Below, in pieces: positions 1 through 64,000 of a stretch of DNA of 64,000 nt. The DNA is from Adlercreutzia hattorii. Its GTDB lineage: Bacteria; Actinomycetota; Coriobacteriia; Coriobacteriales; Eggerthellaceae. The DNA is taken from the NCBI RefSeq assembly GCF_011405655.1, contig NZ_AP022829.1, positions 1,101,001-1,165,000 on the forward strand, given 5' to 3'. The first letter of the stretch is position 1. Each line of letters starts with the position of its first letter. The notes under the pieces were generated by a model. It had not been told where the DNA came from and did not search any database. It saw only the letters and a list, made by a program, of their open reading frames with translations. Position numbers and translations under genes: made by a program.

Positions 1-273
1 GATGGGCATGAGGTGGGTGCGCAGCGGGTTCCCCTCGCCGAGCACGCCCACGAACATGACCACGGTGAACAACAGGAAGGCCAAAGCGCAGCGCTGCATG
101 AGCGGCTGGAAGTAGGACCAGGCCTCGCCGCGCACGCCGGCGGACACGCCCCAGAAGTACAGGGCCACGAGCGCCACAGCGCAGACATAGAACGGGACGG
201 GGTGCTTCTTCAAGGGTTTCGCACAGGCCCAGACAAGGGCAAAGGACACAACGAGGGCTACGATAAATCGCAT
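1..273 (-). CDS. Membrane protein, ferric reductase-like transmembrane family (3' end outside window)
   Basis: The minus strand reads from an ATG at 273 as 91 codons without a stop up to the window edge, so only the N-terminal part is present. The translation begins MRFIVALVVSFALVW and has three hydrophobic stretches (about residues 3-17, 25-42 and 58-77), separated by short basic loops with a KPLKKHP motif. The end of the visible part (NPLRTHLMPI) resembles the start of the heme-binding core of ferric reductase-like (MsrQ/YedZ-like) membrane proteins, which pass electrons to periplasmic flavoproteins. The heme histidines would lie outside the window, so the family call is tentative. It is divergent from the molybdoenzyme operon. 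Confidence 0.55.
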   Translation of the reverse strand, partial: MRFIVALVVSFALVWACAKPLKKHPVPFYVCAVALVALYFWGVSAGVRGEAWSYFQPLMQRCALAFLLFTVVMFVGVLGEGNPLRTHLMPI

Positions 274-644
274 GATGACTCCTTCAATTCAGATAGACCG
301 ATTGCAACGACTATCTCCCTCTGCTCGATAAGGTACCACAGGAGGAATTATCCGGCAACGAGAATTGTTTGAGCGGTCTTAGTCTTGAGAAATACGCTTG
401 GAAATCTAGAATACACCAATAGGACACTATTACAGCAGAGAGAAGATGCGAAAGAGAGAGTAATTACTTGCAATATTGGGCATCAATAGTAGTTGACTGT
501 CCTAGATTTGCATGATAGTATGGGCGCTGTAACCGTCATACAAGTTTAGGACGGTTGCACCTATGCATGGGTCGTACTGGAGAAAAGAGGGGAAACGACC
601 TTGCCGAGGGAGCTTTCCCTGCGATCGGAAGAGGAGGGTCATGT
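274..644. other. Divergent intergenic region, no gene
   Basis: This 371-base AT-rich gap separates the leftward membrane protein gene from the rightward molybdoenzyme gene. No convincing ORF is present on either strand. It contains the promoter listed separately, a short dyad AACCGTC (531-537) / GACGGTT (550-556) just downstream of it, and a wider dyad AAATCTAG (402-409) / CTAGATTT (502-509). The dyads could be regulator sites. Nothing in the sequence names the regulator. Confidence 0.6.
493..521 (+). promoter_or_regulatory. Predicted sigma70-type promoter of the molybdoenzyme operon
   Basis: TTGACT (493-498) and TAGTAT (516-521) are separated by 17 bases, a good match to the housekeeping consensus. 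Transcription would start near 528 and give a leader of about 115 bases that contains the AACCGTC/GACGGTT dyad. This is seen directly in sequence; activity is inferred. Confidence 0.6.
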
Positions 645-3299
645 ATGAGTAATGAACTGACTCGACGCAGCTTCGTCAAGTGGGGCACTGCCACTGCGGG
701 CGCCACGGCGCTGGCAGGGCTTACCTCCTGCGCTCCCGCAAAGGAAGAGGAGCTTTCGGAGACGGGCGGCACAACCCAGGATTTCGGTTATCCCGGCGAG
801 AAGGGCAACGGGCAGTGGCTCACGGGGGCCTGCATGAACAACTGCAGCTGCGAGCACTCGCGCTGCCTTCTGCGGGTGTACGTGGAGGACGGCGTTCCAC
901 TGCGTATCCGTACCGACGAGGAGGAAGACTCCATTGAGGTTCCCCAGCGCCGAGCCTGCCCGCGCGGCCGCGCCCAGATCAGCAACATGACCTCCCCGGC
1001 GCGCATCAAGTATCCCATGAAGCGCAAGGGTTGGAGCCCCGACGCCCCCAATGGCGAGATGCGCGGTCGTGATGAGTGGGAGCGCATCAGTTGGGACGAA
1101 GCGCTCGACTATATTGCCGCGGAGATGCAGAAGGCCTACGATAATTGGGGCCCGAAATCGATCCTCGCTGCCGCCTATAGTGATATCGGCGAGGAATACT
1201 TCGATCCCATTGTGTGCCTGCTGAACGCCAAGGGTGGCGCGGTACATCATGACTTGGGCACGGTGTCGCTGGGCTCGTGGCCCTGTGTGGAGCTGTTCAT
1301 GACTGGCAGCATCTTCGAGGCTCCTGATGCCTTGAGCCTCGCCGAAAGCCAGCTGCACTTCCATTTCGGCAACAACTGGGCGGCGAACAAGGCCGGCAAC
1401 ACATCGCTTCAACTGAATTACGCCAAGGAACAGGGCGGCAGGCTTGTCATCATCGACCCGTGGCTCAACCAGACGGCTGCCGCCATCGCCGATGAGTGGG
1501 TGCCCATTCTGCCCGGTACCGATACGGCGTTCTGCCTCGGTATGATGTACCACCAGGTGGAGAACAACCTGCAAAACCAGGAGTTTCTGGACACCTACTG
1601 CGTGGGGTTCGATGCCGAGCATATGCCCGAGGGGGCGGACCCCAAGGAGAACTTCAAGGACTACCTGCTGGGCACCTACGACGGTGAGCCGAAGACGCCG
1701 GAATGGGCCGAGGCTATCTGCGGTGTACCTGCGGCCACTACGCGCCGTCTCGCCGAGGAGATCGCTAAAACCGAGAAGGTCGATTTCTTCGCTGGTCAGT
1801 CCACCACCAAGATTCCCGCTGGCGAGATGTTCGGTCAGGCTTTCTACACCTTGGCCTTCATGCACGGCGTGGGAACCCCGGGCAACTATGTGGGATGGCT
1901 CGGTATGCACGAGCACGGCTATTCCACTACACCCTACTGCTTCGCGGGGGATGCCTCCAACGGTGCCGGCAAGAACCCTGTCAACCCGCTGGCTCCCCCG
2001 GTCATCGTGCTTGTGCCCAATTGGGCTGAAATTACCGACAAAGACTCCTGGGAAAAGGTGGACTACACCGAGTGCTGGCAGTCCATTCTCGACGGGGCCT
2101 ACGGACGCGACACCTGGCCCGGCGGCAAGAAGCCCCTTGACATCCACGTCATCTACACGGGCGGCTACGAGAACAGTCTGAACTCGCTGCCCAACGCGAA
2201 TGCCGGCATCAAGGTCTTCCGCAAAGTCGATTTCGTGTGGGGCGCCGCGCCCTTCTTCGATGCCTCGCGCCAATACTGCGACATTGTGCTGCCCGTGGCA
2301 ACGTGGTGGGAGAAGGGCAACATAGCCTGGAGCGTGAATGCCGAGACGGTGTACTGGGCCGACCGCATTATGGAGCCGCTGTACGAGGCGCGCCCTGAGA
2401 CCGAGATCGCCGAAGAGCTGGCGAGCCGCCTCGGCCTCGATCCGAAGGCCGTAAACACCATGACCGACGCCGAGCGCACCTACTATTCCTTCGCCGGCGC
2501 CATCAAGATGACCGACCAGGCAACGGCAGCATACGAGCCGCTGTTCACCATCACCCAGGAAGACATTAACGCCCTGGGCGTGGAGGGCGAACCGCAACAA
2601 GGCAGCATCACCATCGCCGAGTTCAAGGAAAAGGGCTGCTATAAGACCCAGCGATCCAAGGGGGACGCGCTCACCTATCGGCCGTTCGAGGCATTCATCG
2701 CTGATCCGGTAGCCAATCCCGCTGCCACGGCATCGGGCAAGTTCGAGATTTACAGCGCGACGCTCTCGGCAGTTGTAAGTTCGCTGGGCTATTCCGCCAT
2801 TCCGCCCGTCGCGAAGTGGCAGATCGGCGACCCCGAGCAGGGTGCTGGTACTCAGACCGACGCCTATCCGCTGCTGCTGTGGACGCCGCACTCCCTGCGT
2901 CGCTCCCATACGGTGAACGACAACGTTGTCTCGCTGCGCGAGGCATTCCCCCAAGAGTGCTTCATGAGTACCGTGGATGCCGAGGCCCGGGGCATCAAGA
3001 GTGGGGACACAGTGTTGATGACGAGCCCCTACGGCAAAGTGCTGCGCCCGGCCAAGGTGCTGCCCACCATTGTGCCCGGTGCCGTGGCGCTGCAGGACGG
3101 CGCCTGGATTCGCATCGACGAGGAGACGGGCATCGATTTGGGTGGCGATCCGAATATTCTTCAGGCGCCGAAGGCGTCGGGGCAAGCCTCCCAGTCGTGG
3201 ACGGGCACGCTCGTGCAGGTGGAGAAATACGATGGGCCGCTGACACTTAAGCCCGACAAGGACATGCCTATAGTTATGCCTGTAGGCATTGAGGAATAG
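645..3299 (+). CDS. Molybdopterin-dependent oxidoreductase, DMSO reductase family catalytic subunit (Tat-exported)
   Basis: This 884-residue protein starts at ATG 645, chosen because GAGGAGGG lies at 631-638 and the Tat motif RRSFVKW follows at residues 7-13. The signal region ends in a possible lipobox (LTSC, Cys29). Cysteines at 63, 67, 74 and 105 (with a further Cys69) form the expected N-terminal [4Fe-4S] site of the family. The C-terminal part (about 730-870) is the molybdopterin dinucleotide-binding domain. It should reduce or oxidise a small substrate outside the membrane, using electrons exchanged through the next gene products. The metal-ligating residue is not obvious, so the substrate (sulfoxide, N-oxide, other organic compound) cannot be predicted. 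It heads a four-gene operon. Confidence 0.9.
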   Translation: MSNELTRRSFVKWGTATAGATALAGLTSCAPAKEEELSETGGTTQDFGYPGEKGNGQWLTGACMNNCSCEHSRCLLRVYVEDGVPLRIRTDEEEDSIEVPQRRACPRGRAQISNMTSPARIKYPMKRKGWSPDAPNGEMRGRDEWERISWDEALDYIAAEMQKAYDNWGPKSILAAAYSDIGEEYFDPIVCLLNAKGGAVHHDLGTVSLGSWPCVELFMTGSIFEAPDALSLAESQLHFHFGNNWAANKAGNTSLQLNYAKEQGGRLVIIDPWLNQTAAAIADEWVPILPGTDTAFCLGMMYHQVENNLQNQEFLDTYCVGFDAEHMPEGADPKENFKDYLLGTYDGEPKTPEWAEAICGVPAATTRRLAEEIAKTEKVDFFAGQSTTKIPAGEMFGQAFYTLAFMHGVGTPGNYVGWLGMHEHGYSTTPYCFAGDASNGAGKNPVNPLAPPVIVLVPNWAEITDKDSWEKVDYTECWQSILDGAYGRDTWPGGKKPLDIHVIYTGGYENSLNSLPNANAGIKVFRKVDFVWGAAPFFDASRQYCDIVLPVATWWEKGNIAWSVNAETVYWADRIMEPLYEARPETEIAEELASRLGLDPKAVNTMTDAERTYYSFAGAIKMTDQATAAYEPLFTITQEDINALGVEGEPQQGSITIAEFKEKGCYKTQRSKGDALTYRPFEAFIADPVANPAATASGKFEIYSATLSAVVSSLGYSAIPPVAKWQIGDPEQGAGTQTDAYPLLLWTPHSLRRSHTVNDNVVSLREAFPQECFMSTVDAEARGIKSGDTVLMTSPYGKVLRPAKVLPTIVPGAVALQDGAWIRIDEETGIDLGGDPNILQAPKASGQASQSWTGTLVQVEKYDGPLTLKPDKDMPIVMPVGIEE

Positions 3300-3309
3300 G
3301 GGGCGCATC

Positions 3310-3936
3310 ATGACTCAATACGCATTTCATTTGGATGGTGGCAAGTGCACTGGTTGTAAGACGTGCCAGGTTGCATGCAAGGAAACGTATAAGTTGCCAG
3401 TGAGCAACCTCTACCGCAAGGTGTACAACTACCAAGGTGGCTCATGGAAACCCACTGAAGCTGGCCACTATGTACCCGACGGTGTGTTCGGTTATTTTGT
3501 GTCTCTGGCCTGCAACCACTGCTCGAGCCCGGCCTGCGTGGCGAACTGCCCCACCGGTGCCATGCAGAAGGACGAGGAGACCGGCATCGTTTGGACCGAT
3601 CACGACGTGTGCATCGGCTGCAAGACCTGCGAGACCGCTTGCCCCTATGGCGCGCCGACCTACGGCGAGGAAGAGGGCTACATGTTGAAATGCGACATGT
3701 GCCGCGGCGAAGTGGCCGCGGGCGGCAAGCCTATCTGCGTAACCGGCTGTCCCATGCGCGCGCTGGACTTCGGCACTCGCGAGGAGATGATCGAGAAGTA
3801 CGGCGAGGGAGATGTTGAGGTGGAGCCGCTGCCTGCCGACACCACGGGCCCCAACCTGATCCTGACGCCTCATCGCGACGCTCAGAAGTCGGGATCGGGC
3901 ACTGGCTCAGTGGTCAATCTCGAGGAAGAGCTGTAG
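3310..3936 (+). CDS. Four-cluster ferredoxin subunit (DmsB/NrfC-like)
   Basis: The product has 208 residues and starts at ATG 3310, ten bases after the catalytic gene. Four cysteine groups are visible, beginning with C13, C16, C19 and C23, then a CNHCSSPAC group, a CIGCKTCETAC group and a CDMC...CVTGC group, enough for four [4Fe-4S] clusters. Proteins of this family pass electrons between a quinol-oxidising membrane anchor and the molybdenum catalytic subunit. It has no signal peptide, which is normal for a subunit exported with its Tat-bearing partner. A longer in-frame start at 3289 would overlap the upstream stop and has no better ribosome site. Confidence 0.92.
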   Translation: MTQYAFHLDGGKCTGCKTCQVACKETYKLPVSNLYRKVYNYQGGSWKPTEAGHYVPDGVFGYFVSLACNHCSSPACVANCPTGAMQKDEETGIVWTDHDVCIGCKTCETACPYGAPTYGEEEGYMLKCDMCRGEVAAGGKPICVTGCPMRALDFGTREEMIEKYGEGDVEVEPLPADTTGPNLILTPHRDAQKSGSGTGSVVNLEEEL

Positions 3937-4092
3937 CGGTTTCCGGGAAGATACTCGCTCGGTGCGAGAGGACTGCGAGGGGCGCAGATCGCTGCGCGAA
4001 GCAGTAACCGTTGCGGCAGGATCTGTGCCCCTTTCATGAATCTTTCCAATACCGAGAAGAATGCTTTCCAACCCTGTATAATCCCACGTTAA

Positions 4093-4158
4093 GGCGGGCA
4101 CCGGACAGATTCACCCCCCTCCCTCCCGATTTGCCCGGTGCCCCGCCCTTTCTTTTTT
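4093..4158 (+). terminator. Hairpin with T-tract between the ferredoxin and chaperone genes
   Basis: GGCGGGCACCGG (4093-4104) pairs with CCGGTGCCCCGCC (4135-4147) with one bulged C, and is followed by CTTTCTTTTTT (4148-4158). This has the form of an intrinsic terminator inside what otherwise looks like one operon. It ends only about 13 bases before the chaperone start, so it could set the ratio of enzyme subunits to chaperone and anchor. The roughly 30-base loop is long for a terminator. Confidence 0.6.
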
Positions 4159-4170
4159 CCGAGGTGCCCC

Positions 4171-4935
4171 ATGAACACTCCTTTTGATTCCGATACGCTG
4201 GCTGCGGCCGAGGTCTGCTTTGCTGTCGCCTCGCAGTTGCTGTACCTTGAGCCGGAGATCGCGCCGGTGGCCGAGCAGGTCGCAAGCCGTCAGTTCGCGA
4301 GCGCTCCCTTTGGCGAAGGTAACGACGATGAGCGGCAGGGCCTGCATCTTCTTGACGGGTGGTGTGCAGTCGCCCTGAACGCATCCGAGGTGCCCGAGGA
4401 GGCAAGCGCCGACGAAGCGGCCGCGCGTCTCGTGGAAAGCCCCGCATTCGCCGAAGCCGTGGCTGAATTGCGCCGCGAATGGCTGCGCCTGTTTGTCGGC
4501 CTGGGCACGCCCGAGGCGTCGTGCTTAGAGTCGTTCTACGTGGAGCCCAACAGCCATATGTTCGGTAAGAACGTCATCGCCGTGCGCGAGGCCTATCGCC
4601 GCCATGGCCTTGAGATTGAGCGACTGCACCGCGAGCCTGATGACCATCTAGGCCTCATGCTGGGCTTTCTCTCGCGCCTGATGGCCGAGGAGCGCGAGGC
4701 CGTCGAGGCCGGCGATATGCAGCAGGGCGCTGCACTCGCTGACGAGCAGGACGCGTTCCTGACCGAGCATGTCCTTCCCTGGCTGGCTCCGTGGCGCTAT
4801 GCTGTCGAGAAATACGCGCGCACCGATTACTACCGTGGTGTCGGAGCGTTCGTTTTCGGCCTGATTGCCTGTTATGCCGAGCGTTTCGGCATTCGCTTCG
4901 ACGGAAAGGCCAGCGCGTTCAAGCGGAGGAAGTAG
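4171..4935 (+). CDS. TorD/DmsD-type molybdoenzyme maturation chaperone
   Basis: This 254-residue, largely alpha-helical acidic protein starts at ATG 4171, preceded by GAGGTG. The pattern LRREWLRLFVGLGTPEA followed by ESFY is typical of the TorD/DmsD (NarJ-like) family, whose members bind the Tat signal of a molybdoenzyme and hold it until cofactor insertion. Its place between the ferredoxin and the membrane anchor of a DMSO reductase-type operon supports a dedicated role for the 645-3299 enzyme. An upstream in-frame ATG at 4138 lies inside the terminator hairpin and is unlikely to be used. Confidence 0.85.
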   Translation: MNTPFDSDTLAAAEVCFAVASQLLYLEPEIAPVAEQVASRQFASAPFGEGNDDERQGLHLLDGWCAVALNASEVPEEASADEAAARLVESPAFAEAVAELRREWLRLFVGLGTPEASCLESFYVEPNSHMFGKNVIAVREAYRRHGLEIERLHREPDDHLGLMLGFLSRLMAEEREAVEAGDMQQGAALADEQDAFLTEHVLPWLAPWRYAVEKYARTDYYRGVGAFVFGLIACYAERFGIRFDGKASAFKRRK

Positions 4936-4962
4936 CGTCGGTGCCTTTGAGGGGAGGCGCGT

Positions 4963-5841
4963 ATGTTGGGGACGTTCGTGGTGCTGTACCTGTTTCTAGG
5001 CGGATGCGGGGCTGCCGCGCTGTTCGTGACGGCTGTATGGTCGCTGCTGTTCCATCGCACGGAAACGCGCACCTTCCAGCAGAGCCGCGCCTTCTGGGAT
5101 CTGGCGGGGAAGCTTTACCTCGCTAGTTTCGGGCTTCTGGCTCTTTCGGCATTCTGCCTGCTTCTTGATCTTGGTAGCCCCCACCGCTTCTTCCTGTTGT
5201 TCCTGCGCCCGACGGCATCGCTGCTGTCGGCGGGCTCGTTCGTGCTGTTGGCGGCACTGCTCGCCTCAGGCTGCTTGGCAGCGGTTCATGCTCTCGGCTG
5301 GCCTGCGCCCTCATGGGCGCGCAAGGGGTTGGAAGCGCTTTGTGCGGTGCTGGCGACGGTGCTGATGGTATATACCGGCCTGTACCTGGCGTGGATGGAA
5401 GCCGTGCCCCTTTGGAGCAATGGGGCGCTCCCGGCTTTGTTCGCGCTCTCGTCGCTCTCTTCGGGAATGGCTGCAGTGCTTCTCGCGGCGCCTTTTGTGC
5501 GCGATTGGGCACTTTTGTCCGGCTGGATAGGCGGCTTGCACCGGGCGCATCTGGTGGTCCTGGGACTCGAGTTTCTGGCGCTTGTCGTCTTTCTCGCCCT
5601 GGCCGCGATAAACCCATTCGCCGGTCCGGGCCTCGCGCAGCTTGTTTCGCCCGATGGCCAAGCCCCCTGGTTCTTCGCGGGGTTCGTACTGGGCGGCATC
5701 ATCGTTCCCTTCGCCGCTGAAACGCTGCGCCCCTTCACGGGCCGTGTCGCGCCCGTGGCCGCATCCGAGGTGCTCTGCCTCTTCGGAGGACTGATTCTAC
5801 GGTTCTGCCTGGTGCTGGCCGGAAGTCACTGGCTCGGGTGA
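4963..5841 (+). CDS. NrfD/DmsC-type membrane anchor, quinol-interacting
   Basis: This is a 292-residue protein with about eight or nine hydrophobic segments and an N-terminus (YLFLGGCGAAALF) like the first helix of the NrfD/PsrC family. Such subunits sit in the membrane and exchange electrons between menaquinol and the ferredoxin partner. It follows the chaperone by 27 bases and has GGGGAGG before ATG 4963. It completes a standard catalytic, Fe-S, chaperone and anchor set. NrfD fits better than classical DmsC by length and first-helix motif, but the two are hard to separate by eye. Confidence 0.82.
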   Translation: MLGTFVVLYLFLGGCGAAALFVTAVWSLLFHRTETRTFQQSRAFWDLAGKLYLASFGLLALSAFCLLLDLGSPHRFFLLFLRPTASLLSAGSFVLLAALLASGCLAAVHALGWPAPSWARKGLEALCAVLATVLMVYTGLYLAWMEAVPLWSNGALPALFALSSLSSGMAAVLLAAPFVRDWALLSGWIGGLHRAHLVVLGLEFLALVVFLALAAINPFAGPGLAQLVSPDGQAPWFFAGFVLGGIIVPFAAETLRPFTGRVAPVAASEVLCLFGGLILRFCLVLAGSHWLG

Positions 5842-5909
5842 TACAATGCGAGCCGATGTGAAACCGACGCGCCCGATGGGCGCGCAAGCAGGAAGGCACA
5901 GGAGAGCCC

Positions 5910-6296
5910 ATGGCCCTGTTCGAGATAGACGAATCAAGCGGACTACCCGTTTGGGTGCAGCTGCGCAACCGGTTCGTGTATCTCATCAAGACGGGCCACT
6001 ACCAGCCGGGCGACCAGCTGCCCAGCGTGCGCACCCTGGCCGCCGAGGCCGCCATCAACTACAACACCGTGAGCAAGGTGTACGTCAATTTGGAAAGCGA
6101 CGGCTACGTCGAGTCCGTGCGCGGCCGGGGCGTGTTCGTGCGCGACATCGGCGGGAAGGCCGATGACGTGCGTTCCATCGCCGACACCGAGATCGAGGGC
6201 TGCATCCGGCGCTGTCTGGCCCTGGGAATGACCATAGACGAGGTCACCCTGCGCATGATGGACGTGGCCCACCGTTTGAAGGACGAAAAGTCCTGA
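5910..6296 (+). CDS. GntR family transcriptional regulator, YtrA-like
   Basis: The protein has 128 residues with an N-terminal winged helix-turn-helix: LPVWVQLRNRF, then PGDQLPSVRTLAAEAAINYNTVSKVYVNLESDGYVE, the classic GntR recognition region. The short all-helical C-terminus without a large effector domain is typical of the YtrA subfamily, which often controls a neighbouring transporter or membrane stress protein. It has AGGAGAG before ATG 5910. It lies 69 bases after the anchor gene and 22 bases before the stomatin-like gene, so it probably forms an operon with the latter. Confidence 0.88.
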   Translation: MALFEIDESSGLPVWVQLRNRFVYLIKTGHYQPGDQLPSVRTLAAEAAINYNTVSKVYVNLESDGYVESVRGRGVFVRDIGGKADDVRSIADTEIEGCIRRCLALGMTIDEVTLRMMDVAHRLKDEKS

Positions 6297-6318
6297 TCCT
6301 CGAAGAGGGGAGAGTTCC

Positions 6319-7278
6319 ATGCTAAACCGCACTGCGAAGACCGAGCGCGAGGGCCGCACCCGTCGCGCCGCCGGCATCGAGAAATACAATTCTAACGTCG
6401 ACCGTCGCACCTCCCAAAACGGGCCGCTTATTTTCTCGGCCTTCATCGCTGTGGTGGTGTTCTCCTGCGTGTTCGTGGGCGGGTTCGCGCTGATGGGGGA
6501 ATTCAACGTCTGGTGGCTTTTGGGCGCGCTGGTAGTGGCCTGGGCTGCCACCATGTGCGTGCACATCGCCATGCAGTGGGAGAAGGTGGTCATCTTCCGC
6601 TTCGGCAAGTTCGACCGCATGGCGGGGCCTGGGTTGTATTTCACCATTCCCTTCATTGAACAGACGGCGCTCAAGGCCGATCAGCGCATCATGGTCACCG
6701 GCTTCGGCGCCGAGGAGACCTTGACGAGCGATCTTGTGCCCATCAATGTGGACGCCGTGCTGTTCTGGATGGTGTGGGACGCGAAGAAGGCGTGCCTGGA
6801 GGTGGAGAACTACTACAACTCCGTGTCGCTGGCGGCCCAGACGGCCCTGCGCGATGCCATCGGACGAGCGAGCGTGTCGGAGGTGGCTATCCGCCGCAAC
6901 CAGCTCGACCAGGAGCTGCAGGAGGTCATCGAAGAGCGCACGAGCGTGTGGGGCATCACCGTCATGTCCGTGGAGATTCGCGACATCGTTATCCCGCAGG
7001 AGCTGCAGGAGGCCATGTCCGCCGAGGCCCAGGCCGAGCGCGAGAAGAACGCCCGCATGGTGTTGGCCGAGGTTGAGAAGGACATCTCCTCGATGCTGGT
7101 GGACGCCGCCAATGTGTACGACGAGAACGAGTTGGCGGTGCGGCTGCGTACCATGCACCTGCTGTACGAGTCGGTGAAGAACTCCGGCGGCACGGTGGTC
7201 ATTCCGAGCGCCTATTCCGAGGGCTTCGCCGACGCCGGCCTCGACCGCGCTCCGGACAGTCTGAAGAGCGGAAAATAG
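6319..7278 (+). CDS. SPFH/band 7 (stomatin or slipin-like) membrane protein
   Basis: This 319-residue protein has two adjacent hydrophobic segments at about residues 35-80, then a band 7 domain (about 80-250: KVVIFRFGKFDRMAGPG, VDAVLFWMVWD) and an alanine/glutamate-rich coiled-coil stretch (EAQAEREKNARM) typical of slipins. These proteins oligomerise in the membrane and organise partner proteins or proteases. GAGGGGAGAG precedes ATG 6319. No NfeD partner gene is adjacent, which is a common companion elsewhere. The pairing with a YtrA-type regulator suggests it responds to envelope stress or a small ligand; that is inference. Confidence 0.88.
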   Translation: MLNRTAKTEREGRTRRAAGIEKYNSNVDRRTSQNGPLIFSAFIAVVVFSCVFVGGFALMGEFNVWWLLGALVVAWAATMCVHIAMQWEKVVIFRFGKFDRMAGPGLYFTIPFIEQTALKADQRIMVTGFGAEETLTSDLVPINVDAVLFWMVWDAKKACLEVENYYNSVSLAAQTALRDAIGRASVSEVAIRRNQLDQELQEVIEERTSVWGITVMSVEIRDIVIPQELQEAMSAEAQAEREKNARMVLAEVEKDISSMLVDAANVYDENELAVRLRTMHLLYESVKNSGGTVVIPSAYSEGFADAGLDRAPDSLKSGK

Positions 7279-7312
7279 AACGTTCGAAACCGGCTGTCTC
7301 CCGCGGTCGGGA

Positions 7313-7405
7313 GGGCAGACCAAGGTCTGCCCCTACGGGGTGTTGTGATAGGTTGTTCTGCGTTGCGCGAGCCTTCTATCCGTAGGGGCGGACCTTGGTC
7401 CGCCC
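7313..7405. repeat. Facing pair of palindromic repeat units between convergent genes
   Basis: Two related units face each other: 7313-7338 (GGGCAGACCAAGGTCTGCCC then CTACGG) and 7380-7405 (CCGTAG then GGGCGGACCTTGGTCCGCCC, sharing one G). Each is itself palindromic, and together they form a 26-base-arm inverted repeat with a 41-base spacer. It lies between the convergent stomatin-like and asnB genes, a typical site for REP-like elements that also act as bidirectional terminators. A third copy lies at 53513-53538. Confidence 0.75.
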
Positions 7406-7423
7406 TTGAAGCGTGGGAGGCAT

Positions 7424-9304
7424 TCAGCCGAAGTACTGCTCGTGCCAGATGAGGAAGCAGTAGGCTGACCAGATCTTCTTCATGTGGGAGCAAGCGCTGC
7501 GCTGGTGCTCGTCGAGCAGGGCATTCAAACGTTCGGTGTGGAAGAGGCGACGGGCGCGCTCGCTGCTCAGCACCTCGCGGACCTGGGCGTTCCACGGCTC
7601 TTCCCTCAGCCACTGGGCGAGCGGGGTGATGAAGCCCTGCTTGGGCATGGCGGCCGTGGCTTGCGGCAGCATGCGGGCCGCGGCGGCGCGCAGGGCGATC
7701 TTCGTCTCGTGGCGGCCGACGCGCTGGGCGGCGGGAAGCGTGCTCGCCAGGGCGAACACCTCGCGGTCGAGGAAGGGAACGCGCAGCTCCAGCGACGACG
7801 CCATGGACATCTTGTCCGCCTTCAGGAGGATGTCCTGCTGAAGCCAGGTGAGAATGTCGGCGGTCTGCATGGCCGTGACCTCGTCGGGCGCATCCCCACA
7901 CGCTTTCCCGCTGCCTACGATTTCCGCGAACAGGGGCGCTGTGAGCTCCCAGGGTGCCGGGGCCGCCGCGCATCGGGCGCCCACCTCCGGCGCCAAGAGC
8001 CCCAGCGCTTCGGCCCAGGCGAAATTGTACTCCAATCGGATATAGCGCTCGGGTAGCCCATGGGCCCCGCGCAAAAGGAAGCGCCGCCCGTGGGTGCCCT
8101 CGGGCAGATGCCGCGCGGCGGCGCTCGCGGCCCGGCGCACGGGTACGGGCACGGCCATGTAAGGCGCAAAGGCGAGGCACTCCTGGTAGTAGGGATAGCC
8201 GCCGAACAGCTCGTCGGCCCCTTCGCCCGACAGCACCACCTTCACCGACTCGGCGGCCATGGCGCACAGGTGGTACAGCGGCACCGCCGAGGGGTTCGGC
8301 AGAGGCTCGTCCATGGCGTACTGCACGGCGGGCACCGAGGCGAAGAACTGCTCGGCGCCGAGAATGCACCCCTCGTTCGGCAACCCGGTGGCCCGGGCGA
8401 AGGTTGCAGCGGCCTCCAATTCCGAAAAGCGCCCCTCGCCCCAGCCGATGGTGAACGTGCGCGCCTCCATGATGCGGGCGGCCTCCCGGGCCACGAGGCT
8501 GGAATCCACCCCGGCCGAGAGGAAACAGCCCACATCTACGTCGGCGATGGCATGGGCCGCCACCGACTCCCGCAAGGTAGCCTCGATGGCCTCGGCGCTC
8601 TCCTCCAGACTGCGGCTCGCATCGGGGACGAAGCGCGGGGCGAACCATCGGCCGCATTCGGCGCGGCCGTCGCGCCATCGCAGCCAATGGCCGGCGGGCA
8701 ACTTGCGGACGCCTTCGAACAGGGTCTCCTCGTCGGGCAGGTACTCCATGCACAGCCAATGGGCGAGTCGCCGCTCGTTCAGGCTCCGGTGCGCGCGCGG
8801 ATGCGTGATCAGCCCCTTGATCTCGGAGCCGAACAGGATGCGCTCGCCTTCCACGGCATAGTAGAGGGGCTTGATGCCGAAGGCGTCGCGCGCGCAGAAA
8901 AGCTCTCCTGTGGCTGGGCGATACAGAGCGAACGCGAACATGCCGCGCAAACGGTCGAGCACCCCTTCGCCCCACTGCTCGAACCCGTGGAGCATCACTT
9001 CCGCATCGCCCTGGGTGGAGAAGGTGTGACCTGCGGCGATCAGCTGCCGGCGTAGTTCCTGGTAGTTGTAGATTTCGCCGTTGAAGACGAGCACGAGCGA
9101 GCGATTCTCGTTATAGAGGGGCTGGTTCGCACCGGCCAGATCGATGATGGCCAGGCGCCGGAAGCCCAAGGCGGCGCGGCCGTCGCTGAAATACCCTTCC
9201 GAATCGGGCCCGCGATGGGCGATGGCATTGGCCATAGCGACGATGGTGGCGCGGTGGTCGTAAGTCTGGTCGTTCTCGTCGATAAAGCCGACAAAGCCGC
9301 ACAT
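7424..9304 (-). CDS. asnB: Asparagine synthase (glutamine-hydrolysing), AsnB/AsnH type
   Basis: This is a 626-residue class II amidotransferase. Cys2 (MCGFVG) is the N-terminal nucleophile of the glutaminase domain (about 1-210), and a PP-loop SAGVDSS at 263-269 starts the ATP-dependent synthetase domain. ATG 9304 follows AGGAAGGA on the minus strand. It amidates an aspartyl carboxylate through an acyl-adenylate. It lies 93 bases downstream of an aspartate racemase and an ATP-grasp ligase on the same strand, which suggests it may amidate D-Asp in a cell wall precursor, as AsnH does in lactococci, rather than only making free asparagine. Both roles remain possible. Confidence 0.88.
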   Translation of the reverse strand: MCGFVGFIDENDQTYDHRATIVAMANAIAHRGPDSEGYFSDGRAALGFRRLAIIDLAGANQPLYNENRSLVLVFNGEIYNYQELRRQLIAAGHTFSTQGDAEVMLHGFEQWGEGVLDRLRGMFAFALYRPATGELFCARDAFGIKPLYYAVEGERILFGSEIKGLITHPRAHRSLNERRLAHWLCMEYLPDEETLFEGVRKLPAGHWLRWRDGRAECGRWFAPRFVPDASRSLEESAEAIEATLRESVAAHAIADVDVGCFLSAGVDSSLVAREAARIMEARTFTIGWGEGRFSELEAAATFARATGLPNEGCILGAEQFFASVPAVQYAMDEPLPNPSAVPLYHLCAMAAESVKVVLSGEGADELFGGYPYYQECLAFAPYMAVPVPVRRAASAAARHLPEGTHGRRFLLRGAHGLPERYIRLEYNFAWAEALGLLAPEVGARCAAAPAPWELTAPLFAEIVGSGKACGDAPDEVTAMQTADILTWLQQDILLKADKMSMASSLELRVPFLDREVFALASTLPAAQRVGRHETKIALRAAAARMLPQATAAMPKQGFITPLAQWLREEPWNAQVREVLSSERARRLFHTERLNALLDEHQRSACSHMKKIWSAYCFLIWHEQYFG

Positions 9305-9397
9305 AAGGGATCCTTCCTGAAAGCTCGTGCCGAAAAACGTGGAAAACTTGCCAAGCTTCTGATCTGGTGATATCGAAGGAAATCTCAGGTCAAAAGG

Positions 9398-10129
9398 CTA
9401 GTTTCGAAGTGACAAGTTTTTCGAGGCTTTCGGCGGCCGCCCGGCACGCATGATGACGCAGTCGGCTAGTACGTCCAGGGCGTCTACCACGGGAAGTCCT
9501 GCCGCCCGCGTCACGCCGCCGAAAGCCAAGGACAGCTCGGTGCAGCCGAGCACGACGCCGTCGCAGCCCGCTGCGCGCAGCGGGGCCGCCAGCGCCTCGA
9601 GAGCCGCTGGCTCTACGAATCGCCCCGCCTTCACTTCGTCAAAGATGATGCGGTTCGCCCGCGCTTGCGTGGCGCTATCCGGGTAAAGACAGTCCACGCC
9701 GAGTCGTGCGGCCTCGTGCCCGTACAGATCGGCGGCCACGGTGCCGCTTGTGGCCAGCACGCCGATGCGCGCCAAGCCCACAGCGGATGCGGCGGCGGCA
9801 GTCTCGCGCACCATGTGGACGACGGGGATGCCCAAGGCGCCCTGCAGTTCGTCGAAGAAGCCGTGGGCCGTGTTGCAGGGCAGTGCCAGAAGATCGCAGC
9901 CGCAGGCTTCCAGAAGCTGACCGTCCTCGATAAGCGCCGCGAGGGGAGAGCGGTCGCTTCGCCCCAGCAGGAATGCCGTGCGATCGGGGATGGCCGTGTC
10001 GTTGAAGGCAAGGGTGCGCACGTGGTCCTGGTCGCAGCGGGCCTCGGTGCGCTCGACGAGCCGCTGCAGGAAGTAGGCCGTGGCCGCAGGTCCGGTGCCT
10101 CCGAGCACGCCTACCAAGCGCCCGCTCAT
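9398..10129 (-). CDS. Aspartate/glutamate racemase family protein, probable aspartate racemase
   Basis: The protein has 243 residues with an N-terminal GVLGGTGPAAT motif and the two catalytic cysteines of the family at Cys85 (PCNTAH) and Cys196 (GCTELS). The GGTGPAAT start and NTAH context fit the aspartate racemase subgroup better than MurI glutamate racemase. The start codon overlaps the stop of the upstream ATP-grasp gene by four bases (ATGA at 10126-10129), so the two are translationally coupled. Aspartate racemase next to an ATP-grasp ligase is the arrangement of the enterococcal D-aspartate bridge genes. Confidence 0.85.
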   Translation of the reverse strand: MSGRLVGVLGGTGPAATAYFLQRLVERTEARCDQDHVRTLAFNDTAIPDRTAFLLGRSDRSPLAALIEDGQLLEACGCDLLALPCNTAHGFFDELQGALGIPVVHMVRETAAAASAVGLARIGVLATSGTVAADLYGHEAARLGVDCLYPDSATQARANRIIFDEVKAGRFVEPAALEALAAPLRAAGCDGVVLGCTELSLAFGGVTRAAGLPVVDALDVLADCVIMRAGRPPKASKNLSLRN

Positions 10130-11526
10130 GATGCTGCTTTCGCGCGGGCCGTCAAGCCGTCTGACAGCGAAGGCTCGGAGGAGGCGGAGGCGACGCGCTC
10201 GCTGTCCCCGCAGGGGACGGTTCCCTTCTTGCCGCGACCGCTGAAAGGCTCGGCACCTTCCAAATCTTCCACTGCTTTCTCCCGGGCCCGCTTATCTGCC
10301 ATGGCGGCCCGGCAGGTCTTCCATTGGCGGAACGCGAAAACGAGCGGATACAGGCGCCGACGCAGGCTCTTCTCGGCCGGGTAGTCCAGCGGGTCGGCAT
10401 CGCGGCCCAGCGCGTACAGCCCCCGCACCTCCCGACGTAGGGCGTCGTCGCGGATGTAGTCGAGCAGGATGGCCTTGGGCGCCACGGTGTAGAGCGACTC
10501 GCCCCGGGCTATCGTGAGCCCTTCGGGCAGGGGTCGGCCCAACACGAGGTCGTCCATAAGCCATCGGGCCACGTTGTCGCCGGCGGCGGTCACGTAATAG
10601 TTGCTGCGGCCCAGGCGCGTGTTTATCTCGAAGAAGCGATGGCTGCCGTCGCGCGGATCCACTTTGATGTCGAAGTTCGCGAACCCGGTGTAGCCGACAG
10701 CTTCCAGAAGGCGCGCGGCCTCGGCCACGATCGTCTCGTCGGTGCGGCTCACGATGGCGAGCGGGTTGCCCACGCCCATGGGCCGCATATCTTCCAAAAG
10801 CGTCTGTCCGAAAGAGGTGAAGCGCACCTTTCCGTTCTGGTCGGAGTAGGTAGTGAGGATGCGCATGCTCGTGTCGTCGCCGGGGATCATCTCCTGGATG
10901 AGGAACTTCCCCTCGTAGCGGCTGCTCTGCACGGCCGCAAGCGTCGCCCGAAGCTCCGCCGCGTCGCGCAAGAAGAAGACCTTCTGCTTGCCGGGGAAGT
11001 CGGCATAGTGGTAGGCGGCCGAGGATGCGGGTTTTGCCACCACGGGGAAGGGGAAGGGAAGTATCACGGCGGCCGGGTCGTCGCCGTCTGCGCTGGCGTC
11101 GAACACCACGGTGCGCGGCGCGGGCACGCCGACTTCCGCGCACAGTTCGTAGAAGCGATCCTTCTCGGTGAGCCGGTTCAGCAGATCTTCGCCAATGTAG
11201 GGGATGATGAAGGACTTCTCCAGCACGGCGCGGTTCTCAACGATGAGCCGCACGTACCAATCGCCGCAGCCGAGCAGAAGCAGCGGGCGGTCGCTGAAGC
11301 ACTCGGCAGTGTTGGCCAAGGTGGAGAGGAGCACCGCCGGCCGCTCCAGGTGCGGCACCACGCGGTTCACGAGGATGGAGGAGTCGCCGCACATATGGCA
11401 CGCGGCCTGCGAGAGCACCAAGGGCACGATGCCGTAGGCCTCGTGGAAGGCCCGGGCGAGACTGTAGGCGCCGATGTCTCCGCCGAGGATCACCGGCAGC
11501 ACGTCGGGGGCATCGATATTCTCCAT
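10126..11526 (-). CDS. ATP-grasp ligase, candidate D-aspartate ligase for peptidoglycan
   Basis: This is a 466-residue ATP-grasp protein. The ATP-binding core runs from about residue 130 to 310 (FPVVAKPASS, KFLIQEMIPGDD, FFEINTRLGRSN). I chose ATG 11526 because AGGAG lies nine bases upstream; the ATG at 11535 has no spacing. The best functional model, from coupling to an aspartate racemase, is a D-aspartate:UDP-MurNAc-peptide ligase like enterococcal Asl(fm), which is similar in size and fold. A generic carboxylate-amine ligase is the alternative. The last 35 or so residues are low in complexity, encoded by a GTCCCC-GCA-GGGGAC hairpin-containing stretch, and look like a repeat-derived extension. 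Confidence 0.7.
   Translation of the reverse strand: MENIDAPDVLPVILGGDIGAYSLARAFHEAYGIVPLVLSQAACHMCGDSSILVNRVVPHLERPAVLLSTLANTAECFSDRPLLLLGCGDWYVRLIVENRAVLEKSFIIPYIGEDLLNRLTEKDRFYELCAEVGVPAPRTVVFDASADGDDPAAVILPFPFPVVAKPASSAAYHYADFPGKQKVFFLRDAAELRATLAAVQSSRYEGKFLIQEMIPGDDTSMRILTTYSDQNGKVRFTSFGQTLLEDMRPMGVGNPLAIVSRTDETIVAEAARLLEAVGYTGFANFDIKVDPRDGSHRFFEINTRLGRSNYYVTAAGDNVARWLMDDLVLGRPLPEGLTIARGESLYTVAPKAILLDYIRDDALRREVRGLYALGRDADPLDYPAEKSLRRRLYPLVFAFRQWKTCRAAMADKRAREKAVEDLEGAEPFSGRGKKGTVPCGDSERVASASSEPSLSDGLTARAKAAS
10204..10218. repeat. Short hairpin repeat in the 3' coding end of the ATP-grasp gene
   Basis: GTCCCC (10204-10209) and GGGGAC (10213-10218) flank a GCA loop, and the flanking GGTTCCCTTCTTGCC resembles dispersed GGGGACGGTTCC-type repeats. 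It encodes the KKGTVPCGDS part of the low-complexity tail. This suggests a repeat was captured into the reading frame. Confidence 0.45.
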
Positions 11527-11579
11527 TGAACTCATCTCCTGAACTCGGCTCGTCTCCGTTCAGGAGAAATGATAGGAAA

Positions 11580-11630
11580 GCCCTCCATTACGCTTCCCAT
11601 AGCAAATGCTGACGAAAGCGTAAGGAGGGC
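11580..11630 (-). promoter_or_regulatory. Leader stem-loop upstream of the ATP-grasp gene
   Basis: GCCCTCCATTACGCTT (11580-11595) pairs with AAGCGTAAGGAGGGC (11616-11630) with a single bulge, around a 20-base loop. Read on the minus strand it lies about 55 bases before the ATP-grasp start and is followed by TTTCCTATC. It may be an attenuator or processing structure, or the terminator of the upstream aminotransferase gene. No known riboswitch class is recognised. Confidence 0.5.
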
Positions 11631-11659
11631 GTAACTTTTCCTTACGGCGGGACGATGCA

Positions 11660-11777
11660 GCTCTCTGGCGGGGGCACACCCCGTGCTCAAGCAATGGCTC
11701 GCTCGGCGGAACAGGACATTTAGTCCTGTTCCGTTCGCTGCGCAACCTGCGCGCGGGGCGCGCCCCCGCCAGAGAGC
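11660..11777. repeat. Nested inverted-repeat element
   Basis: A perfect 16-base inverted repeat, GCTCTCTGGCGGGGGC (11660-11675) and its complement (11762-11777), encloses a second perfect hairpin, GGAACAGGAC (11708-11717) / GTCCTGTTCC (11723-11732). The 118-base unit lies between the aminotransferase and ATP-grasp genes. The nested design resembles a miniature palindromic element and could also end aminotransferase transcription. No ORF within it is credible. Confidence 0.65.
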
Positions 11778-11808
11778 CGCATCGCGAGCCCGTTCGGGGC
11801 CGAAAGCC

Positions 11809-13098
11809 TTATTCCTCGACGAGCTGCTCCAGGGCGGCCAGTTTCACGCAGCAGGTGAAGACATCCATGGCGGCGTCAAGCTCTTCCAAGGGCGGCAGCG
11901 AGGGTGCGATACGGATGTTGGAATCGGCCGGATCGTCGCCGTAGGGCCAGGTGGCGCCGGCACCCGTCATGGTAACACCAGCGTTCTTCGCCAGCTCCAC
12001 GATGCGGCGCGCCGTGCCAGCGGGCCCCTCGAAGCTCACGAAGTAGCCGCCGCGCGGGTTGGTCCATGTGGCGATGCCGGCCTCGGCAAGCTCCTCGGCC
12101 AGTTTCTTTTCGACGAGCTCGAACTTCGGGCCCATGAGCGCGCCGTGAGCGGCCATATGCTCGGGCAGGCGCGCGCCCTCTTCCAGGAAGCGGGCGTGAC
12201 GCAACTGGTTGAGCTTGTCGTGGCCGATGGCCTGAACGCCCAAGTGCCGCTTGATCTCGGCTATGTTGGCGGGGCTTGCGGCCAAAGCGGCCACGCCCGC
12301 GCCGGGGAAGGTGATCTTCGACGTGGAGCCGAACTTCAGATAGCGATCGGGGTTGCCCGCCTCGCGGCAGGCTTCGGCGATATCGAGCACGATGTCCTGC
12401 TCGGCCGGATCGCCGGAGAAATGGTGCACGGCGTAGGCGTTGTCCCAGAAGATGCGGAAATCGTCGGCGGCGCACTCCATGGCGGCGAGGCGGCGCACCG
12501 TCTCATCGGAGTAGGTGATGCCGGAGGGGTTCGAGTACTTCGGCACGCACCAGATGCCCTTGATGGCGTCGTCGGCGACGACGAGGCGCTCCACTTCTTC
12601 CATATCGGGGCCGTCCTCGCAAAGGGGGACGGGAATCATCTCGATGCCGAGATCTTCGCAAATAGAGAAGTGACGGTCGTAGCCGGGGACGGGGCAGAGC
12701 CATTTCACCTCGGGCAAGCGCCCCCAGGGCGTACTTCCCAGGGCCCCGAACACCAGGTAGCGCACCATGGCGTCGTACATGGCCGTGAGGCTCGCATTGC
12801 CGAGCACGATGACGTTCTCTGGCTCATCGTCCAGAAGCGCCGCCATGAGCCGCTTCGCCTCGGGGATGCCGTCGAGCACGCCGTAGTTGCGGCAGTCGGT
12901 GCCGTCCTCGGCGGCAAGGTCGGCTTCGGAGTCCAGCACGTCCAGCATAGGCAGGGACAGCTCCAGCTGTGCGGCCGAGGGCTTGCCGCGGGCCATGTTC
13001 AGCTTGAGGCCCCGGGCCGCCATCTCGCCGTAGCGGGCGCGCACCTCGGCGAGCTCGGCCTCCAATTCCGCCTTGGACATCTCTGCATAGCGCGGCAT
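11809..13098 (-). CDS. Aspartate aminotransferase, class Ic type
   Basis: This 429-residue PLP enzyme starts at ATG 13098, preceded by AAAGGACGG; an upstream in-frame ATG at 13134 lacks a site. The N-terminus (LKLNMARGKPS, then NYGVLDGIPEAKRL) and the PLP-lysine motif GSTSKITFPGAG match the aspartate aminotransferase Ic group (PF12897), typified by actinobacterial AspB. It interconverts oxaloacetate/glutamate with aspartate/2-oxoglutarate. Its place directly upstream of ligase, racemase and amidotransferase genes on the same strand suggests that it feeds L-Asp to that module, although a 282-base structured gap separates them. Confidence 0.82.
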   Translation of the reverse strand: MPRYAEMSKAELEAELAEVRARYGEMAARGLKLNMARGKPSAAQLELSLPMLDVLDSEADLAAEDGTDCRNYGVLDGIPEAKRLMAALLDDEPENVIVLGNASLTAMYDAMVRYLVFGALGSTPWGRLPEVKWLCPVPGYDRHFSICEDLGIEMIPVPLCEDGPDMEEVERLVVADDAIKGIWCVPKYSNPSGITYSDETVRRLAAMECAADDFRIFWDNAYAVHHFSGDPAEQDIVLDIAEACREAGNPDRYLKFGSTSKITFPGAGVAALAASPANIAEIKRHLGVQAIGHDKLNQLRHARFLEEGARLPEHMAAHGALMGPKFELVEKKLAEELAEAGIATWTNPRGGYFVSFEGPAGTARRIVELAKNAGVTMTGAGATWPYGDDPADSNIRIAPSLPPLEELDAAMDVFTCCVKLAALEQLVEE

Positions 13099-13233
13099 AT
13101 TCCGTCCTTTCGCCGTAAAACTGCTCGTCTGCATAAGATACGGAGTGTCACTCCATCGCGGTAAAGTATAATCCCAAAGGTCAATGAAACGACACGGAAT
13201 ATGGCGCTTCGCAAGAATGGCTGGCCATACGGT

Positions 13234-13293
13234 GTCGGTTTCGGCAGGGCGGCGTTGGGGGCTGGCCCGCTGGCGCCTCTTGCCGAAACCGAC
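13234..13293 (+). promoter_or_regulatory. Perfect inverted repeat in the leader of the symporter gene
   Basis: GTCGGTTTCGGCA (13234-13246) and TGCCGAAACCGAC (13281-13293) form a 13-base perfect stem around a 34-base GC-rich loop, ending 47 bases before the symporter start. No T-tract follows, so it is not an intrinsic terminator. A cis-acting RNA or a two-site operator is possible. The rest of the 13099-13340 gap shows no gene. Confidence 0.5.
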
Positions 13294-13340
13294 CCTGGGA
13301 GTTCCAAACGTGTTGCAAGGATTCTCGCGGAAGGGGAAAC

Positions 13341-14903
13341 ATGATCGAAAGCGATATGCAAGTCGTACTCGCCATGCTGCTCTACTTCGTCGTAGTAGTG
13401 GTCATCGGCTTTGTGTACGCCAAGCGCTCCAACTCGTCGTCCGAGGAGTACTTCCTCGGCGGCCGCGGCCTGGGACCGTGGCTCACGGCTCTGTCGGCCG
13501 AAGCGTCGGATATGTCGGGGTGGCTTCTCATGGGCCTGCCCGGCGTGGCCTACTTCACCGGCGCGTCGGATGCCATGTGGACGGCCATCGGCCTGGCCAT
13601 CGGCACCTATCTCAACTGGAAGTTCGTGGCCAAGCGCCTGCGCAAGTACTCCGAGAAGGCCGGCAACGCCATCACGGTGCCCGACTTCTTCTCCAACCGC
13701 TTCCATGACACGAAGCACATCCTCATGACCATCGCCGCGGTCATCATCCTTCTGTTCTTCACCATCTACACCGCGTCCTGCTTCGTCACCGTGGGCAAGC
13801 TGTTCGCCACGCTGTTTGGCTGGGACTACGGCGTCATGATGGTCATCGGCGCCATCATCGTGTTCCTCTATACCTTCATGGGCGGCTACCTCTCGGTGTG
13901 CACCACCGACCTCATTCAGGGCATGCTCATGTTCTTCGCGCTGGCCACCGTGTTCATCGGCTCTGTCACGGCGGCCGGCGGCGTGGAAAACACCGTCGTC
14001 TTCCTGCAGAACATCCCCGGCTTCCTCTCGGGCACCGAGATCGCCACGCCTTTGCTCGATGAGGCGGGCAACCAGCTCATCGAGGGCAACGAGCCTATGT
14101 TCGGCCCGGCCGGCACCTACGGCATCATCACCATCGTGAGCGGCCTGGCCTGGGGCCTCGGCTACTTCGGCATGCCCCAGGTGCTCATCCGCTTCATGTC
14201 CATCCGCCACTCCGACGAGATCAAGAAATCGCGCATCATCGCCATGATCTGGCTCGTGGTTTCCCTGTCCTCGGCGGTGTGCATCGGCCTTATCGGCCGC
14301 GCGGTCATTCCCACCGAGTTCCTCACCCAGTCGGCCGCCGAGTCCGTGTTCATCGTACTGTCGAAGATGCTACTGCCGAGCTTCTTCTGCGGCCTTGTGG
14401 TCTCGGGCATCTTCGCCGCGGCCATGAGCTCCTCTTCCAGCTACCTGCTCATCTCCGGCTCCGCTGTGGCCACCAACATCTTCAAGGGTCTCATCAAGCG
14501 CGATGCCACCGACAACCAGGTCATGATCGTGGCCCGCATCACGCTGACGGTCATTCTGCTTCTGGGCATTTTCCTGGCCATGGACCAGAACTCCTCCATC
14601 TTCGACATCGTGTCCTACGCCTGGGCCGGCTTCGGCGCGTCCTTCGGCCCGCTCATGCTGTGCTCGCTGTACTGGCGCCGCACCACGCTGCCTGGCGCCA
14701 TCGCCGGCATGCTGACCGGCGCCGTCACCGTGGTGGTGTGGAAGAACCTCATTGCCCCGCTCGGCGGCTGGTTCGCTGTCTACGAGCTGCTTCCCGGCTT
14801 TTTGCTGGCGCTACTCGTGATCGTGGTGGTCTCCAAGCTCACCAAGGAGCCGAGCAAGGAAGTCACCGATGACTTCGACACCTACATGGAGCTTGACGTG
14901 TAG
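13341..14903 (+). CDS. putP: Sodium:solute symporter, PutP-like
   Basis: This is a 520-residue protein with about 13 transmembrane helices of the SSS family. Motifs near the N-terminus (SSEEYFLGGRGLGPWLTALSAEASDMSGWL) are those of sodium/proline symporters, including the Na+-site region around the first broken helix. It would import proline or a related amino acid with Na+. GAAAGGGGA precedes ATG 13341. A proline or betaine substrate is the family default, but other amino acids are possible. Transcription ends at the hairpin at 14931. Confidence 0.85.
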   Translation: MIESDMQVVLAMLLYFVVVVVIGFVYAKRSNSSSEEYFLGGRGLGPWLTALSAEASDMSGWLLMGLPGVAYFTGASDAMWTAIGLAIGTYLNWKFVAKRLRKYSEKAGNAITVPDFFSNRFHDTKHILMTIAAVIILLFFTIYTASCFVTVGKLFATLFGWDYGVMMVIGAIIVFLYTFMGGYLSVCTTDLIQGMLMFFALATVFIGSVTAAGGVENTVVFLQNIPGFLSGTEIATPLLDEAGNQLIEGNEPMFGPAGTYGIITIVSGLAWGLGYFGMPQVLIRFMSIRHSDEIKKSRIIAMIWLVVSLSSAVCIGLIGRAVIPTEFLTQSAAESVFIVLSKMLLPSFFCGLVVSGIFAAAMSSSSSYLLISGSAVATNIFKGLIKRDATDNQVMIVARITLTVILLLGIFLAMDQNSSIFDIVSYAWAGFGASFGPLMLCSLYWRRTTLPGAIAGMLTGAVTVVVWKNLIAPLGGWFAVYELLPGFLLALLVIVVVSKLTKEPSKEVTDDFDTYMELDV

Positions 14904-14930
14904 CGCTGCGCGGCAACGATACGTTTTCTC

Positions 14931-14967
14931 AACGGAGCACTCCGAAGCGGGGTGCTCCGTTGCTGTT
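14931..14967 (+). terminator. Intrinsic terminator-like hairpin after the symporter gene
   Basis: AACGGAGCAC (14931-14940) pairs perfectly with GTGCTCCGTT (14952-14961) and is followed by the weak tract GCTGTTT. It separates the symporter from the flavodiiron gene. Confidence 0.65.
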
Positions 14968-15011
14968 TCGGGCTACGATGCGAATGTCAACCGTGAGACA
15001 AGGAGAGCGAT

Positions 15012-16202
15012 ATGTTGAAGGCCATCGAGATCAAGCCGGACGTGTTCTGGGTGGGCGGCATCGATTGGAACGAGCGCAACTTCCACGGCTACACCACCGA
15101 GCGCGGAAGCACCTACAACGCCTACCTCATCCTCGACGAGAAGATCACGCTCATCGACACCTGCAAGAAGCCCTTCACCGGCGAGCTCATCGAACGCATC
15201 GGCACCATCGTGGATCCGGCCTCCATCGACTATATTGTGTCCAACCATGTGGAGATGGATCATTCCGGAGGCCTTCCGGCTTTGGCTGAAATCGCTCCAA
15301 AAGCCACTATCGTCACCGGTGCGCCCAAGGGCATCCAGGGACTTCGCGCTCATTACGGGGACGGTCTTAACCTCGTGGGCATGAAGACCGGCGACACCCT
15401 CGAGATCGGAAAGCGTACGCTCGCTTTCGTGCAGACGCCCATGGTGCACTGGCCCGATTCCATGGTCACCTACGACGAGTACGACCAGATCCTGTTCTCC
15501 AACGACGCCTTCGGCCAGCACTACGCCTCCTCGAAGCGCTTCGACGACGAGGTGGGCCTGCCCGAGGTGCTCGTCCAGGCCCAGAAGTACTACGCCAACA
15601 TCGTCATGCCCTACGGTAAGAATGTGGAAGCGGCCCTGAAGGCGCTCTCCGGCCTTTCCTTCGATATGATCGCCCCGGCCCACGGCATCATCTGGCGCAG
15701 CCATGTGCCGGAGATTCTGGAGATGTACAAGAAGTGGAGCAGCGGCATTCCCGAGGAGTACGCGCTCGTGGTCTACGACTCCATGTGGCATACCACCGAG
15801 GCCATGGCCACGGAGATCACCGAGGCCTTCATCGAGATGGGCATCCCCGCGCGCCTGCTCGATTTGAAGGTGAACCACATTTCCGACATCATGGCCGAAG
15901 TGCTGAACGCGCGCTACATCGCTGTAGGCTCGCCGACGCTCAACAAGACCATGATGCCCACGGTGGCGTCGTTTCTCTGCTACATGCGGGGCTTGGCGCC
16001 GGCCGGGCGCGTGGGCATTCCCTTCGGCAGCTACGGTTGGGCGCCCATGGGCCCCAACGAGGTGTACCAGGCTCTGGAGAGCTGCAAGTTCACGCTGCCG
16101 GAAGCCCCGCTTACCCACCAATGGGTGGAAGACGAGGAGGGTCTGAATGCCCTGCATGACGCTATCGTCGACTACGTGAGTCTCTTTCACGAGAGGGCCT
16201 AA
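15012..16202 (+). CDS. Flavodiiron protein (FprA-type A flavoprotein)
   Basis: The product has 396 residues: a metallo-beta-lactamase-like diiron domain (1 to about 250) with ligands H79, E81, D83 and H84 in HVEMDHSG, then a C-terminal flavodoxin domain (about 258-396, starting VVYDSMWHTTEAMA). Such soluble enzymes reduce O2 to water or NO to N2O and protect strict anaerobes. AAGGAGAG precedes ATG 15012. It appears to be a single-gene unit without a fused rubredoxin. Confidence 0.93.
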   Translation: MLKAIEIKPDVFWVGGIDWNERNFHGYTTERGSTYNAYLILDEKITLIDTCKKPFTGELIERIGTIVDPASIDYIVSNHVEMDHSGGLPALAEIAPKATIVTGAPKGIQGLRAHYGDGLNLVGMKTGDTLEIGKRTLAFVQTPMVHWPDSMVTYDEYDQILFSNDAFGQHYASSKRFDDEVGLPEVLVQAQKYYANIVMPYGKNVEAALKALSGLSFDMIAPAHGIIWRSHVPEILEMYKKWSSGIPEEYALVVYDSMWHTTEAMATEITEAFIEMGIPARLLDLKVNHISDIMAEVLNARYIAVGSPTLNKTMMPTVASFLCYMRGLAPAGRVGIPFGSYGWAPMGPNEVYQALESCKFTLPEAPLTHQWVEDEEGLNALHDAIVDYVSLFHERA

Positions 16203-16226
16203 AGAGCAGGAACGCGAGCGAAAAAA

Positions 16227-16247
16227 GGGGCTCCCAACGGGAGCCCC
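16227..16247 (-). terminator. Intrinsic terminator of the NlpC/P60 gene
   Basis: GGGGCTCCC (16227-16235) and GGGAGCCCC (16239-16247) form a perfect stem with an AAC loop. Read on the minus strand it is followed by TTTTTT (complement of 16221-16226), so it ends the leftward hydrolase gene. It can also block the convergent flavodiiron transcript. Confidence 0.85.
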
Positions 16248-16269
16248 TTCGCTAGCTGGCAGATACGCT

Positions 16270-17439
16270 CTAATAGCGGGTATAAATCATGCCGGAATGC
16301 ACGGCGGAGATCTTCACGACGTCGCCGGTGCGCGGCGCGTGGATCATCTGGCCGTCGCCGATGTAGATGCCGCAATGGTGGTCGTTGCAGCAGATGTCGC
16401 CCGGCTTGGGGTTGGAGACGCGCGTGTAGCCCATGAAGCTGGCGGCGGTGCCCAGGCGGCTGTGACGGCCGAGCAGGCAGTAGCTCACCAGACCGGAGCA
16501 ATCGTAGGAATCCGGTCCCACGGCGCCCCAGGAATAGGGCTTGCCCAGCTCGCCGTAAGCGCGGTCGACGGCCGTGCCGCCGACGGTCTGGGGCTTCGAG
16601 TTGTTCGACGAGCCACCGCCGGAACTGGAGCCGCCGCTCGAGCTGCCGCCGGAATTGCCGCCGGAGCCGGAGCCGCCGCCCGAGTTTCCACCGGAGTTGC
16701 CGCCGGAATTGCTCTGCTGACGGCGCTCTTCCTCCTCGGCCTGGCGACGGGCCTCTTCCTCGGCCGCCTGGGCGGCAGCCAAAGCCGCAGCCTCGCGGGC
16801 GGCCTCTTCCTCGGCGAGAAGCTGAGCCGCTTCCTCGGATAGGGAGTTGTAGGTTTCCTCCATCTGGGAGACGAGGCTCTCGGCCTCCTTCTTGACGGCC
16901 TCGGCCTCCTCGGCCTTCTGGGCGGCGACGTTGCGCTGCTCCTCGTAGACGGCCTTCTCAGATTCCACCTCGGAGCGCAGGGTCTTGGTTTCCTCCACCA
17001 TGTCGGCGTCGTTCTGGTTCATATCGTTCAGGAGATCCCAGTTCGAGGCGAAGGCCTGGAACGTGGTGGCTCCCAGAAGAAGATCGAGGAACGTAGACGA
17101 GCCGGAACGGTACATGGAGCGGGCGCGGTTGCCGAGCTTGTCCTGCAGCTCGCTGATGCGCGAGGAAGCGGAATCGATGCGACCCTGAGCCTCGTCCATG
17201 CGGGCCTGGGCATCGTCGCGCTCGGTTTCAGCCGCATAGAGGGAGACCTCGGCGCGGTCGAGCTTCTCCTGCATGGCGTTGAGCTTCTCAAGTGCCGCGT
17301 TGGCCTCGGCCTGCTTCTCGGCGGCCGTGACGGCGTGAGCCTTGGCGGGCATGAGCGGGGGCAGGCACAGCGAGATGCCGAAAGCGGCCGCCGTGCCGAC
17401 GAAGGCGCGTCTGCTGAAGGGACGTGTATGCTCACTCAT
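16270..17439 (-). CDS. Secreted NlpC/P60 peptidoglycan endopeptidase with coiled-coil N-terminus
   Basis: The protein has 389 residues. ATG 17439 is preceded by AGGAGG and followed by a Tat-like signal (RRAFVG, hydrophobic stretch, AKAHA). A long alpha-helical coiled coil (about 35-230) resembles the regulatory region of RipA/CwlO-type hydrolases. A Gly/Ser/Asn-rich linker leads to the C-terminal NlpC/P60 domain with Cys314 (YDCSG), His355 (HCGIYIG) and His367 (HAPRTGD) as the likely catalytic triad. It should cut stem peptides during cell separation, probably activated by an FtsEX-like partner elsewhere. Confidence 0.9.
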   Translation of the reverse strand: MSEHTRPFSRRAFVGTAAAFGISLCLPPLMPAKAHAVTAAEKQAEANAALEKLNAMQEKLDRAEVSLYAAETERDDAQARMDEAQGRIDSASSRISELQDKLGNRARSMYRSGSSTFLDLLLGATTFQAFASNWDLLNDMNQNDADMVEETKTLRSEVESEKAVYEEQRNVAAQKAEEAEAVKKEAESLVSQMEETYNSLSEEAAQLLAEEEAAREAAALAAAQAAEEEARRQAEEEERRQQSNSGGNSGGNSGGGSGSGGNSGGSSSGGSSSGGGSSNNSKPQTVGGTAVDRAYGELGKPYSWGAVGPDSYDCSGLVSYCLLGRHSRLGTAASFMGYTRVSNPKPGDICCNDHHCGIYIGDGQMIHAPRTGDVVKISAVHSGMIYTRY

Positions 17440-17764
17440 ATAAAAGTATCCTCCTGGTTGAGCATCTGGTGCGTTGGGGCAAACTAGCTTCGTATCATAG
17501 CACGGATGGCGCCTCTTCACGACCCCCACAGAAGGGATTCACAAGCCGACCTCAGCCCATCCGCGCGGGAATTCGCGCCGTTCGCGGCCGAAAAAAATCA
17601 TGAGTGAAGGAGGGTTTCCATACCTTGGGGGAGAGGTGCGCTTTCTCATCCAACATATGGTGTCCAAGTGTCTCTTTATATAGTAAGAAGAAAAGACGGT
17701 CGCCGGGTTCCTCGTTCGAGGTTGGGGAGGAATCGTGGAGACACGCCCGGGGGCGTGTAAATGG
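17440..17764. other. Intergenic region, no gene
   Basis: This gap separates the leftward hydrolase gene from the rightward tRNA/tuf operon. A leftward -10-like TATGAT is seen at 17494-17499 (minus strand), plausible for the hydrolase, but no good -35 is visible. The part 17540-17760 shows no credible ORF, known RNA or strong repeat. Confidence 0.5.
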
Positions 17765-17793
17765 TTGACACGCTTGTTGCCGTAGCGTATTAT
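17765..17793 (+). promoter_or_regulatory. Strong sigma70-type promoter of the tRNA-tuf operon
   Basis: TTGACA (17765-17770) and TATTAT (17788-17793) are separated by exactly 17 bases. It is the best promoter match in the window and lies 80 bases before the first tRNA, as expected for a stable RNA and tuf operon. Confidence 0.85.
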
Positions 17794-17872
17794 TCCGTTC
17801 GCTCGCTTTTCGCGGAACAACGCGAAAGACGGGTGGCAGCTTGAAAAGTACACATGAATTAAGCGCCGAAAT

Positions 17873-17957
17873 GGGCGTGTGCCCGAGTGGTTAAAGGGGA
17901 CGGGCTGTAAACCCGTTGGTTATGCCTACCTAGGTTCGAATCCTAGCGCGCCCACCA
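17873..17957 (+). tRNA. tRNA-Tyr (anticodon GTA)
   Basis: The 85-base class II tRNA has an acceptor stem GGGCGTG pairing with CGCGCCC, a CTGTAAA anticodon loop, a long variable arm, a T-arm GGTTCGAATCC and an encoded CCA. It is first in the tRNA-tuf operon. Confidence 0.95.
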
Positions 17958-17962
17958 TTTCT

Positions 17963-18038
17963 GCCTGTGTAGCTCAGTCGGTAGAGCACTTCGTTGGTAA
18001 CGAAGAGGTCACCGGTTCAAGTCCGGTCGCAGGCTCCA
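17963..18038 (+). tRNA. tRNA-Thr (anticodon GGT)
   Basis: The 76-base cloverleaf has acceptor stem GCCTGTG pairing with CGCAGGC (one G-T pair), anticodon loop TTGGTAA, T-arm GGTTCAAGTCC and an encoded CCA. It lies five bases after tRNA-Tyr. Confidence 0.95.
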
Positions 18039-18041
18039 CTT

Positions 18042-18118
18042 GGCGGTGTAGCTCAGTTGGTCAGAGCACACGGTTCATACCCGTGGCGTCACTGGTTCAA
18101 ATCCAGTCACCGCTACCA
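18042..18118 (+). tRNA. tRNA-Met (anticodon CAT, elongator type)
   Basis: The 77-base cloverleaf has acceptor stem GGCGGTG pairing with CACCGCT, anticodon loop TTCATAC and an encoded CCA. The first acceptor pair is G-T and the anticodon stem lacks the three G-C pairs of initiator tRNA, so I call it elongator tRNA-Met. Confidence 0.9.
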
Positions 18119-18198
18119 TTTAGATTTACCGCGTCCTTTCTGGGCGCGTTTATTTTGTTGCAATTCGTTTCGCAATCACCCTTGAAGGAGGATGAAAC

Positions 18199-19401
<1,203 letters not shown>

Positions 19402-19424
19402 GTCCTTCTTACTGAGTGATTTCG

Positions 19425-19454
19425 CGGGGCCTGTCTTTTGCGAGGCAGGCCCCG
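19425..19454 (+). terminator. GC-rich hairpin after tuf
   Basis: CGGGGCCTG (19425-19433) pairs with CAGGCCCCG (19446-19454). No T-tract follows, so it may attenuate or protect tuf mRNA rather than end transcription before rpmG. Confidence 0.45.
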
Positions 19455-19516
19455 CCCCCTGCGCTTCATGTGTATGATCAACCCTGCGTTTCGCTTTATA
19501 GGTAAAAGGAGAATTC

Positions 19517-19666
19517 ATGCGTACTCTGGTCACTCTGGCCTGCACCGAGTGCAAGCGCCGCAACTACACGACCAAGAAGAACAAGCAGAACAATCCTGAC
19601 CGCATCGAGCTCAAGAAGTACTGCAAGTGGTGCAACGCCCACACGGTGCACAAAGAGACCCGATAA
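19517..19666 (+). CDS. rpmG: 50S ribosomal protein L33
   Basis: This is a 49-residue protein starting at ATG 19517 after AAAAGGAG. Two CxxC pairs (CTEC and CKWC) mark the zinc-binding form of L33. It lies between tuf and tRNA-Trp, which is the usual position beside secE in actinobacteria and Firmicutes. Confidence 0.95.
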
Positions 19667-19689
19667 GAGGTTAAGGAAGAAACAGGCAT

Positions 19690-19766
19690 AGGCCAGTAGC
19701 TCCAATTGGTAGAGCGGCGGTCTCCAAAACCGCATGTTGGGGGTTCGAGTCCCTCCTGGCCTGCCA
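19690..19766 (+). tRNA. tRNA-Trp (anticodon CCA)
   Basis: The 77-base cloverleaf has acceptor stem AGGCCAG pairing with CTGGCCT, anticodon loop CTCCAAA, T-arm GGTTCGAGTCC and an encoded CCA. Its place before secE is conserved in many bacteria. Confidence 0.95.
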
Positions 19767-19779
19767 GCTTGTTTTCGTG

Positions 19780-19802
19780 AGCAGCCTAGAGGCTGCTTTT
19801 TT
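19780..19802 (+). terminator. Intrinsic terminator between tRNA-Trp and secE
   Basis: AGCAGCC and GGCTGCT flank a short TAGA loop and are followed by TTTTTT up to 19802. It ends only 35 bases before secE, so secE-nusG expression would need readthrough or a promoter within this small gap. Confidence 0.7.
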
Positions 19803-19837
19803 GGCGATTAGACAAGAGACTTTCCATAAGGAATTCC

Positions 19838-20239
19838 ATGGCAAAGAAATCCAAGACACAGAAGGCCAAGGCCTCCGCCGCCCGTCAGCAGCGCAAGGCC
19901 AACCGCGAGCTGGAAGAGCAGAGCCCGACCCCCGTTGCCGAGGCGACGGAGGAGAAGAAGGGCGGCCTGTTCAAGAAGGGCTCCGAGGACAAGTCTGCGT
20001 CTTCCAACGATACCGCGAAGTCCTCCAAGAAGGAGGACAAGCCGAAGAAGAAGCGCTTCCAGTTCTTCCGCGACGTGAAGTCCGAGATGAAGCGCGTGAC
20101 GTGGCCGACCCGCACCGATGTGCTCCGCTGGAGCGGCGTCGTGGTGGTGGCCCTGCTGTTTTTCGGTATCTTCGTGGCGTTGCTGGATAACGTGATTATC
20201 ACGCCGCTGCTCGTGTTCATCTCTGGGATTGGGGCGTAA
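19838..20239 (+). CDS. secE: Preprotein translocase subunit SecE
   Basis: The protein has 133 residues. The conserved SecE core is at the C-terminus: an amphipathic helix (FFRDVKSEMKRVTWPTRTDV) followed by one membrane segment (about 103-130). The first 75 residues are a charged, lysine/alanine-rich cytosolic extension that is longer than in most single-TM SecE proteins. It stabilises SecY in the Sec channel. It is followed by nusG after three bases. Confidence 0.95.
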   Translation: MAKKSKTQKAKASAARQQRKANRELEEQSPTPVAEATEEKKGGLFKKGSEDKSASSNDTAKSSKKEDKPKKKRFQFFRDVKSEMKRVTWPTRTDVLRWSGVVVVALLFFGIFVALLDNVIITPLLVFISGIGA

Positions 20240-20242
20240 TCG

Positions 20243-20773
20243 ATGGCTAAGAAATGGTACGTGCTGCACACCTACTCGGGCTACGAGAACAAGGTGAAGT
20301 CGAATCTCGAGCAGCGCATCGAGGCCATGGGTCTCGAGAACAACGTCTTCGGCATCGAGATCCCCACGGAGATGGTCACCGAGATCAAGGAGGGTGGCCG
20401 TCGCGTGGAGAGCGAGAAGAAGGTGTTCCCGGGCTACGTGCTCGTCCGCATGGAGCTGGACGACCGCAGCTGGGCCGCTGTTCGCAACACGCCGGGCGTC
20501 ACCGGTTTCGTGGGCAGCCAGGGCAACCCCCAGGCGCTGACCCGCGACGAATACAACAAGATCATGAAGCGCACGAGCCGCGAGGCTCCGAAGAAGACCT
20601 CCACGAACCTCGAGGTCGGCCAGTCGGTGAAGGTGACCCACGGTCCTCTCGCCGAGTTCGACGGCACGATTTCCGAGGTCATGCCCGACGCGGGCAAGGT
20701 CAAGGTCATGGTCTCCATCTTCGGCCGCGAGACCCCCGTCGAGCTTTCCTTCGACCAGGTGGCCAAGATCTAA
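20243..20773 (+). CDS. nusG: Transcription termination/antitermination factor NusG
   Basis: The 176-residue protein has an N-terminal NGN domain ([21 protein letters not shown], then [16 protein letters not shown]) and a C-terminal KOW domain ([21 protein letters not shown]). It binds RNA polymerase and modulates pausing and Rho action. It is coupled tightly to secE and followed by rplK. Confidence 0.97.
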
Positions 20774-20887
20774 TTTTGCAAGCACTTTGACTCGATCGTC
20801 GCGCCCGCGTGGACCGGGGCTTCTCGCGGCCTTCGAGTTTTGAGTGATAGAGAAGTAAACGTCGATTCATCTGAAAGGTAGTCACAG

Positions 20888-21385
20888 ATGGCTGACAAGA
20901 AAGTCACTGGATTTGTAAAGCTGCAAATCCCCGCCGGCGCTGCCAATCCGGCCCCGCCGGTAGGCCCGGCCCTCGGCGCCCAGGGCGTCAACATCATGCA
21001 GTTCTGCCAGGCGTTCAACGCCCAGACGCAGGACCAGGCCGGCACCATCATCCCGGTCGAGATCACGGTGTACGAGGACAAGTCCTTCACCTTCGTGTGC
21101 AAGACCCCTCCCGCGGCCGTGCTCATCAAGGAGAAGCTCGGCATCAAGAGCGGCGCCGCCATTCCGCAGATTCAGGTGGCCGGCACGCTGACCGAGGATC
21201 AGCTCCGCGAGATCGCTGAGATCAAGATGCCCGACCTGAACGCCAACGACATCGAGGCGGCCATGGAGATCGTGGCCGGCACCGCCCGCTCCATGGGCGT
21301 GCGCATCGAGGGTCGCGAGATGAAGAAGAAGTACGTGCCCAGCCGCAAGGTTGCCGCGATGCTTCAGGGCAAGGCCGTCGACTAA
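20888..21385 (+). CDS. rplK: 50S ribosomal protein L11
   Basis: The product has 165 residues. The [22 protein letters not shown] region and the rRNA-binding C-terminal domain are typical of L11. The usual length is about 141, and here about 24 extra residues rich in Lys/Arg ([14 protein letters not shown]...) follow the normal end. It forms the base of the GTPase stalk. ATG 20888 is preceded by GAAAGGTAG. Confidence 0.96.
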
Positions 21386-21443
21386 GTTTGATTCAACAGT
21401 GGAAGGGTGAGAAGCGCCCGCCATTACCACGAAAGGAAATGCA

Positions 21444-22154
21444 ATGACTAAGCACGGAAAGAAGTACGTTGAGGCCGAGAAGCAGATTCCGGCCGAGCCG
21501 GTGAGCCCGCTCGCCGCTATGAAGCTGCTGAAGGAGATCTCCGTGGCCAACTTCGACGAGACGGTGACCGGCGACTTCCGCCTGGGCATCGATACCCGTC
21601 AGGCCGACCAGCAGCTGCGCGGCACCGTGAGCCTGCCCAACGGCTCCGGCAAGACCGTCCGCGTGGCCGTCTTCGCCGAGGGCGCCGCTGCCCAGGCCGC
21701 CGAGGAGGCCGGTGCCGACATCGTGGGCACCGACGAGCTCATGCAGCAGATTCAGGCCGGCGAGTTCAACTTCGACGCCGCTGTGGCCACGCCCGATCAG
21801 ATGGGCAAGGTCGGCCGTCTCGGCAAGATCCTCGGCCCCCGCGGTCTCATGCCCAACCCGAAGCTCGGCACCGTCACCAACGATGTGGCGAAGGCCATCA
21901 AGGAGCTCAAGGGCGGCCGCGTGGAGTACCGCGCCGACCGTTACGGCATCGCGCACGTCGTCCTCGGCAAGGTGAGCTTCACCCCCGAGCAGCTCGCCGA
22001 GAACTACGGCGCTGTCTACGACGAGATCCTGCGCATGAAGCCCGCCGCGGCCAAGGGCAAGTACGTCAAGTCCATCACCGTGTCCGGCACCATGACTCCC
22101 GGTGTTTCCGTGGACTCCTCTGTGACCCGCGCCTACACCGAGTCCGCCGAGTAA
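21444..22154 (+). CDS. rplA: 50S ribosomal protein L1
   Basis: The 236-residue protein has the L1 signature region [15 protein letters not shown]. It binds 23S rRNA at the stalk near the E site and usually autoregulates its operon by binding the leader. It is the last gene of this block: rplJ and rplL, which normally follow, are absent here. A strong terminator lies 26 bases downstream. Confidence 0.97.
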
Positions 22155-22180
22155 ATCGACGATTCTCTATCGAAGAGCAA

Positions 22181-22206
22181 GGGCCCCGCTTCGGCGGGGC
22201 CCTTTT
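22181..22206 (+). terminator. Intrinsic terminator with UUCG loop after rplA
   Basis: GGGCCCCGC, TTCG, GCGGGGCCC and TTTT give a perfect nine-pair stem capped by a stable UUCG tetraloop. It ends the ribosomal protein operon just before the convergent nadK stop. Confidence 0.9.
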
Positions 22207-22210
22207 GCGT

Positions 22211-23239
22211 TTACTCCCCGAAGAAGTCCTTGCTGATGCGGTCGTAGAAGGAGGCGCCGTCGGCGCGCAGGAGCGTGACGTCGAAGGGCGCGCACTGCAC
22301 GTAGATCTTCCGCAGGGGCGCATCGAAGGGGACGATGTCGCCGTCGACGAACAGCGTCGCCTCGCGGAACTCGTCGGTGTCGTCGAAACCTACCTCGATA
22401 ACGTCGCTGGCATCGGTGACCACGGCGCGGGAACGCAGGGTATGGGGAGCGAGCGGCACGGCGATCATGCCCTTGAAGCCGGGGGAGACCAAAGGGCCGC
22501 CGGCTGAGAGTGCGTAGGCCGTCGAGCCGGTGGCCGTGGAGACGACGAGGCCGTCGCCGCGCATGCGGGCCACGTCCACCCCCGAGACGTTCAGGGTCAG
22601 CTCGATGATGCGTCCCATGGCGCCGCGGGTGATGGCCGCCTCGTTCAGGGCGAAGAACTGCCGTGCGCCGGAGAGCCCCCGACCGTTGACGCCGAAGCGA
22701 CCCGGGATGGGCGTCCAGGGGGCGCTGTCGGTCTTCCCGGGCTTGCGAACCGAAGGAGGGGTGGCGGCGTTCGGCTCCGCGTTCACGTCGGGCATGTCCC
22801 AGGCGGCGCCTTCTCCGGCCCTGTTCGCCTCCCCGTAGGGATCGTGCTCGCCTTCGCAAACCACCTCGATGGAGAGAATGCTGCGGCGCTCGGCGCGCAA
22901 GTCGCCGGCCAGAGCCTCGGCCACGAGCGGCACCACGCCATCGGTGTCGGCATTGGCGAGAAACCCCAGTCGTCCGAAGTTGATGGGCAGGATGGGAACC
23001 TGGCGGTCATGGAGCAGGTGCACGGTATGCAGCACGGTGCCGTCGCCGCCGAGCACGACGACCAGCGCCAGCTGCCCCGGCAGTTGCGCGCGCACCTCAC
23101 GGCGCCCTTGGTCGGTGCCAAGCGACGAGGAATCGACGAGCAGCGCCTCGATTCCCTGGCTCGTAAGATAGGCGGTGAGCAGCAGCGAGGCGTCGACAGC
23201 TTGCGGGTTGGAGTTATTGCGTACGACAAGTATGTGCAT
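22211..23239 (-). CDS. nadK: NAD kinase
   Basis: This is a 342-residue enzyme that phosphorylates NAD to NADP. The GGDGT motif is at 64-68 and the NE motif at about 199-200, followed by the substrate region GDGLVVSTATGSTAYALSAGG. About 55 residues between roughly 131 and 185 (Pro, Ala, Asn and acidic residues) form a low-complexity insertion not present in standard NadK proteins of about 290 residues. ATG 23239 is divergent from murJ, with 66 bases between them. Confidence 0.93.
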   Translation of the reverse strand: MHILVVRNNSNPQAVDASLLLTAYLTSQGIEALLVDSSSLGTDQGRREVRAQLPGQLALVVVLGGDGTVLHTVHLLHDRQVPILPINFGRLGFLANADTDGVVPLVAEALAGDLRAERRSILSIEVVCEGEHDPYGEANRAGEGAAWDMPDVNAEPNAATPPSVRKPGKTDSAPWTPIPGRFGVNGRGLSGARQFFALNEAAITRGAMGRIIELTLNVSGVDVARMRGDGLVVSTATGSTAYALSAGGPLVSPGFKGMIAVPLAPHTLRSRAVVTDASDVIEVGFDDTDEFREATLFVDGDIVPFDAPLRKIYVQCAPFDVTLLRADGASFYDRISKDFFGE

Positions 23240-23305
23240 GGGGCTCTGCTTTCCGAGTTTGCTATGATGGATGAATTATACCGCTCATCATCGAAGAGTT
23301 CGCCC

Positions 23306-25237
23306 ATGTCCGACAAGCTCCAACGAGCCCGTCATATACGCTCGAATCCGCCCGACCCGACGGATAGGAATGCTGCGCCTCGCAACAACCCGCGGGCGAA
23401 CGCCGAGGCGCGCATTCCCGCCCGCGGTCGCCATCGCGGCGTGGACAAGACGCTTCTGCGTCCTCCGACCGACCCGGGCGCCACGGGGCTCATCCCCGTC
23501 GTCGGCTCCCATGCGGGCCTCGACCGCACCATCCCCGGCGCCACGTCCGAGGCGTCCATCCGCCAGCAGAAGGTGATCGTCGCCGAGGCCGCCGAGGCCG
23601 AGGCTGCGGGCCGTGGTGGCGCGAGCGCCGGCAAGCTGTCGGCCGAATCGGTGGGGGCGAGCGCGGCCCTCATCTCCATCTGTGTCATCATCTCCCGCAT
23701 CACTGGCTTCGCCCGCACCTGGGCCATGGCCTTCGCGTTGGGCTCCACCTTCGTCTCCAGCTCCTACCAGGTGGCCAACAACCTGCCGAACATGCTCTAC
23801 GAGCTGGTCATGGGCGGCATGCTCATCACGGCGTTTCTACCGGTGTACCTCTCGGTGAAAAAGCAGCTCGGCGACAGGCGGGGCAACGAGTACGCATCGA
23901 ATCTGCTCACCATCGTCGTGGTGCTGCTCGCTATCGTCTCGGTGCTCTGCATGGTGTTCGCCGGGCAGATCATCTACACCCAGAGCTTCTACTCGAACCA
24001 GGACGAGATGGCGCTGGCGGTGTTCTTCTTCCAGTTCTTCTCCATCCAGATTGTCTTCTACGGCGCCTCCTCCATTGTGTCGGGCCTTCTGAACGCGAAC
24101 CGCGAATATTTTTGGTCCTCCTTCGCACCGGTGTTCAACAACCTCATCGTCATCGCCTCGTTCATCCTATACGCCGTCATCGCCCAGACCGATCAGAACC
24201 TGGCCTTTCTCGCCATCGCCATCGGCAACCCCCTCGGCGTCTTCATGCAGATGGCCTTCCAGATTCCCGCGCTCAAGAAGGTGGGCATCCGCCTGCGCCC
24301 CCGCATCGACTGGCGCGATCCGGCGCTGGTCGACACGCTGCGCCTCGGCGCGCCCGCGGTGTTCGTCACGGTGTGCTCGTTCGCCACGGTGTCGGCCCAG
24401 AACGCCGCCTCCTACGTGTTCGCGGACAACGGCCCTTCGGTCATCGCCTACGCACGGCTGTGGTTCACGTTCCCGTACTCGTTCCTCGCAGTGCCCGTGA
24501 CCACCACGCTGTTCACGGAGCTGTCGGACATGCAGGCCGATGGGAACACCCGCGGTGTCATCGCGGGCATCATCGACGGCACGCGGCAGATTCTCTTCCT
24601 CATGATCCCCATGGCGCTCTACCTCATGGTGTTCGCGACACCGCTCGTGACGCTGTACCATATCGGCGCGTTCACCGCCGATGCCATAGGCGAGATCGCG
24701 AGCTATCTGGCCGTCATGGCCGTGGCGCTGCCGTTCTACGGGGTGAACGCCTACTTGAACAAGATATTCAGCTCCATTCGGCGCATGGGAGTCTTCTCGG
24801 TCATCAACTTTGCGGCGGTGGCGGCCCAGGTGGCGGTCACGCTGGGGGCGGCCTGGGCTTACCAGCAGGGACTGGACGTCACGTTGGAGTCCATTGCGGC
24901 CTCGACCATCGTCTCCTACGTTATCGGCGACGTAATCGCCTTCGCGTACCTGCGGCGGCATTTCGGGCCCATGGGGCTCGGCGCGGTGATGCGCTCGTTT
25001 ATCGTGGCGCTCGCCCTGGGCGGCGCCGGAGCCGTGGTGGGCTACGGGGTGCTCGTGGGGCTCACGCTCGGCTTCGGGCCCATGGACGGCAGCGTCGTCC
25101 GCGCCTTCGCCTACGTGGTTGCCGGCGGGTGCGCGGCTCTCGTCGTGACGTTCGGCCCCGCCGTGCGCGGCGACTGGCCCGAGGCGTCCTTCATTTCGGG
25201 CGCCGTCCGCAAAGTCGCCCGGAAGCTGAGGCGATAA
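23306..25237 (+). CDS. murJ: Lipid II flippase MurJ with cytosolic N-terminal extension
   Basis: The protein has 643 residues. After about 110 hydrophilic, Arg/Pro/Ala-rich residues come about 14 membrane segments, with ITGFARTWAMAFALG and YQVANNLPNMLYELVMGGMLITAFLPVYL as the family signature. It moves lipid-linked peptidoglycan precursor across the membrane. I prefer ATG 23306; an in-frame ATG pair at 23264 and 23267 overlaps a TATGAT -10-like site. The extension could be a regulatory region, as mycobacterial MurJ also carries extra cytosolic domains, but I see no known fold in it. Confidence 0.9.
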   Translation: MSDKLQRARHIRSNPPDPTDRNAAPRNNPRANAEARIPARGRHRGVDKTLLRPPTDPGATGLIPVVGSHAGLDRTIPGATSEASIRQQKVIVAEAAEAEAAGRGGASAGKLSAESVGASAALISICVIISRITGFARTWAMAFALGSTFVSSSYQVANNLPNMLYELVMGGMLITAFLPVYLSVKKQLGDRRGNEYASNLLTIVVVLLAIVSVLCMVFAGQIIYTQSFYSNQDEMALAVFFFQFFSIQIVFYGASSIVSGLLNANREYFWSSFAPVFNNLIVIASFILYAVIAQTDQNLAFLAIAIGNPLGVFMQMAFQIPALKKVGIRLRPRIDWRDPALVDTLRLGAPAVFVTVCSFATVSAQNAASYVFADNGPSVIAYARLWFTFPYSFLAVPVTTTLFTELSDMQADGNTRGVIAGIIDGTRQILFLMIPMALYLMVFATPLVTLYHIGAFTADAIGEIASYLAVMAVALPFYGVNAYLNKIFSSIRRMGVFSVINFAAVAAQVAVTLGAAWAYQQGLDVTLESIAASTIVSYVIGDVIAFAYLRRHFGPMGLGAVMRSFIVALALGGAGAVVGYGVLVGLTLGFGPMDGSVVRAFAYVVAGGCAALVVTFGPAVRGDWPEASFISGAVRKVARKLRR

Positions 25238-25323
25238 CGCGACGCGTCCGCGCGCACGGTGCGCGCCGTGCGAGGTCGCAGGGCCTCGGGCAGATAAGAT
25301 CAGCAAGCAGAAAGCGTGATTCC

Positions 25324-26097
25324 ATGGCAGTGAAGTTGAAGTCCCCGACTCAGATCGAGGCCATGAAGGAGGCGGGCCGCGTGTCGGCGCTGGCGCTGCG
25401 GCGCGTGGGCGAGGCGGTCGAGCCCGGCATCACCACGGCCGAGCTGGACGCCATCGCCGAGAAGGTCATCCGCGCCGAGGGCGGCGTTCCGGCCTTCAAG
25501 GGCTACGGCGGCTTTCCCGGCTCCATCTGCGCCTCGGTGAACGATGCCGTGGTGCACGGCATTCCCTCGAGGAAGCTCGTCCTGCGCGAGGGCGACCTCA
25601 TCTCCATCGACACCGGGGCCATCGTGGACGGCTGGGTGGGCGACAACGCCTGGACGTATCCGGTGGGCACGGTGGCACCCGAGGTGCAGCGCCTGCTGGA
25701 GGTGGGGGAGCGCTGCATGTGGGAGGGGCTCGACAACGCGCGTCCCACCAAGCGCCTCGGCGACATCGGGCACGCGGTGCAGTCGCTGGCCGAGGCGGCC
25801 GGCTACTCGGTGGTGCGCGACTACGTGGGCCACGGCATCGGACGCGAGATGCACGAGGATCCGAACGTCCCGAACTTCGGGCGTCGCCGCACGGGGCTGA
25901 AGCTTCTGCCGGGCATGGTGCTCGCTATCGAGCCTATGGTGAACATGGGTACTCGCAAGGTGAAGCAATGCTCTGACGGCTGGCTCGTGCGCACCCGCGA
26001 CGGGAAGCCCTCGGTGCACTTCGAGAAAACCGTCGCCATCACCGAAGACGGCCCGGTCGTCCTCACCACCGAGGAAGGCCATCCGCGCCCCGTGTAG
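25324..26097 (+). CDS. map: Methionine aminopeptidase, type I
   Basis: This is a 257-residue enzyme that removes the initiator methionine. The metal ligands are visible in IDTGAIVDGWVGDNAW, GHGIG, IEPMV and FEKTVAIT. The HEDPNVPNF segment is typical of type Ia. The start at ATG 25324 has only a weak ribosome site (AAAGCGTG). It is convergent with pyrG, whose stop is three bases away. Confidence 0.96.
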   Translation: MAVKLKSPTQIEAMKEAGRVSALALRRVGEAVEPGITTAELDAIAEKVIRAEGGVPAFKGYGGFPGSICASVNDAVVHGIPSRKLVLREGDLISIDTGAIVDGWVGDNAWTYPVGTVAPEVQRLLEVGERCMWEGLDNARPTKRLGDIGHAVQSLAEAAGYSVVRDYVGHGIGREMHEDPNVPNFGRRRTGLKLLPGMVLAIEPMVNMGTRKVKQCSDGWLVRTRDGKPSVHFEKTVAITEDGPVVLTTEEGHPRPV

Positions 26098-26100
26098 GCT

Positions 26101-28575
<2,475 letters not shown>

Positions 28576-28578
28576 TCA

Positions 28579-28606
28579 AGCGCCGGCCCTCAGGTCGGCG
28601 CTTTTT
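28579..28606 (+). terminator. Intrinsic terminator after the DUF1269 gene
   Basis: AGCGCCG (28579-28585) pairs with CGGCGCT (28596-28602), followed by TTTTT. It lies about 120 bases before the convergent FAD reductase stop. Confidence 0.8.
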
Positions 28607-28724
28607 ACGTGCAATGGTTTGACCGGCGAATACTTATCGATTGGAGCAGCTTGTCGTGGTTGCCGGAGAGATGCTCCGTCAAGCCGTCGTCGCTTTGATA
28701 AGAATGCCGATCAAGACCAACATG

Positions 28725-30407
28725 CTATTTCGCCAAGTGCTGCCCGAGCAGCCAGCCGAAAGTGACGCAGCGGCCCAGCGAGATGCCCGGGATGGTCACT
28801 TCGTTGTAGTCGATGCCGAACAGGCCGCCGGCGTTGTTGCCCACGGCATACAGCCCGGGGATGACTGCGCCCGCTTCGGTGAGGCACTCGGAGTCGGCGT
28901 TTGTGATGAGGCCGCTGACGCTCACTCCCAGTTCCACGTTCATGCGCAGGCCGTAGAAGGGAGGCTGCTCGATCTTCGCCATAAGCTCGGGTCGTTTGCC
29001 GAAATCGGTGTCGCCCGCATCGACGAGTTCGTTGTAGCGCTTCACGGTGGCGAGGAAGGTCTCGATGGCCTCGGGAGCCAGCCCCATGACGTTTGCCAGC
29101 TCCTCTAGGCTGTTGGCCTGCACAAGCAGTCCATCCTCGATTTCCCAGGAGAACGCGAGCTCTTCCTCGCCTTCCGGCGTCCACGGGTCTTGAATGCGTC
29201 GGCCGTCTTGATCCCAGCTCATGCCGCCGGCATAGGGCATCTGATTCGGGAGCTCTTCGCGCCACTTGTCATCCCAGATGGCCCATGAAGCGGCCGCCGG
29301 CTGGATCAGCTGCGCATTGCCGCCGCCAGTATAGCCTGCGTCCTCATTGACGTAGCGCTGACCCAGGTTGTTTACGCGCAGATAGGAATAGGCGTAGGCC
29401 ATGAAGGTCATGAGGGGATGCGGTCCCGGTTGCATTGCGGCGCCTGCCCACAGACCCATCTTGTGTCCATCGCCAGTGCCCGTGCTCTCGTTGATGAAGA
29501 AATCAGGGTCGAAGCTGTCGAAATCCCAGGCGGTATAGTAGTCCAGCATCTCTGGGTCTGCTGCGTAGTCGCCGCAAGCCAACACGACGCCCTTGGCCGC
29601 GTTCACCTGCAGATAGCCGTTCTCGCCCTTGCAGATGGCGCCGGTCACGCGGCCGCCATCGACGAGGAGTTGCACGGCCTCAGTGAGGTTGCGGTACTCA
29701 CCGCCGCCGCTCACCACCTCCTGCTGGAGGTTCGCGATCATGGCCTTCGTTGCCGCATACCAGTCGCCGTCGTCGGCGACGGCGCCCTCGTCGGGCCATA
29801 ACTCCACAACGTGCACGTAGTTCTTGAAGTGGTCGCTGTTGCTCTTCATGGCGATGACTTCGGGAACGAATCCGTAGCCGCGGGCCTTCTCGAGGTACCA
29901 GTCGCCGGCGGCTCCGGATTCGCTCATGAAGCGATAGACTTTGTCGCCACGGCAGCGATGGCAGGACTTCTCCATGTGGTCGCGCACCACTTCATACACA
30001 TCCACGGGCTCGATGTTCTTTTCGGCCATGATACCGGGATTGACAAAGCCGTAGTCCAGGCCGATGTTGCGGGGAGCCTCGGCCTTCTCCACGAGGAACA
30101 CCTTCAGGCCCTGCTCGGTGCAGCTGCTCGCGGTGATGGCGCCGGCGATACCCGAGCCGATAACGAGCACATCGGTGTCGACGGTTTCGGCTATCTCGTC
30201 AGCATCGATGGATGCGGGGGCAGTGAGGAACGAGGGCTCTCCCGTGGCGGCGAGGTCGTCGCCACTTGTCGCGCTGCTATTCGAAGAGGACGTTGCGGGG
30301 GCGCAGCCGCCCAGCGTGGTCGCACCGGCCAGTCCTGCTCCGCTCAAGGCGGCTGCTTTGAGGAATCCACGTCGTGAAAGTGCCGTATTGCTTGGGGTGT
30401 CGTGCAT
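28725..30407 (-). CDS. Exported FAD-dependent reductase, fumarate reductase/flavocytochrome c family
   Basis: The product has 560 residues. I chose ATG 30407 because GGAGG lies nine bases upstream; the ATG at 30416 abuts that site. A Tat motif (SRRGFLK) and possible lipobox (LGGC) are followed by a Ser/Ala-rich linker, then a Rossmann FAD site (VLVIGSGIAGAITAS). The C-terminal FAD closure (GLYAVGNNAGGLFG) is present, but the NRLGG-type substrate motif of true fumarate reductases is replaced by YNEVTIPGISLGRC. It therefore probably reduces another organic acceptor. It is divergent from a membrane LuxR regulator. No cytochrome partner is adjacent. Confidence 0.85.
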   Translation of the reverse strand: MHDTPSNTALSRRGFLKAAALSGAGLAGATTLGGCAPATSSSNSSATSGDDLAATGEPSFLTAPASIDADEIAETVDTDVLVIGSGIAGAITASSCTEQGLKVFLVEKAEAPRNIGLDYGFVNPGIMAEKNIEPVDVYEVVRDHMEKSCHRCRGDKVYRFMSESGAAGDWYLEKARGYGFVPEVIAMKSNSDHFKNYVHVVELWPDEGAVADDGDWYAATKAMIANLQQEVVSGGGEYRNLTEAVQLLVDGGRVTGAICKGENGYLQVNAAKGVVLACGDYAADPEMLDYYTAWDFDSFDPDFFINESTGTGDGHKMGLWAGAAMQPGPHPLMTFMAYAYSYLRVNNLGQRYVNEDAGYTGGGNAQLIQPAAASWAIWDDKWREELPNQMPYAGGMSWDQDGRRIQDPWTPEGEEELAFSWEIEDGLLVQANSLEELANVMGLAPEAIETFLATVKRYNELVDAGDTDFGKRPELMAKIEQPPFYGLRMNVELGVSVSGLITNADSECLTEAGAVIPGLYAVGNNAGGLFGIDYNEVTIPGISLGRCVTFGWLLGQHLAK

Positions 30408-30553
30408 CGTGCTCATCCTCCCGTATCCTTTCTCTGGTTTTAAAGGCCCGTGCTGTTTTTGGCCCAGGCACGTCCGCCATCCTACGGCGGCTACCTCGGA
30501 TCGCCCAGACCGCGAAACTGATGAAAATGCTGTCTCCCGGGCCGTTCGATCAT

Positions 30554-30577
30554 CCCCACTTTTGGGTGAAATTGGGG
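30554..30577. promoter_or_regulatory. Candidate operator in the FAD reductase / LuxR divergent region
   Basis: CCCCACTTT (30554-30562) and AAATTGGGG (30569-30577) form a dyad matching at eight of nine positions with a six-base centre. It sits between the two divergent starts, where the LuxR protein or an unrelated factor could bind. A rightward -10-like CATAAT is at 30598-30603. Confidence 0.45.
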
Positions 30578-30621
30578 AGGGGAGGGATGTTATCTGGCAT
30601 AATGCCCTCGAAAGGAGGGCT

Positions 30622-32154
30622 ATGGCACACAACGCTTTGCAGACGGTGCGCGCGACGCTTTCAATGCCCCTCGTATGGGCTATGGCGCTGCTGTTCGCAG
30701 CTATGGAGGCATCCTCGGCCTTTCCCGTGGGAGCGCTGCGGGCACTTTCGGGAACGTCGGCCTCGGCGCTCGCGTCCTTCGGGACTCCGGAACTGCTCTC
30801 GGTGGTCGCCTACGGCCTGCTGCTCGTGACGGCGCGATCTGTCGGCAGCGCGGTCGCGCAGCCTTGGCTCTTCGCGGTGGCACCCGCTTCCAACGTGCTC
30901 GGTATGTTGCTGTGTGCGGGCGCATCGAACACCGCCTATGGCATCATCTCCGCATGGATCGGCATCGCGTGCGTGCAGGGAGCCTCGGCGCTGCTCACCG
31001 TGATGGTGCTCGAGTTGCTGTGCTCCTGCTCGTCGCTGTGGGTTCTCCGCGCGGTGGTGGGCAGCGCGCTTGTCAACGCGCCGCTTGCTGTCATCGGAGA
31101 CGGGGCGCCCTTCGAGGGGACCATTGCTCTTCTTATCGCCGGTTCGGTGGCTTTGGGACTATCTTACCGAGCGTGGAGACGCGGCGTGTGGGCGCCCTGC
31201 GCGGATCCGGTGTTCAAGCGAACCGGCTCCTTTCCGCCTTCCCTCATGGTGGGTTTGGCGATGGTATCCGCGGGCTTCGGCTTCCTTCAGCAGCTGCTCT
31301 ACCAGCAGGACGCAAATGTGGTCGTCGGCGTCATCGTGGGCACCAAATTCGCTGCCGTACTGCTGTTCGTGGCTGTGGCGGGGCTGCTTGGGTCGGCTTT
31401 CGTCGCCACGCTGGCCAAGACGCTTATCACCTTCGCCACTGCGGCCTTCCTCGTGTTCCTCGCCCAAGGTGGTTACTCGCCGCTGTCGAGCGCCCTCATG
31501 TCCACGGGTTATTCCCTCTTCGAGATGACGACCTATTTGGTACTAGCCGAGTTGGCTCTTTCCCTGCGCGTGCGACCGCTTTCGCTGCTGTCGGGCTTCT
31601 ATTTGATTGAGACCGTAGGCTATCTGCTGGGATGCTCGTTGGAGGCGGCTACCGGCCCCGGCGGACTCGATAGGCGCATGGTGGCGGCGGTACTGGCCCT
31701 TGCGCTGCTCATATGCGCCGTGTGGGTATTCACCGAGAAACACGTGAATGATCTGCTGTGGGGCCGCGGCGATGGATCGGCTGGCGGGGATGCCGTACGA
31801 AGGCAAGAGATTGATATAGACGCGGGGGTTTTGGGGTCTCTGACGGGAGGGCACCGCGGGGGCGGTGAGGCGCTGCATGGGGAAGGCTGCCGCCTGGAAG
31901 ATGCCTCCGGGGAAAGCGCTTCGAGCCCCTACGGTCGCGGCGTGGCGCGCGTATCCGAACGGTTCCGGTTGTCGCCGCGGGAGACCGAGGTGCTGCGCCT
32001 GTTCGCCGCAGGCCGCTCTGCTGCCTTCATCGCCGAGCTGCAGTTCGTCACCACCAACACCGTGCGCTCTCATATCAAGCACATCTATGGAAAATGCGAT
32101 GTTCATTCCCGCCAAGAACTCATCACTCTCATAGAGCGCGTCGCTGATCAGTAG
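30622..32154 (+). CDS. LuxR-type regulator with polytopic membrane N-terminus
   Basis: This 510-residue protein has about 12 hydrophobic segments in residues 10-375, a polar linker (about 380-445) and a C-terminal LuxR HTH (about 450-510: LSPRETEVLRLFAAG, then TVRSHIKHIYGKCDVHSRQELI). The architecture, common in Eggerthellaceae, suggests direct coupling of ligand sensing in the membrane to DNA binding. AAAGGAGGG precedes ATG 30622. It is divergent from the FAD reductase gene, its most likely target. The cognate ligand may be the substrate of that enzyme; this is inference from neighbourhood. Confidence 0.88.
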   Translation: MAHNALQTVRATLSMPLVWAMALLFAAMEASSAFPVGALRALSGTSASALASFGTPELLSVVAYGLLLVTARSVGSAVAQPWLFAVAPASNVLGMLLCAGASNTAYGIISAWIGIACVQGASALLTVMVLELLCSCSSLWVLRAVVGSALVNAPLAVIGDGAPFEGTIALLIAGSVALGLSYRAWRRGVWAPCADPVFKRTGSFPPSLMVGLAMVSAGFGFLQQLLYQQDANVVVGVIVGTKFAAVLLFVAVAGLLGSAFVATLAKTLITFATAAFLVFLAQGGYSPLSSALMSTGYSLFEMTTYLVLAELALSLRVRPLSLLSGFYLIETVGYLLGCSLEAATGPGGLDRRMVAAVLALALLICAVWVFTEKHVNDLLWGRGDGSAGGDAVRRQEIDIDAGVLGSLTGGHRGGGEALHGEGCRLEDASGESASSPYGRGVARVSERFRLSPRETEVLRLFAAGRSAAFIAELQFVTTNTVRSHIKHIYGKCDVHSRQELITLIERVADQ

Positions 32155-32223
32155 CGCTCTGGGTCTCTTATTAGATCTTGTATAATAAGAACAAATGTAC
32201 TATATTATGAGACGAAAAAGAGG

Positions 32224-32260
32224 TTGAAGAGGAGAAAGAAAGCAACTATAATTTAGTTGC
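32224..32260 (+). promoter_or_regulatory. hicAB promoter with overlapping operator
   Basis: TTGAAG (32224-32229), 17 bases, TATAAT (32247-32252) form a strong promoter. The -10 lies inside a perfect dyad, GCAACTA (32242-32248) and TAGTTGC (32254-32260), so a bound repressor would block polymerase. Autorepression by the HicB antitoxin is the natural reading. Confidence 0.75.
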
Positions 32261-32275
32261 AGAAAGAAGGCAACG

Positions 32276-32533
32276 ATGACTCAGGTGGAGAAGTTGCTGG
32301 CGATGCTCATGGAGATGCCCCGCACGTTTCGGTTTCGCGATTTCACTCGCATCATGGAGCATCTGGGCTACGAGCTCGATCAAAAGGGCTCCACCTCGGG
32401 CTCTCGCGTGCGGTTCTATCGGGCACGGGATGGGCGCATGCTCATCATGCACGCGCCGCATCCGTCCGACGAGATGTCCCGCGGCGCGGTTCGGGCGGCA
32501 GTGAGATTTCTCCACGGAGAGGATGAGCTATGA
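32276..32533 (+). CDS. hicA: HicA-family toxin (putative mRNA interferase)
   Basis: This is an 85-residue protein with a double-stranded RNA-binding-like HicA fold, seen in FRDFTRIMEHLGYELDQKGS, RVRFYRA and MHAPHPSDEMSRGAVR. In the best-studied HicA toxins the catalytic histidine follows a GS pair (GSH); here residues 41-44 read SGSR, so an arginine occupies that position. His59 and His62 remain. Members with this TSGSRVRF form exist in the family, so it may be active by another residue or be a variant subgroup. Its stop overlaps the hicB start (ATGA). Confidence 0.85.
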   Translation: MTQVEKLLAMLMEMPRTFRFRDFTRIMEHLGYELDQKGSTSGSRVRFYRARDGRMLIMHAPHPSDEMSRGAVRAAVRFLHGEDEL

Positions 32534-32859
32534 GCAACGTGTTGTCCTACCGGGGCTATTACGCAACGGTGGAATTCGATAGCGAGGAAGGGCTGCTCTG
32601 CGGGTCGGTGGTCGGCATGAGCGACGGTGTGTACTTCGAGGTGGAGACTGCCGCGGGGGTGGAAAGCGCTTTCCATGAGGCCGTCGACGATTACCTTTCC
32701 TTTTGCAAGGAAAAAGGGAAGCAGCCGGAGAAATCCTATAAGGGATCGTTCAACGTGCGCATCAATCCTGATTTGCATCGCGCTGCCGCCCTGGCCGCGG
32801 CCGTGCGGAAGGAATCGCTGAACCAGTTCGTTGCCGACGCCATCGCCGCCGCTCTGTAG
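32530..32859 (+). CDS. hicB: HicB-family antitoxin
   Basis: The 109-residue protein has an N-terminal partial RNase H-like HicB fold (YYATVEFDSEEGLLCGSVVG, then AFHEAVDDYLSFC) and a C-terminal ribbon-helix-helix (GSFNVRINPDLHRAAALAAAVRKESLNQFVADAI). It should bind HicA and the palindromic operator over the promoter. The four-base overlap with hicA couples translation. Confidence 0.9.
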   Translation: MSNVLSYRGYYATVEFDSEEGLLCGSVVGMSDGVYFEVETAAGVESAFHEAVDDYLSFCKEKGKQPEKSYKGSFNVRINPDLHRAAALAAAVRKESLNQFVADAIAAAL

Positions 32860-33003
32860 GGCGTCTCGTGCCGTCTGTGCAAATGACGCGAACGGGCGGG
32901 AAGTCGCTGGGGGATGGCAGGCTGCTGCGTTATACTGAATCGGTTGCCTGCGCCTGCCCGGGCGCGGCGGATTCGTGCCCCCGTCTTCGAAGGAGTGTCG
33001 CCC

Positions 33004-34485
33004 ATGCGCGAGGGATTCGACAACGACAAGTACATCGAGCTGCAGGCCGAACGTATCCGCGAGCGGGTCGATCAGTTCGGCGGCAAGCTCTACCTCGAGT
33101 TCGGCGGCAAGCTCTTCGACGACTACCATGCCTCGCGCGTGCTGCCCGGCTTCAAGCCGGACACGAAGATCTCCATGCTGCAATCGATGAAGGATGACGT
33201 GGAGATCGTCATCGCCATCAACGCCAACGACATCGAGCGCTCGAAGGTGCGCGGCGACCTCGGCATCACCTACGACGAGGACGTGCTGCGCCTCATGGAC
33301 ATCTTCCGCTCCATGGGCTTCAAAGTGGGAAGCGTGGTCATCACCCGCTACGCCAACCAGCCCGACGCCGACCTGTTCCGCAAGCGGCTCACGGCCATGG
33401 GCATCACGAGCTACCTGCATTACCCGATTCCGGGCTATCCCAACGACATCGACTACATCGTCTCCGACGAGGGCTTCGGCAAAAACGAGTACATCGAAAC
33501 CGAGCGCCCCATCGTCGTGGTGACCGCCCCGGGCCCCGGCTCGGGCAAGATGGCCACCTGCCTCTCCCAGCTCTATCATGAGCACAAGCGTGGCATCACC
33601 GCCGGCTACGCCAAGTACGAGACCTTCCCCATTTGGAATCTGCCGCTGTCCCATCCGGTGAACATCGCCTATGAGGCGGCCACGGCCGATTTGGACGACG
33701 ACAACATCATCGATCCGTTTCATTTGGAGGCCTACGGCGAGACCACGGTGAACTACAACCGCGACGTGGAGATCTTCCCTGTGCTGCGCGCCACCATGGA
33801 GCGCATCTCCGGTGAGTGTCCCTACCAGTCGCCCACGGACATGGGCGTGAACATGGCGGGGCTGGCCATTTCCGACGACGAGGCGTGCCGCGAGGCGGGC
33901 AACAACGAGATCGTGCGCCGTTACTTCCAGACCGCCGAGGAGATCAAGCGCACGGGCGTGGGCGAGGAGGCCCTGAAGAAGATCGAGCTGCTCATGAACC
34001 AGGCGAACATCACCCAGAATCTCTCGCCGGCCCGCTCGGCGGCACTTCTGAAGGAGGAAATGACGGGCGGCCCCGCCGGTGCCATGGTGCTGCCGGACGG
34101 GCGCGTGGTGACGGGCAAGACGGGCAACCTGCTCGGTGCGGCCTCGGCGCTGCTCATGAACGCGCTCAAGGGCGTCTCGGGGGTCGACGACGAGCTCTAT
34201 GTCATCTCCGACGACGTGCTGGAGCCCATCTGCCACCTGAAGACCGAGCACCTGAAGAGCCACAACCCGCGCCTGCACTCCGACGAGACGCTGCTGGCGC
34301 TGTCCATCTCCTCGGTGCACAACCCGCTGGCCGCCGAGCTCATCGACAACGCCGACAAGCTGCGCGGTTGCGACGCCTACTTCTCGGTCATCATCTCCGC
34401 GGCCGACGAGAAGCTGTACAAGACACTCGGCATCAACGTGTGCTGCGAGCCGAAGTACGAGCAGCACCGCTTCTACCACAAGTAA
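33004..34485 (+). CDS. DUF1846 family protein
   Basis: This 493-residue soluble protein matches DUF1846 (FGGKLYLEFGGKLFDDYHASRVLPGF near the N-terminus). A glycine-rich TAPGPGSGKMATCLSQLYHE segment near residue 180 looks like a nucleotide-binding loop. Function is unknown; ATP-dependent metabolism of an amide or amino compound is a possibility given the linked asparaginase. GAAGGAGTG precedes ATG 33004. It starts a three-gene operon, with three bases to the next gene. Confidence 0.85.
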   Translation: MREGFDNDKYIELQAERIRERVDQFGGKLYLEFGGKLFDDYHASRVLPGFKPDTKISMLQSMKDDVEIVIAINANDIERSKVRGDLGITYDEDVLRLMDIFRSMGFKVGSVVITRYANQPDADLFRKRLTAMGITSYLHYPIPGYPNDIDYIVSDEGFGKNEYIETERPIVVVTAPGPGSGKMATCLSQLYHEHKRGITAGYAKYETFPIWNLPLSHPVNIAYEAATADLDDDNIIDPFHLEAYGETTVNYNRDVEIFPVLRATMERISGECPYQSPTDMGVNMAGLAISDDEACREAGNNEIVRRYFQTAEEIKRTGVGEEALKKIELLMNQANITQNLSPARSAALLKEEMTGGPAGAMVLPDGRVVTGKTGNLLGAASALLMNALKGVSGVDDELYVISDDVLEPICHLKTEHLKSHNPRLHSDETLLALSISSVHNPLAAELIDNADKLRGCDAYFSVIISAADEKLYKTLGINVCCEPKYEQHRFYHK

Positions 34486-34488
34486 GCC

Positions 34489-35256
34489 ATGGATCAGTTT
34501 TTCGCCGGGGGAGGCGCCCTGCAGGTGCCCTTCGGGGCCGACTTCTTCAGCGTCGCCGTGGGCGTTCTCACCGGGGCCATCTTCGCCTGCGACCGCAAGC
34601 TGGACATCGTGGGCACCATTGTGTTGGGCCTCGTGACAGCCTACGGCGGCGGCATCATCCGCGATCTGCTGCTGCAGGATCACGGGGTCTACTTCATGGA
34701 ATATCCCGAGGTCATCCTCATATGCATCTGCCTGGCGGTGTTCGTGTTCTACTTCCGGGGGCTGTTTCGCCACACGGGCCAGGTGCTGTTCTTCGCCGAC
34801 GCGCTCTCGGTGGCCCTGTTCGCACTGGCCGGGGCCAACAAGGCCTTCGCTTGCGGGGAGGGCTTCGTGATGGTGGTCATTTTGGGCGCGCTTACCAGCG
34901 TGGGCGGCGGCGCTCTGCGCGATATCTCGGTGGGGGAGACGCCGGGCGTGTTCCAGCGCTCGAACTTCTACGCGGTGGCCGGATTCGGCGGCGCGTTCGT
35001 GTTCGCGGCCATGGCTTTCGCGAAGGCGCCGCTCGTGCTGGCGGCCGCGGCCTGCGTGTTCACCGTGGTGTTTCTGCGCTACCTGTCGGTGTACTACGAT
35101 TGGAAGACCTCCGACGAGGCCGACCTCACGCCGAAGGTGGCCCGTGGCGCGCGAACGGCCAAGCACTTCTGCGCCGAGCTGTTTCGCCGCGCCACCCTGC
35201 ATCGCAAGAAGGAGCCCGCCACCCGCGCCTCGTGGTTTCGCCATCGAAAGGATTAG
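34489..35256 (+). CDS. TRIC/UPF0126-type membrane channel or glycine transporter family protein
   Basis: This is a 255-residue membrane protein with two UPF0126 repeats, each carrying a GGG-RD motif (YGGGIIRDLLL near residue 45 and GGGALRDIS near 145), giving about seven helices. Prokaryotic TRIC homologues form trimeric cation channels; some relatives are annotated as glycine transporters. A basic C-terminal tail of about 50 residues follows the last helix. It lies three bases from both neighbours, so it is translationally linked to the DUF1846 and asparaginase genes. Confidence 0.85.
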   Translation: MDQFFAGGGALQVPFGADFFSVAVGVLTGAIFACDRKLDIVGTIVLGLVTAYGGGIIRDLLLQDHGVYFMEYPEVILICICLAVFVFYFRGLFRHTGQVLFFADALSVALFALAGANKAFACGEGFVMVVILGALTSVGGGALRDISVGETPGVFQRSNFYAVAGFGGAFVFAAMAFAKAPLVLAAAACVFTVVFLRYLSVYYDWKTSDEADLTPKVARGARTAKHFCAELFRRATLHRKKEPATRASWFRHRKD

Positions 35257-35259
35257 CTT

Positions 35260-36288
35260 ATGCAACCCCGCATTCTCATCGTGTACACCGGGGGCACCAT
35301 CGGCATGACCGAGGATCTCTCCACCGGCGCGCTCGTGCCCTTCAGCTTCGATCATCTGATGAAGAACGTGCCGAAGATCGGGCGTCTCGGCTTTAACCTC
35401 GATCACGTGGAGATGGATCCGCCCATCGATTCCTCGAACATGAACCCGGCCTGCTGGGCCCGGATAGCGTCCGTGATCGCCGACCGCTACGAGGACTTCG
35501 ACGGTTTCGTCGTGCTGCATGGCACCGATACCATGGCCTACACCGCCTCGGCGCTCTCGTTCATGCTGTCCGGTCTGGCCAAACCGGTGGTGCTCACGGG
35601 AAGCCAGCTGCCCATCGGCGAGATCCGCGAGGACGGTACTGAGAACCTCATCACGGCGCTGCAGATCGCTGCGGCCCGTACCGATGCCGGCGAGCCCATG
35701 GTGCAGGAGGTGGCCATCTCGTTCGGGCGCCATCTGTGGCGCGGCAACCGCGCGACGAAGGTCAGCTCCACAAATTTCGGCGCCTTCCAATCGTTCAATT
35801 ACCCGCCCTTGGCCGACATGGACCTGCACATCGTTTTCCGCGAGCGCCTGCTCGCTCGGCCCGCTACGGGAGGGACGCTGGCGGCGGCGCTCGCCATGGA
35901 CGATGCGGTGTCGGTGGTGTTTCTGTATCCCGGTATCACCGAGGCGGTGCTGCGGCCCCAGCTGGAATCGAAGGCCGTGAAGGCCCTCGTGCTGCGCACG
36001 TTCGGCGCCGGCAACGCGCCCACCGAGTCATGGTTCACCGAGCTTATGGCCGATACGGTGCGCGCGGGAAAGGTGGTCGTGAACGTGACCCAGTGCCCTG
36101 CGGGCGGTGTGGAGGAGAAGCGCTACGCCACCGGTGACGCTCTGGCGCGCTCCGGCGTCGTGTCCGGTTACGACATGACCTGCGAGGCGGCCCTCACCAA
36201 GCTCATGTACTTGTTCGGCCAGGGCCTCACGGCGACCGAGGTGGCCGCCGCCATGGTTAAGCCCCTCGCCGGGGAGATGACGGTCTAG
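35260..36288 (+). CDS. ansA: Type I L-asparaginase
   Basis: The 342-residue cytosolic enzyme hydrolyses asparagine to aspartate and ammonia. The first catalytic threonine is in YTGGTIGMT (near residue 12) and the second in HGTDTMAYTAS (near 89). No signal peptide is present. It ends the DUF1846-TRIC-ansA operon. Its stop TAG lies in a CTAG palindrome (36285-36288) that also provides the stop of the convergent xerD gene. Confidence 0.93.
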   Translation: MQPRILIVYTGGTIGMTEDLSTGALVPFSFDHLMKNVPKIGRLGFNLDHVEMDPPIDSSNMNPACWARIASVIADRYEDFDGFVVLHGTDTMAYTASALSFMLSGLAKPVVLTGSQLPIGEIREDGTENLITALQIAAARTDAGEPMVQEVAISFGRHLWRGNRATKVSSTNFGAFQSFNYPPLADMDLHIVFRERLLARPATGGTLAAALAMDDAVSVVFLYPGITEAVLRPQLESKAVKALVLRTFGAGNAPTESWFTELMADTVRAGKVVVNVTQCPAGGVEEKRYATGDALARSGVVSGYDMTCEAALTKLMYLFGQGLTATEVAAAMVKPLAGEMTV

Positions 36289-37208
36289 ATATTCATTTTG
36301 TCGCGGGGATGGGCGTGGGCGTACTCCTCGTGGAGGTGGGTGCGGTCGAGGTGCGTGTACACCTGCAGGGTGGACATGTCGGCGTGGCCCAAGATCTCCT
36401 GCAGCACGCGCAGATCGGCGCCGCCCTTCAGCATGTGGGTGGCAAACGAGTGGCGCAAGGTGTGGGGGTGCAGATCGTAGCGGCCGATGACGCGGCCGGC
36501 CTTGCGCGCCAGGTTGAAGACGCTCTGGCGCCCGAGGCGGCCGCCCCGCTGGTTCAGGAACACCGCAGCTGTGGCATCGGCGGTTGGGTTGGCGGCCGCG
36601 CGCGCGAGGGCCGGGCGCCCTTCGGCTAAATACCGGCGCAGCGCGCGCTCGGCCGCGCCGGCAATGGGCACGATGCGCTCCTTGGATCCCTTGCCGAACA
36701 CGCGCAGGAAGCCGTCGTCGAAGTTGACGGCCTCCATATCGAGCCCCACGGCCTCGCTGGCGCGCAGCCCGCAACCGTAGAGCACTTCCAAAAGCGCCCG
36801 GTCGCGCAAGTCGCTCGGGCGCTCGCCCACGAAGGCGTCCAGCATCTCGCCCACTTCCTCGATGGAAAGCACGTCCGGCAGCCGGTCGGCGGCCTTGGGA
36901 ATGTCCACGGCGTCGGCCGGGTTCGCATCGGTGAGCCCCTCGCGCACAAGGAACCGGTGGTAGCCGCGCACGGCGGAGATGCGCCGGCGCACGGTGGTGA
37001 CGGCGAGGTTCTGCTCCATGAGGCTGCGTTCGAAGGCGGCCACCTTCTCGCGGTCGATGTCGCCGAAGCCCTCCACGCCCTCGCCGTCGAGGAAGGCGAG
37101 GTAGTCCTCCAGATCGCGTCGGTAGGCCTCGGCCGTGCGCGGCGATGCCCCGCGCTCGATGCGCAGATGGGACAAGTACTCGTCCAGGGCGTTCTCTAAT
37201 TCGAACAC
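36285..37208 (-). CDS. xerD: Tyrosine recombinase XerD
   Basis: The 307-residue protein has a core-binding N-terminal domain (about 1-90) and a catalytic domain with Arg in GLRASE, His/Arg in HTLRHSFATHML and His...Tyr in LGHADMSTLQVYTH. With XerC-like partners it resolves chromosome dimers at dif. I prefer the GTG start at 37208, preceded by AAGAAGGAG, because it gives the normal XerD length; longer in-frame starts add a basic tail without a ribosome site. It is divergent from mraZ. Confidence 0.9.
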   Translation of the reverse strand: MFELENALDEYLSHLRIERGASPRTAEAYRRDLEDYLAFLDGEGVEGFGDIDREKVAAFERSLMEQNLAVTTVRRRISAVRGYHRFLVREGLTDANPADAVDIPKAADRLPDVLSIEEVGEMLDAFVGERPSDLRDRALLEVLYGCGLRASEAVGLDMEAVNFDDGFLRVFGKGSKERIVPIAGAAERALRRYLAEGRPALARAAANPTADATAAVFLNQRGGRLGRQSVFNLARKAGRVIGRYDLHPHTLRHSFATHMLKGGADLRVLQEILGHADMSTLQVYTHLDRTHLHEEYAHAHPRDKMNI

Positions 37209-37507
37209 GGGGCTCCTTCTTTCGGGAGATCTTCCGACTTTTCGCTGCGTCTCCGATCGGGACGGTGCAGGACTCGGCGCAGGATGCGCGGGCCTCATTG
37301 TAGCCGCTCGGCGGCCGTCTTGGCGCACCTCTTCAAATCTCGTTCACAGGTGGCACGTGCGCGGTCGCGCGCCCCACCGCGCCCCACCATCCGCATGAGT
37401 CGGGCATATCTAGTGGCCATTGTGCGCAATACCTCAATACGAATACAAGATATGGGAAATGCTCGCATTTTCCTTCGGTTACCCTTCCATATCTTGAGGA
37501 TGACAAG
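37209..37507. other. Divergent intergenic region xerD / mraZ, upstream part
   Basis: No gene is visible. CAAGATATGG (37446-37455) and CCATATCTTG (37487-37496) form a perfect ten-base inverted repeat with a 31-base loop just upstream of the MraZ boxes, and could bind another regulator of the division cluster or fold in an upstream transcript. The rest (37209-37440) shows no recognisable signal. Confidence 0.5.
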
Positions 37508-37570
37508 TGGGGCGAAAATAGGGCAAAAGTGGGAGAAAATGTTGCGAAGTGGGGCATTGTGGGGTAATAT
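37508..37570 (+). promoter_or_regulatory. MraZ box array overlapping the dcw promoter
   Basis: TGGG-like boxes begin at 37508, 37520 (AGGGC), 37530, 37550 and 37560; the last four and a degenerate one at 37540 keep an exact 10-base phase. This is the direct-repeat pattern bound by MraZ in other bacteria. The promoter TTGCGA (37542-37547), 17 bases, TAATAT (37565-37570) is embedded in the array, so MraZ binding would directly block it. Confidence 0.8.
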
Positions 37571-37659
37571 GCGTGCTGTGGAAAACGACCGAGCGGGATT
37601 TCGAAACGCACTCCAAACGAAATCAAATCCCCCTCAAAACGCAGCACGGAAAGGAACAC

Positions 37660-38136
37660 GTGGCCGCCACCGCCGACACCGAAGGGACAAGCGAGCTGCC
37701 CCAACATGGGGTAGATCTCAACGGCGAGTTCCATTTCAAGGTTGACGGCAAAGGTCGCATGGCCCTTCCCGCGAAGTTCCGCAAGGTTCTTTCCAAAGAT
37801 CTCGTGGTGACGCCGGAGCTGACCAACGAGTGCGTGTACGTGTTCGAGACGCCCGATTTCAACGAATGGGTCGAGAAGCTGTTCATCGATCGGTTCGGCG
37901 AGTACAAGGAGTCCGACCGCGAGCACGTCAAGCTTCGCCGCGTGCTGAAGAGCCGCGCCCGCGATGTCGAGGTGGACGCCTCGGGGCGCATCATGCTGTC
38001 CCCGGAAGTGCGCGCCGCCGTCGGCATCGACAAGGAAGTCGTGGTCGTGGGCAACACGGGCCGCTTCGAGATCTGGGACGCCGACCGCTTCAAGGCCATG
38101 AGCGACGAAGTCGATCTGGGGCTGTTCTACAGCTAG
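37660..38136 (+). CDS. mraZ: Transcriptional regulator MraZ
   Basis: The 158-residue protein has two AbrB-like repeats: FHFKVDGKGRMALPAKFRKVL and the second DVEVDASGRIMLSPEVRAAVG. MraZ forms a ring and represses the dcw cluster through TGGG direct repeats, which are seen upstream. I chose GTG 37660 after GGAAAGGA; it gives an N-terminal extension of about 20 residues beyond the usual start. Longer in-frame starts run back into the promoter. Confidence 0.92.
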   Translation: MAATADTEGTSELPQHGVDLNGEFHFKVDGKGRMALPAKFRKVLSKDLVVTPELTNECVYVFETPDFNEWVEKLFIDRFGEYKESDREHVKLRRVLKSRARDVEVDASGRIMLSPEVRAAVGIDKEVVVVGNTGRFEIWDADRFKAMSDEVDLGLFYS

Positions 38137-38154
38137 GCGGAAAGCGAGCGAACC

Positions 38155-39111
38155 GTGACAAGCGAATACCGGCACATACCCGTTCTTCTCACCGAATGCA
38201 TCGACGCCCTCGACCTTCCGGATCATCCGGTGTTCGTGGACGCCACGCTCGGCTTCGCGGGGCACTCCTTCGAGGCGGCCAAGCAATTGGGCGCCGGCGG
38301 CCTGCTTATCGGCATCGACCAGGACGAGGTGGCGCTCACTGAGGCCGCCGCGAAGCTGGAGTCGATACCTGCGGGCGATCGTCCCGAGCTCGCGCTTCTG
38401 CGCGGCAACTTCGGCGACCTCGATGAGCTGCTCGCGAGTTGTGAGATCCCCGGCATCGACGCGATACTGTTCGACCTGGGCGTCTCATCGGTGCAGATAG
38501 ACACGCAATCACGTGGCTTCTCCTTCAAGGAGAACGGCCCACTTGACATGCGGATGGATCCGGGGAAACAAACCCTAACCGCAGAAGAGATCGTCAACAC
38601 CTACAACGCAGCAGATCTCACTCGGATCATTCGCAGCTACTCGGACGAGAAATGGGCGAGCCGCATCGCGGACTTCATCGTGAAGGCGCGGGCGGACGCC
38701 CCGATAACCGAGAGTGGTCAGCTGGTCGATGTGATCAAGGCGGCCATACCCGCCTCGGCGAGGCGCGCGGGGGGACATCCCGCCAAGCGCACCTTCCAAG
38801 CCCTTCGGATTGAAGTCAACTCGGAGCTGACCGTTCTGCGTCGCGGCCTTGACGCGGCGGTTCGCTGGCTTAATCCGGGCGGCGTCATCGCGGTGATCAG
38901 CTACCACTCTTTGGAAGACCGTATCGTGAAGGACATGTTCGCGGATTTCGCGAACCGATGCACCTGCCCGCCGGACATCCCGGTGTGCGTGTGCGGAAAG
39001 CAGCCGGTACTCGACCTTATCACCCGCAAGCCTCTGCTGCCCAGCGCGGAGGAAATCGAGCGGAACCCCCGCTCGCGCAGTGCCAAGCTGCGCGTGGCGC
39101 GCAAGCGCTAG
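38155..39111 (+). CDS. rsmH: 16S rRNA (cytosine1402-N4)-methyltransferase
   Basis: The 318-residue SAM-dependent enzyme starts at GTG 38155 (HIPVLLTECIDAL). The FVDATLGFAGHS SAM motif and the VISYHSLEDRIVK motif are typical of RsmH (MraW). It lies 18 bases after mraZ, its normal dcw position. Confidence 0.95.
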   Translation: MTSEYRHIPVLLTECIDALDLPDHPVFVDATLGFAGHSFEAAKQLGAGGLLIGIDQDEVALTEAAAKLESIPAGDRPELALLRGNFGDLDELLASCEIPGIDAILFDLGVSSVQIDTQSRGFSFKENGPLDMRMDPGKQTLTAEEIVNTYNAADLTRIIRSYSDEKWASRIADFIVKARADAPITESGQLVDVIKAAIPASARRAGGHPAKRTFQALRIEVNSELTVLRRGLDAAVRWLNPGGVIAVISYHSLEDRIVKDMFADFANRCTCPPDIPVCVCGKQPVLDLITRKPLLPSAEEIERNPRSRSAKLRVARKR

Positions 39112-39138
39112 GGGAGTCGCCCGACAAGAGAACAAAAG

Positions 39139-39167
39139 CAAGCCCGAGGACGCTGTCATCGGGCTTG
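39139..39167 (+). promoter_or_regulatory. Hairpin between rsmH and ftsL
   Basis: CAAGCCCGA (39139-39147) pairs perfectly with TCGGGCTTG (39159-39167) around an 11-base loop. It has no T-run, so it may be an mRNA processing or stability element separating mraZ-rsmH from the ftsL-ftsI transcript rather than a terminator. Confidence 0.5.
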
Positions 39168-39216
39168 TTAAGCCTTAATGGACGCTTGAGCCGCAGAATG
39201 AGTGAGGAGGGCCAAG

Positions 39217-39777
39217 ATGAGCGCCGCATCATACTCGCGCACGTCGCGCCCCCGCACCGACCGCGTCTCTTATGGGCGCTCCTCCGCCGGACGCTCCAGC
39301 GCTGCCTCCGGCTACCGCGGCGCCCGCTACGTCTCCTCGTCTCTGGCCGAGGAGCTCTCCTTCGAGGAGGCGCCCTCCATCTCGGTGGTGCCCGGTGCCG
39401 GTCGCCGCGCCCAGAGCGAGGGCATCTCGGCGGCGGCTCTTTCCCTGGCGAAGGCCTGCGCCGTCATCTGCATCGTCATAGCGCTCATCGCCATGGCCCG
39501 CGTGGCCATCACCTCGGCCGCCGCTTCCTGCGCGCTGGAGACGCGCTCGCTGCAGACGAGCATCGAGACCGCCCGGGCCGAGGGCAACGAGCTGGAGGTG
39601 TCCCAGAGCGTGCTGGCGAACCCCTCGCGCATCAAGGCCCAGGCCACGGCCCTCGGCATGGCGGCCCCGGCCCCCGAGTACAGCGAGCAGATCACGCTGT
39701 CTCCCGATATCGTCGCCACCGATGGCGCCGGCAGCCTGTCGCTGTCGGAGTCGGTGGCGCGCATGAAGGGGCTCTAA
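39217..39777 (+). CDS. ftsL: FtsL-like cell division protein
   Basis: The 186-residue bitopic protein starts at ATG 39217 after GAGGAGGG. About 70 cytosolic Ser/Arg-rich residues precede one membrane helix (about 80-100), then a short coiled-coil extracytoplasmic part (ALETRSLQTSIETARAEGNELEVSQ). Sequence similarity to FtsL is weak by nature of the family; the call rests on topology and the place between rsmH and ftsI. It would form the FtsQLB-type activator complex. Confidence 0.8.
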   Translation: MSAASYSRTSRPRTDRVSYGRSSAGRSSAASGYRGARYVSSSLAEELSFEEAPSISVVPGAGRRAQSEGISAAALSLAKACAVICIVIALIAMARVAITSAAASCALETRSLQTSIETARAEGNELEVSQSVLANPSRIKAQATALGMAAPAPEYSEQITLSPDIVATDGAGSLSLSESVARMKGL

Positions 39778-39781
39778 TCCC

Positions 39782-41689
39782 ATGGAACGCTACCGCTACC
39801 CCGACAAAAGCGGCCGCGGCGGCCGTGCCGATGCCTCGCGCACCGGGCGCGTCCGCGGACGCTCCTTCGACGAGCCCCGGCGCGCCTCCTCGCGCACGGC
39901 CCGGGCCTCGGCCTCCTCGCGGGGTCGCGGCTTTGCAGGCGGCAACCGGTCCAGCCGCCCCTCGGGGCGCGCGGGCGCCCCTCGCCCGGCCCGCGCCGGC
40001 GTGGGCGCCGCCATCGACGCGGCCATGCCGACGGTCTCCGGGCGCGCCAAGGTGCTGCTGCTGGTTTTCGCGGCCATAGCGGCCGTGTTCTTCCTGCGCT
40101 TGGTGTTTCTGCAGGTCATCGTATCGGACCAGTACTCGGCCATGGCCGAGGAGTCCCGCACGGTCAGTTTCGAGACGACGCCGCGCCGCGGCACCATCTA
40201 CGACCGCAACGGCATCGTGCTGGCCACCTCGGTGGAGGCCACCACCATCTACGCGAACCCCGTGGAGGTGACCGATGCGGCGGCCGAGGCGGCGTCTCTG
40301 GCCTCGGTGCTCGGGGGAGATGCGGCCGACTACCGCGAGCTTCTGTCCACCCCTTCCACCACCTTCGTCTACATCAAGCGCCAAGCCGACGTCGATGTGG
40401 CCGATAAGGTCAAAGAACTCAAGCTCGACGGCGTCTACTTCATCGCCGACACCCGCCGCGAGTACCCCAACGGCGCCATCGGCGGCCAGGTTATCGGCTA
40501 CTGCAACGTCGACGGCGAGGGCATCACCGGCCTCGAGCTGCAATACAACGACATCCTCTCCGGCACGCCGGGCACCTACACCGCCGAGCGCGGCGAGCAG
40601 GGATTCCCCATTCCTGGCGGTGTGAAGGAGGAGACGCCGGCCGTCAACGGCCAGGACATCATGGTCTCCCTCGACATCAAGCTGCAGGACACCGTGGAAC
40701 AGGCGCTCGCCGAGGGCGTGAAGGATCTGGAGACCGAGGAGGGCTCGTCCATCGTCATGGATGCCGCCACCGGCGAGATTTACGCCGCGTGCTCGTTGCC
40801 CTACATGAACCCGGCCGACATGTCCTCGTCGCAGGTGGGCAGCGAATCGGTGAAGGCCATCACCCAGGCCTACGAGCCCGGATCCACCTTCAAGTCCGTC
40901 TCGGCGCTCACCATCCTGGAGCAGGGGACGATGGGCCCCGAGGACACCATGTTCTGCCCGAGCTCCATCTCCGCCGACGACTACGACGTGTCCGACTCCC
41001 ACGAGCGCGACGGCGAGACCTACTCGCTGCGCGAGATCCTGAATCACTCGTCGAACGTGGGCATCTCGCTGGCCACGGAACAGGCGGGTTTCGACAAGCT
41101 CTACGACAACATCAAGCGCTTCCACTTCACCGAATCCACCGGCGTGGACTATCCCGGCGAGGCGGCCGGCAACGTGCTCGACTTCGACAACTGGGCCAAG
41201 ATCACGGGCTACAACGTGAGCTTCGGCCAGGGCATCGCGGTGACGCCGCTGCAGATGGTGCGCTTCTACAGCGCCATCGCCAACGATGGGACGCTCGTGA
41301 CCCCGCACTTCCTCATCTCGAAGCCCCAAAGCGGGGAAGTGGCCGAATGGGAAAGCACCGAGACGGGCGTCGATGAGACGGTGCTCGCTGACATGCGCTC
41401 GATGCTGCGCTCGGTAGTCACCGACGGCACGGGAGCCGCCGCCGACATCGAGGGCTACGAGGTCTGCGGCAAGACGTCCACAGCGGAAATCGCCTCGGAA
41501 GAGGGCGGATACAAGAAGGAAGTCTACAACATCGGCTTCTGCGGCTTCATTGACAACTCGTCAAGCAATTTAGTTTGTTTTGTAGGAGCCAACGAGGTTT
41601 ACGCCATGCGCCAGACCACGCAGATCTTCAACGATATAATGGAGAACGCTGTCAAGCAGTACAACATTACTTCGATGCCGTCGAATTAG
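39782..41689 (+). CDS. ftsI: Division-specific class B penicillin-binding protein FtsI
   Basis: The product has 635 residues: a basic cytosolic N-terminus of about 88 residues, one membrane anchor (about 90-110), a dimerisation domain (from RRGTIYDRNG) and a transpeptidase domain. Catalytic motifs are Ser368-Thr-Phe-Lys, Ser423-Ser424-Asn425 and Lys564-Thr565-Ser566. The last is KTS in place of the usual KTG. It cross-links septal peptidoglycan. It follows ftsL by four bases and is 15 bases before murE. Confidence 0.94.
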   Translation: MERYRYPDKSGRGGRADASRTGRVRGRSFDEPRRASSRTARASASSRGRGFAGGNRSSRPSGRAGAPRPARAGVGAAIDAAMPTVSGRAKVLLLVFAAIAAVFFLRLVFLQVIVSDQYSAMAEESRTVSFETTPRRGTIYDRNGIVLATSVEATTIYANPVEVTDAAAEAASLASVLGGDAADYRELLSTPSTTFVYIKRQADVDVADKVKELKLDGVYFIADTRREYPNGAIGGQVIGYCNVDGEGITGLELQYNDILSGTPGTYTAERGEQGFPIPGGVKEETPAVNGQDIMVSLDIKLQDTVEQALAEGVKDLETEEGSSIVMDAATGEIYAACSLPYMNPADMSSSQVGSESVKAITQAYEPGSTFKSVSALTILEQGTMGPEDTMFCPSSISADDYDVSDSHERDGETYSLREILNHSSNVGISLATEQAGFDKLYDNIKRFHFTESTGVDYPGEAAGNVLDFDNWAKITGYNVSFGQGIAVTPLQMVRFYSAIANDGTLVTPHFLISKPQSGEVAEWESTETGVDETVLADMRSMLRSVVTDGTGAAADIEGYEVCGKTSTAEIASEEGGYKKEVYNIGFCGFIDNSSSNLVCFVGANEVYAMRQTTQIFNDIMENAVKQYNITSMPSN

Positions 41690-41704
41690 AGGAACGATAC
41701 CGTT

Positions 41705-43195
41705 ATGACCAAGACCTGCTCAGAGCTCTTCCAAGGGATGGATTGCACCATCATCGGCAACGGGAACGAGGAGGTGGCAGGGCTGGCGTTCCGCAGCGAC
41801 GAGGTCGCGCCGGGCGATATGTTCTTCTGCATCGTCGGCACCGTCGTCGACGGCCACTCCTTCGCCCAGGACGCCATCGACCGCGGGGCCACCTCCCTGG
41901 TGGCCGAGCGCAAGGTGTACCTGGCCGATGCCACCGATGTCACCGAGGTCGTCGTCTCCGACTCGCGCAAGGCCATGGCCTACGCCTCGGCGAACTACTA
42001 CGACAACCCCTCCCGGGCCTTCTCGCTCGTGGGCATCACGGGCACCAACGGCAAGACCACCACGACCTACCTGGTGGAGCACATCGCGAGCGTGGCCGGC
42101 AACCGCTGCGGCGTTATCGGCACCGTCGGCAACAAGATCGCGGGCGTCATGGAGCACGCCGAGCGCACCACGCCGGAGTCGCCCGACCTGCAGAAGCTGT
42201 TCGCACGGATGCGCGACGCGGGCTGCACCGTGGTGGCCATGGAGGTGAGTTCGCACGCGCTCGATCTGCGCCGCACCTGGGACACCGACTTCGCCGTGAC
42301 GGCGTTCACGAACCTCACCCAGGACCACCTGGACTACCACCACACCTTCGACGACTACTTCGAGGCCAAGGCGCTTCTGTTCTCGAAGGACTACCCGGCT
42401 CGCCGCGTCATCTCCATCGACGGCTCCTGGGGGCGCGAGCTTTTGCGCCGCTGCACCGCGGCCGGCGACGAGGTCATCACCACGGGATTCGACGTCTCCG
42501 CCCAGATCCATCCGGTGGAGGTCACCTACGAGGCCGCCCGCACCAAGGCGGTGCTCGAGGTGCGCGGGACGCGCATCGCGGTGGAGTACCCGCTCGTGGG
42601 GCGCTTCAACGTGGAGAACGTCATGACGGCCTTCGGCTGCGCGTTGGCCTTGGGAATTCCGACCCAGATCATCGCCGAGGCCCTGGCCACCATGCCGGCG
42701 GTTCCCGGCCGCCTGGAGCGCGTGCGCCCTGCGGTGGACGCACCGGTCTCCGTCTACGTGGACTACGCCCACACCCCCGACGCGCTCACCAAGGCCATCG
42801 CCTCCATCAAGGAGCTCTCGGGCGGACGCACCATCGTCGTCTTCGGCTGCGGCGGCAACCGCGACGCCACCAAGCGCCCCATCATGGGAGCTGCGGCGCT
42901 GGCCGCCGACTACGCCGTGGTGACGAGCGACAACCCGCGCCACGAGGAGCCCGATGCCATCATCGCCGATATCGTGGCGGGCATGGAAGACGCCGAGCGC
43001 TTCACCGTGGAGCCCGATCGCCGTAGTGCCATCGCGGCCGCCATCGCGCTCGCACGCCCGGGCGATGCCATTCTCGTGGCCGGCAAAGGCCATGAGGACT
43101 ACCAGCTCGTGGGCGATGAAGTGCTCTCCTTCGACGACCGCGTTGTGGCGGCCGAGGAGTTGGAGCGCGCCTTCGGCGGTGCGTGTTCGGACTAG
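41705..43195 (+). CDS. murE: UDP-MurNAc-tripeptide synthetase MurE
   Basis: The 496-residue Mur ligase has the ATP loop GTNGKTTTTYL (about 111-121). Residues 409-412 read DNPR, the motif that in characterised MurE enzymes selects meso-diaminopimelate instead of lysine. It adds the third stem residue in the cytosol. The motif therefore predicts mDAP-type peptidoglycan in this organism. It is followed directly by murF. Confidence 0.95.
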   Translation: MTKTCSELFQGMDCTIIGNGNEEVAGLAFRSDEVAPGDMFFCIVGTVVDGHSFAQDAIDRGATSLVAERKVYLADATDVTEVVVSDSRKAMAYASANYYDNPSRAFSLVGITGTNGKTTTTYLVEHIASVAGNRCGVIGTVGNKIAGVMEHAERTTPESPDLQKLFARMRDAGCTVVAMEVSSHALDLRRTWDTDFAVTAFTNLTQDHLDYHHTFDDYFEAKALLFSKDYPARRVISIDGSWGRELLRRCTAAGDEVITTGFDVSAQIHPVEVTYEAARTKAVLEVRGTRIAVEYPLVGRFNVENVMTAFGCALALGIPTQIIAEALATMPAVPGRLERVRPAVDAPVSVYVDYAHTPDALTKAIASIKELSGGRTIVVFGCGGNRDATKRPIMGAAALAADYAVVTSDNPRHEEPDAIIADIVAGMEDAERFTVEPDRRSAIAAAIALARPGDAILVAGKGHEDYQLVGDEVLSFDDRVVAAEELERAFGGACSD

Positions 43196-43210
43196 GTGAA
43201 AGGACTCGGC

Positions 43211-44713
43211 GTGCGCCTCAACGCAAAACAAATCGCAGCATACACCGGCGGCCAGTTCCTTGTAGACCCCATCGACGCCAGCGCCCTCATGACGGGCATC
43301 ACCTGGGATTCGCGGGAAGTGCGCCCGGGCTGGCTCTACGTGGCCCTGCCCGGCGAGCGCGTCGACGGGCATCAGTTCGTGGAGGCCGCCCTGCGCGCCG
43401 GCGCCGCGGGCGCGCTGGTCACCGATGGCCCCTCGCAATCCTGCGCCCTTTTGGCTCGGGAGCTGGGGGCCGCCATCATCGAGGTGCCCAACACCGCCTC
43501 GGCCATCACCGACCTGGCCCGGGCCTGGCGCTCCCATTTGCGGGGCCGCGTCATCGGGCTGACCGGCTCGGTGGGCAAGACCACCACCAAGAACCTCACC
43601 CGGGACGTGTGCGCCGCCTACGGCAGCGTGGTGGCCACCAAGGCCAATCAGAACAACGAGCTGGGCGTTCCCCGCACATTGCTCAACGCCGATCCGGAGA
43701 CGGCCGTGGTCGTCGTTGAGATGGGCATGCGCGGCCGCGGGCAAATTGCCGAGCTGTGCGATTTCGTGCGGCCGGTGTGGGGCCTTATCACCAACGTGGG
43801 CGAGAGCCACATCGAGCTTCTGGGCAGTCGGGAGAACATCGCCCGGGCCAAGTCCGAGCTCTTCGAGGCCCTGCCCGCCGGTGTGGGCCGCGCCTTCGCC
43901 AACCTGGACGACGACTTCGCCGCCTTTATGGCCGAGCGCGGACGCCTGTCCGAGCGCTCTGTGGCCCTCTCAGGCTTCGCCGGGCATCCCGATGCGGCCC
44001 TCCGCGGGGCGCTCGAGCGCGAGAGCGCCGCTTGCGATCAGGCGGTCTGGGCCGAGGACGTGTCGCTGGACGCCGAGGGCCGCCCCCGCTTCACCCTGTG
44101 CGCCCGCGATGCCGCCGACCACGACGACGGCGCCCTGTTCGCCACCGTGGAACGCGTGCCCTGCGCGCTCTCCCTCACCGGCGCCCACAACGTGGACAAC
44201 GCCTGCGCCGCCGCCTCGGTGGGCTTCGCCTTGGGGCTCGATTTGGCCACCATCGCCGCCGCGCTGGGAGCGTCGGTGCCCGAGCCGGGCCGCCAGGAGG
44301 TCATCGCCGCCCGCGGCGGCTTCACGGTCATCAACGACGCCTACAACGCGAGCCCCGATTCCATGCGCGCCTCGCTCGCGACCTTCGCCGCCACGGACGT
44401 GGCCGGCCGGCGCATCGCCGTGCTCGGCGACATGGGCGAGCTCGGCAGCTTCGCCCCCGCCTGCCACGAGGGCGTCGGCGCCGCCGCTGCCTCGCACCAT
44501 CTCGATAAGCTCATCTGCATCGGCGAGCTGGCGCGGCATATCGCCGCAGGCGCCGAGGCCGCCGGCATGGACGCGGCGCGCATCAGCCGCGCCGACACCA
44601 TCGCCGACGTGCTGGAGGAGCTGGACGCGCTGCTCGAGCCGGGCGACGCCGTGCTCGTGAAGGCCTCGCACTTCATGGGCCTTACCCGTATCGTCGAAGG
44701 ATTGGTCAACTGA
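43211..44713 (+). CDS. murF: UDP-MurNAc-pentapeptide synthetase MurF
   Basis: The 500-residue Mur ligase adds D-Ala-D-Ala. The ATP loop LTGSVGKTTTKNL is near residue 118, and NDAYNASPDSM marks the C-terminal half. I chose GTG 43211 because GAAAGGA lies six bases upstream; GTG 43196 overlaps that site. Its stop shares a base with the mraY start (TGATG). Confidence 0.95.
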   Translation: MRLNAKQIAAYTGGQFLVDPIDASALMTGITWDSREVRPGWLYVALPGERVDGHQFVEAALRAGAAGALVTDGPSQSCALLARELGAAIIEVPNTASAITDLARAWRSHLRGRVIGLTGSVGKTTTKNLTRDVCAAYGSVVATKANQNNELGVPRTLLNADPETAVVVVEMGMRGRGQIAELCDFVRPVWGLITNVGESHIELLGSRENIARAKSELFEALPAGVGRAFANLDDDFAAFMAERGRLSERSVALSGFAGHPDAALRGALERESAACDQAVWAEDVSLDAEGRPRFTLCARDAADHDDGALFATVERVPCALSLTGAHNVDNACAAASVGFALGLDLATIAAALGASVPEPGRQEVIAARGGFTVINDAYNASPDSMRASLATFAATDVAGRRIAVLGDMGELGSFAPACHEGVGAAAASHHLDKLICIGELARHIAAGAEAAGMDAARISRADTIADVLEELDALLEPGDAVLVKASHFMGLTRIVEGLVN

Positions 44714-45759
44714 TGTTCTCTCTGTTCTCCGCCTACCCCACGTTCATGATCTTCCTCGGCGTGGCCATCGCCATGGTGATCACCATGGTGCTCATGCCCG
44801 CCTGGATCCGCTTTCTGAAGACGAGCCACATCGGCCAGCAGGTGCGCGCCGACGGCCCCCAGAGCCATCTGGTGAAGCAGGGAACCCCCACTATGGGCGG
44901 CGTCATCATGCTCATCGCCGTCATCGTCTTCACCTTGCTCGCCTCGGTGGGCGCCCCTACCGCGGAGCTGTGGCTTCTGCTCGGCGCCACGGTGGCCACC
45001 GGTATCCTCGGGCTCATCGATGATGCTTCGAAGGTGGCCCACGAGCGATCGCTTGGGCTCACGCCCAAGGCGAAGCTGATCGGCCAGTTTCTCATCGCCG
45101 CCGTTTTCGTGCTGGTGGCGGTGAACCTGCTCGGTATCAAGCCCACCGTGGAGATCCCGTTTGTGGCCACCCTCGATTTGGGCGTGCTCACCACGGTGGT
45201 GCCCGTGGGCGAGGGCATCGCCATTCCCTGGCTCTACCTTATCTACTGCCTTATCCTGCTCGTGGGGCTCTGCAACGCCGTGAACCTCACCGACGGGCTT
45301 GACGGTTTGGCCGCGGGCACGGTCATGGTGGTCATGCTTGTCATGGCCGCCATCGCCTTCCGCGCGGGTGTGCTTGAGCCGGCCCTGTTCGCCGGGGCGC
45401 TCGCCGGCGCCTGCATCGGCTTCCTTTGGTTCAACTCGCATCCCGCCGACATCTTCATGGGCGACACCGGCTCGCTCGCCCTCGGCATGGCGCTCGGGTG
45501 CCTCGCCGTGGTGACCAAGACGGAGTTCGTCGTCATCATCATCGGCGGCCTGTTCGTGGCCGAGGCGCTCTCGGTCATGATCCAGGTGTTCTACTACAAA
45601 AAGACCAAAAAGCGCATCTTCCTCATGGCGCCTCTGCACCATCATTTCGAGAAGAAGGGCTGGTCGGAGACGAAGGTGGTCGTGCGCTTCTGGATCGTTT
45701 CGGGCATGCTGGCCGCCTGCGGCTTTGTGCTGTACTTCGCGACGACGCTGGGGGCGTAG
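44713..45759 (+). CDS. mraY: Phospho-MurNAc-pentapeptide transferase MraY
   Basis: The 348-residue integral membrane protein has about ten helices with the family motifs GTPTMGGVIM, NLTDGLDGLAAG, FMGDTGSLALG and PLHHHFEKKGW. It makes lipid I from undecaprenyl phosphate. It overlaps murF by one base. Confidence 0.97.
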   Translation: MFSLFSAYPTFMIFLGVAIAMVITMVLMPAWIRFLKTSHIGQQVRADGPQSHLVKQGTPTMGGVIMLIAVIVFTLLASVGAPTAELWLLLGATVATGILGLIDDASKVAHERSLGLTPKAKLIGQFLIAAVFVLVAVNLLGIKPTVEIPFVATLDLGVLTTVVPVGEGIAIPWLYLIYCLILLVGLCNAVNLTDGLDGLAAGTVMVVMLVMAAIAFRAGVLEPALFAGALAGACIGFLWFNSHPADIFMGDTGSLALGMALGCLAVVTKTEFVVIIIGGLFVAEALSVMIQVFYYKKTKKRIFLMAPLHHHFEKKGWSETKVVVRFWIVSGMLAACGFVLYFATTLGA

Positions 45760-45764
45760 AGGCA

Positions 45765-47246
45765 ATGGCTAGGGAAGGCATGGAAAACGTGGAGATGATC
45801 GCCGGCAAGAAACACGCCCCGAAGAACCTCGGGCGCGTGCTTATCTTAGGGCTGGGAAAGTCGGGCACAGCGGCGGCGGAGTACTGCTTGGATGCGCTGG
45901 GCAGCCGCGTGGAGACGCTGGCCGTGGCCGCCGGCGCGCCGGGCGAGGCGGCGCTGGCCTGGGCCGAGGGCGCCCGCGAGCGCGGGGCCGTGGTGCTCTT
46001 CGACCACGAGACCATCGAAGGCGCCTACGATTTGTGCATCGCGAGCCCCGGCATTTCCGAGAACTCCCCGTTCTATCGGAGCGCCGCTGCGGCCTCCGCC
46101 GAGGTGATCAGCGAGGTGGAATTCGCCTGGCGCGAGAGCGACGCTTCCTCGAAGTGGGTCGCCATCACTGGCACCAACGGCAAGACCACTACGACCGCGC
46201 TCACCTGCCATTTGCTGCGGGAGGCGGGCATGAACGCGGCCGCCGTGGGCAACATCGGCGAGACTTGCATCGATGCGGTGGCCGCCGGGAACACCGACGT
46301 GTACGTGGCGGAGACCTCCAGCTACCAGCTGGCCTCGACGCGCCTGTTCGCGCCGGATGTGGCCGTGGTGCTCAACATCACGCCGGATCATCTTTCCTGG
46401 CATGGCAGCCTTGAGGCCTACGCCGCGGCCAAGTGGAAGGTGCTCGCCAATCTGGGCGTCAGCGGCGGTGTGGCCGTGCTCGATGCCTGCGACGACGCCG
46501 TGCGCGCGAAGATCCGCGAGCTGCGGGCCCGAGGCGGCGTTCCCTTCCGTTACATCCCTATCGGGGGCGCCTCCGGTCTCGGCGCCGACATGCGCGCCAC
46601 CTGCGGCACTGGCGCCGCCGCCTTCCGCGGCGACGGCGGTCAGCTCGTCGTGGCGTGGGACGGCCGCGTCTCCGACCTCGTTTTCGTGGACGATCTCCAG
46701 ATCAAGGGCGGCCACAACCAACAGAACGCCCTGGCCGCCGCCGCATGCGCGCTCGTACTGGGCGCCACGGACACGGCGGTGGGCGAGGGTCTGCTCACCT
46801 TCCGCCCCCTGGAGCATCGCATCGAGCCGGCAGGGCTCGTGGACGGCGTGGCCTGCTACAACGATTCGAAGGCCACCAACGTGGACGCCACGCTGGTGGC
46901 GCTCACCGCCTTTCTGCCGACGCGCCCCATCGTGCTGCTCGGCGGCCGCGACAAGGGCACCGATTTGGCCCCGCTCGTGGCGGCCTGCGAAGAGAACGCC
47001 CGGGCCGTGGTCTGCTTCGGCGAGGCGCGCGAGCGGTTCCTGGCGGCTTTCGCGGGCTCGGCGGTCTCCCCGGTGCTCTCTGCCGGCACGATGGAGGAGG
47101 CGCTCGATGCGGCTCTTTCCATCGCCGAGGACGGGGACGTGGTCGTGCTCTCGCCGGCCTGCGCCTCCTTCGACGAGTTTAGCTGCTTCGAGGAGCGGGG
47201 CGACGTGTTCAAGCGCCTCGTGGCCGACCGGGCCGGGAAGGCCTAG
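45765..47246 (+). CDS. murD: UDP-MurNAc-L-alanine:D-glutamate ligase MurD
   Basis: The 493-residue ligase has an N-terminal Rossmann-like domain (VLILGLGKSGTAAAEY) and the ATP loop TGTNGKTTTTALTCHLL, then VACYNDSKATNVDAT in the C-terminal domain. ATG 45765 lies five bases after the mraY stop; ATG 45780 is a possible alternative with a site that is too close. It adds D-Glu to the stem peptide. Confidence 0.95.
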   Translation: MAREGMENVEMIAGKKHAPKNLGRVLILGLGKSGTAAAEYCLDALGSRVETLAVAAGAPGEAALAWAEGARERGAVVLFDHETIEGAYDLCIASPGISENSPFYRSAAAASAEVISEVEFAWRESDASSKWVAITGTNGKTTTTALTCHLLREAGMNAAAVGNIGETCIDAVAAGNTDVYVAETSSYQLASTRLFAPDVAVVLNITPDHLSWHGSLEAYAAAKWKVLANLGVSGGVAVLDACDDAVRAKIRELRARGGVPFRYIPIGGASGLGADMRATCGTGAAAFRGDGGQLVVAWDGRVSDLVFVDDLQIKGGHNQQNALAAAACALVLGATDTAVGEGLLTFRPLEHRIEPAGLVDGVACYNDSKATNVDATLVALTAFLPTRPIVLLGGRDKGTDLAPLVAACEENARAVVCFGEARERFLAAFAGSAVSPVLSAGTMEEALDAALSIAEDGDVVVLSPACASFDEFSCFEERGDVFKRLVADRAGKA

Positions 47247-47250
47247 GCCT

Positions 47251-48597
47251 TTGAGCCGCTCCTCCCGACATAGCGAGACGTCCGCGGGCCCCTCCAGTCA
47301 GGGGCCTCGCGTTCTGCTGCTTCTGTGTGTGCTGGCGCTTGTGCTGGTGGGGCTCGTCATGGTGTATTCCGCCTCCATGGTAAAGGCGCTGGATGCCGGC
47401 AAGCCGGCGACGGACTTCTTCACCGACCAGCTCCTATATGTGGTTTTTGGCGCGGCCTGCGCCCTCTTCTTGTGGAAAGTCGTGCCCTACCGCTTCTGGG
47501 TGGGGCCGATTGTATGGGCCGTGTGGGCCGTGGCCGTGGCGCTCATCTTCGCCGTGTGGCTCGCTGGCACCGACCATTACGGCGCCCAGCGCTGGCTCTA
47601 TATCGGGCCTGTCGGGCTGCAGCCCTCGGAGTTCTGCAAGATCGCCTTCATCCTGGTGGCCGTGCGCCTCGTCGTCGATTGGCGGGCGGGGCTCGTGGAG
47701 AGCCGGGCCACCATGGTGCGCGCTCTCATCTTCATCATCGCCCCCATCGCGCTCATGTACCGCACCCAGTCCGATTTGGGTACTACGGCCATCTGCTTCG
47801 TGGGCATTCTCGCCGTCATGTGGATGGGCGGGGTATCGCGCCGGGTCATCTTCGCCTGTCTGGGCGTGGCCGTGCTCGGCGGTCTCGTGGCCATCTTCGG
47901 CACCGGCTACCGTTCCGACCGCCTCGTGTTCATGGATCCGTGGAACGACGGGGAGGGCGGCTACGGCACCGGCTACAACATCATCCGCTCCTACTACGCG
48001 CTGGCCGAGGGCGGTATCTTCGGCGTGGGGCTCGGCAATTCCCATGAGAAGTTCCAGTACCTGTTCGCCTCGGAGAGCGACTTCATCTTCGCCGTCATCG
48101 GCGAGGAGCTGGGGCTTGTGGGGGCGCTCTTCGTCATCGGGCTGTTCTTCTGCGTGCTGTATGCGGGGCTCGCCATCGCCGAGCGGGCGGCCGACGACAT
48201 CGGTGCCATGATCGCCGGCGGTGCCACGGTGATGCTCGTGTTCCAGGCGTTCCTGAACATCGCCTGCGTCATCGGCGTGTTTCCCACGACGGGAAAGCCG
48301 CTGCCCTTCATCTCCTCGGGCGGCACGTCTATGATCGCCTCGTTCATCTTGGTGGGGCTCGTGCTCTCCGTGTCCGCGGCGCCGGCCGCCCCGTCCGTCT
48401 ACGAGCAGCGCCGGGCCGATCTGCGCCTCGTGCGCCGGGAGCCGGCGCCCCCTGCGCCGTCGGGCCGAACGCGGTCGGGGGAGTCTTTGCGCTCGCGTTC
48501 CGCGGGCGCCTCGAGTCGTAGCGGATCCGGTCGCATCGATGCTTCGGCCCGATCCCGCTCCGCGCGCCCATCTAACCGTTCCAATTACAGGAGGTAA
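47251..48597 (+). CDS. ftsW: Septal peptidoglycan polymerase FtsW
   Basis: The 448-residue SEDS protein has ten membrane segments; key motifs are MVYSAS, RTQSDLGTT and DFIFAVIGEELG. I chose TTG 47251, preceded by CGGGAAGG, which is four bases after murD; no ATG fits. The last 60 or so residues form an Arg/Ser-rich cytosolic tail. It polymerises glycan strands with FtsI at the septum. Confidence 0.93.
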   Translation: MSRSSRHSETSAGPSSQGPRVLLLLCVLALVLVGLVMVYSASMVKALDAGKPATDFFTDQLLYVVFGAACALFLWKVVPYRFWVGPIVWAVWAVAVALIFAVWLAGTDHYGAQRWLYIGPVGLQPSEFCKIAFILVAVRLVVDWRAGLVESRATMVRALIFIIAPIALMYRTQSDLGTTAICFVGILAVMWMGGVSRRVIFACLGVAVLGGLVAIFGTGYRSDRLVFMDPWNDGEGGYGTGYNIIRSYYALAEGGIFGVGLGNSHEKFQYLFASESDFIFAVIGEELGLVGALFVIGLFFCVLYAGLAIAERAADDIGAMIAGGATVMLVFQAFLNIACVIGVFPTTGKPLPFISSGGTSMIASFILVGLVLSVSAAPAAPSVYEQRRADLRLVRREPAPPAPSGRTRSGESLRSRSAGASSRSGSGRIDASARSRSARPSNRSNYRR

Positions 48598-48601
48598 GCT
48601 C

Positions 48602-49702
48602 ATGCTGGCCGTTCTTTCCGGCGGAGGCACCGCCGGGCATATCAACCCCGCCCTCGCTCTGGCCGACGAGCTGGTAAGCCGCGGCTGGGACGTGCGCTTC
48701 GCCGGCACCCCCGGCGGGGTGGAGTCGCGCCTCGTGCCCGCCGCCGGCATCCCGTTCACGGCCTTCGAGGCCTCAGGGTTCGACCGATCGCATCCGGCCT
48801 CCCTCGCGAAGGGCGTGGCGAAGATCGCCGCCTCCACGGGCAAGGCGAAAAAGTGGTTTGCCGACATCAAGCCCGACGTCGTCGTGGGTTTTGGCGGGTA
48901 CGTGTGCATTCCCGTGGCCCGGGCGGCCGAGAAGACCGGCGTGCCCGTGGTGCTGCACGAGCAGAATTCCGTGGCGGGTATGGCAAACAAGTATCTGGCC
49001 CGGCGGGCTGACGCCGTCTGCGTGACCTACGAGTGCTCGGCGGAGAGCCTGGGCGCGGCCGCGCCGGTCACCGTGACGGGCAATCCCGTGCGCCGTTCGG
49101 TCATCGAGGCCGATCGCGCCGCGGGCCGGGCGCTGTTCGACCTTGCCGAGGATGATTTCATGCTGCTCGTCTTCGGTGGGTCTTTGGGCGCGCGCCACAT
49201 CAACGAGGCCGTCGTCGCCCTGAAAGACGAGCTGCTCGCGCGCCCGAATCTGCACATCGTGCACATCACGGGCCCCAAGGAGCTGGATGCGGTGACCGAG
49301 GCGCTGGCGCTCACGGATGACGAGGCGCGCCGCTGGCACCTTCTGGGCTACCAGGATCGCATGGGGGAGACTTTGGCCGCGGCCGACGCCATCGTGTCGC
49401 GCGCCGGGGCCACCTCGCTTGCGGAGATTTCCGCGCTGGCCATTCCGGCCCTGCTCGTGCCCTATCCCCTCGCCACGGCGGACCATCAGACCACCAACGC
49501 CCGCGCGTGGGTGGAATCGGGCGCCGCGTTCATGATGCCCGACGACGAGCTGGGAAGCGACGAGTTCAAAGCCAAGCTCTTCGCGCTCATCGACGACGCG
49601 TCGGTGCGCGAGGGCATGGTCGCGGCGGCCCGGGCCCAGAAGACCGGCGAGGCGGCGGCCGACTTGGCAGATGTTGTGGTCGGCGTCGCCACGGCGCGCT
49701 GA
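48602..49702 (+). CDS. murG: UDP-GlcNAc transferase MurG
   Basis: The 366-residue peripheral membrane GT28 enzyme makes lipid II. The N-terminal loop SGGGTAGHINPALALADEL and the C-terminal ISRAGA-type motif (VSRAGATSLAEISAL) are present. AGGAGGTAAG precedes ATG 48602. Confidence 0.96.
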   Translation: MLAVLSGGGTAGHINPALALADELVSRGWDVRFAGTPGGVESRLVPAAGIPFTAFEASGFDRSHPASLAKGVAKIAASTGKAKKWFADIKPDVVVGFGGYVCIPVARAAEKTGVPVVLHEQNSVAGMANKYLARRADAVCVTYECSAESLGAAAPVTVTGNPVRRSVIEADRAAGRALFDLAEDDFMLLVFGGSLGARHINEAVVALKDELLARPNLHIVHITGPKELDAVTEALALTDDEARRWHLLGYQDRMGETLAAADAIVSRAGATSLAEISALAIPALLVPYPLATADHQTTNARAWVESGAAFMMPDDELGSDEFKAKLFALIDDASVREGMVAAARAQKTGEAAADLADVVVGVATAR

Positions 49703-49748
49703 TGCTTTACAATAGCGGGATTGCAACGAGGACGAAAGGCGAGGCGAC

Positions 49749-51137
49749 GTGAATAGCGAACAAGAGCAGCTTCACTTTATCGGGGTCGGCGGCGTCGGCA
49801 TGAGCGGCATCGCCCGGGTCGCCCACGACCAGGGCATGGCCGTGTCGGGCTCGGACATCAAGGAGAGCCGCTACACCAAGCAGCTGCGCGATGCGGGGGT
49901 CACCGTGTTCATCGGCCAGGACGGCGCGAACATCCCCGACGGCGACGTGACGGTGGTCGTCTCCACGGCCATCCTGGAGAACAACCCCGAGCTCATCGAG
50001 GCGCGCCGGCGCAACCTTCCCATCGTGCACCGCGCCCAGATGCTCGCTCGCCTCGGGCGCGATCTGGACACGCTGGCCGTGGCGGGCACCCATGGGAAGA
50101 CGACGACCTCTTCCATGCTCGCCAGCACGCTGGACGCCATGGGCTACGATCCCACCTTCCTCATCGGCGGCATCGTGCGGGCCTACGGCACCAACGCCCA
50201 TTCCGGGCGCGGCCGCTCCTACGTGGTGGAGGCCGACGAGTCCGACAAGTCCTTCACCTACCTCTCCCCGGCGGCGGCCATCGTCACGAACATCGAGGCG
50301 GATCACCTGGACCACTACGAGGGACTCGAGGAGATTTACGCCCAGTTCGCCGCGTTCCTCTCCGGGGTGCGAGAGGGCGGTCCCATCGTCGTGTGCGGCG
50401 ATGACCCGAAATTGGTGGAAGTGGCCCGCGGCACCGGGCGCACCGTGACCACCTACGGCTTTTCCGAGGATTGCGACGCCCGCATCCTGGCCACGGAGGC
50501 CCAGGGCGTGGGCACCCGCTTCACCCTGCGGCTGCCCGACGGGCGCGTGGTGGCCAGCCGCATCAAGCAGAACCCGGGCCTGCACAACGTCTCCAATGGT
50601 GCCGCGGTGCTGACGCTCATCTCGCTTCTGGGCCTCGATGTCGATCTGGCGGCCGAGAAGCTGCAGGAGTTCGCCGGCGTTCGTCGCCGCTTCGACCTTA
50701 TCGGCGAGGCCGGCGGGGTCACGGTGGTGGACGACTACGCCCATCACCCCACGGAGATCGCCGCCACCATCAAGGCGGCCAAGGCCCTGGATTTCAACCG
50801 TGTGCACGTGCTGTTCCAGCCGCACCGCTATTCCCGCGTCGCCCTGTTCACCGATATCATGCGCGACGAGTTCGGCAGCGCCTTCGACGAAGCGGACACC
50901 GTCACCTTCATGGACGTGTACTCCGCCGGCGAGGCGCCGGTGCCGGGCGTTACCGGCAAGACCTTCTTGAACGTGGTCACCGACCATGGGCATCCCCATG
51001 CCGTCTTCGTGCCGCGCCGCATCGACACGGTGCCCCATATGCTGGAAGTGGCCGAGCCCGGTGACCTCGTCATCACCATGGGCGCGGGGGACGTGACCGC
51101 CATCGCGCCACAGCTTGTGGACGAACTGGGCCGCTAA
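49749..51137 (+). CDS. murC: UDP-MurNAc:L-alanine ligase MurC
   Basis: The 462-residue ligase starts at GTG 49749 (LHFIGVGGVGMSGIA). The ATP loop AGTHGKTTTSSM is near residue 113 and DDYAHHPTEI marks the C-terminal domain. It adds L-Ala as the first stem residue. It is followed by murB after nine bases, with no ddl gene nearby. Confidence 0.96.
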   Translation: MNSEQEQLHFIGVGGVGMSGIARVAHDQGMAVSGSDIKESRYTKQLRDAGVTVFIGQDGANIPDGDVTVVVSTAILENNPELIEARRRNLPIVHRAQMLARLGRDLDTLAVAGTHGKTTTSSMLASTLDAMGYDPTFLIGGIVRAYGTNAHSGRGRSYVVEADESDKSFTYLSPAAAIVTNIEADHLDHYEGLEEIYAQFAAFLSGVREGGPIVVCGDDPKLVEVARGTGRTVTTYGFSEDCDARILATEAQGVGTRFTLRLPDGRVVASRIKQNPGLHNVSNGAAVLTLISLLGLDVDLAAEKLQEFAGVRRRFDLIGEAGGVTVVDDYAHHPTEIAATIKAAKALDFNRVHVLFQPHRYSRVALFTDIMRDEFGSAFDEADTVTFMDVYSAGEAPVPGVTGKTFLNVVTDHGHPHAVFVPRRIDTVPHMLEVAEPGDLVITMGAGDVTAIAPQLVDELGR

Positions 51138-51146
51138 GGGAGCCCC

Positions 51147-52298
51147 ATGGCCCGTCACGCCTCGCCCGTACAATCGCTGCTTGTGGACGACCGCTTCGAC
51201 GGCGACGTCTACGCCCACGAGCCCTTAAGTCGCCACACCACCTACCGCATCGGAGGCCCGGCGCGCTTCTTCGTGCGCGCGAATTCCGTGGGGGCGCTCA
51301 CGGGGCTGGTGGACGTCTGCGCGGCCGAGGGCACGCCTTGGGTCGTGCTCGGCCGCGGCTCCAATGTGCTCGTGGCCGATGCGGGATTCGCCGGCGTGGC
51401 CATTGTGCTCGGCCGCGACTTCCGCACCCTGCGCTTCGATGATGACCGCTTTATCGTGGGCGCGGGCGCCTCGCTCTCTGCAGTGGTGCAGGAGGCCTTC
51501 AAGCGCGCTATCGGCGGTTTCGAGTTCGCCGTTGGTACTCCGGGTACCGTGGGCGGCGCCCTGCGCATGAACGCCGGCACGGCTGACGAGTGGATAGGCC
51601 AGCGCGTCGTCTCCGTCACCACCTACCGGCCCGGGCGCGGCCTGGCCCGGCGACGCGGCGACGAGATCGCCTGGGGCTACCGCGCGAGTTCCTTTGCGGC
51701 GGACGAGGTGATTCTGGAATGCGAGCTGGCCGCCGAGGCCGCCGATCCCTATCGGGTGCGCGACAAGATGGAGGGCAACCTCGCCCGGCGCAAGGGCTGC
51801 CAGCCGCTTTCCGAGCCCACCTGCGGCAGCGTGTTCAAGAACCCCGAGGGTGCCTCGGCCGGGCGCCTCATCGAGGGGGCGGGATGCAAGGGCGCGGAGG
51901 TGGGCGGTGCGAAAGTGTCCGAGCTGCACGGCAACTTCATAGTGAACTGCGGTGGCGCCACGGCCGCCGACGTGCGCGCGCTCATGGAACAGGTGCGCGC
52001 CGCCGTGCTTGAGAGCACCGGCGTCGAGCTTGTGCCCGAGGTGCGCATGCTGGGCTTCGACGAAGATTTCCCGAGTGCGCGCGGTGCCGACGAGGCATTT
52101 GGCGACGAGTGCGCGCGCGGTGCCGCTGGCGGCACGTCTGCTGGCACGGGCGCGAGCGTTGCCTCTACGGCGGGCTCCGCGCCTTCTACCGGCGAGCGCG
52201 GCACGCCTTCCGCTGACGCGGCCGCTGGCGAGACTGCTGGCGAGGTTGGCGCGCTTTCCACAGGCGAGGGGCGCGACGAGGACGGTCGCCGTGGCTAG
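51147..52298 (+). CDS. murB: UDP-N-acetylenolpyruvoylglucosamine reductase MurB with C-terminal extension
   Basis: The 383-residue FAD enzyme has the FAD motif GRGSNVLVAD, the catalytic serine in CGSVFKNP and the C-terminal acid in VELVPEVRMLG (near 307). The fold ends there; about 75 further residues rich in Gly, Ala, Ser, Thr and acids have no known counterpart in MurB. It overlaps ftsQ by eight bases. It makes UDP-MurNAc in the cytosol. Confidence 0.93.
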   Translation: MARHASPVQSLLVDDRFDGDVYAHEPLSRHTTYRIGGPARFFVRANSVGALTGLVDVCAAEGTPWVVLGRGSNVLVADAGFAGVAIVLGRDFRTLRFDDDRFIVGAGASLSAVVQEAFKRAIGGFEFAVGTPGTVGGALRMNAGTADEWIGQRVVSVTTYRPGRGLARRRGDEIAWGYRASSFAADEVILECELAAEAADPYRVRDKMEGNLARRKGCQPLSEPTCGSVFKNPEGASAGRLIEGAGCKGAEVGGAKVSELHGNFIVNCGGATAADVRALMEQVRAAVLESTGVELVPEVRMLGFDEDFPSARGADEAFGDECARGAAGGTSAGTGASVASTAGSAPSTGERGTPSADAAAGETAGEVGALSTGEGRDEDGRRG

Positions 52299-53403
52299 GA
52301 GATCGAGCAACCGCAACGTCTCGGTTCCCCGGGGCTCCACCTCGCGGGGGAGTGCGCGCGGAGGCGTTTCGCGCAGCGCCTCGCCGTCGCGGCGCCCCGC
52401 GTCGGCCCCGATGCGCCCGGCTTCGTCCCGACCTGCCCCGTCCGTGCGCCCGACCTCGCGCGCACATTTCGGCTCGGCGGCATCTTCGGCGGCCGGCCGC
52501 TCTGCCGGCGGTCGCGCCTCGGGCGCGCGCCCCGCGCCCCGCACGGTGACGACATCGGTGCGCCTGGGGGACTTGCCCGCGTCTCGTGGCGACCGCCGCG
52601 CGCCGGCGGCCCGGGCCATCGCCCGCCCGAAGCGCTCCGGCGCCTTCAAAGCCTTTATCGTGGCGCTTGTGCTCGTCTGCGTGCTGGGCATCACCTATGC
52701 GGCCCTCTATTTCAGCGGGGCCTTCGCCATCACGTCGGTGAAGGTCAACGGCGCCGACCACCTCACCAACGACGAGATGGCCATCCTCGCCGCCGTGCCT
52801 CAGGGTACGACGCTTCTGAACGTGGACACGTCTTCGGTGGCCAACAGCGTCGACCGCGACGCCTGGGTCGCCGACGTGTCCGTGAACCGCATCTTCCCCG
52901 ATACGCTGGAGATCAACGTCACCGAGCGCGAGATCGCCGCCATCGTGGAAGTGGCGGCCGACAACGCGAAGGTCACCCAGATGTGGGCCATCGCCTCCGA
53001 CGGCATGTGGCTCATGGAGATTCCCGCCCGCGATTCCGAACTTGGTGCCACCATTTCTCCGCAGATCTACGAGGACGCCGACCGGGTGCTGCATATCACC
53101 GGCGTGCCTTTCGGCCTCACGCCCGAGGTGGGCACCTACTGCGCCGACGGCAACGTGAACAACGCCCTGGCCATCTTGGACGGCCTTTCCACGGAACTTG
53201 CCGAGCAGGTAAAGACGGTGACGGCCACCGACGCCGCCTCCACGTGCCTGACCTTGGACAACGGCATCGAGATCGCCTTCGGCACCGCCGAGGATATCCG
53301 CGACAAGGAACGCATCGTCCTGCAGATCATGGCCGACAACCCCGGCAAAGTCTCCTACATCAACGTCCGCGTCCCCGACCGCCCCACCTGGCGCGCCGTC
53401 TAG
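52291..53403 (+). CDS. ftsQ: Cell division protein FtsQ
   Basis: The 370-residue protein starts at GTG 52291 after GAGGACG. A cytosolic Arg/Ser/Ala/Pro-rich region of about 115 residues precedes one membrane helix (about 118-140), then a POTRA domain (ITSVKVNGADHLTNDEM) and the FtsQ beta domain. It scaffolds FtsL and FtsI outside the membrane. It is the last gene before the 660-base structured gap. Confidence 0.9.
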   Translation: MARRSSNRNVSVPRGSTSRGSARGGVSRSASPSRRPASAPMRPASSRPAPSVRPTSRAHFGSAASSAAGRSAGGRASGARPAPRTVTTSVRLGDLPASRGDRRAPAARAIARPKRSGAFKAFIVALVLVCVLGITYAALYFSGAFAITSVKVNGADHLTNDEMAILAAVPQGTTLLNVDTSSVANSVDRDAWVADVSVNRIFPDTLEINVTEREIAAIVEVAADNAKVTQMWAIASDGMWLMEIPARDSELGATISPQIYEDADRVLHITGVPFGLTPEVGTYCADGNVNNALAILDGLSTELAEQVKTVTATDAASTCLTLDNGIEIAFGTAEDIRDKERIVLQIMADNPGKVSYINVRVPDRPTWRAV

Positions 53404-53512
53404 GAGGTTTCGCTCGCCCTACGGGACGAACGTCCCTGCCGACGCTGCGCGCCCGACAGGCACCGGTTGGCTTCTCCCTGACTTCCTCGGGCGAAACCGT
53501 GAGCGATCTTTC

Positions 53513-53538
53513 CCGTAGGGGGCGACCTTGGTCGCCCC
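53513..53538 (+). repeat. Third copy of the CGTAGGGG palindromic repeat
   Basis: CCGTAG then GGGGCGACC (53519-53527), TT, GGTCGCCCC (53530-53538). It is the same design as the facing pair at 7313-7405, with compensating base changes that keep the palindrome. It may end ftsQ transcription. Confidence 0.7.
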
Positions 53539-53570
53539 TCCCAACCGCGTCTACCGAGCAGGTGTCGCGG

Positions 53571-53775
53571 TCTTCGGTCGGCGAACACCCCCGTTTTTGC
53601 AGCAAATCGCGAGTTGTAAGCGTCTAGGGGGTGCGGAACTTTTTGAAACCCCCGCAGCCAATGCTCACGACCTGGGGTTTTGCAAATATGGAAACTTCTG
53701 CGGGCCTTCTCTCCCGCATCGAGACGCTTATAACTCAAGATTTGCTGCAGAAACGGGGAGGTTCGCCGACCGAGA
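53571..53775. repeat. Long inverted-repeat element (possible MITE) upstream of ftsZ
   Basis: Arms 53571-53625 and 53722-53775 are inverted copies at roughly 85-90 percent identity by eye, including GTTTTTGCAGCAAATC and its near complement. The 96-base interior holds two further hairpins, GGGGGT (53627-53632) / ACCCCC (53648-53653) and TGCGGG (53699-53704) / CCCGCA (53713-53718). It has no transposase gene and looks like a non-autonomous palindromic element or a large structured RNA. Confidence 0.75.
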
Positions 53776-53796
53776 GTTTTCCCAGGAAGCGAGAAA

Positions 53797-53866
53797 ACGA
53801 TGCGGTCGCTCGCTTCGGAGCCCTGCGAAGCACGGCGCGGTTGCCCGCTTTGCCGCCCTGCGAAGC
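53797..53866. repeat. Two imperfect 35-base tandem repeats
   Basis: CCCTGCGAAGC occurs at 53821-53831 and again at 53856-53866, exactly 35 bases apart, with partly similar bases before each copy. It lies right of the inverted-repeat element and may be part of the same insertion. Confidence 0.5.
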
Positions 53867-53928
53867 GCGATGCGGTGGGTTTCTTGTCGTATTCGTGTAT
53901 CTGCAGGCTCCTTTGGCGGTGATTTGCG

Positions 53929-53956
53929 TTGCAAACGAATGGGCATCGTGTACAAT
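53929..53956 (+). promoter_or_regulatory. Predicted ftsZ promoter
   Basis: TTGCAA (53929-53934), 16 bases, TACAAT (53951-53956). It predicts a leader of about 100 bases before ftsZ. It gives ftsZ its own transcription beyond the repeat elements. Confidence 0.6.
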
Positions 53957-54063
53957 GTCCTGCATAAATGCCGCCTTTGGGCGGACCGCAGGGCGCGCCC
54001 GAGCAACGACGCGCGGAAACGAGACAAACGCAGCAGTAAAACGCAACAGGTGTGGAGGACGAA

Positions 54064-55185
54064 ATGCCGAACATTCCAGGCTCTGAACATTTGGCCGTCA
54101 TCAAGGTCGTCGGTGTCGGCGGCGGCGGCACGAACGCCGTGAACCGCATGGTGGAGGCCGGCGTGCGCGGCGTGGAGTTCATCGCCGTGAACACTGACCG
54201 CCAGGCCCTTCTCATGTCCGATGCCGACAAGACCATCCACATCGGCGAGGAGCTGACCCGTGGTCTCGGCGCCGGCGCCAACCCCCAGGTGGGCTGTCAG
54301 GCCGCCGAGGAGAGCCGCGCGGAGATCCGCGAGGCTCTGGCCGAGGCCGACATGGTCTTCGTCACCGCTGGCGAGGGCGGCGGCACGGGCACCGGCGCGG
54401 CCCCCATCGTGGCCGAGATCGCCCGCGAGGAGATCGGCGCCCTTACCGTGGGCGTCGTCACCAAGCCCTTCTCCTTCGAGGGGCGCCTTCGCCGCAATCA
54501 GGCCGACCAGGGTATCGATCTGCTCTCCCAGAAGGTCGACACCCTCATCGTCATTCCCAACGACCGCCTGCTCGAGATCGTCGACAAGAAGACGTCCATG
54601 ATCGACGCCTTCCGCATCTGCGACGACACGCTTCGCCAGGGTATCCAGGGCGTCACCGACCTCATCACCATCCCCGGCCTCATCAACCTCGACTTCGCGG
54701 ACATCCGCACGGTCATGAAGGATGCCGGCACGGCCATGATGGGCATCGGCATCTCCACGGGCGAGAACCGCGCGCTGGACGCGGCCCAGCAGGCCACCTC
54801 TTCCAGCTTGCTGGAGTCCTCCATCGCCGGCGCCTCGCGTGTGCTGTTCTCCATCGCCGGCGGCCCGGATCTCACGCTGACCGAGGTCTCCGAGGCGGCC
54901 CGCACGGTGGAGGCCTGTGCCGACGAGAACGCCAACATCATCTACGGCCAGATCATCGACGAGGAGCTGAAGGACGCCGTGCGCATCACAGTCATCGCCA
55001 CGGGCTTCAAGGTGGGCGCCTCCCAGTCCTCCATGGACTTCGCGCCGCGCAAGGACCTGTTCGCCTCCACTGAGCCCGCGCCCCAGCCGGTTCAGCAGGC
55101 GCCGGTCACCTTTTCGGCTCCCGCACCCACGAGCCGCTTCACGGACGAGGACTACATCCCCGACTTCTTGAAGCGTGCCCGCTAG
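54064..55185 (+). CDS. ftsZ: Cell division protein FtsZ
   Basis: The 373-residue tubulin-like GTPase has the signature [10 protein letters not shown] and NTDRQALL. The C-terminal peptide [13 protein letters not shown] is the conserved tail that binds SepF or FtsA-type anchors; only sepF is seen here. I chose ATG 54064 after GGAGG over GTG 54052, which overlaps that site. It polymerises into the division ring. Confidence 0.98.
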
Positions 55186-55209
55186 GGGAGAGGCCGACGT
55201 TCGAATCCC

Positions 55210-56037
55210 ATGGCACTTCCCAAGCCGACATTGCAGGCCCGCCCGTCAGCGGGCCTGTCCTTTTTAACCGACGAGTCCCTGTTTGCGGCCACAGGCGTGC
55301 GCCTGGGCTTCTCTCGCCGTCAGGGCGGGGTGAGCGAGCCCCCTTACGACGGTCTCAATTTGGGCGATCATGTGGAAGACGACCCGATGGCCGTGGCTGA
55401 GAACCGTGCGCTCCTCCTGGACGCCGCGGGCCTTGGGAGTACTCGGCTGCTTACGCTCAACCAGGTGCACGGCGATGTCGTGCTCTCTCTGGATGACGAT
55501 GCGGCTGCCGCATGGGAAGCGGTGGCGCGCGCCGGGGCCGCCGGTGCCGACGGCGTGGCCGTGGCCGCGCCGGATGTGACGGCGCTTTTGTGCTTCGCCG
55601 ACTGCACCCCGGTCATCGTCGTGTCCCCGTCGGGGGCTTACGCCGTGGCCCACGCGGGGTGGCGCGGGGCGCTCGCCGGCATTCCCGCCAAGGCCGTGGC
55701 GGCGCTGGCAGCCCTCGATGTCCGTGCGGGACGAGCCGTCGATCCTTCCGAATACAACGCCTACGTCGGCCCGCATATCGGCGCGGAGTGCTACGAGTGC
55801 GGCCCCGACCTCGTCGGCCGTTTCGTCGAGCGCTTCGGGGCCTCGTGCGCCCGCGGCGCCGATCACCTGGATCTGGAAGCTGCCGTGCGCGCCAGCCTCG
55901 CCGAGGCCGGTATCGCGCCGGAGCGCATCGCGTCGTCGGGGGAGTGCACCGCCTGCCGCGACGACCTTTACTTCTCGTATCGCAAAAGCGGAGGCCGCTG
56001 CGGACGCCACAGCGCCTTCGCCGGTCGAAAGGAATGA
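55210..56037 (+). CDS. pgeF: Peptidoglycan editing factor PgeF (YfiH/laccase domain)
   Basis: The 275-residue protein has metal-site motifs LNQVHGDVV, FADCTPV and HAGWRG plus GFSRRQGGVS near residue 35. PgeF homologues remove mis-incorporated residues from cell wall precursors; purine nucleoside activity is also reported for the fold. ATG 55210 is used, but a terminator hairpin (55235-55266) lies inside the first 20 codons, and the ribosome site (GGGGAGAGG) is some 16 bases upstream. No better downstream start exists except GTG 55300, which would cut the conserved core. Confidence 0.85.
   Translation: MALPKPTLQARPSAGLSFLTDESLFAATGVRLGFSRRQGGVSEPPYDGLNLGDHVEDDPMAVAENRALLLDAAGLGSTRLLTLNQVHGDVVLSLDDDAAAAWEAVARAGAAGADGVAVAAPDVTALLCFADCTPVIVVSPSGAYAVAHAGWRGALAGIPAKAVAALAALDVRAGRAVDPSEYNAYVGPHIGAECYECGPDLVGRFVERFGASCARGADHLDLEAAVRASLAEAGIAPERIASSGECTACRDDLYFSYRKSGGRCGRHSAFAGRKE
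55235..55266 (+). terminator. Intrinsic terminator after ftsZ, inside the 5' end of pgeF
   Basis: CAGGCCCGC (55235-55243) pairs perfectly with GCGGGCCTG (55250-55258), followed by TCCTTTTT to 55266. It has standard terminator form and overlaps codons 9-19 of pgeF. It should lower pgeF-divIVA transcription relative to ftsZ unless ribosomes translating pgeF melt it. Confidence 0.8.
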
Positions 56038-56041
56038 GCTT

Positions 56042-56734
56042 GTGAGTATTGCCGAGCGCTATCAGAGGGTGGCCGCGGAGGTGGCCGAGGCAGCGATGGC
56101 TGCGGGCCGCGCGCCCGAGGACGTGCTCCTTGTGGCCGTGTCGAAGACGGTCGGGCCTGAGGGCGTGGCCGAGGCCATCAAGGGCGGCGCCCGGGATTTC
56201 GGGGAGAACCGTCCCGATCAGATCGTACTGAAGTCCGCCGCCTTCCCCGAGGCCCGCTGGCACTTCATCGGCAATATCCAGTCGCGCCGCATTCCCGAGA
56301 TCGTCGCCTCCGCAACGCTCATCCACTCCCTGTACCAACGACGCCATGCCGAGAAGATCGACCGCGCGGCCGCGGAGCTTTCCAAGGTGCAGGACGTGCT
56401 CATCGAGGTGAATGTGTCGGGCGAGGCGTCGAAGAGCGGGGTGGCGCCGGCCGAGGCTGCCGAGCTCGTGCGCGCAGTGGCCGCCCTGCCCCACGTGTCC
56501 GTGCGCGGGCTTATGACCATGGCCCCTGCCGGCGACGCGCAGGCGGCCCGCGAGGCCTTCGCGGGACTAGCTGAACTTGCCGCCCAGATTCGCTCCCAGC
56601 TTCCCGCCGATGACGCCGCCGTTTTCACGGAGCTCTCCATGGGCATGAGCGACGACTGGCGCGAGGCGGTGCCCCTGGGGGCTACCATTGTTCGCGTCGG
56701 GCGGGCCATCTTTAGTGAATCTTATCAGGAGTAG
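56042..56734 (+). CDS. YggS-family PLP homeostasis protein
   Basis: The 230-residue PLP-binding protein starts at GTG 56042 after AAAGGA. The PLP lysine is in LLVAVSKTVG (near residue 35); FGENRPDQ, WHFIGNIQSRR and SMGMSDDW are family motifs. It is not an enzyme in most studies but buffers PLP. Its place between pgeF and sepF is conserved in actinobacteria and Firmicutes. Confidence 0.93.
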   Translation: MSIAERYQRVAAEVAEAAMAAGRAPEDVLLVAVSKTVGPEGVAEAIKGGARDFGENRPDQIVLKSAAFPEARWHFIGNIQSRRIPEIVASATLIHSLYQRRHAEKIDRAAAELSKVQDVLIEVNVSGEASKSGVAPAEAAELVRAVAALPHVSVRGLMTMAPAGDAQAAREAFAGLAELAAQIRSQLPADDAAVFTELSMGMSDDWREAVPLGATIVRVGRAIFSESYQE

Positions 56735-56838
56735 CCTTCAAGCTGGTATGATGATCGAGAACACTGCGGGGCCGCAAGCGCCCCTTTAGACCTTAGAACC
56801 ACGGCGGGCGGCACCGCCCACACGAAGCAGGAGGCTCC

Positions 56839-57636
56839 ATGGACGGCAAGAGCATGTTCGGCGATATCAAGTCGAAGCTGGGTTTCGGCCGTAAGAACGA
56901 TTACGAGGAGTTCTACGAGGACTACGAGGAATTCGAAGAGGGCGACGACTACGGCGAGTACGGCTACGACGAGTCCTACGAGCGCACGTCCGGCTCGGCC
57001 TATGACCCCTACGACTCGGTGACCACCCGCGAGCCCGGCGAGCGTTCCCGTGGCCGCTCCTCCATGCCCCGTCTCGTCTCCATCGACGACGTGCGCGCCC
57101 GCACGGCGGTCCCCACGCTGCCCGACGACGATGCGCCCGCGAGCCGCCGCGGCTCCTCCAGCTCGTTCCGCATGATGGTCGATTCCTCGCTGCCGCCGCA
57201 GATGACCCCGGAGGGCACGGCCGCTGCCTCGGCCGCCGCCTCGGCGGTGCATCACGCCCGCTCCGAGGGTTTGAACTCACTGTTCGAATCCACCACGCCT
57301 CCGACCGATACGCGCCCGACGAGCTCGCGGGGCGCTTCTGCCTCCGCTTCCGGTTCGCGCTTCACCCCCTCTCGCACGCTGAAGGTGGTGGCTCCCGGCG
57401 CCTACAACGACGCCGAGGCCGTCTCCACGGCGCTCAAGCTCGGCAATGCGGTGGTGCTGAATTTGGCGGCCACTCCCGATGCGCTGGCCAAGCGCATCCT
57501 GGACTTCTCCTTCGGCGTGGCCAGCGCGCTGGATGCGAACGTGGAATGTGTGGGCAACAAGGTGTTCGCCCTCACTCGCATCGACGAGCTCACCGAGGCC
57601 GAGCGCTCCTACCTGCGCACTCAGGGCATCATCTAG
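56839..57636 (+). CDS. sepF: Cell division protein SepF
   Basis: The 265-residue protein has a short N-terminal segment (MDGKSMFGDIKSKLGF) that fits the membrane-binding amphipathic helix, a long acidic then Ser/Pro-rich linker (about 20-175) and the SepF core (about 178-265: LKVVAPGAYNDAEAVSTAL, AKRILDFSFG). It is about 110 residues longer than Bacillus SepF owing to the linker. As ftsA is absent, it is the likely main membrane anchor of FtsZ. Confidence 0.93.
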   Translation: MDGKSMFGDIKSKLGFGRKNDYEEFYEDYEEFEEGDDYGEYGYDESYERTSGSAYDPYDSVTTREPGERSRGRSSMPRLVSIDDVRARTAVPTLPDDDAPASRRGSSSSFRMMVDSSLPPQMTPEGTAAASAAASAVHHARSEGLNSLFESTTPPTDTRPTSSRGASASASGSRFTPSRTLKVVAPGAYNDAEAVSTALKLGNAVVLNLAATPDALAKRILDFSFGVASALDANVECVGNKVFALTRIDELTEAERSYLRTQGII

Positions 57637-57682
57637 CGCTTGGCGCGCCCTTAAGACCTTCCGACTAAGGAGCCTTTGAACT

Positions 57683-57940
57683 ATGCTGACCTACCTCCTC
57701 GTGAGACTGGCCGACGCCTACTCCATGATCATCTTCATCTACGTGATGATGTCCTGGCTGCCGAACACCCAAAGCGGCATCATCGGCGACATCTACCGCG
57801 CTCTGGGAAAGCTGTGCGACCCGTATTTGAACTTGTTCCGAAAATTGATTCCGCCCCTTGGAGGAATGGTGGACGTGACTCCCATCATCGCTCTGCTTGT
57901 ATTACAATTCGGGGTACGTTTGCTGGTGATGATTTTCTAA
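57683..57940 (+). CDS. YggT family membrane protein
   Basis: This is an 85-residue protein with two hydrophobic segments and the YggT motif YVMMSWLPNT...LCDPYLNLFRKLIPPLGG. Function is uncertain; YggT proteins are linked to division and osmotic adaptation through this conserved location between sepF and divIVA. AAGGAGCC precedes ATG 57683. Confidence 0.9.
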   Translation: MLTYLLVRLADAYSMIIFIYVMMSWLPNTQSGIIGDIYRALGKLCDPYLNLFRKLIPPLGGMVDVTPIIALLVLQFGVRLLVMIF

Positions 57941-58003
57941 ATTCAGACGGCCGGCATTCCGACGTGTCAGCGACGTAACATCGTAAGAAACTGAGGTACC
58001 TAC

Positions 58004-58807
58004 ATGGCAATCACCGCTTCCGACATCCACAATCAGAGCTTCTCCATCGACCGCAAAGGCTACGATGTGGATGAAGTGGACGTGTTCCTCGAGCATGTCG
58101 CCGACGAGATCGATATTTTGAACGACACGATCGCGCACCTTCAGGATCAGCTGGAGGCCGATCGTTTCAGCGGCTTCGACGCGCCTGCCGCCTCCACGGT
58201 GGCCATCACCGAGGTGGCCGCGGCGACCGTCGACACCTCCGAGTACGACGCTCAGCTCGCCCAGAAGGACGCTATCATCGCCGATCTGGAGCGCCAGCTT
58301 TCCGACAAGCGCGCCGACGACAATGCCATCGCCCAGGCTCTCATCATCGCCCAGCGCTCGGCCGACGAGATTCTCGCCAAGGCCAACGCGAACGCCACCG
58401 AGACCATTCAGGACGCCCGTGACGAGGCCCAGCGCATCATCGATCGCGCCAACACCGACCGTCAGGACGTCATCGATGCCATCCGCAAGCTGCAGGACGA
58501 CCGCGAGGACGCCCGCGAGGAGTACGCCGACCTGCTGAAGGACATCATCTCCGACGCTTCCCGCAAGTTGGCCGACATCGGCGCCAACGTGCCGGCTGCC
58601 GCCACGGCGCTGGATGGCGAGTACGACGTGGTGCCCGGCCTCACCGGCAACTTCGAGATCGACGAGTACGTGGCGCCTTCCGCCTACGTGACGCCCCAGG
58701 CTCCGGCCGCCGTCGTGGCCGCCGCCACCCCGGTTGCCTCTCCCTACGAGAAGGATCTCTCCGGCTTCGGCGACGCCGACGACTTCGAGTTCGAAGAGAT
58801 CGACTAA
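58004..58807 (+). CDS. divIVA: DivIVA/Wag31-type polar scaffold protein
   Basis: The 267-residue protein has the N-terminal DivIVA domain (MAITASDIHNQSFSIDRKGYDVDEVDVFLEHV, here cited by its first and last motifs IHNQSF and VDVFLEHV) and a long coiled coil (about 85-185). It senses membrane curvature and recruits growth or division proteins at poles and septa. It ends the dcw cluster before a strong terminator. Confidence 0.93.
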   Translation: MAITASDIHNQSFSIDRKGYDVDEVDVFLEHVADEIDILNDTIAHLQDQLEADRFSGFDAPAASTVAITEVAAATVDTSEYDAQLAQKDAIIADLERQLSDKRADDNAIAQALIIAQRSADEILAKANANATETIQDARDEAQRIIDRANTDRQDVIDAIRKLQDDREDAREEYADLLKDIISDASRKLADIGANVPAAATALDGEYDVVPGLTGNFEIDEYVAPSAYVTPQAPAAVVAAATPVASPYEKDLSGFGDADDFEFEEID

Positions 58808-58836
58808 CCAACCGAGGAAATCTCCCTGGTAGAACG

Positions 58837-58860
58837 GAAAAGGCCCCACGGGGCCTTTTC
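58837..58860. terminator. Bidirectional intrinsic terminator divIVA / MarR gene
   Basis: GAAAAGGCCCC, ACG, GGGGCCTTTTC form a perfect stem with A and T runs on both sides. It can stop divIVA transcription and the convergent MarR gene. Confidence 0.9.
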
Positions 58861-58880
58861 TTTATGGTGCAAGCAATGTT

Positions 58881-59774
58881 TTAGATGCCCGCGAAGCTTT
58901 CCCCGAAGACCTTCTGCATATAGCTCTTCCGGTGGCGCGGATGCACCGCTTTCAGCACCTCCTCGAATTCCTCGCGGGTCACGTCGAACTGCTTCATGTA
59001 GCGAGTGATGAACCGTTCGCGTATCTCCTGCGCGGTAGAGACGCCCTCTTCTGTAAGCTGCACTTTAATCTTTCCGGATCCCGCTACCTTCTCTCGTTCG
59101 ACGTAGTGTTTTACGCGACTGAGGCTGCGCACGGCGTTCGATACCGCGCTGTTGGACACCTTGAGAAGATGGGATATCTCCGCGCACGTGAGCACGGTGC
59201 CTCGCTCGAGCAGCAGCATGAGGATGCGGGCGTCGAGGAGGCTTAGGTTGTAGGTGCTCTTGAACCAACTGACTGCGCTGAGAAGATAGATCCTCGTTAC
59301 GAAGGGGTAGAAGGCTTGTCCCGGCAGCTCGAGGGCGGCTTGAATGGGGTAGTTGCTATGCTCGATGAGCTTTGCACCCGAGGAGAGATAAATCTGCGTA
59401 GTTTGGGGGCCGATGAGGCTCCAGTATTCTTGGGAGTACTCGACGAGCGCCGTTGTGCATCGGCCGAGCTCTCGCTCGCCGTCTTTAGTAACGACCGCCC
59501 AAACAGCCTTGAGATCGTTCCGACTGTCGGCCTTTTCGATGAATCCCAGCGCTTCCAGATTCTTGGCGGCATCGCTTATGGTGCTGGCGCTGAGATACAG
59601 GGCCTCGGCCAGCGTATGGATGCGCGCCCGCTTGTCGGGGGTCATGCTGAGGAAAAAGAGCATACGGTATTCGGTTAGAGTGAGCTCAGTTTCGCCCTCG
59701 ATGATGTCCTCGACGAGTCGGCAGTAAAGGGTCAATCCTGTGATCATGTCGGAAATAGGAGCTGCGCTTTCCAT
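58881..59774 (-). CDS. Tandem-domain MarR-type transcriptional regulator
   Basis: The 297-residue protein has two separate winged-helix regions: about 33-105 (LTEYRMLFFL, TLAEALYLSASTISDAAKNLEALGF) and about 187-260 (LDARILMLLLERG, EISHLLKVSNSAVSNAVRSLSRV). Usual MarR proteins have about 150 residues and dimerise; this looks like a fused pseudo-dimer. ATG 59774 follows GAGGAGG. It is divergent from the FAD reductase/cytochrome operon and is its most likely regulator. It has no sensor domain apart from the interdomain helices. Confidence 0.82.
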   Translation of the reverse strand: MESAAPISDMITGLTLYCRLVEDIIEGETELTLTEYRMLFFLSMTPDKRARIHTLAEALYLSASTISDAAKNLEALGFIEKADSRNDLKAVWAVVTKDGERELGRCTTALVEYSQEYWSLIGPQTTQIYLSSGAKLIEHSNYPIQAALELPGQAFYPFVTRIYLLSAVSWFKSTYNLSLLDARILMLLLERGTVLTCAEISHLLKVSNSAVSNAVRSLSRVKHYVEREKVAGSGKIKVQLTEEGVSTAQEIRERFITRYMKQFDVTREEFEEVLKAVHPRHRKSYMQKVFGESFAGI

Positions 59775-60075
59775 GCCCTGCCTCCTCGCATTGTTCGCAT
59801 GCATTTCGGGAAGCTTCCTTTTCCAGTGCCGGCAGAGGACCCCTCCGTCCCGCCCGGAAACCTTCATGTCACATATTACGGGAACCAACGCGTTCTTGCA
59901 CGGGTTGTGTGGGAAGAATTGTTCGATAGCGAAAATATCAGTTAAACGAAAACTTCTCCAACTGATGCTCCGCATTGCCAACCCTTGCCTGGAAATCGAG
60001 CGTTCTGAAGCGCAAACTGTGGTTAGTCTTGAGGAAGACGGAAGGGTTTTTCGAAGCTCGATCAGAGGAGGAATG
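59775..60075. other. Divergent intergenic region MarR / FAD reductase, no gene
   Basis: The 301-base gap has no credible gene. A dyad GTCTT (60026-60030) / AAGAC (60035-60039) close to the reductase start is a possible operator. I see no confident promoter. Confidence 0.4.
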
Positions 60076-61635
60076 ATGGAAAACGCATTGAGCCGCAGGA
60101 ATTTTATCGGAGGTGCCCTCATTGCTGGAGCGGGCATGGTAGGTGCCGCAGCTTTGTCCGGGTGCGCCGGAAAGGCCTACGCGAAGCAGGACACCACCGG
60201 CATTAAGTGGGACAAGGAGGCCGACGTCGTCATCGTGGGCGGCGGTGCGGCGGGGCTTTGGGCCGCCGTGCAAGCCTACGACAACAACCTCTCCGCTATT
60301 GTGCTGGAAAAGCAGCCCGAGGAGTCGGCCGGCGGCGATGTGCGCTGCTGCGGCGGTTATCTGTTCCCCATATCGACTGATCCCAACGTGCTGATGAGCA
60401 CTGGCTCGTTCGGTGAAGCCAACGAGGATCTGGTCTACGGCATCGACGAGTACGGTACCGACGCCATCGATTGGCTCGTTGCCCACAAGTACATGGAGTG
60501 GGCCGATCAGCCCTATGTGGTCATCGATGGCGCGGGCCCGGGCATCTACAAGGGACTGCTGCAGGCGGCGATCGACGCCGAGGCCGAGATTCTCTACGAG
60601 ACCCCGGGCTTATCTCTCATCACCAGCGACGAGGGGGAGGTGGTTGGCGTGGTGGCCGGCACCAAGGACGAGCCCCTCAATGTGAAGGCGCATTACGGCG
60701 TGCTTCTGGCCACAGGCGCCTATACCATGAATAAGGAGCTCATGGCGAACTTTCACCTCATGGGCATGGATTACTTCTCGGTCGGCTCGCCCCATCTGAC
60801 GGGCGACGGCCTCATTATGGCTGGCGAGCTGGGGGCGAAGCTCTCCAAGTTGGCCAAGGGCTACGAGATCATGTACCTTACTTCCAAAGCGGCTAGCAAG
60901 GAGATCGGTACGGGCATGTTCTGTTTGCCCCCCGACAACGGCAGCGTCATGATCGTCAACCAGAACGGCGACCGGTTCATCGACGAGTTCTGCTCGTTCA
61001 CCCACAACAAATCCACTTTGCCGCTGTTCGACTTCGAAGGCGACATGATGCAGTGCCGCGCCGACGGTGCCCATTATGTGAACTCCTCGATGTTCGAGAT
61101 CGTGGATCAGGCGACTTTTGATGCCTTCACCTTGGGTAACGCCAACGCTGGTTGCAGCTGGGCCAACTGCATGCCCGAGGAGGTGGGCGGCTACATCTGG
61201 AGCGCGGACAACCAGGCCGAGCTCGAGAAGGGCTGGATCATGCGCGGCGAGACGGTGGCGGACATCGCCGAGGCCATCGGCATCAGCGCTGAGAAGCTGC
61301 AGGCCTCCATCGACAAGTACAATGCCGATTGCGCTGCCGGAGTCGATGCCTTTGGCCGCAACCCCGAGAAGATGGCTCCTTTGGGCGATGGCCCTTACTA
61401 CGCCATCGAGCTTGCGCCTTCCATTATCTACACCATCGGCGGTCTGACCACCGACGAGTACGGTCGCACGCTCACATGGCGCAACGAGCCCATTCCCCGT
61501 TTGTACAGCGCGGGCAACATCGGCAACGTGGTCACCTATATGCAGCCTATCGCCGTCAACGGCTGCTGGGGCCAGGCCGGCGTGGCGATCAGCAGCATCG
61601 CCGAGCTGGAGCCGTGGGACTTTGATCTCGAGTAA
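60076..61635 (+). CDS. Exported FAD-dependent reductase, flavocytochrome c family flavin subunit
   Basis: The 519-residue protein has a Tat-like signal (SRRNFIGG, hydrophobic stretch, LSGC), then the FAD Rossmann site DVVIVGGGAAGLWAA (near 52). GDRFIDE and RLYSAGNIGN mark the FAD/substrate domain, but the HGxNRLGG substrate motif of fumarate reductases is missing (AVNGCWGQAG instead). I chose ATG 60076 over 60073 for ribosome-site spacing from GAGGAGG. With the multiheme cytochrome, ferredoxin and NrfD genes downstream it should be the catalytic subunit of an anaerobic respiratory reductase, comparable in layout to Cgr-type two-component systems. The acceptor is unknown. Confidence 0.86.
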   Translation: MENALSRRNFIGGALIAGAGMVGAAALSGCAGKAYAKQDTTGIKWDKEADVVIVGGGAAGLWAAVQAYDNNLSAIVLEKQPEESAGGDVRCCGGYLFPISTDPNVLMSTGSFGEANEDLVYGIDEYGTDAIDWLVAHKYMEWADQPYVVIDGAGPGIYKGLLQAAIDAEAEILYETPGLSLITSDEGEVVGVVAGTKDEPLNVKAHYGVLLATGAYTMNKELMANFHLMGMDYFSVGSPHLTGDGLIMAGELGAKLSKLAKGYEIMYLTSKAASKEIGTGMFCLPPDNGSVMIVNQNGDRFIDEFCSFTHNKSTLPLFDFEGDMMQCRADGAHYVNSSMFEIVDQATFDAFTLGNANAGCSWANCMPEEVGGYIWSADNQAELEKGWIMRGETVADIAEAIGISAEKLQASIDKYNADCAAGVDAFGRNPEKMAPLGDGPYYAIELAPSIIYTIGGLTTDEYGRTLTWRNEPIPRLYSAGNIGNVVTYMQPIAVNGCWGQAGVAISSIAELEPWDFDLE

Positions 61636-61671
61636 TTTCGGCTCAATAGCGAGAACAAGGACGGTACCATC

Positions 61672-62295
61672 ATGAACAAGAAACTATTTCTGGGCAGCAT
61701 GCTTTTGGGCGTGGCGCTCGTGGCGGCGCTGGCCGGCTGTGCGCAGCAGGCACTCTCTTCCACAGGAAGCGCGATTGACTGGAACGGCATAACGTCTGTT
61801 CAAGCCACACCTAAGGACAAGGTGAAGTTCAAGCTGACCGAGGAGTCGGAATGCGATGCCTGCCATGACTCGGAAGTGGCCTCCGCTCAAAACGAGCTCT
61901 GCCTTGCCGGCATCGAGGACCACCAGGACATTGGCTGCCTCGATTGCCATACGAAGGATAAGGCTCTGGAGGGGGCCCACCGCAAGCTTTCGGCTGACAG
62001 CAAGGAGGCCGACAGTCTGAAGCGCACAGAGGTGACCGATCAGACCTGCTTGAACGAAGACTGCCACAACTATGACGAGATGATCGCGAACATTCCCGAC
62101 GACAAGCTTTTGGTGGATGCCAACGGCACGACGGTGAACCCTCATGAGATTCACAATGTGGGCACTTCCCACGGGGACATCAAGTGCTCCGACTGCCATC
62201 TGACGCACAAGGAGGGGGAGGCCTATCAAACAGCCACCGACAAGTGCCTCAGCTGCCACCACGAGAACGTTTACGAGTGCGGTACCTGCCACTAG
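61672..62295 (+). CDS. Multiheme c-type cytochrome lipoprotein
   Basis: The 207-residue protein has a lipoprotein signal (LAGC, Cys23). Heme motifs CxxCH occur at 61-65, 89-93, 172-176, 192-196 and 203-207, and a CX4CH at 126-132 may bind a sixth heme. The last motif ends exactly at the C-terminus. It would carry electrons from the membrane NrfD/ferredoxin pair to the flavin reductase, replacing the fused tetraheme domain of classical flavocytochrome c. It starts 36 bases after the reductase gene. Confidence 0.88.
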   Translation: MNKKLFLGSMLLGVALVAALAGCAQQALSSTGSAIDWNGITSVQATPKDKVKFKLTEESECDACHDSEVASAQNELCLAGIEDHQDIGCLDCHTKDKALEGAHRKLSADSKEADSLKRTEVTDQTCLNEDCHNYDEMIANIPDDKLLVDANGTTVNPHEIHNVGTSHGDIKCSDCHLTHKEGEAYQTATDKCLSCHHENVYECGTCH

Positions 62296-62330
62296 GCGGC
62301 TCCGCGAATCATTGAAAAGGAGTGCGTAAG

Positions 62331-62990
62331 ATGAGTATCTCGACGACTGCTCTCGATAGACGCAGCGCTGTGAAGATCGCGGCGGCCGCTTCCCTTCTTG
62401 CCGCCGGCGGAGCGTGCATCTTCATGGTGGACGCGGCACACGCCGAAGACGAGGGTCGGGCCGAGGGCGGCAGGGAAACGGGTCCCTACGCTGGCCGCGT
62501 GGGCTTTCTCGTGAAGCCGCACAATTGTCTCAACTGCCAAGCTTGCGTTGAGGCTTGTCGCAAGTTCAACAAGACCCCCGAATCGCGCCCGGCTCGCCGC
62601 CACATTACCAAGTACGAGAAAGACGGCGAGGCGCTGTTTGTGTCGACGTCCTGCATGCACTGCGAGGAGCCGGCCTGCGCGTCGGTGTGCCCTGCCGGAG
62701 CCATCAAGAAGGCGGAGGACGGGGTGGTCTACGTCGATAAGGATCGCTGCATCGGCTGCAAGTACTGCTACCAGGCCTGCCCCTTCGGCGTGCCCACCTA
62801 CAGCTCGGCCGCTATGGACAAGTGTGACTGCTGCACCCTGGGCGGCACGCGCCCGGGCAACGCCCCGCGTTGCGCCGAGGCCTGCAAGTTCGGGGCGCTT
62901 CACTTCGGCACGGTAGACGAGCTTCTGGCCCAGTGTCCCGACGCCAAGGTGGTGGAGGCGTCCACGAAACCGTCCTTCTATTTGGCCTAG
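62331..62990 (+). CDS. Exported four-cluster ferredoxin (NrfC-like)
   Basis: The 219-residue protein starts at ATG 62331 after AAAAGGAG. An N-terminal Tat-like region (DRRSAVK, hydrophobic stretch, DAAHAED) precedes four cysteine groups (CLNCQAC, CMHCEEPAC, CIGCKYC, CDCC...CAEAC) for four [4Fe-4S] clusters. Having its own signal, unlike the ferredoxin at 3310, fits NrfC-type subunits that work outside the membrane with NrfD and a multiheme cytochrome. Confidence 0.9.
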   Translation: MSISTTALDRRSAVKIAAAASLLAAGGACIFMVDAAHAEDEGRAEGGRETGPYAGRVGFLVKPHNCLNCQACVEACRKFNKTPESRPARRHITKYEKDGEALFVSTSCMHCEEPACASVCPAGAIKKAEDGVVYVDKDRCIGCKYCYQACPFGVPTYSSAAMDKCDCCTLGGTRPGNAPRCAEACKFGALHFGTVDELLAQCPDAKVVEASTKPSFYLA

Positions 62991-63061
62991 CCGATAGATG
63001 ACCGGGGCGCGCCTGAGTGCCGCGCCCCACCGTGAAAACCATTTCGTGCTAAGGAGAGAGA

Positions 63062-64000
63062 ATGGAAGGATTGCAAGATATTTGGGGCTGGCAGCCCGCC
63101 CTGTACCTGTTTTTGGGCGGCATGGGCGCCGGCGCGTTCATCGCTGCCATGGTGGTGTACTTCAGGGAGGGCGACAAGGCGCGCTCCACGGTGTTCGCGT
63201 CGCTTGTGGCCGCTGTTGTCTGCCTCGCCGTGGGCCTGCTGCTGCTTTTGAGCGAGCTCATCACGCCCTTGCGCGGTATGATGATGTGGCAGAGCTTCTC
63301 GAACTTCGGCTCGTGGATGACCTTCGGCGCCTGGATCGTGTTCGCGGCTCTCGTGGTATTCGCTCTTGAGGCCATCGTCGTCTGGGAGAAGACGGCCGGG
63401 GCTTTGGCGAAGCGCATCAAGGGCTTCGACGGGTATGCGCCGAAGCTGGCGCGCGCGTTAGGCGTCGTCAGCTGCGTGCTGGGCTTCTGCGTGGCGGTGT
63501 ACACGGGCATTCTGCTCATGAGCGCTCCGGGTGTTCCGCTCTGGAACACATTGCTCCTGCCGTGCTTGTTCACGGTGTCGGCGCTGGATACCGGCGTGGC
63601 TCTGGTGGAGGTTATCGCGCTGGCCAACCGTAAGAAGGCCGCGCTTTCCAAGGAGACGAACCGCATTTTGGAGTACGCGGTCGTGGCGCTGGTGGTGTTG
63701 GAGCTGGCAGTGTTGGCCCTCCTTTTGGTCTCCATGGCGGGCTCGCCGGTTCAGGAGTCCCACGAGGCCGCCGTTGCCGCCCAATCGGCCGCACTCATCA
63801 TCGGAGGCGATCTGGCTCTGCCGTTCTGGGCGCTGGTCGTCCTGGTTGGACTGGTCTGCCCCCTTGCGGCGGCGCTTGTCGCCCTGGTGGGCAAGTCCGA
63901 CAAGGCCCAGGGCGCCACGCTCTGGGGTGCTTTGGGCGCCATGATCGGCGGCTGCGCTCTGCGCTTCATCATCGTTATGGCCGGCCTTCATGCCGACCCG
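63062..64000 (+). CDS. NrfD-type quinol oxidoreductase membrane subunit (3' end outside window)
   Basis: The 313 visible residues form about eight to nine helices, starting with the NrfD motif WGWQPALYLFLGGMGAGAF. It would oxidise menaquinol and pass electrons to the exported ferredoxin of the preceding gene. AAGGAGAGAG precedes ATG 63062. The frame is open to the window end, so length and downstream genes cannot be judged. Confidence 0.9.
   Translation, partial: MEGLQDIWGWQPALYLFLGGMGAGAFIAAMVVYFREGDKARSTVFASLVAAVVCLAVGLLLLLSELITPLRGMMMWQSFSNFGSWMTFGAWIVFAALVVFALEAIVVWEKTAGALAKRIKGFDGYAPKLARALGVVSCVLGFCVAVYTGILLMSAPGVPLWNTLLLPCLFTVSALDTGVALVEVIALANRKKAALSKETNRILEYAVVALVVLELAVLALLLVSMAGSPVQESHEAAVAAQSAALIIGGDLALPFWALVVLVGLVCPLAAALVALVGKSDKAQGATLWGALGAMIGGCALRFIIVMAGLHADP

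Follow-up and report, generated by a model that had tools for sequence, protein, structure and literature searches.

A predicted D-aspartate cell wall module of ligase, racemase and AsnB genes in Adlercreutzia hattorii

Genes at the locus

The window, i.e. the whole stretch of 64,000 nucleotides that was analyzed, is part of the complete 2.91-Mb genome of Adlercreutzia hattorii. Within it, four ORFs lie on the reverse (−) strand with the transcription order aspartate aminotransferase (AspAT), ATP-grasp ligase, racemase and AsnB. These ORFs, the gap which follows the first of them and a MurE gene situated approximately 30 kb from the ligase cluster are as follows:

11809..13134, − strand: aspartate aminotransferase type Ic (AspAT), 441 aa
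11536..11808, − strand: gap of 273 bp between AspAT and the ligase, with a dispersed palindromic repeat
10126..11535, − strand: ATP-grasp ligase, D-aspartate-ligase (Asl)-like, 469 aa
9398..10129, − strand: Asp/Glu-type amino acid racemase, 243 aa, with Cys85 and Cys196
7424..9304, − strand: AsnB/AsnH-type glutamine-dependent amidotransferase, 626 aa, with an MCG N-terminus
41705..43195, + strand: MurE with a DNPR motif

The four same-strand genes claimed in a preliminary description of this DNA are present, with their names backed by family matches, as are the ATGA at which ligase and racemase overlap and the two cysteines of the racemase. The AspAT gene of that description also stands, but its end at 13098 was found to be an internal Met, with the ORF reaching 13134. 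The stop of the ligase and the start of the racemase overlap by 4 bp, with a spacing of 93 bp between the racemase and AsnB. The order of the locus is kept in other Adlercreutzia and is therefore not due to chance.

The AspAT protein matched PF12897 with 547.7 bits and NF053594 with 624 bits (cut-off 435), and is related to solved actinobacterial enzymes. The palindromic repeat between this gene and the ligase has a core at approximately 11666–11771. Its predicted hairpin is very strong (z −12), and there are about 20 further matches to it in the genome, most of them at 80–94% identity. As AspAT adjoins the ligase only within the genus Adlercreutzia and is separated from it by this repeat-containing gap, it was rejected as a member of the module. 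The proposal of a complete supply-to-product set that included it was accordingly not supported, and AspAT is probably a housekeeping neighbor which belongs to the cluster by position only.

By sequence, the ligase was matched only by weak ATP-grasp models (PF02786, 23.3 bits). No D-aspartate ligase model of Pfam or NCBIfam matched it or the ligase of Latilactobacillus curvatus, and a PDB sequence search gave no clear relative. Its AlphaFold2 model (pLDDT 86.7) is clearly of the ATP-grasp fold and is confident to approximately residue 427, with residues 428–469 or so being of very low confidence. Among the nearest solved folds was PylC (Z 24, about 13% identity); L-amino acid ligases such as 3vot (Z 21) and further ATP-grasp enzymes were also near. 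PylC resembles the role proposed here in that it joins a D-amino acid (D-ornithine) to the epsilon-amine of lysine, whereas it differs in belonging to the pyrrolysine pathway; a fold common to the model and PylC would not prove a common reaction. Residues K125, K168, D289, E303, N305 and R307 are invariant or nearly so across the ligases. The closest named relatives are those of Adlercreutzia muris and A. caecimuris (77–78%), with the ligase of Olsenella uli at 38.5%.

The racemase matched PF01177 with 139.8 bits and TIGR00035 with 192 bits (cut-off 93.1). Its catalytic cysteines lie in the motifs PCNTAH (Cys85) and GCTE (Cys196), it was aligned to the aspartate racemase 1jfl and its best matches of known structure carry the name aspartate racemase. 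It also passes the NCBIfam model of the cysteate racemase CuyB with 202 bits (cut-off 190). Ligase-adjacent racemases of other organisms score similarly against this model (Isoptericola 237, Subdoligranulum 221 and L. curvatus 185, the last just below the cut-off). CuyB therefore does not discriminate, and an identity as cysteate racemase was dropped.

The AsnB protein (TIGR01536, 469.5 bits, cut-off 267.1; PF13537 and PF00733) starts with MCGFVGF and comprises a Cys2 glutaminase domain and a synthetase domain. It is the sole full Asn_synthase match in the genome, in which AsnRS is present and a search for AsnA found none, and it may therefore serve L-Asn synthesis. AsnH of L. lactis and L. 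casei is likewise a class II amidotransferase with Cys2 and of the same length as the window protein; that of L. casei has 625 aa, and its amide acceptor is wall material and not aspartate (PMC3885529). The window AsnB, which is linked to a ligase, differs from AsnH in being the only asparagine synthetase of its genome.

Recurrence of the gene set and reported wall types

All four genes and their outer neighbors are kept in A. caecimuris, A. muris and an Enterorhabdus MAG. Outside the genus, AspAT is gone from the immediate neighborhood, and the ligase, racemase and AsnB occur together in several Eggerthellaceae (loci L100, L099, L102, L083, L092 and L094). The same three genes were found in the order of the window in a Subdoligranulum record and in the order AsnB, ligase, racemase in a Clostridia MAG, and the trio is thus present in at least three separate clades of the ligase tree, namely Adlercreutzia, a second Eggerthellaceae clade and Clostridia. 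Partial sets were also seen: two relatives (G181 and G276) have the ligase and racemase and no AsnB, Isoptericola has two tandem ligases with a racemase, and Brachybacterium has two tandem ligases with no racemase or AsnB nearby. In the E. lenta group (L080, L082, L084, L090, L093, L095 and relatives), the ligase and AsnB are adjacent but divergent, and for the most part no racemase of the window type was found in the genome. The AsnB proteins that are linked to a ligase constitute a subfamily of their own, separate from nine unlinked AsnBs of Eggerthellaceae, with E. lenta having one AsnB of the linked subfamily and one of the unlinked type. It should also be noted that the tandem ligases of Isoptericola and Brachybacterium (L005, L021, L024 and relatives) may add two successive bridge residues.

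Among 298 Coriobacteriia genomes, 177 were counted as ligase-positive on the basis of strong matches, with those of E > 1e-20 left out. Every racemase-positive genome also carries the ligase (82/82), and the racemase was present in 0/121 of the genomes that lack the ligase (Fisher p ~1e-23, with kinship ignored). One genome with a weaker racemase match (G259, 1.9e-27) and no ligase was left out of this count.

The homology between the ligase of the window and those ligases of Lactobacillaceae that are found in racemase or AsnB contexts covers the entire protein (E 3e-64 to 1e-73), and the ATP-grasp signature N305-x-R307 is common to both. In L. curvatus, the ligase (31% to the window ligase) adjoins a racemase (38%), and in L. 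crispatus the ligase (34%) adjoins an AsnB (37%). These two ligases are presumably orthologs of AslA, to judge from context and homology rather than from a match to a characterized protein. In L. lactis, aslA is in one operon with racD, and the D-Asp is amidated by AsnH once it has been ligated (PMC4155827). The AslA/Aslfm-RacD arrangement of lactococci, lactobacilli and Enterococcus faecium has an aspartate-type racemase adjacent to the ligase, as does the window. However, the identity to these systems is only 31–34% and was obtained through the Lactobacillaceae homologs rather than the Aslfm sequence, the acceptor in Adlercreutzia would be meso-DAP instead of L-Lys or L-Orn, and AsnB lies in the same gene string.

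Reported wall types fit the gene content in some cases and not in others. Olsenella uli, with a wall reported as L-Orn-D-Asp, has a ligase and racemase side by side, approximately 270 bp apart. The wall of E. lenta has been reported as A1gamma with meso-DAP, and its genome has the ligase and AsnB side by side and no racemase; the ligase alone therefore does not mean D-Asp. For Atopobium parvulum, an L-Lys-D-Asp wall has been reported, and no ligase of this family was found in its genome (L183, G082), nor any racemase among the matches listed. It follows that either another route to D-Asp exists, such as a D-Asp ligase of a different kind, or the wall report is wrong. In view of E. lenta and A. 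parvulum, equating the ligase with a D-Asp bridge was judged too simple a rule and rejected. Outside the Coriobacteriia, Xylanimonas, from the family of Isoptericola, has an L-Lys-D-Asp wall, the walls of Actinotalea have bridges of Glu or Asp, varying, and those of Brachybacterium are of type A4gamma with meso-DAP. As the wall of B. faecium is reported to hold meso-DAP, Ala and Glu only, members of the ligase family can probably use D-Glu.

Predicted function of the gene set

The DNPR motif in MurE marks the addition of meso-DAP. The genus Adlercreutzia has been described with diaminopimelic acid in its wall (PMC6113628). Together, the motif and this description point to meso-DAP at position 3 of the host peptidoglycan. 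The predicted wall is therefore one with meso-DAP and a D-Asp/D-Asn appendage, i.e. of the A4gamma kind. The literature search gave DAP at genus level only, with no wall amino acid ratios found for Adlercreutzia and no paper found that links Asl to Eggerthellaceae. Brachybacterium, a genus with meso-DAP and A4gamma walls, carries ligases of the window family, which makes meso-DAP plausible as an acceptor. It differs from the window in having its ligases in tandem, in the lack of a nearby racemase or AsnB and in the bridge residue of B. faecium, which is reported to be Glu and not Asp.

It is considered likely that the ligase, racemase and AsnB represent a D-Asp module which acts on a wall precursor with meso-DAP, and for which an A4gamma-like D-Asx bridge is predicted. 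The racemase would convert L-Asp to D-Asp, a carboxyl of which would be activated with ATP by the ligase and joined to the free amine of meso-DAP in the cytoplasmic peptidoglycan precursor. The ligase would act on the diamino acid of UDP-MurNAc-pentapeptide. AsnB would then convert the ligated D-Asp to D-Asn by amidation, in the manner of lactococcal AsnH, and the resulting wall would contain meso-DAP with D-Asp/D-Asn as a side chain or cross-bridge (A4gamma-like). In this scheme, D-Asp as substrate, the acceptor, the amidation of D-Asp over another wall carboxyl and the cross-linking are all predicted steps. The core idea of the preliminary description, in which a racemase, a D-Asp-type ligase and an amidotransferase work on a wall precursor, is hence retained, with substrate and product as predictions. 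It is favored by the recurrence of the trio, the homology to Lactobacillus ligases, the co-occurrence of ligase and racemase and the wall of O. uli; E. lenta and A. parvulum do not conform to a simple rule.

The role of AsnB is where other explanations come closest. It could be that AsnB amidates meso-DAP, as do AsnB1 of L. plantarum and LtsA, and not the D-Asp of a bridge. In favor of this are the DAP-type wall, the known activity of AsnB1 on meso-DAP (PMC4155827) and the fact that E. lenta keeps the linked type of AsnB without the racemase. The same subfamily of AsnB, however, adjoins the ligase of L. crispatus, which belongs to a group where the walls are mostly Lys-D-Asp/D-Asn and thus without DAP, and amidation of meso-DAP in place of D-Asp is therefore held to be doubtful, although the sequence itself cannot tell D-Asp from meso-DAP as the target of AsnB. 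A further explanation would have AsnB as an L-asparagine synthetase fed by the adjoining AspAT, with a wall role left for the ligase and racemase only. That AsnB is the only full Asn_synthase match, with AsnRS and without AsnA in the genome, speaks for this, as do G181 and G276, the relatives which keep the ligase and racemase without AsnB. Set against it are the renewed linkage of AsnB to the ligase in Clostridia, L. crispatus and relatives of E. lenta and the separate subfamily of linked AsnBs, of which E. lenta has one beside one of the other type. A role restricted to L-Asn is accordingly judged unlikely, and it should be noted that the L-Asn and wall roles of AsnB are not mutually exclusive.

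The cargo of the ligase may also be questioned, in that it could be another D-amino acid such as D-Glu, or the racemase could act on a different acidic amino acid, e.g. cysteate, in which case the bridge would not be D-Asp. The score of the racemase above the CuyB cut-off (202 against 190 bits), the Brachybacterium relatives without a nearby racemase, with the wall composition reported for B. faecium, and the ligase of E. lenta without a racemase are all in keeping with this. It is nevertheless quite improbable for the window, as the CuyB model is not discriminating and the best solved relatives of the racemase are those named as aspartate racemases, and a D-Glu cargo would be supplied by the second racemase of the genome, leaving that of the window unexplained. 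Alternatively, the ligase could resemble bacterial L-amino acid ligases and produce a small peptide or conjugate with no link to the wall; the likeness of the predicted fold to these and other ATP-grasp enzymes speaks for this. The ligase family occurs, however, together with walls that have D-acidic bridges (O. uli, Brachybacterium and lactobacilli), and NlpC/P60 hydrolase genes lie close to ligase homologs in several relatives; this explanation is seen as very improbable.

The component genes of the D-Asp module are of known kinds. It is evenly balanced whether an undescribed type of wall, with meso-DAP and an amidated D-Asp (D-Asn) bridge made from one operon, exists in Adlercreutzia and a number of related gut Actinobacteria. 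A D-Asn bridge would be unexpected, as the type species of the family is described as directly cross-linked A1gamma, and it bears on whether direct cross-linking through meso-DAP was over-generalized for these gut bacteria. It also bears on the muropeptides shed by a common gut genus, and a D-Asn bridge, if present, would alter those that NOD1 and other host sensors encounter. The ligase, with or without the racemase and with or without AsnB, could serve as a genomic marker for predicting D-acidic bridges in Actinobacteria.

Other features around the cluster

A gene for an NlpC/P60 wall hydrolase lies nearby at window positions 16270–17529. The scan for promoters and terminators gave three promoter-like sites against 0.6 expected, which were given no evidential weight, and found no terminator. 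A hairpin was seen 3' of AsnB (7310–7407), between convergent genes; its Rfam matches were to microRNAs only, all below threshold, and were taken as chance. Upstream of the ligase start, an AGGAG resembling a ribosome binding site lies within an inverted repeat (CTCCTGAAC...GTTCAGGAG, window 11530–11570), and this repeat could have an effect on translation.
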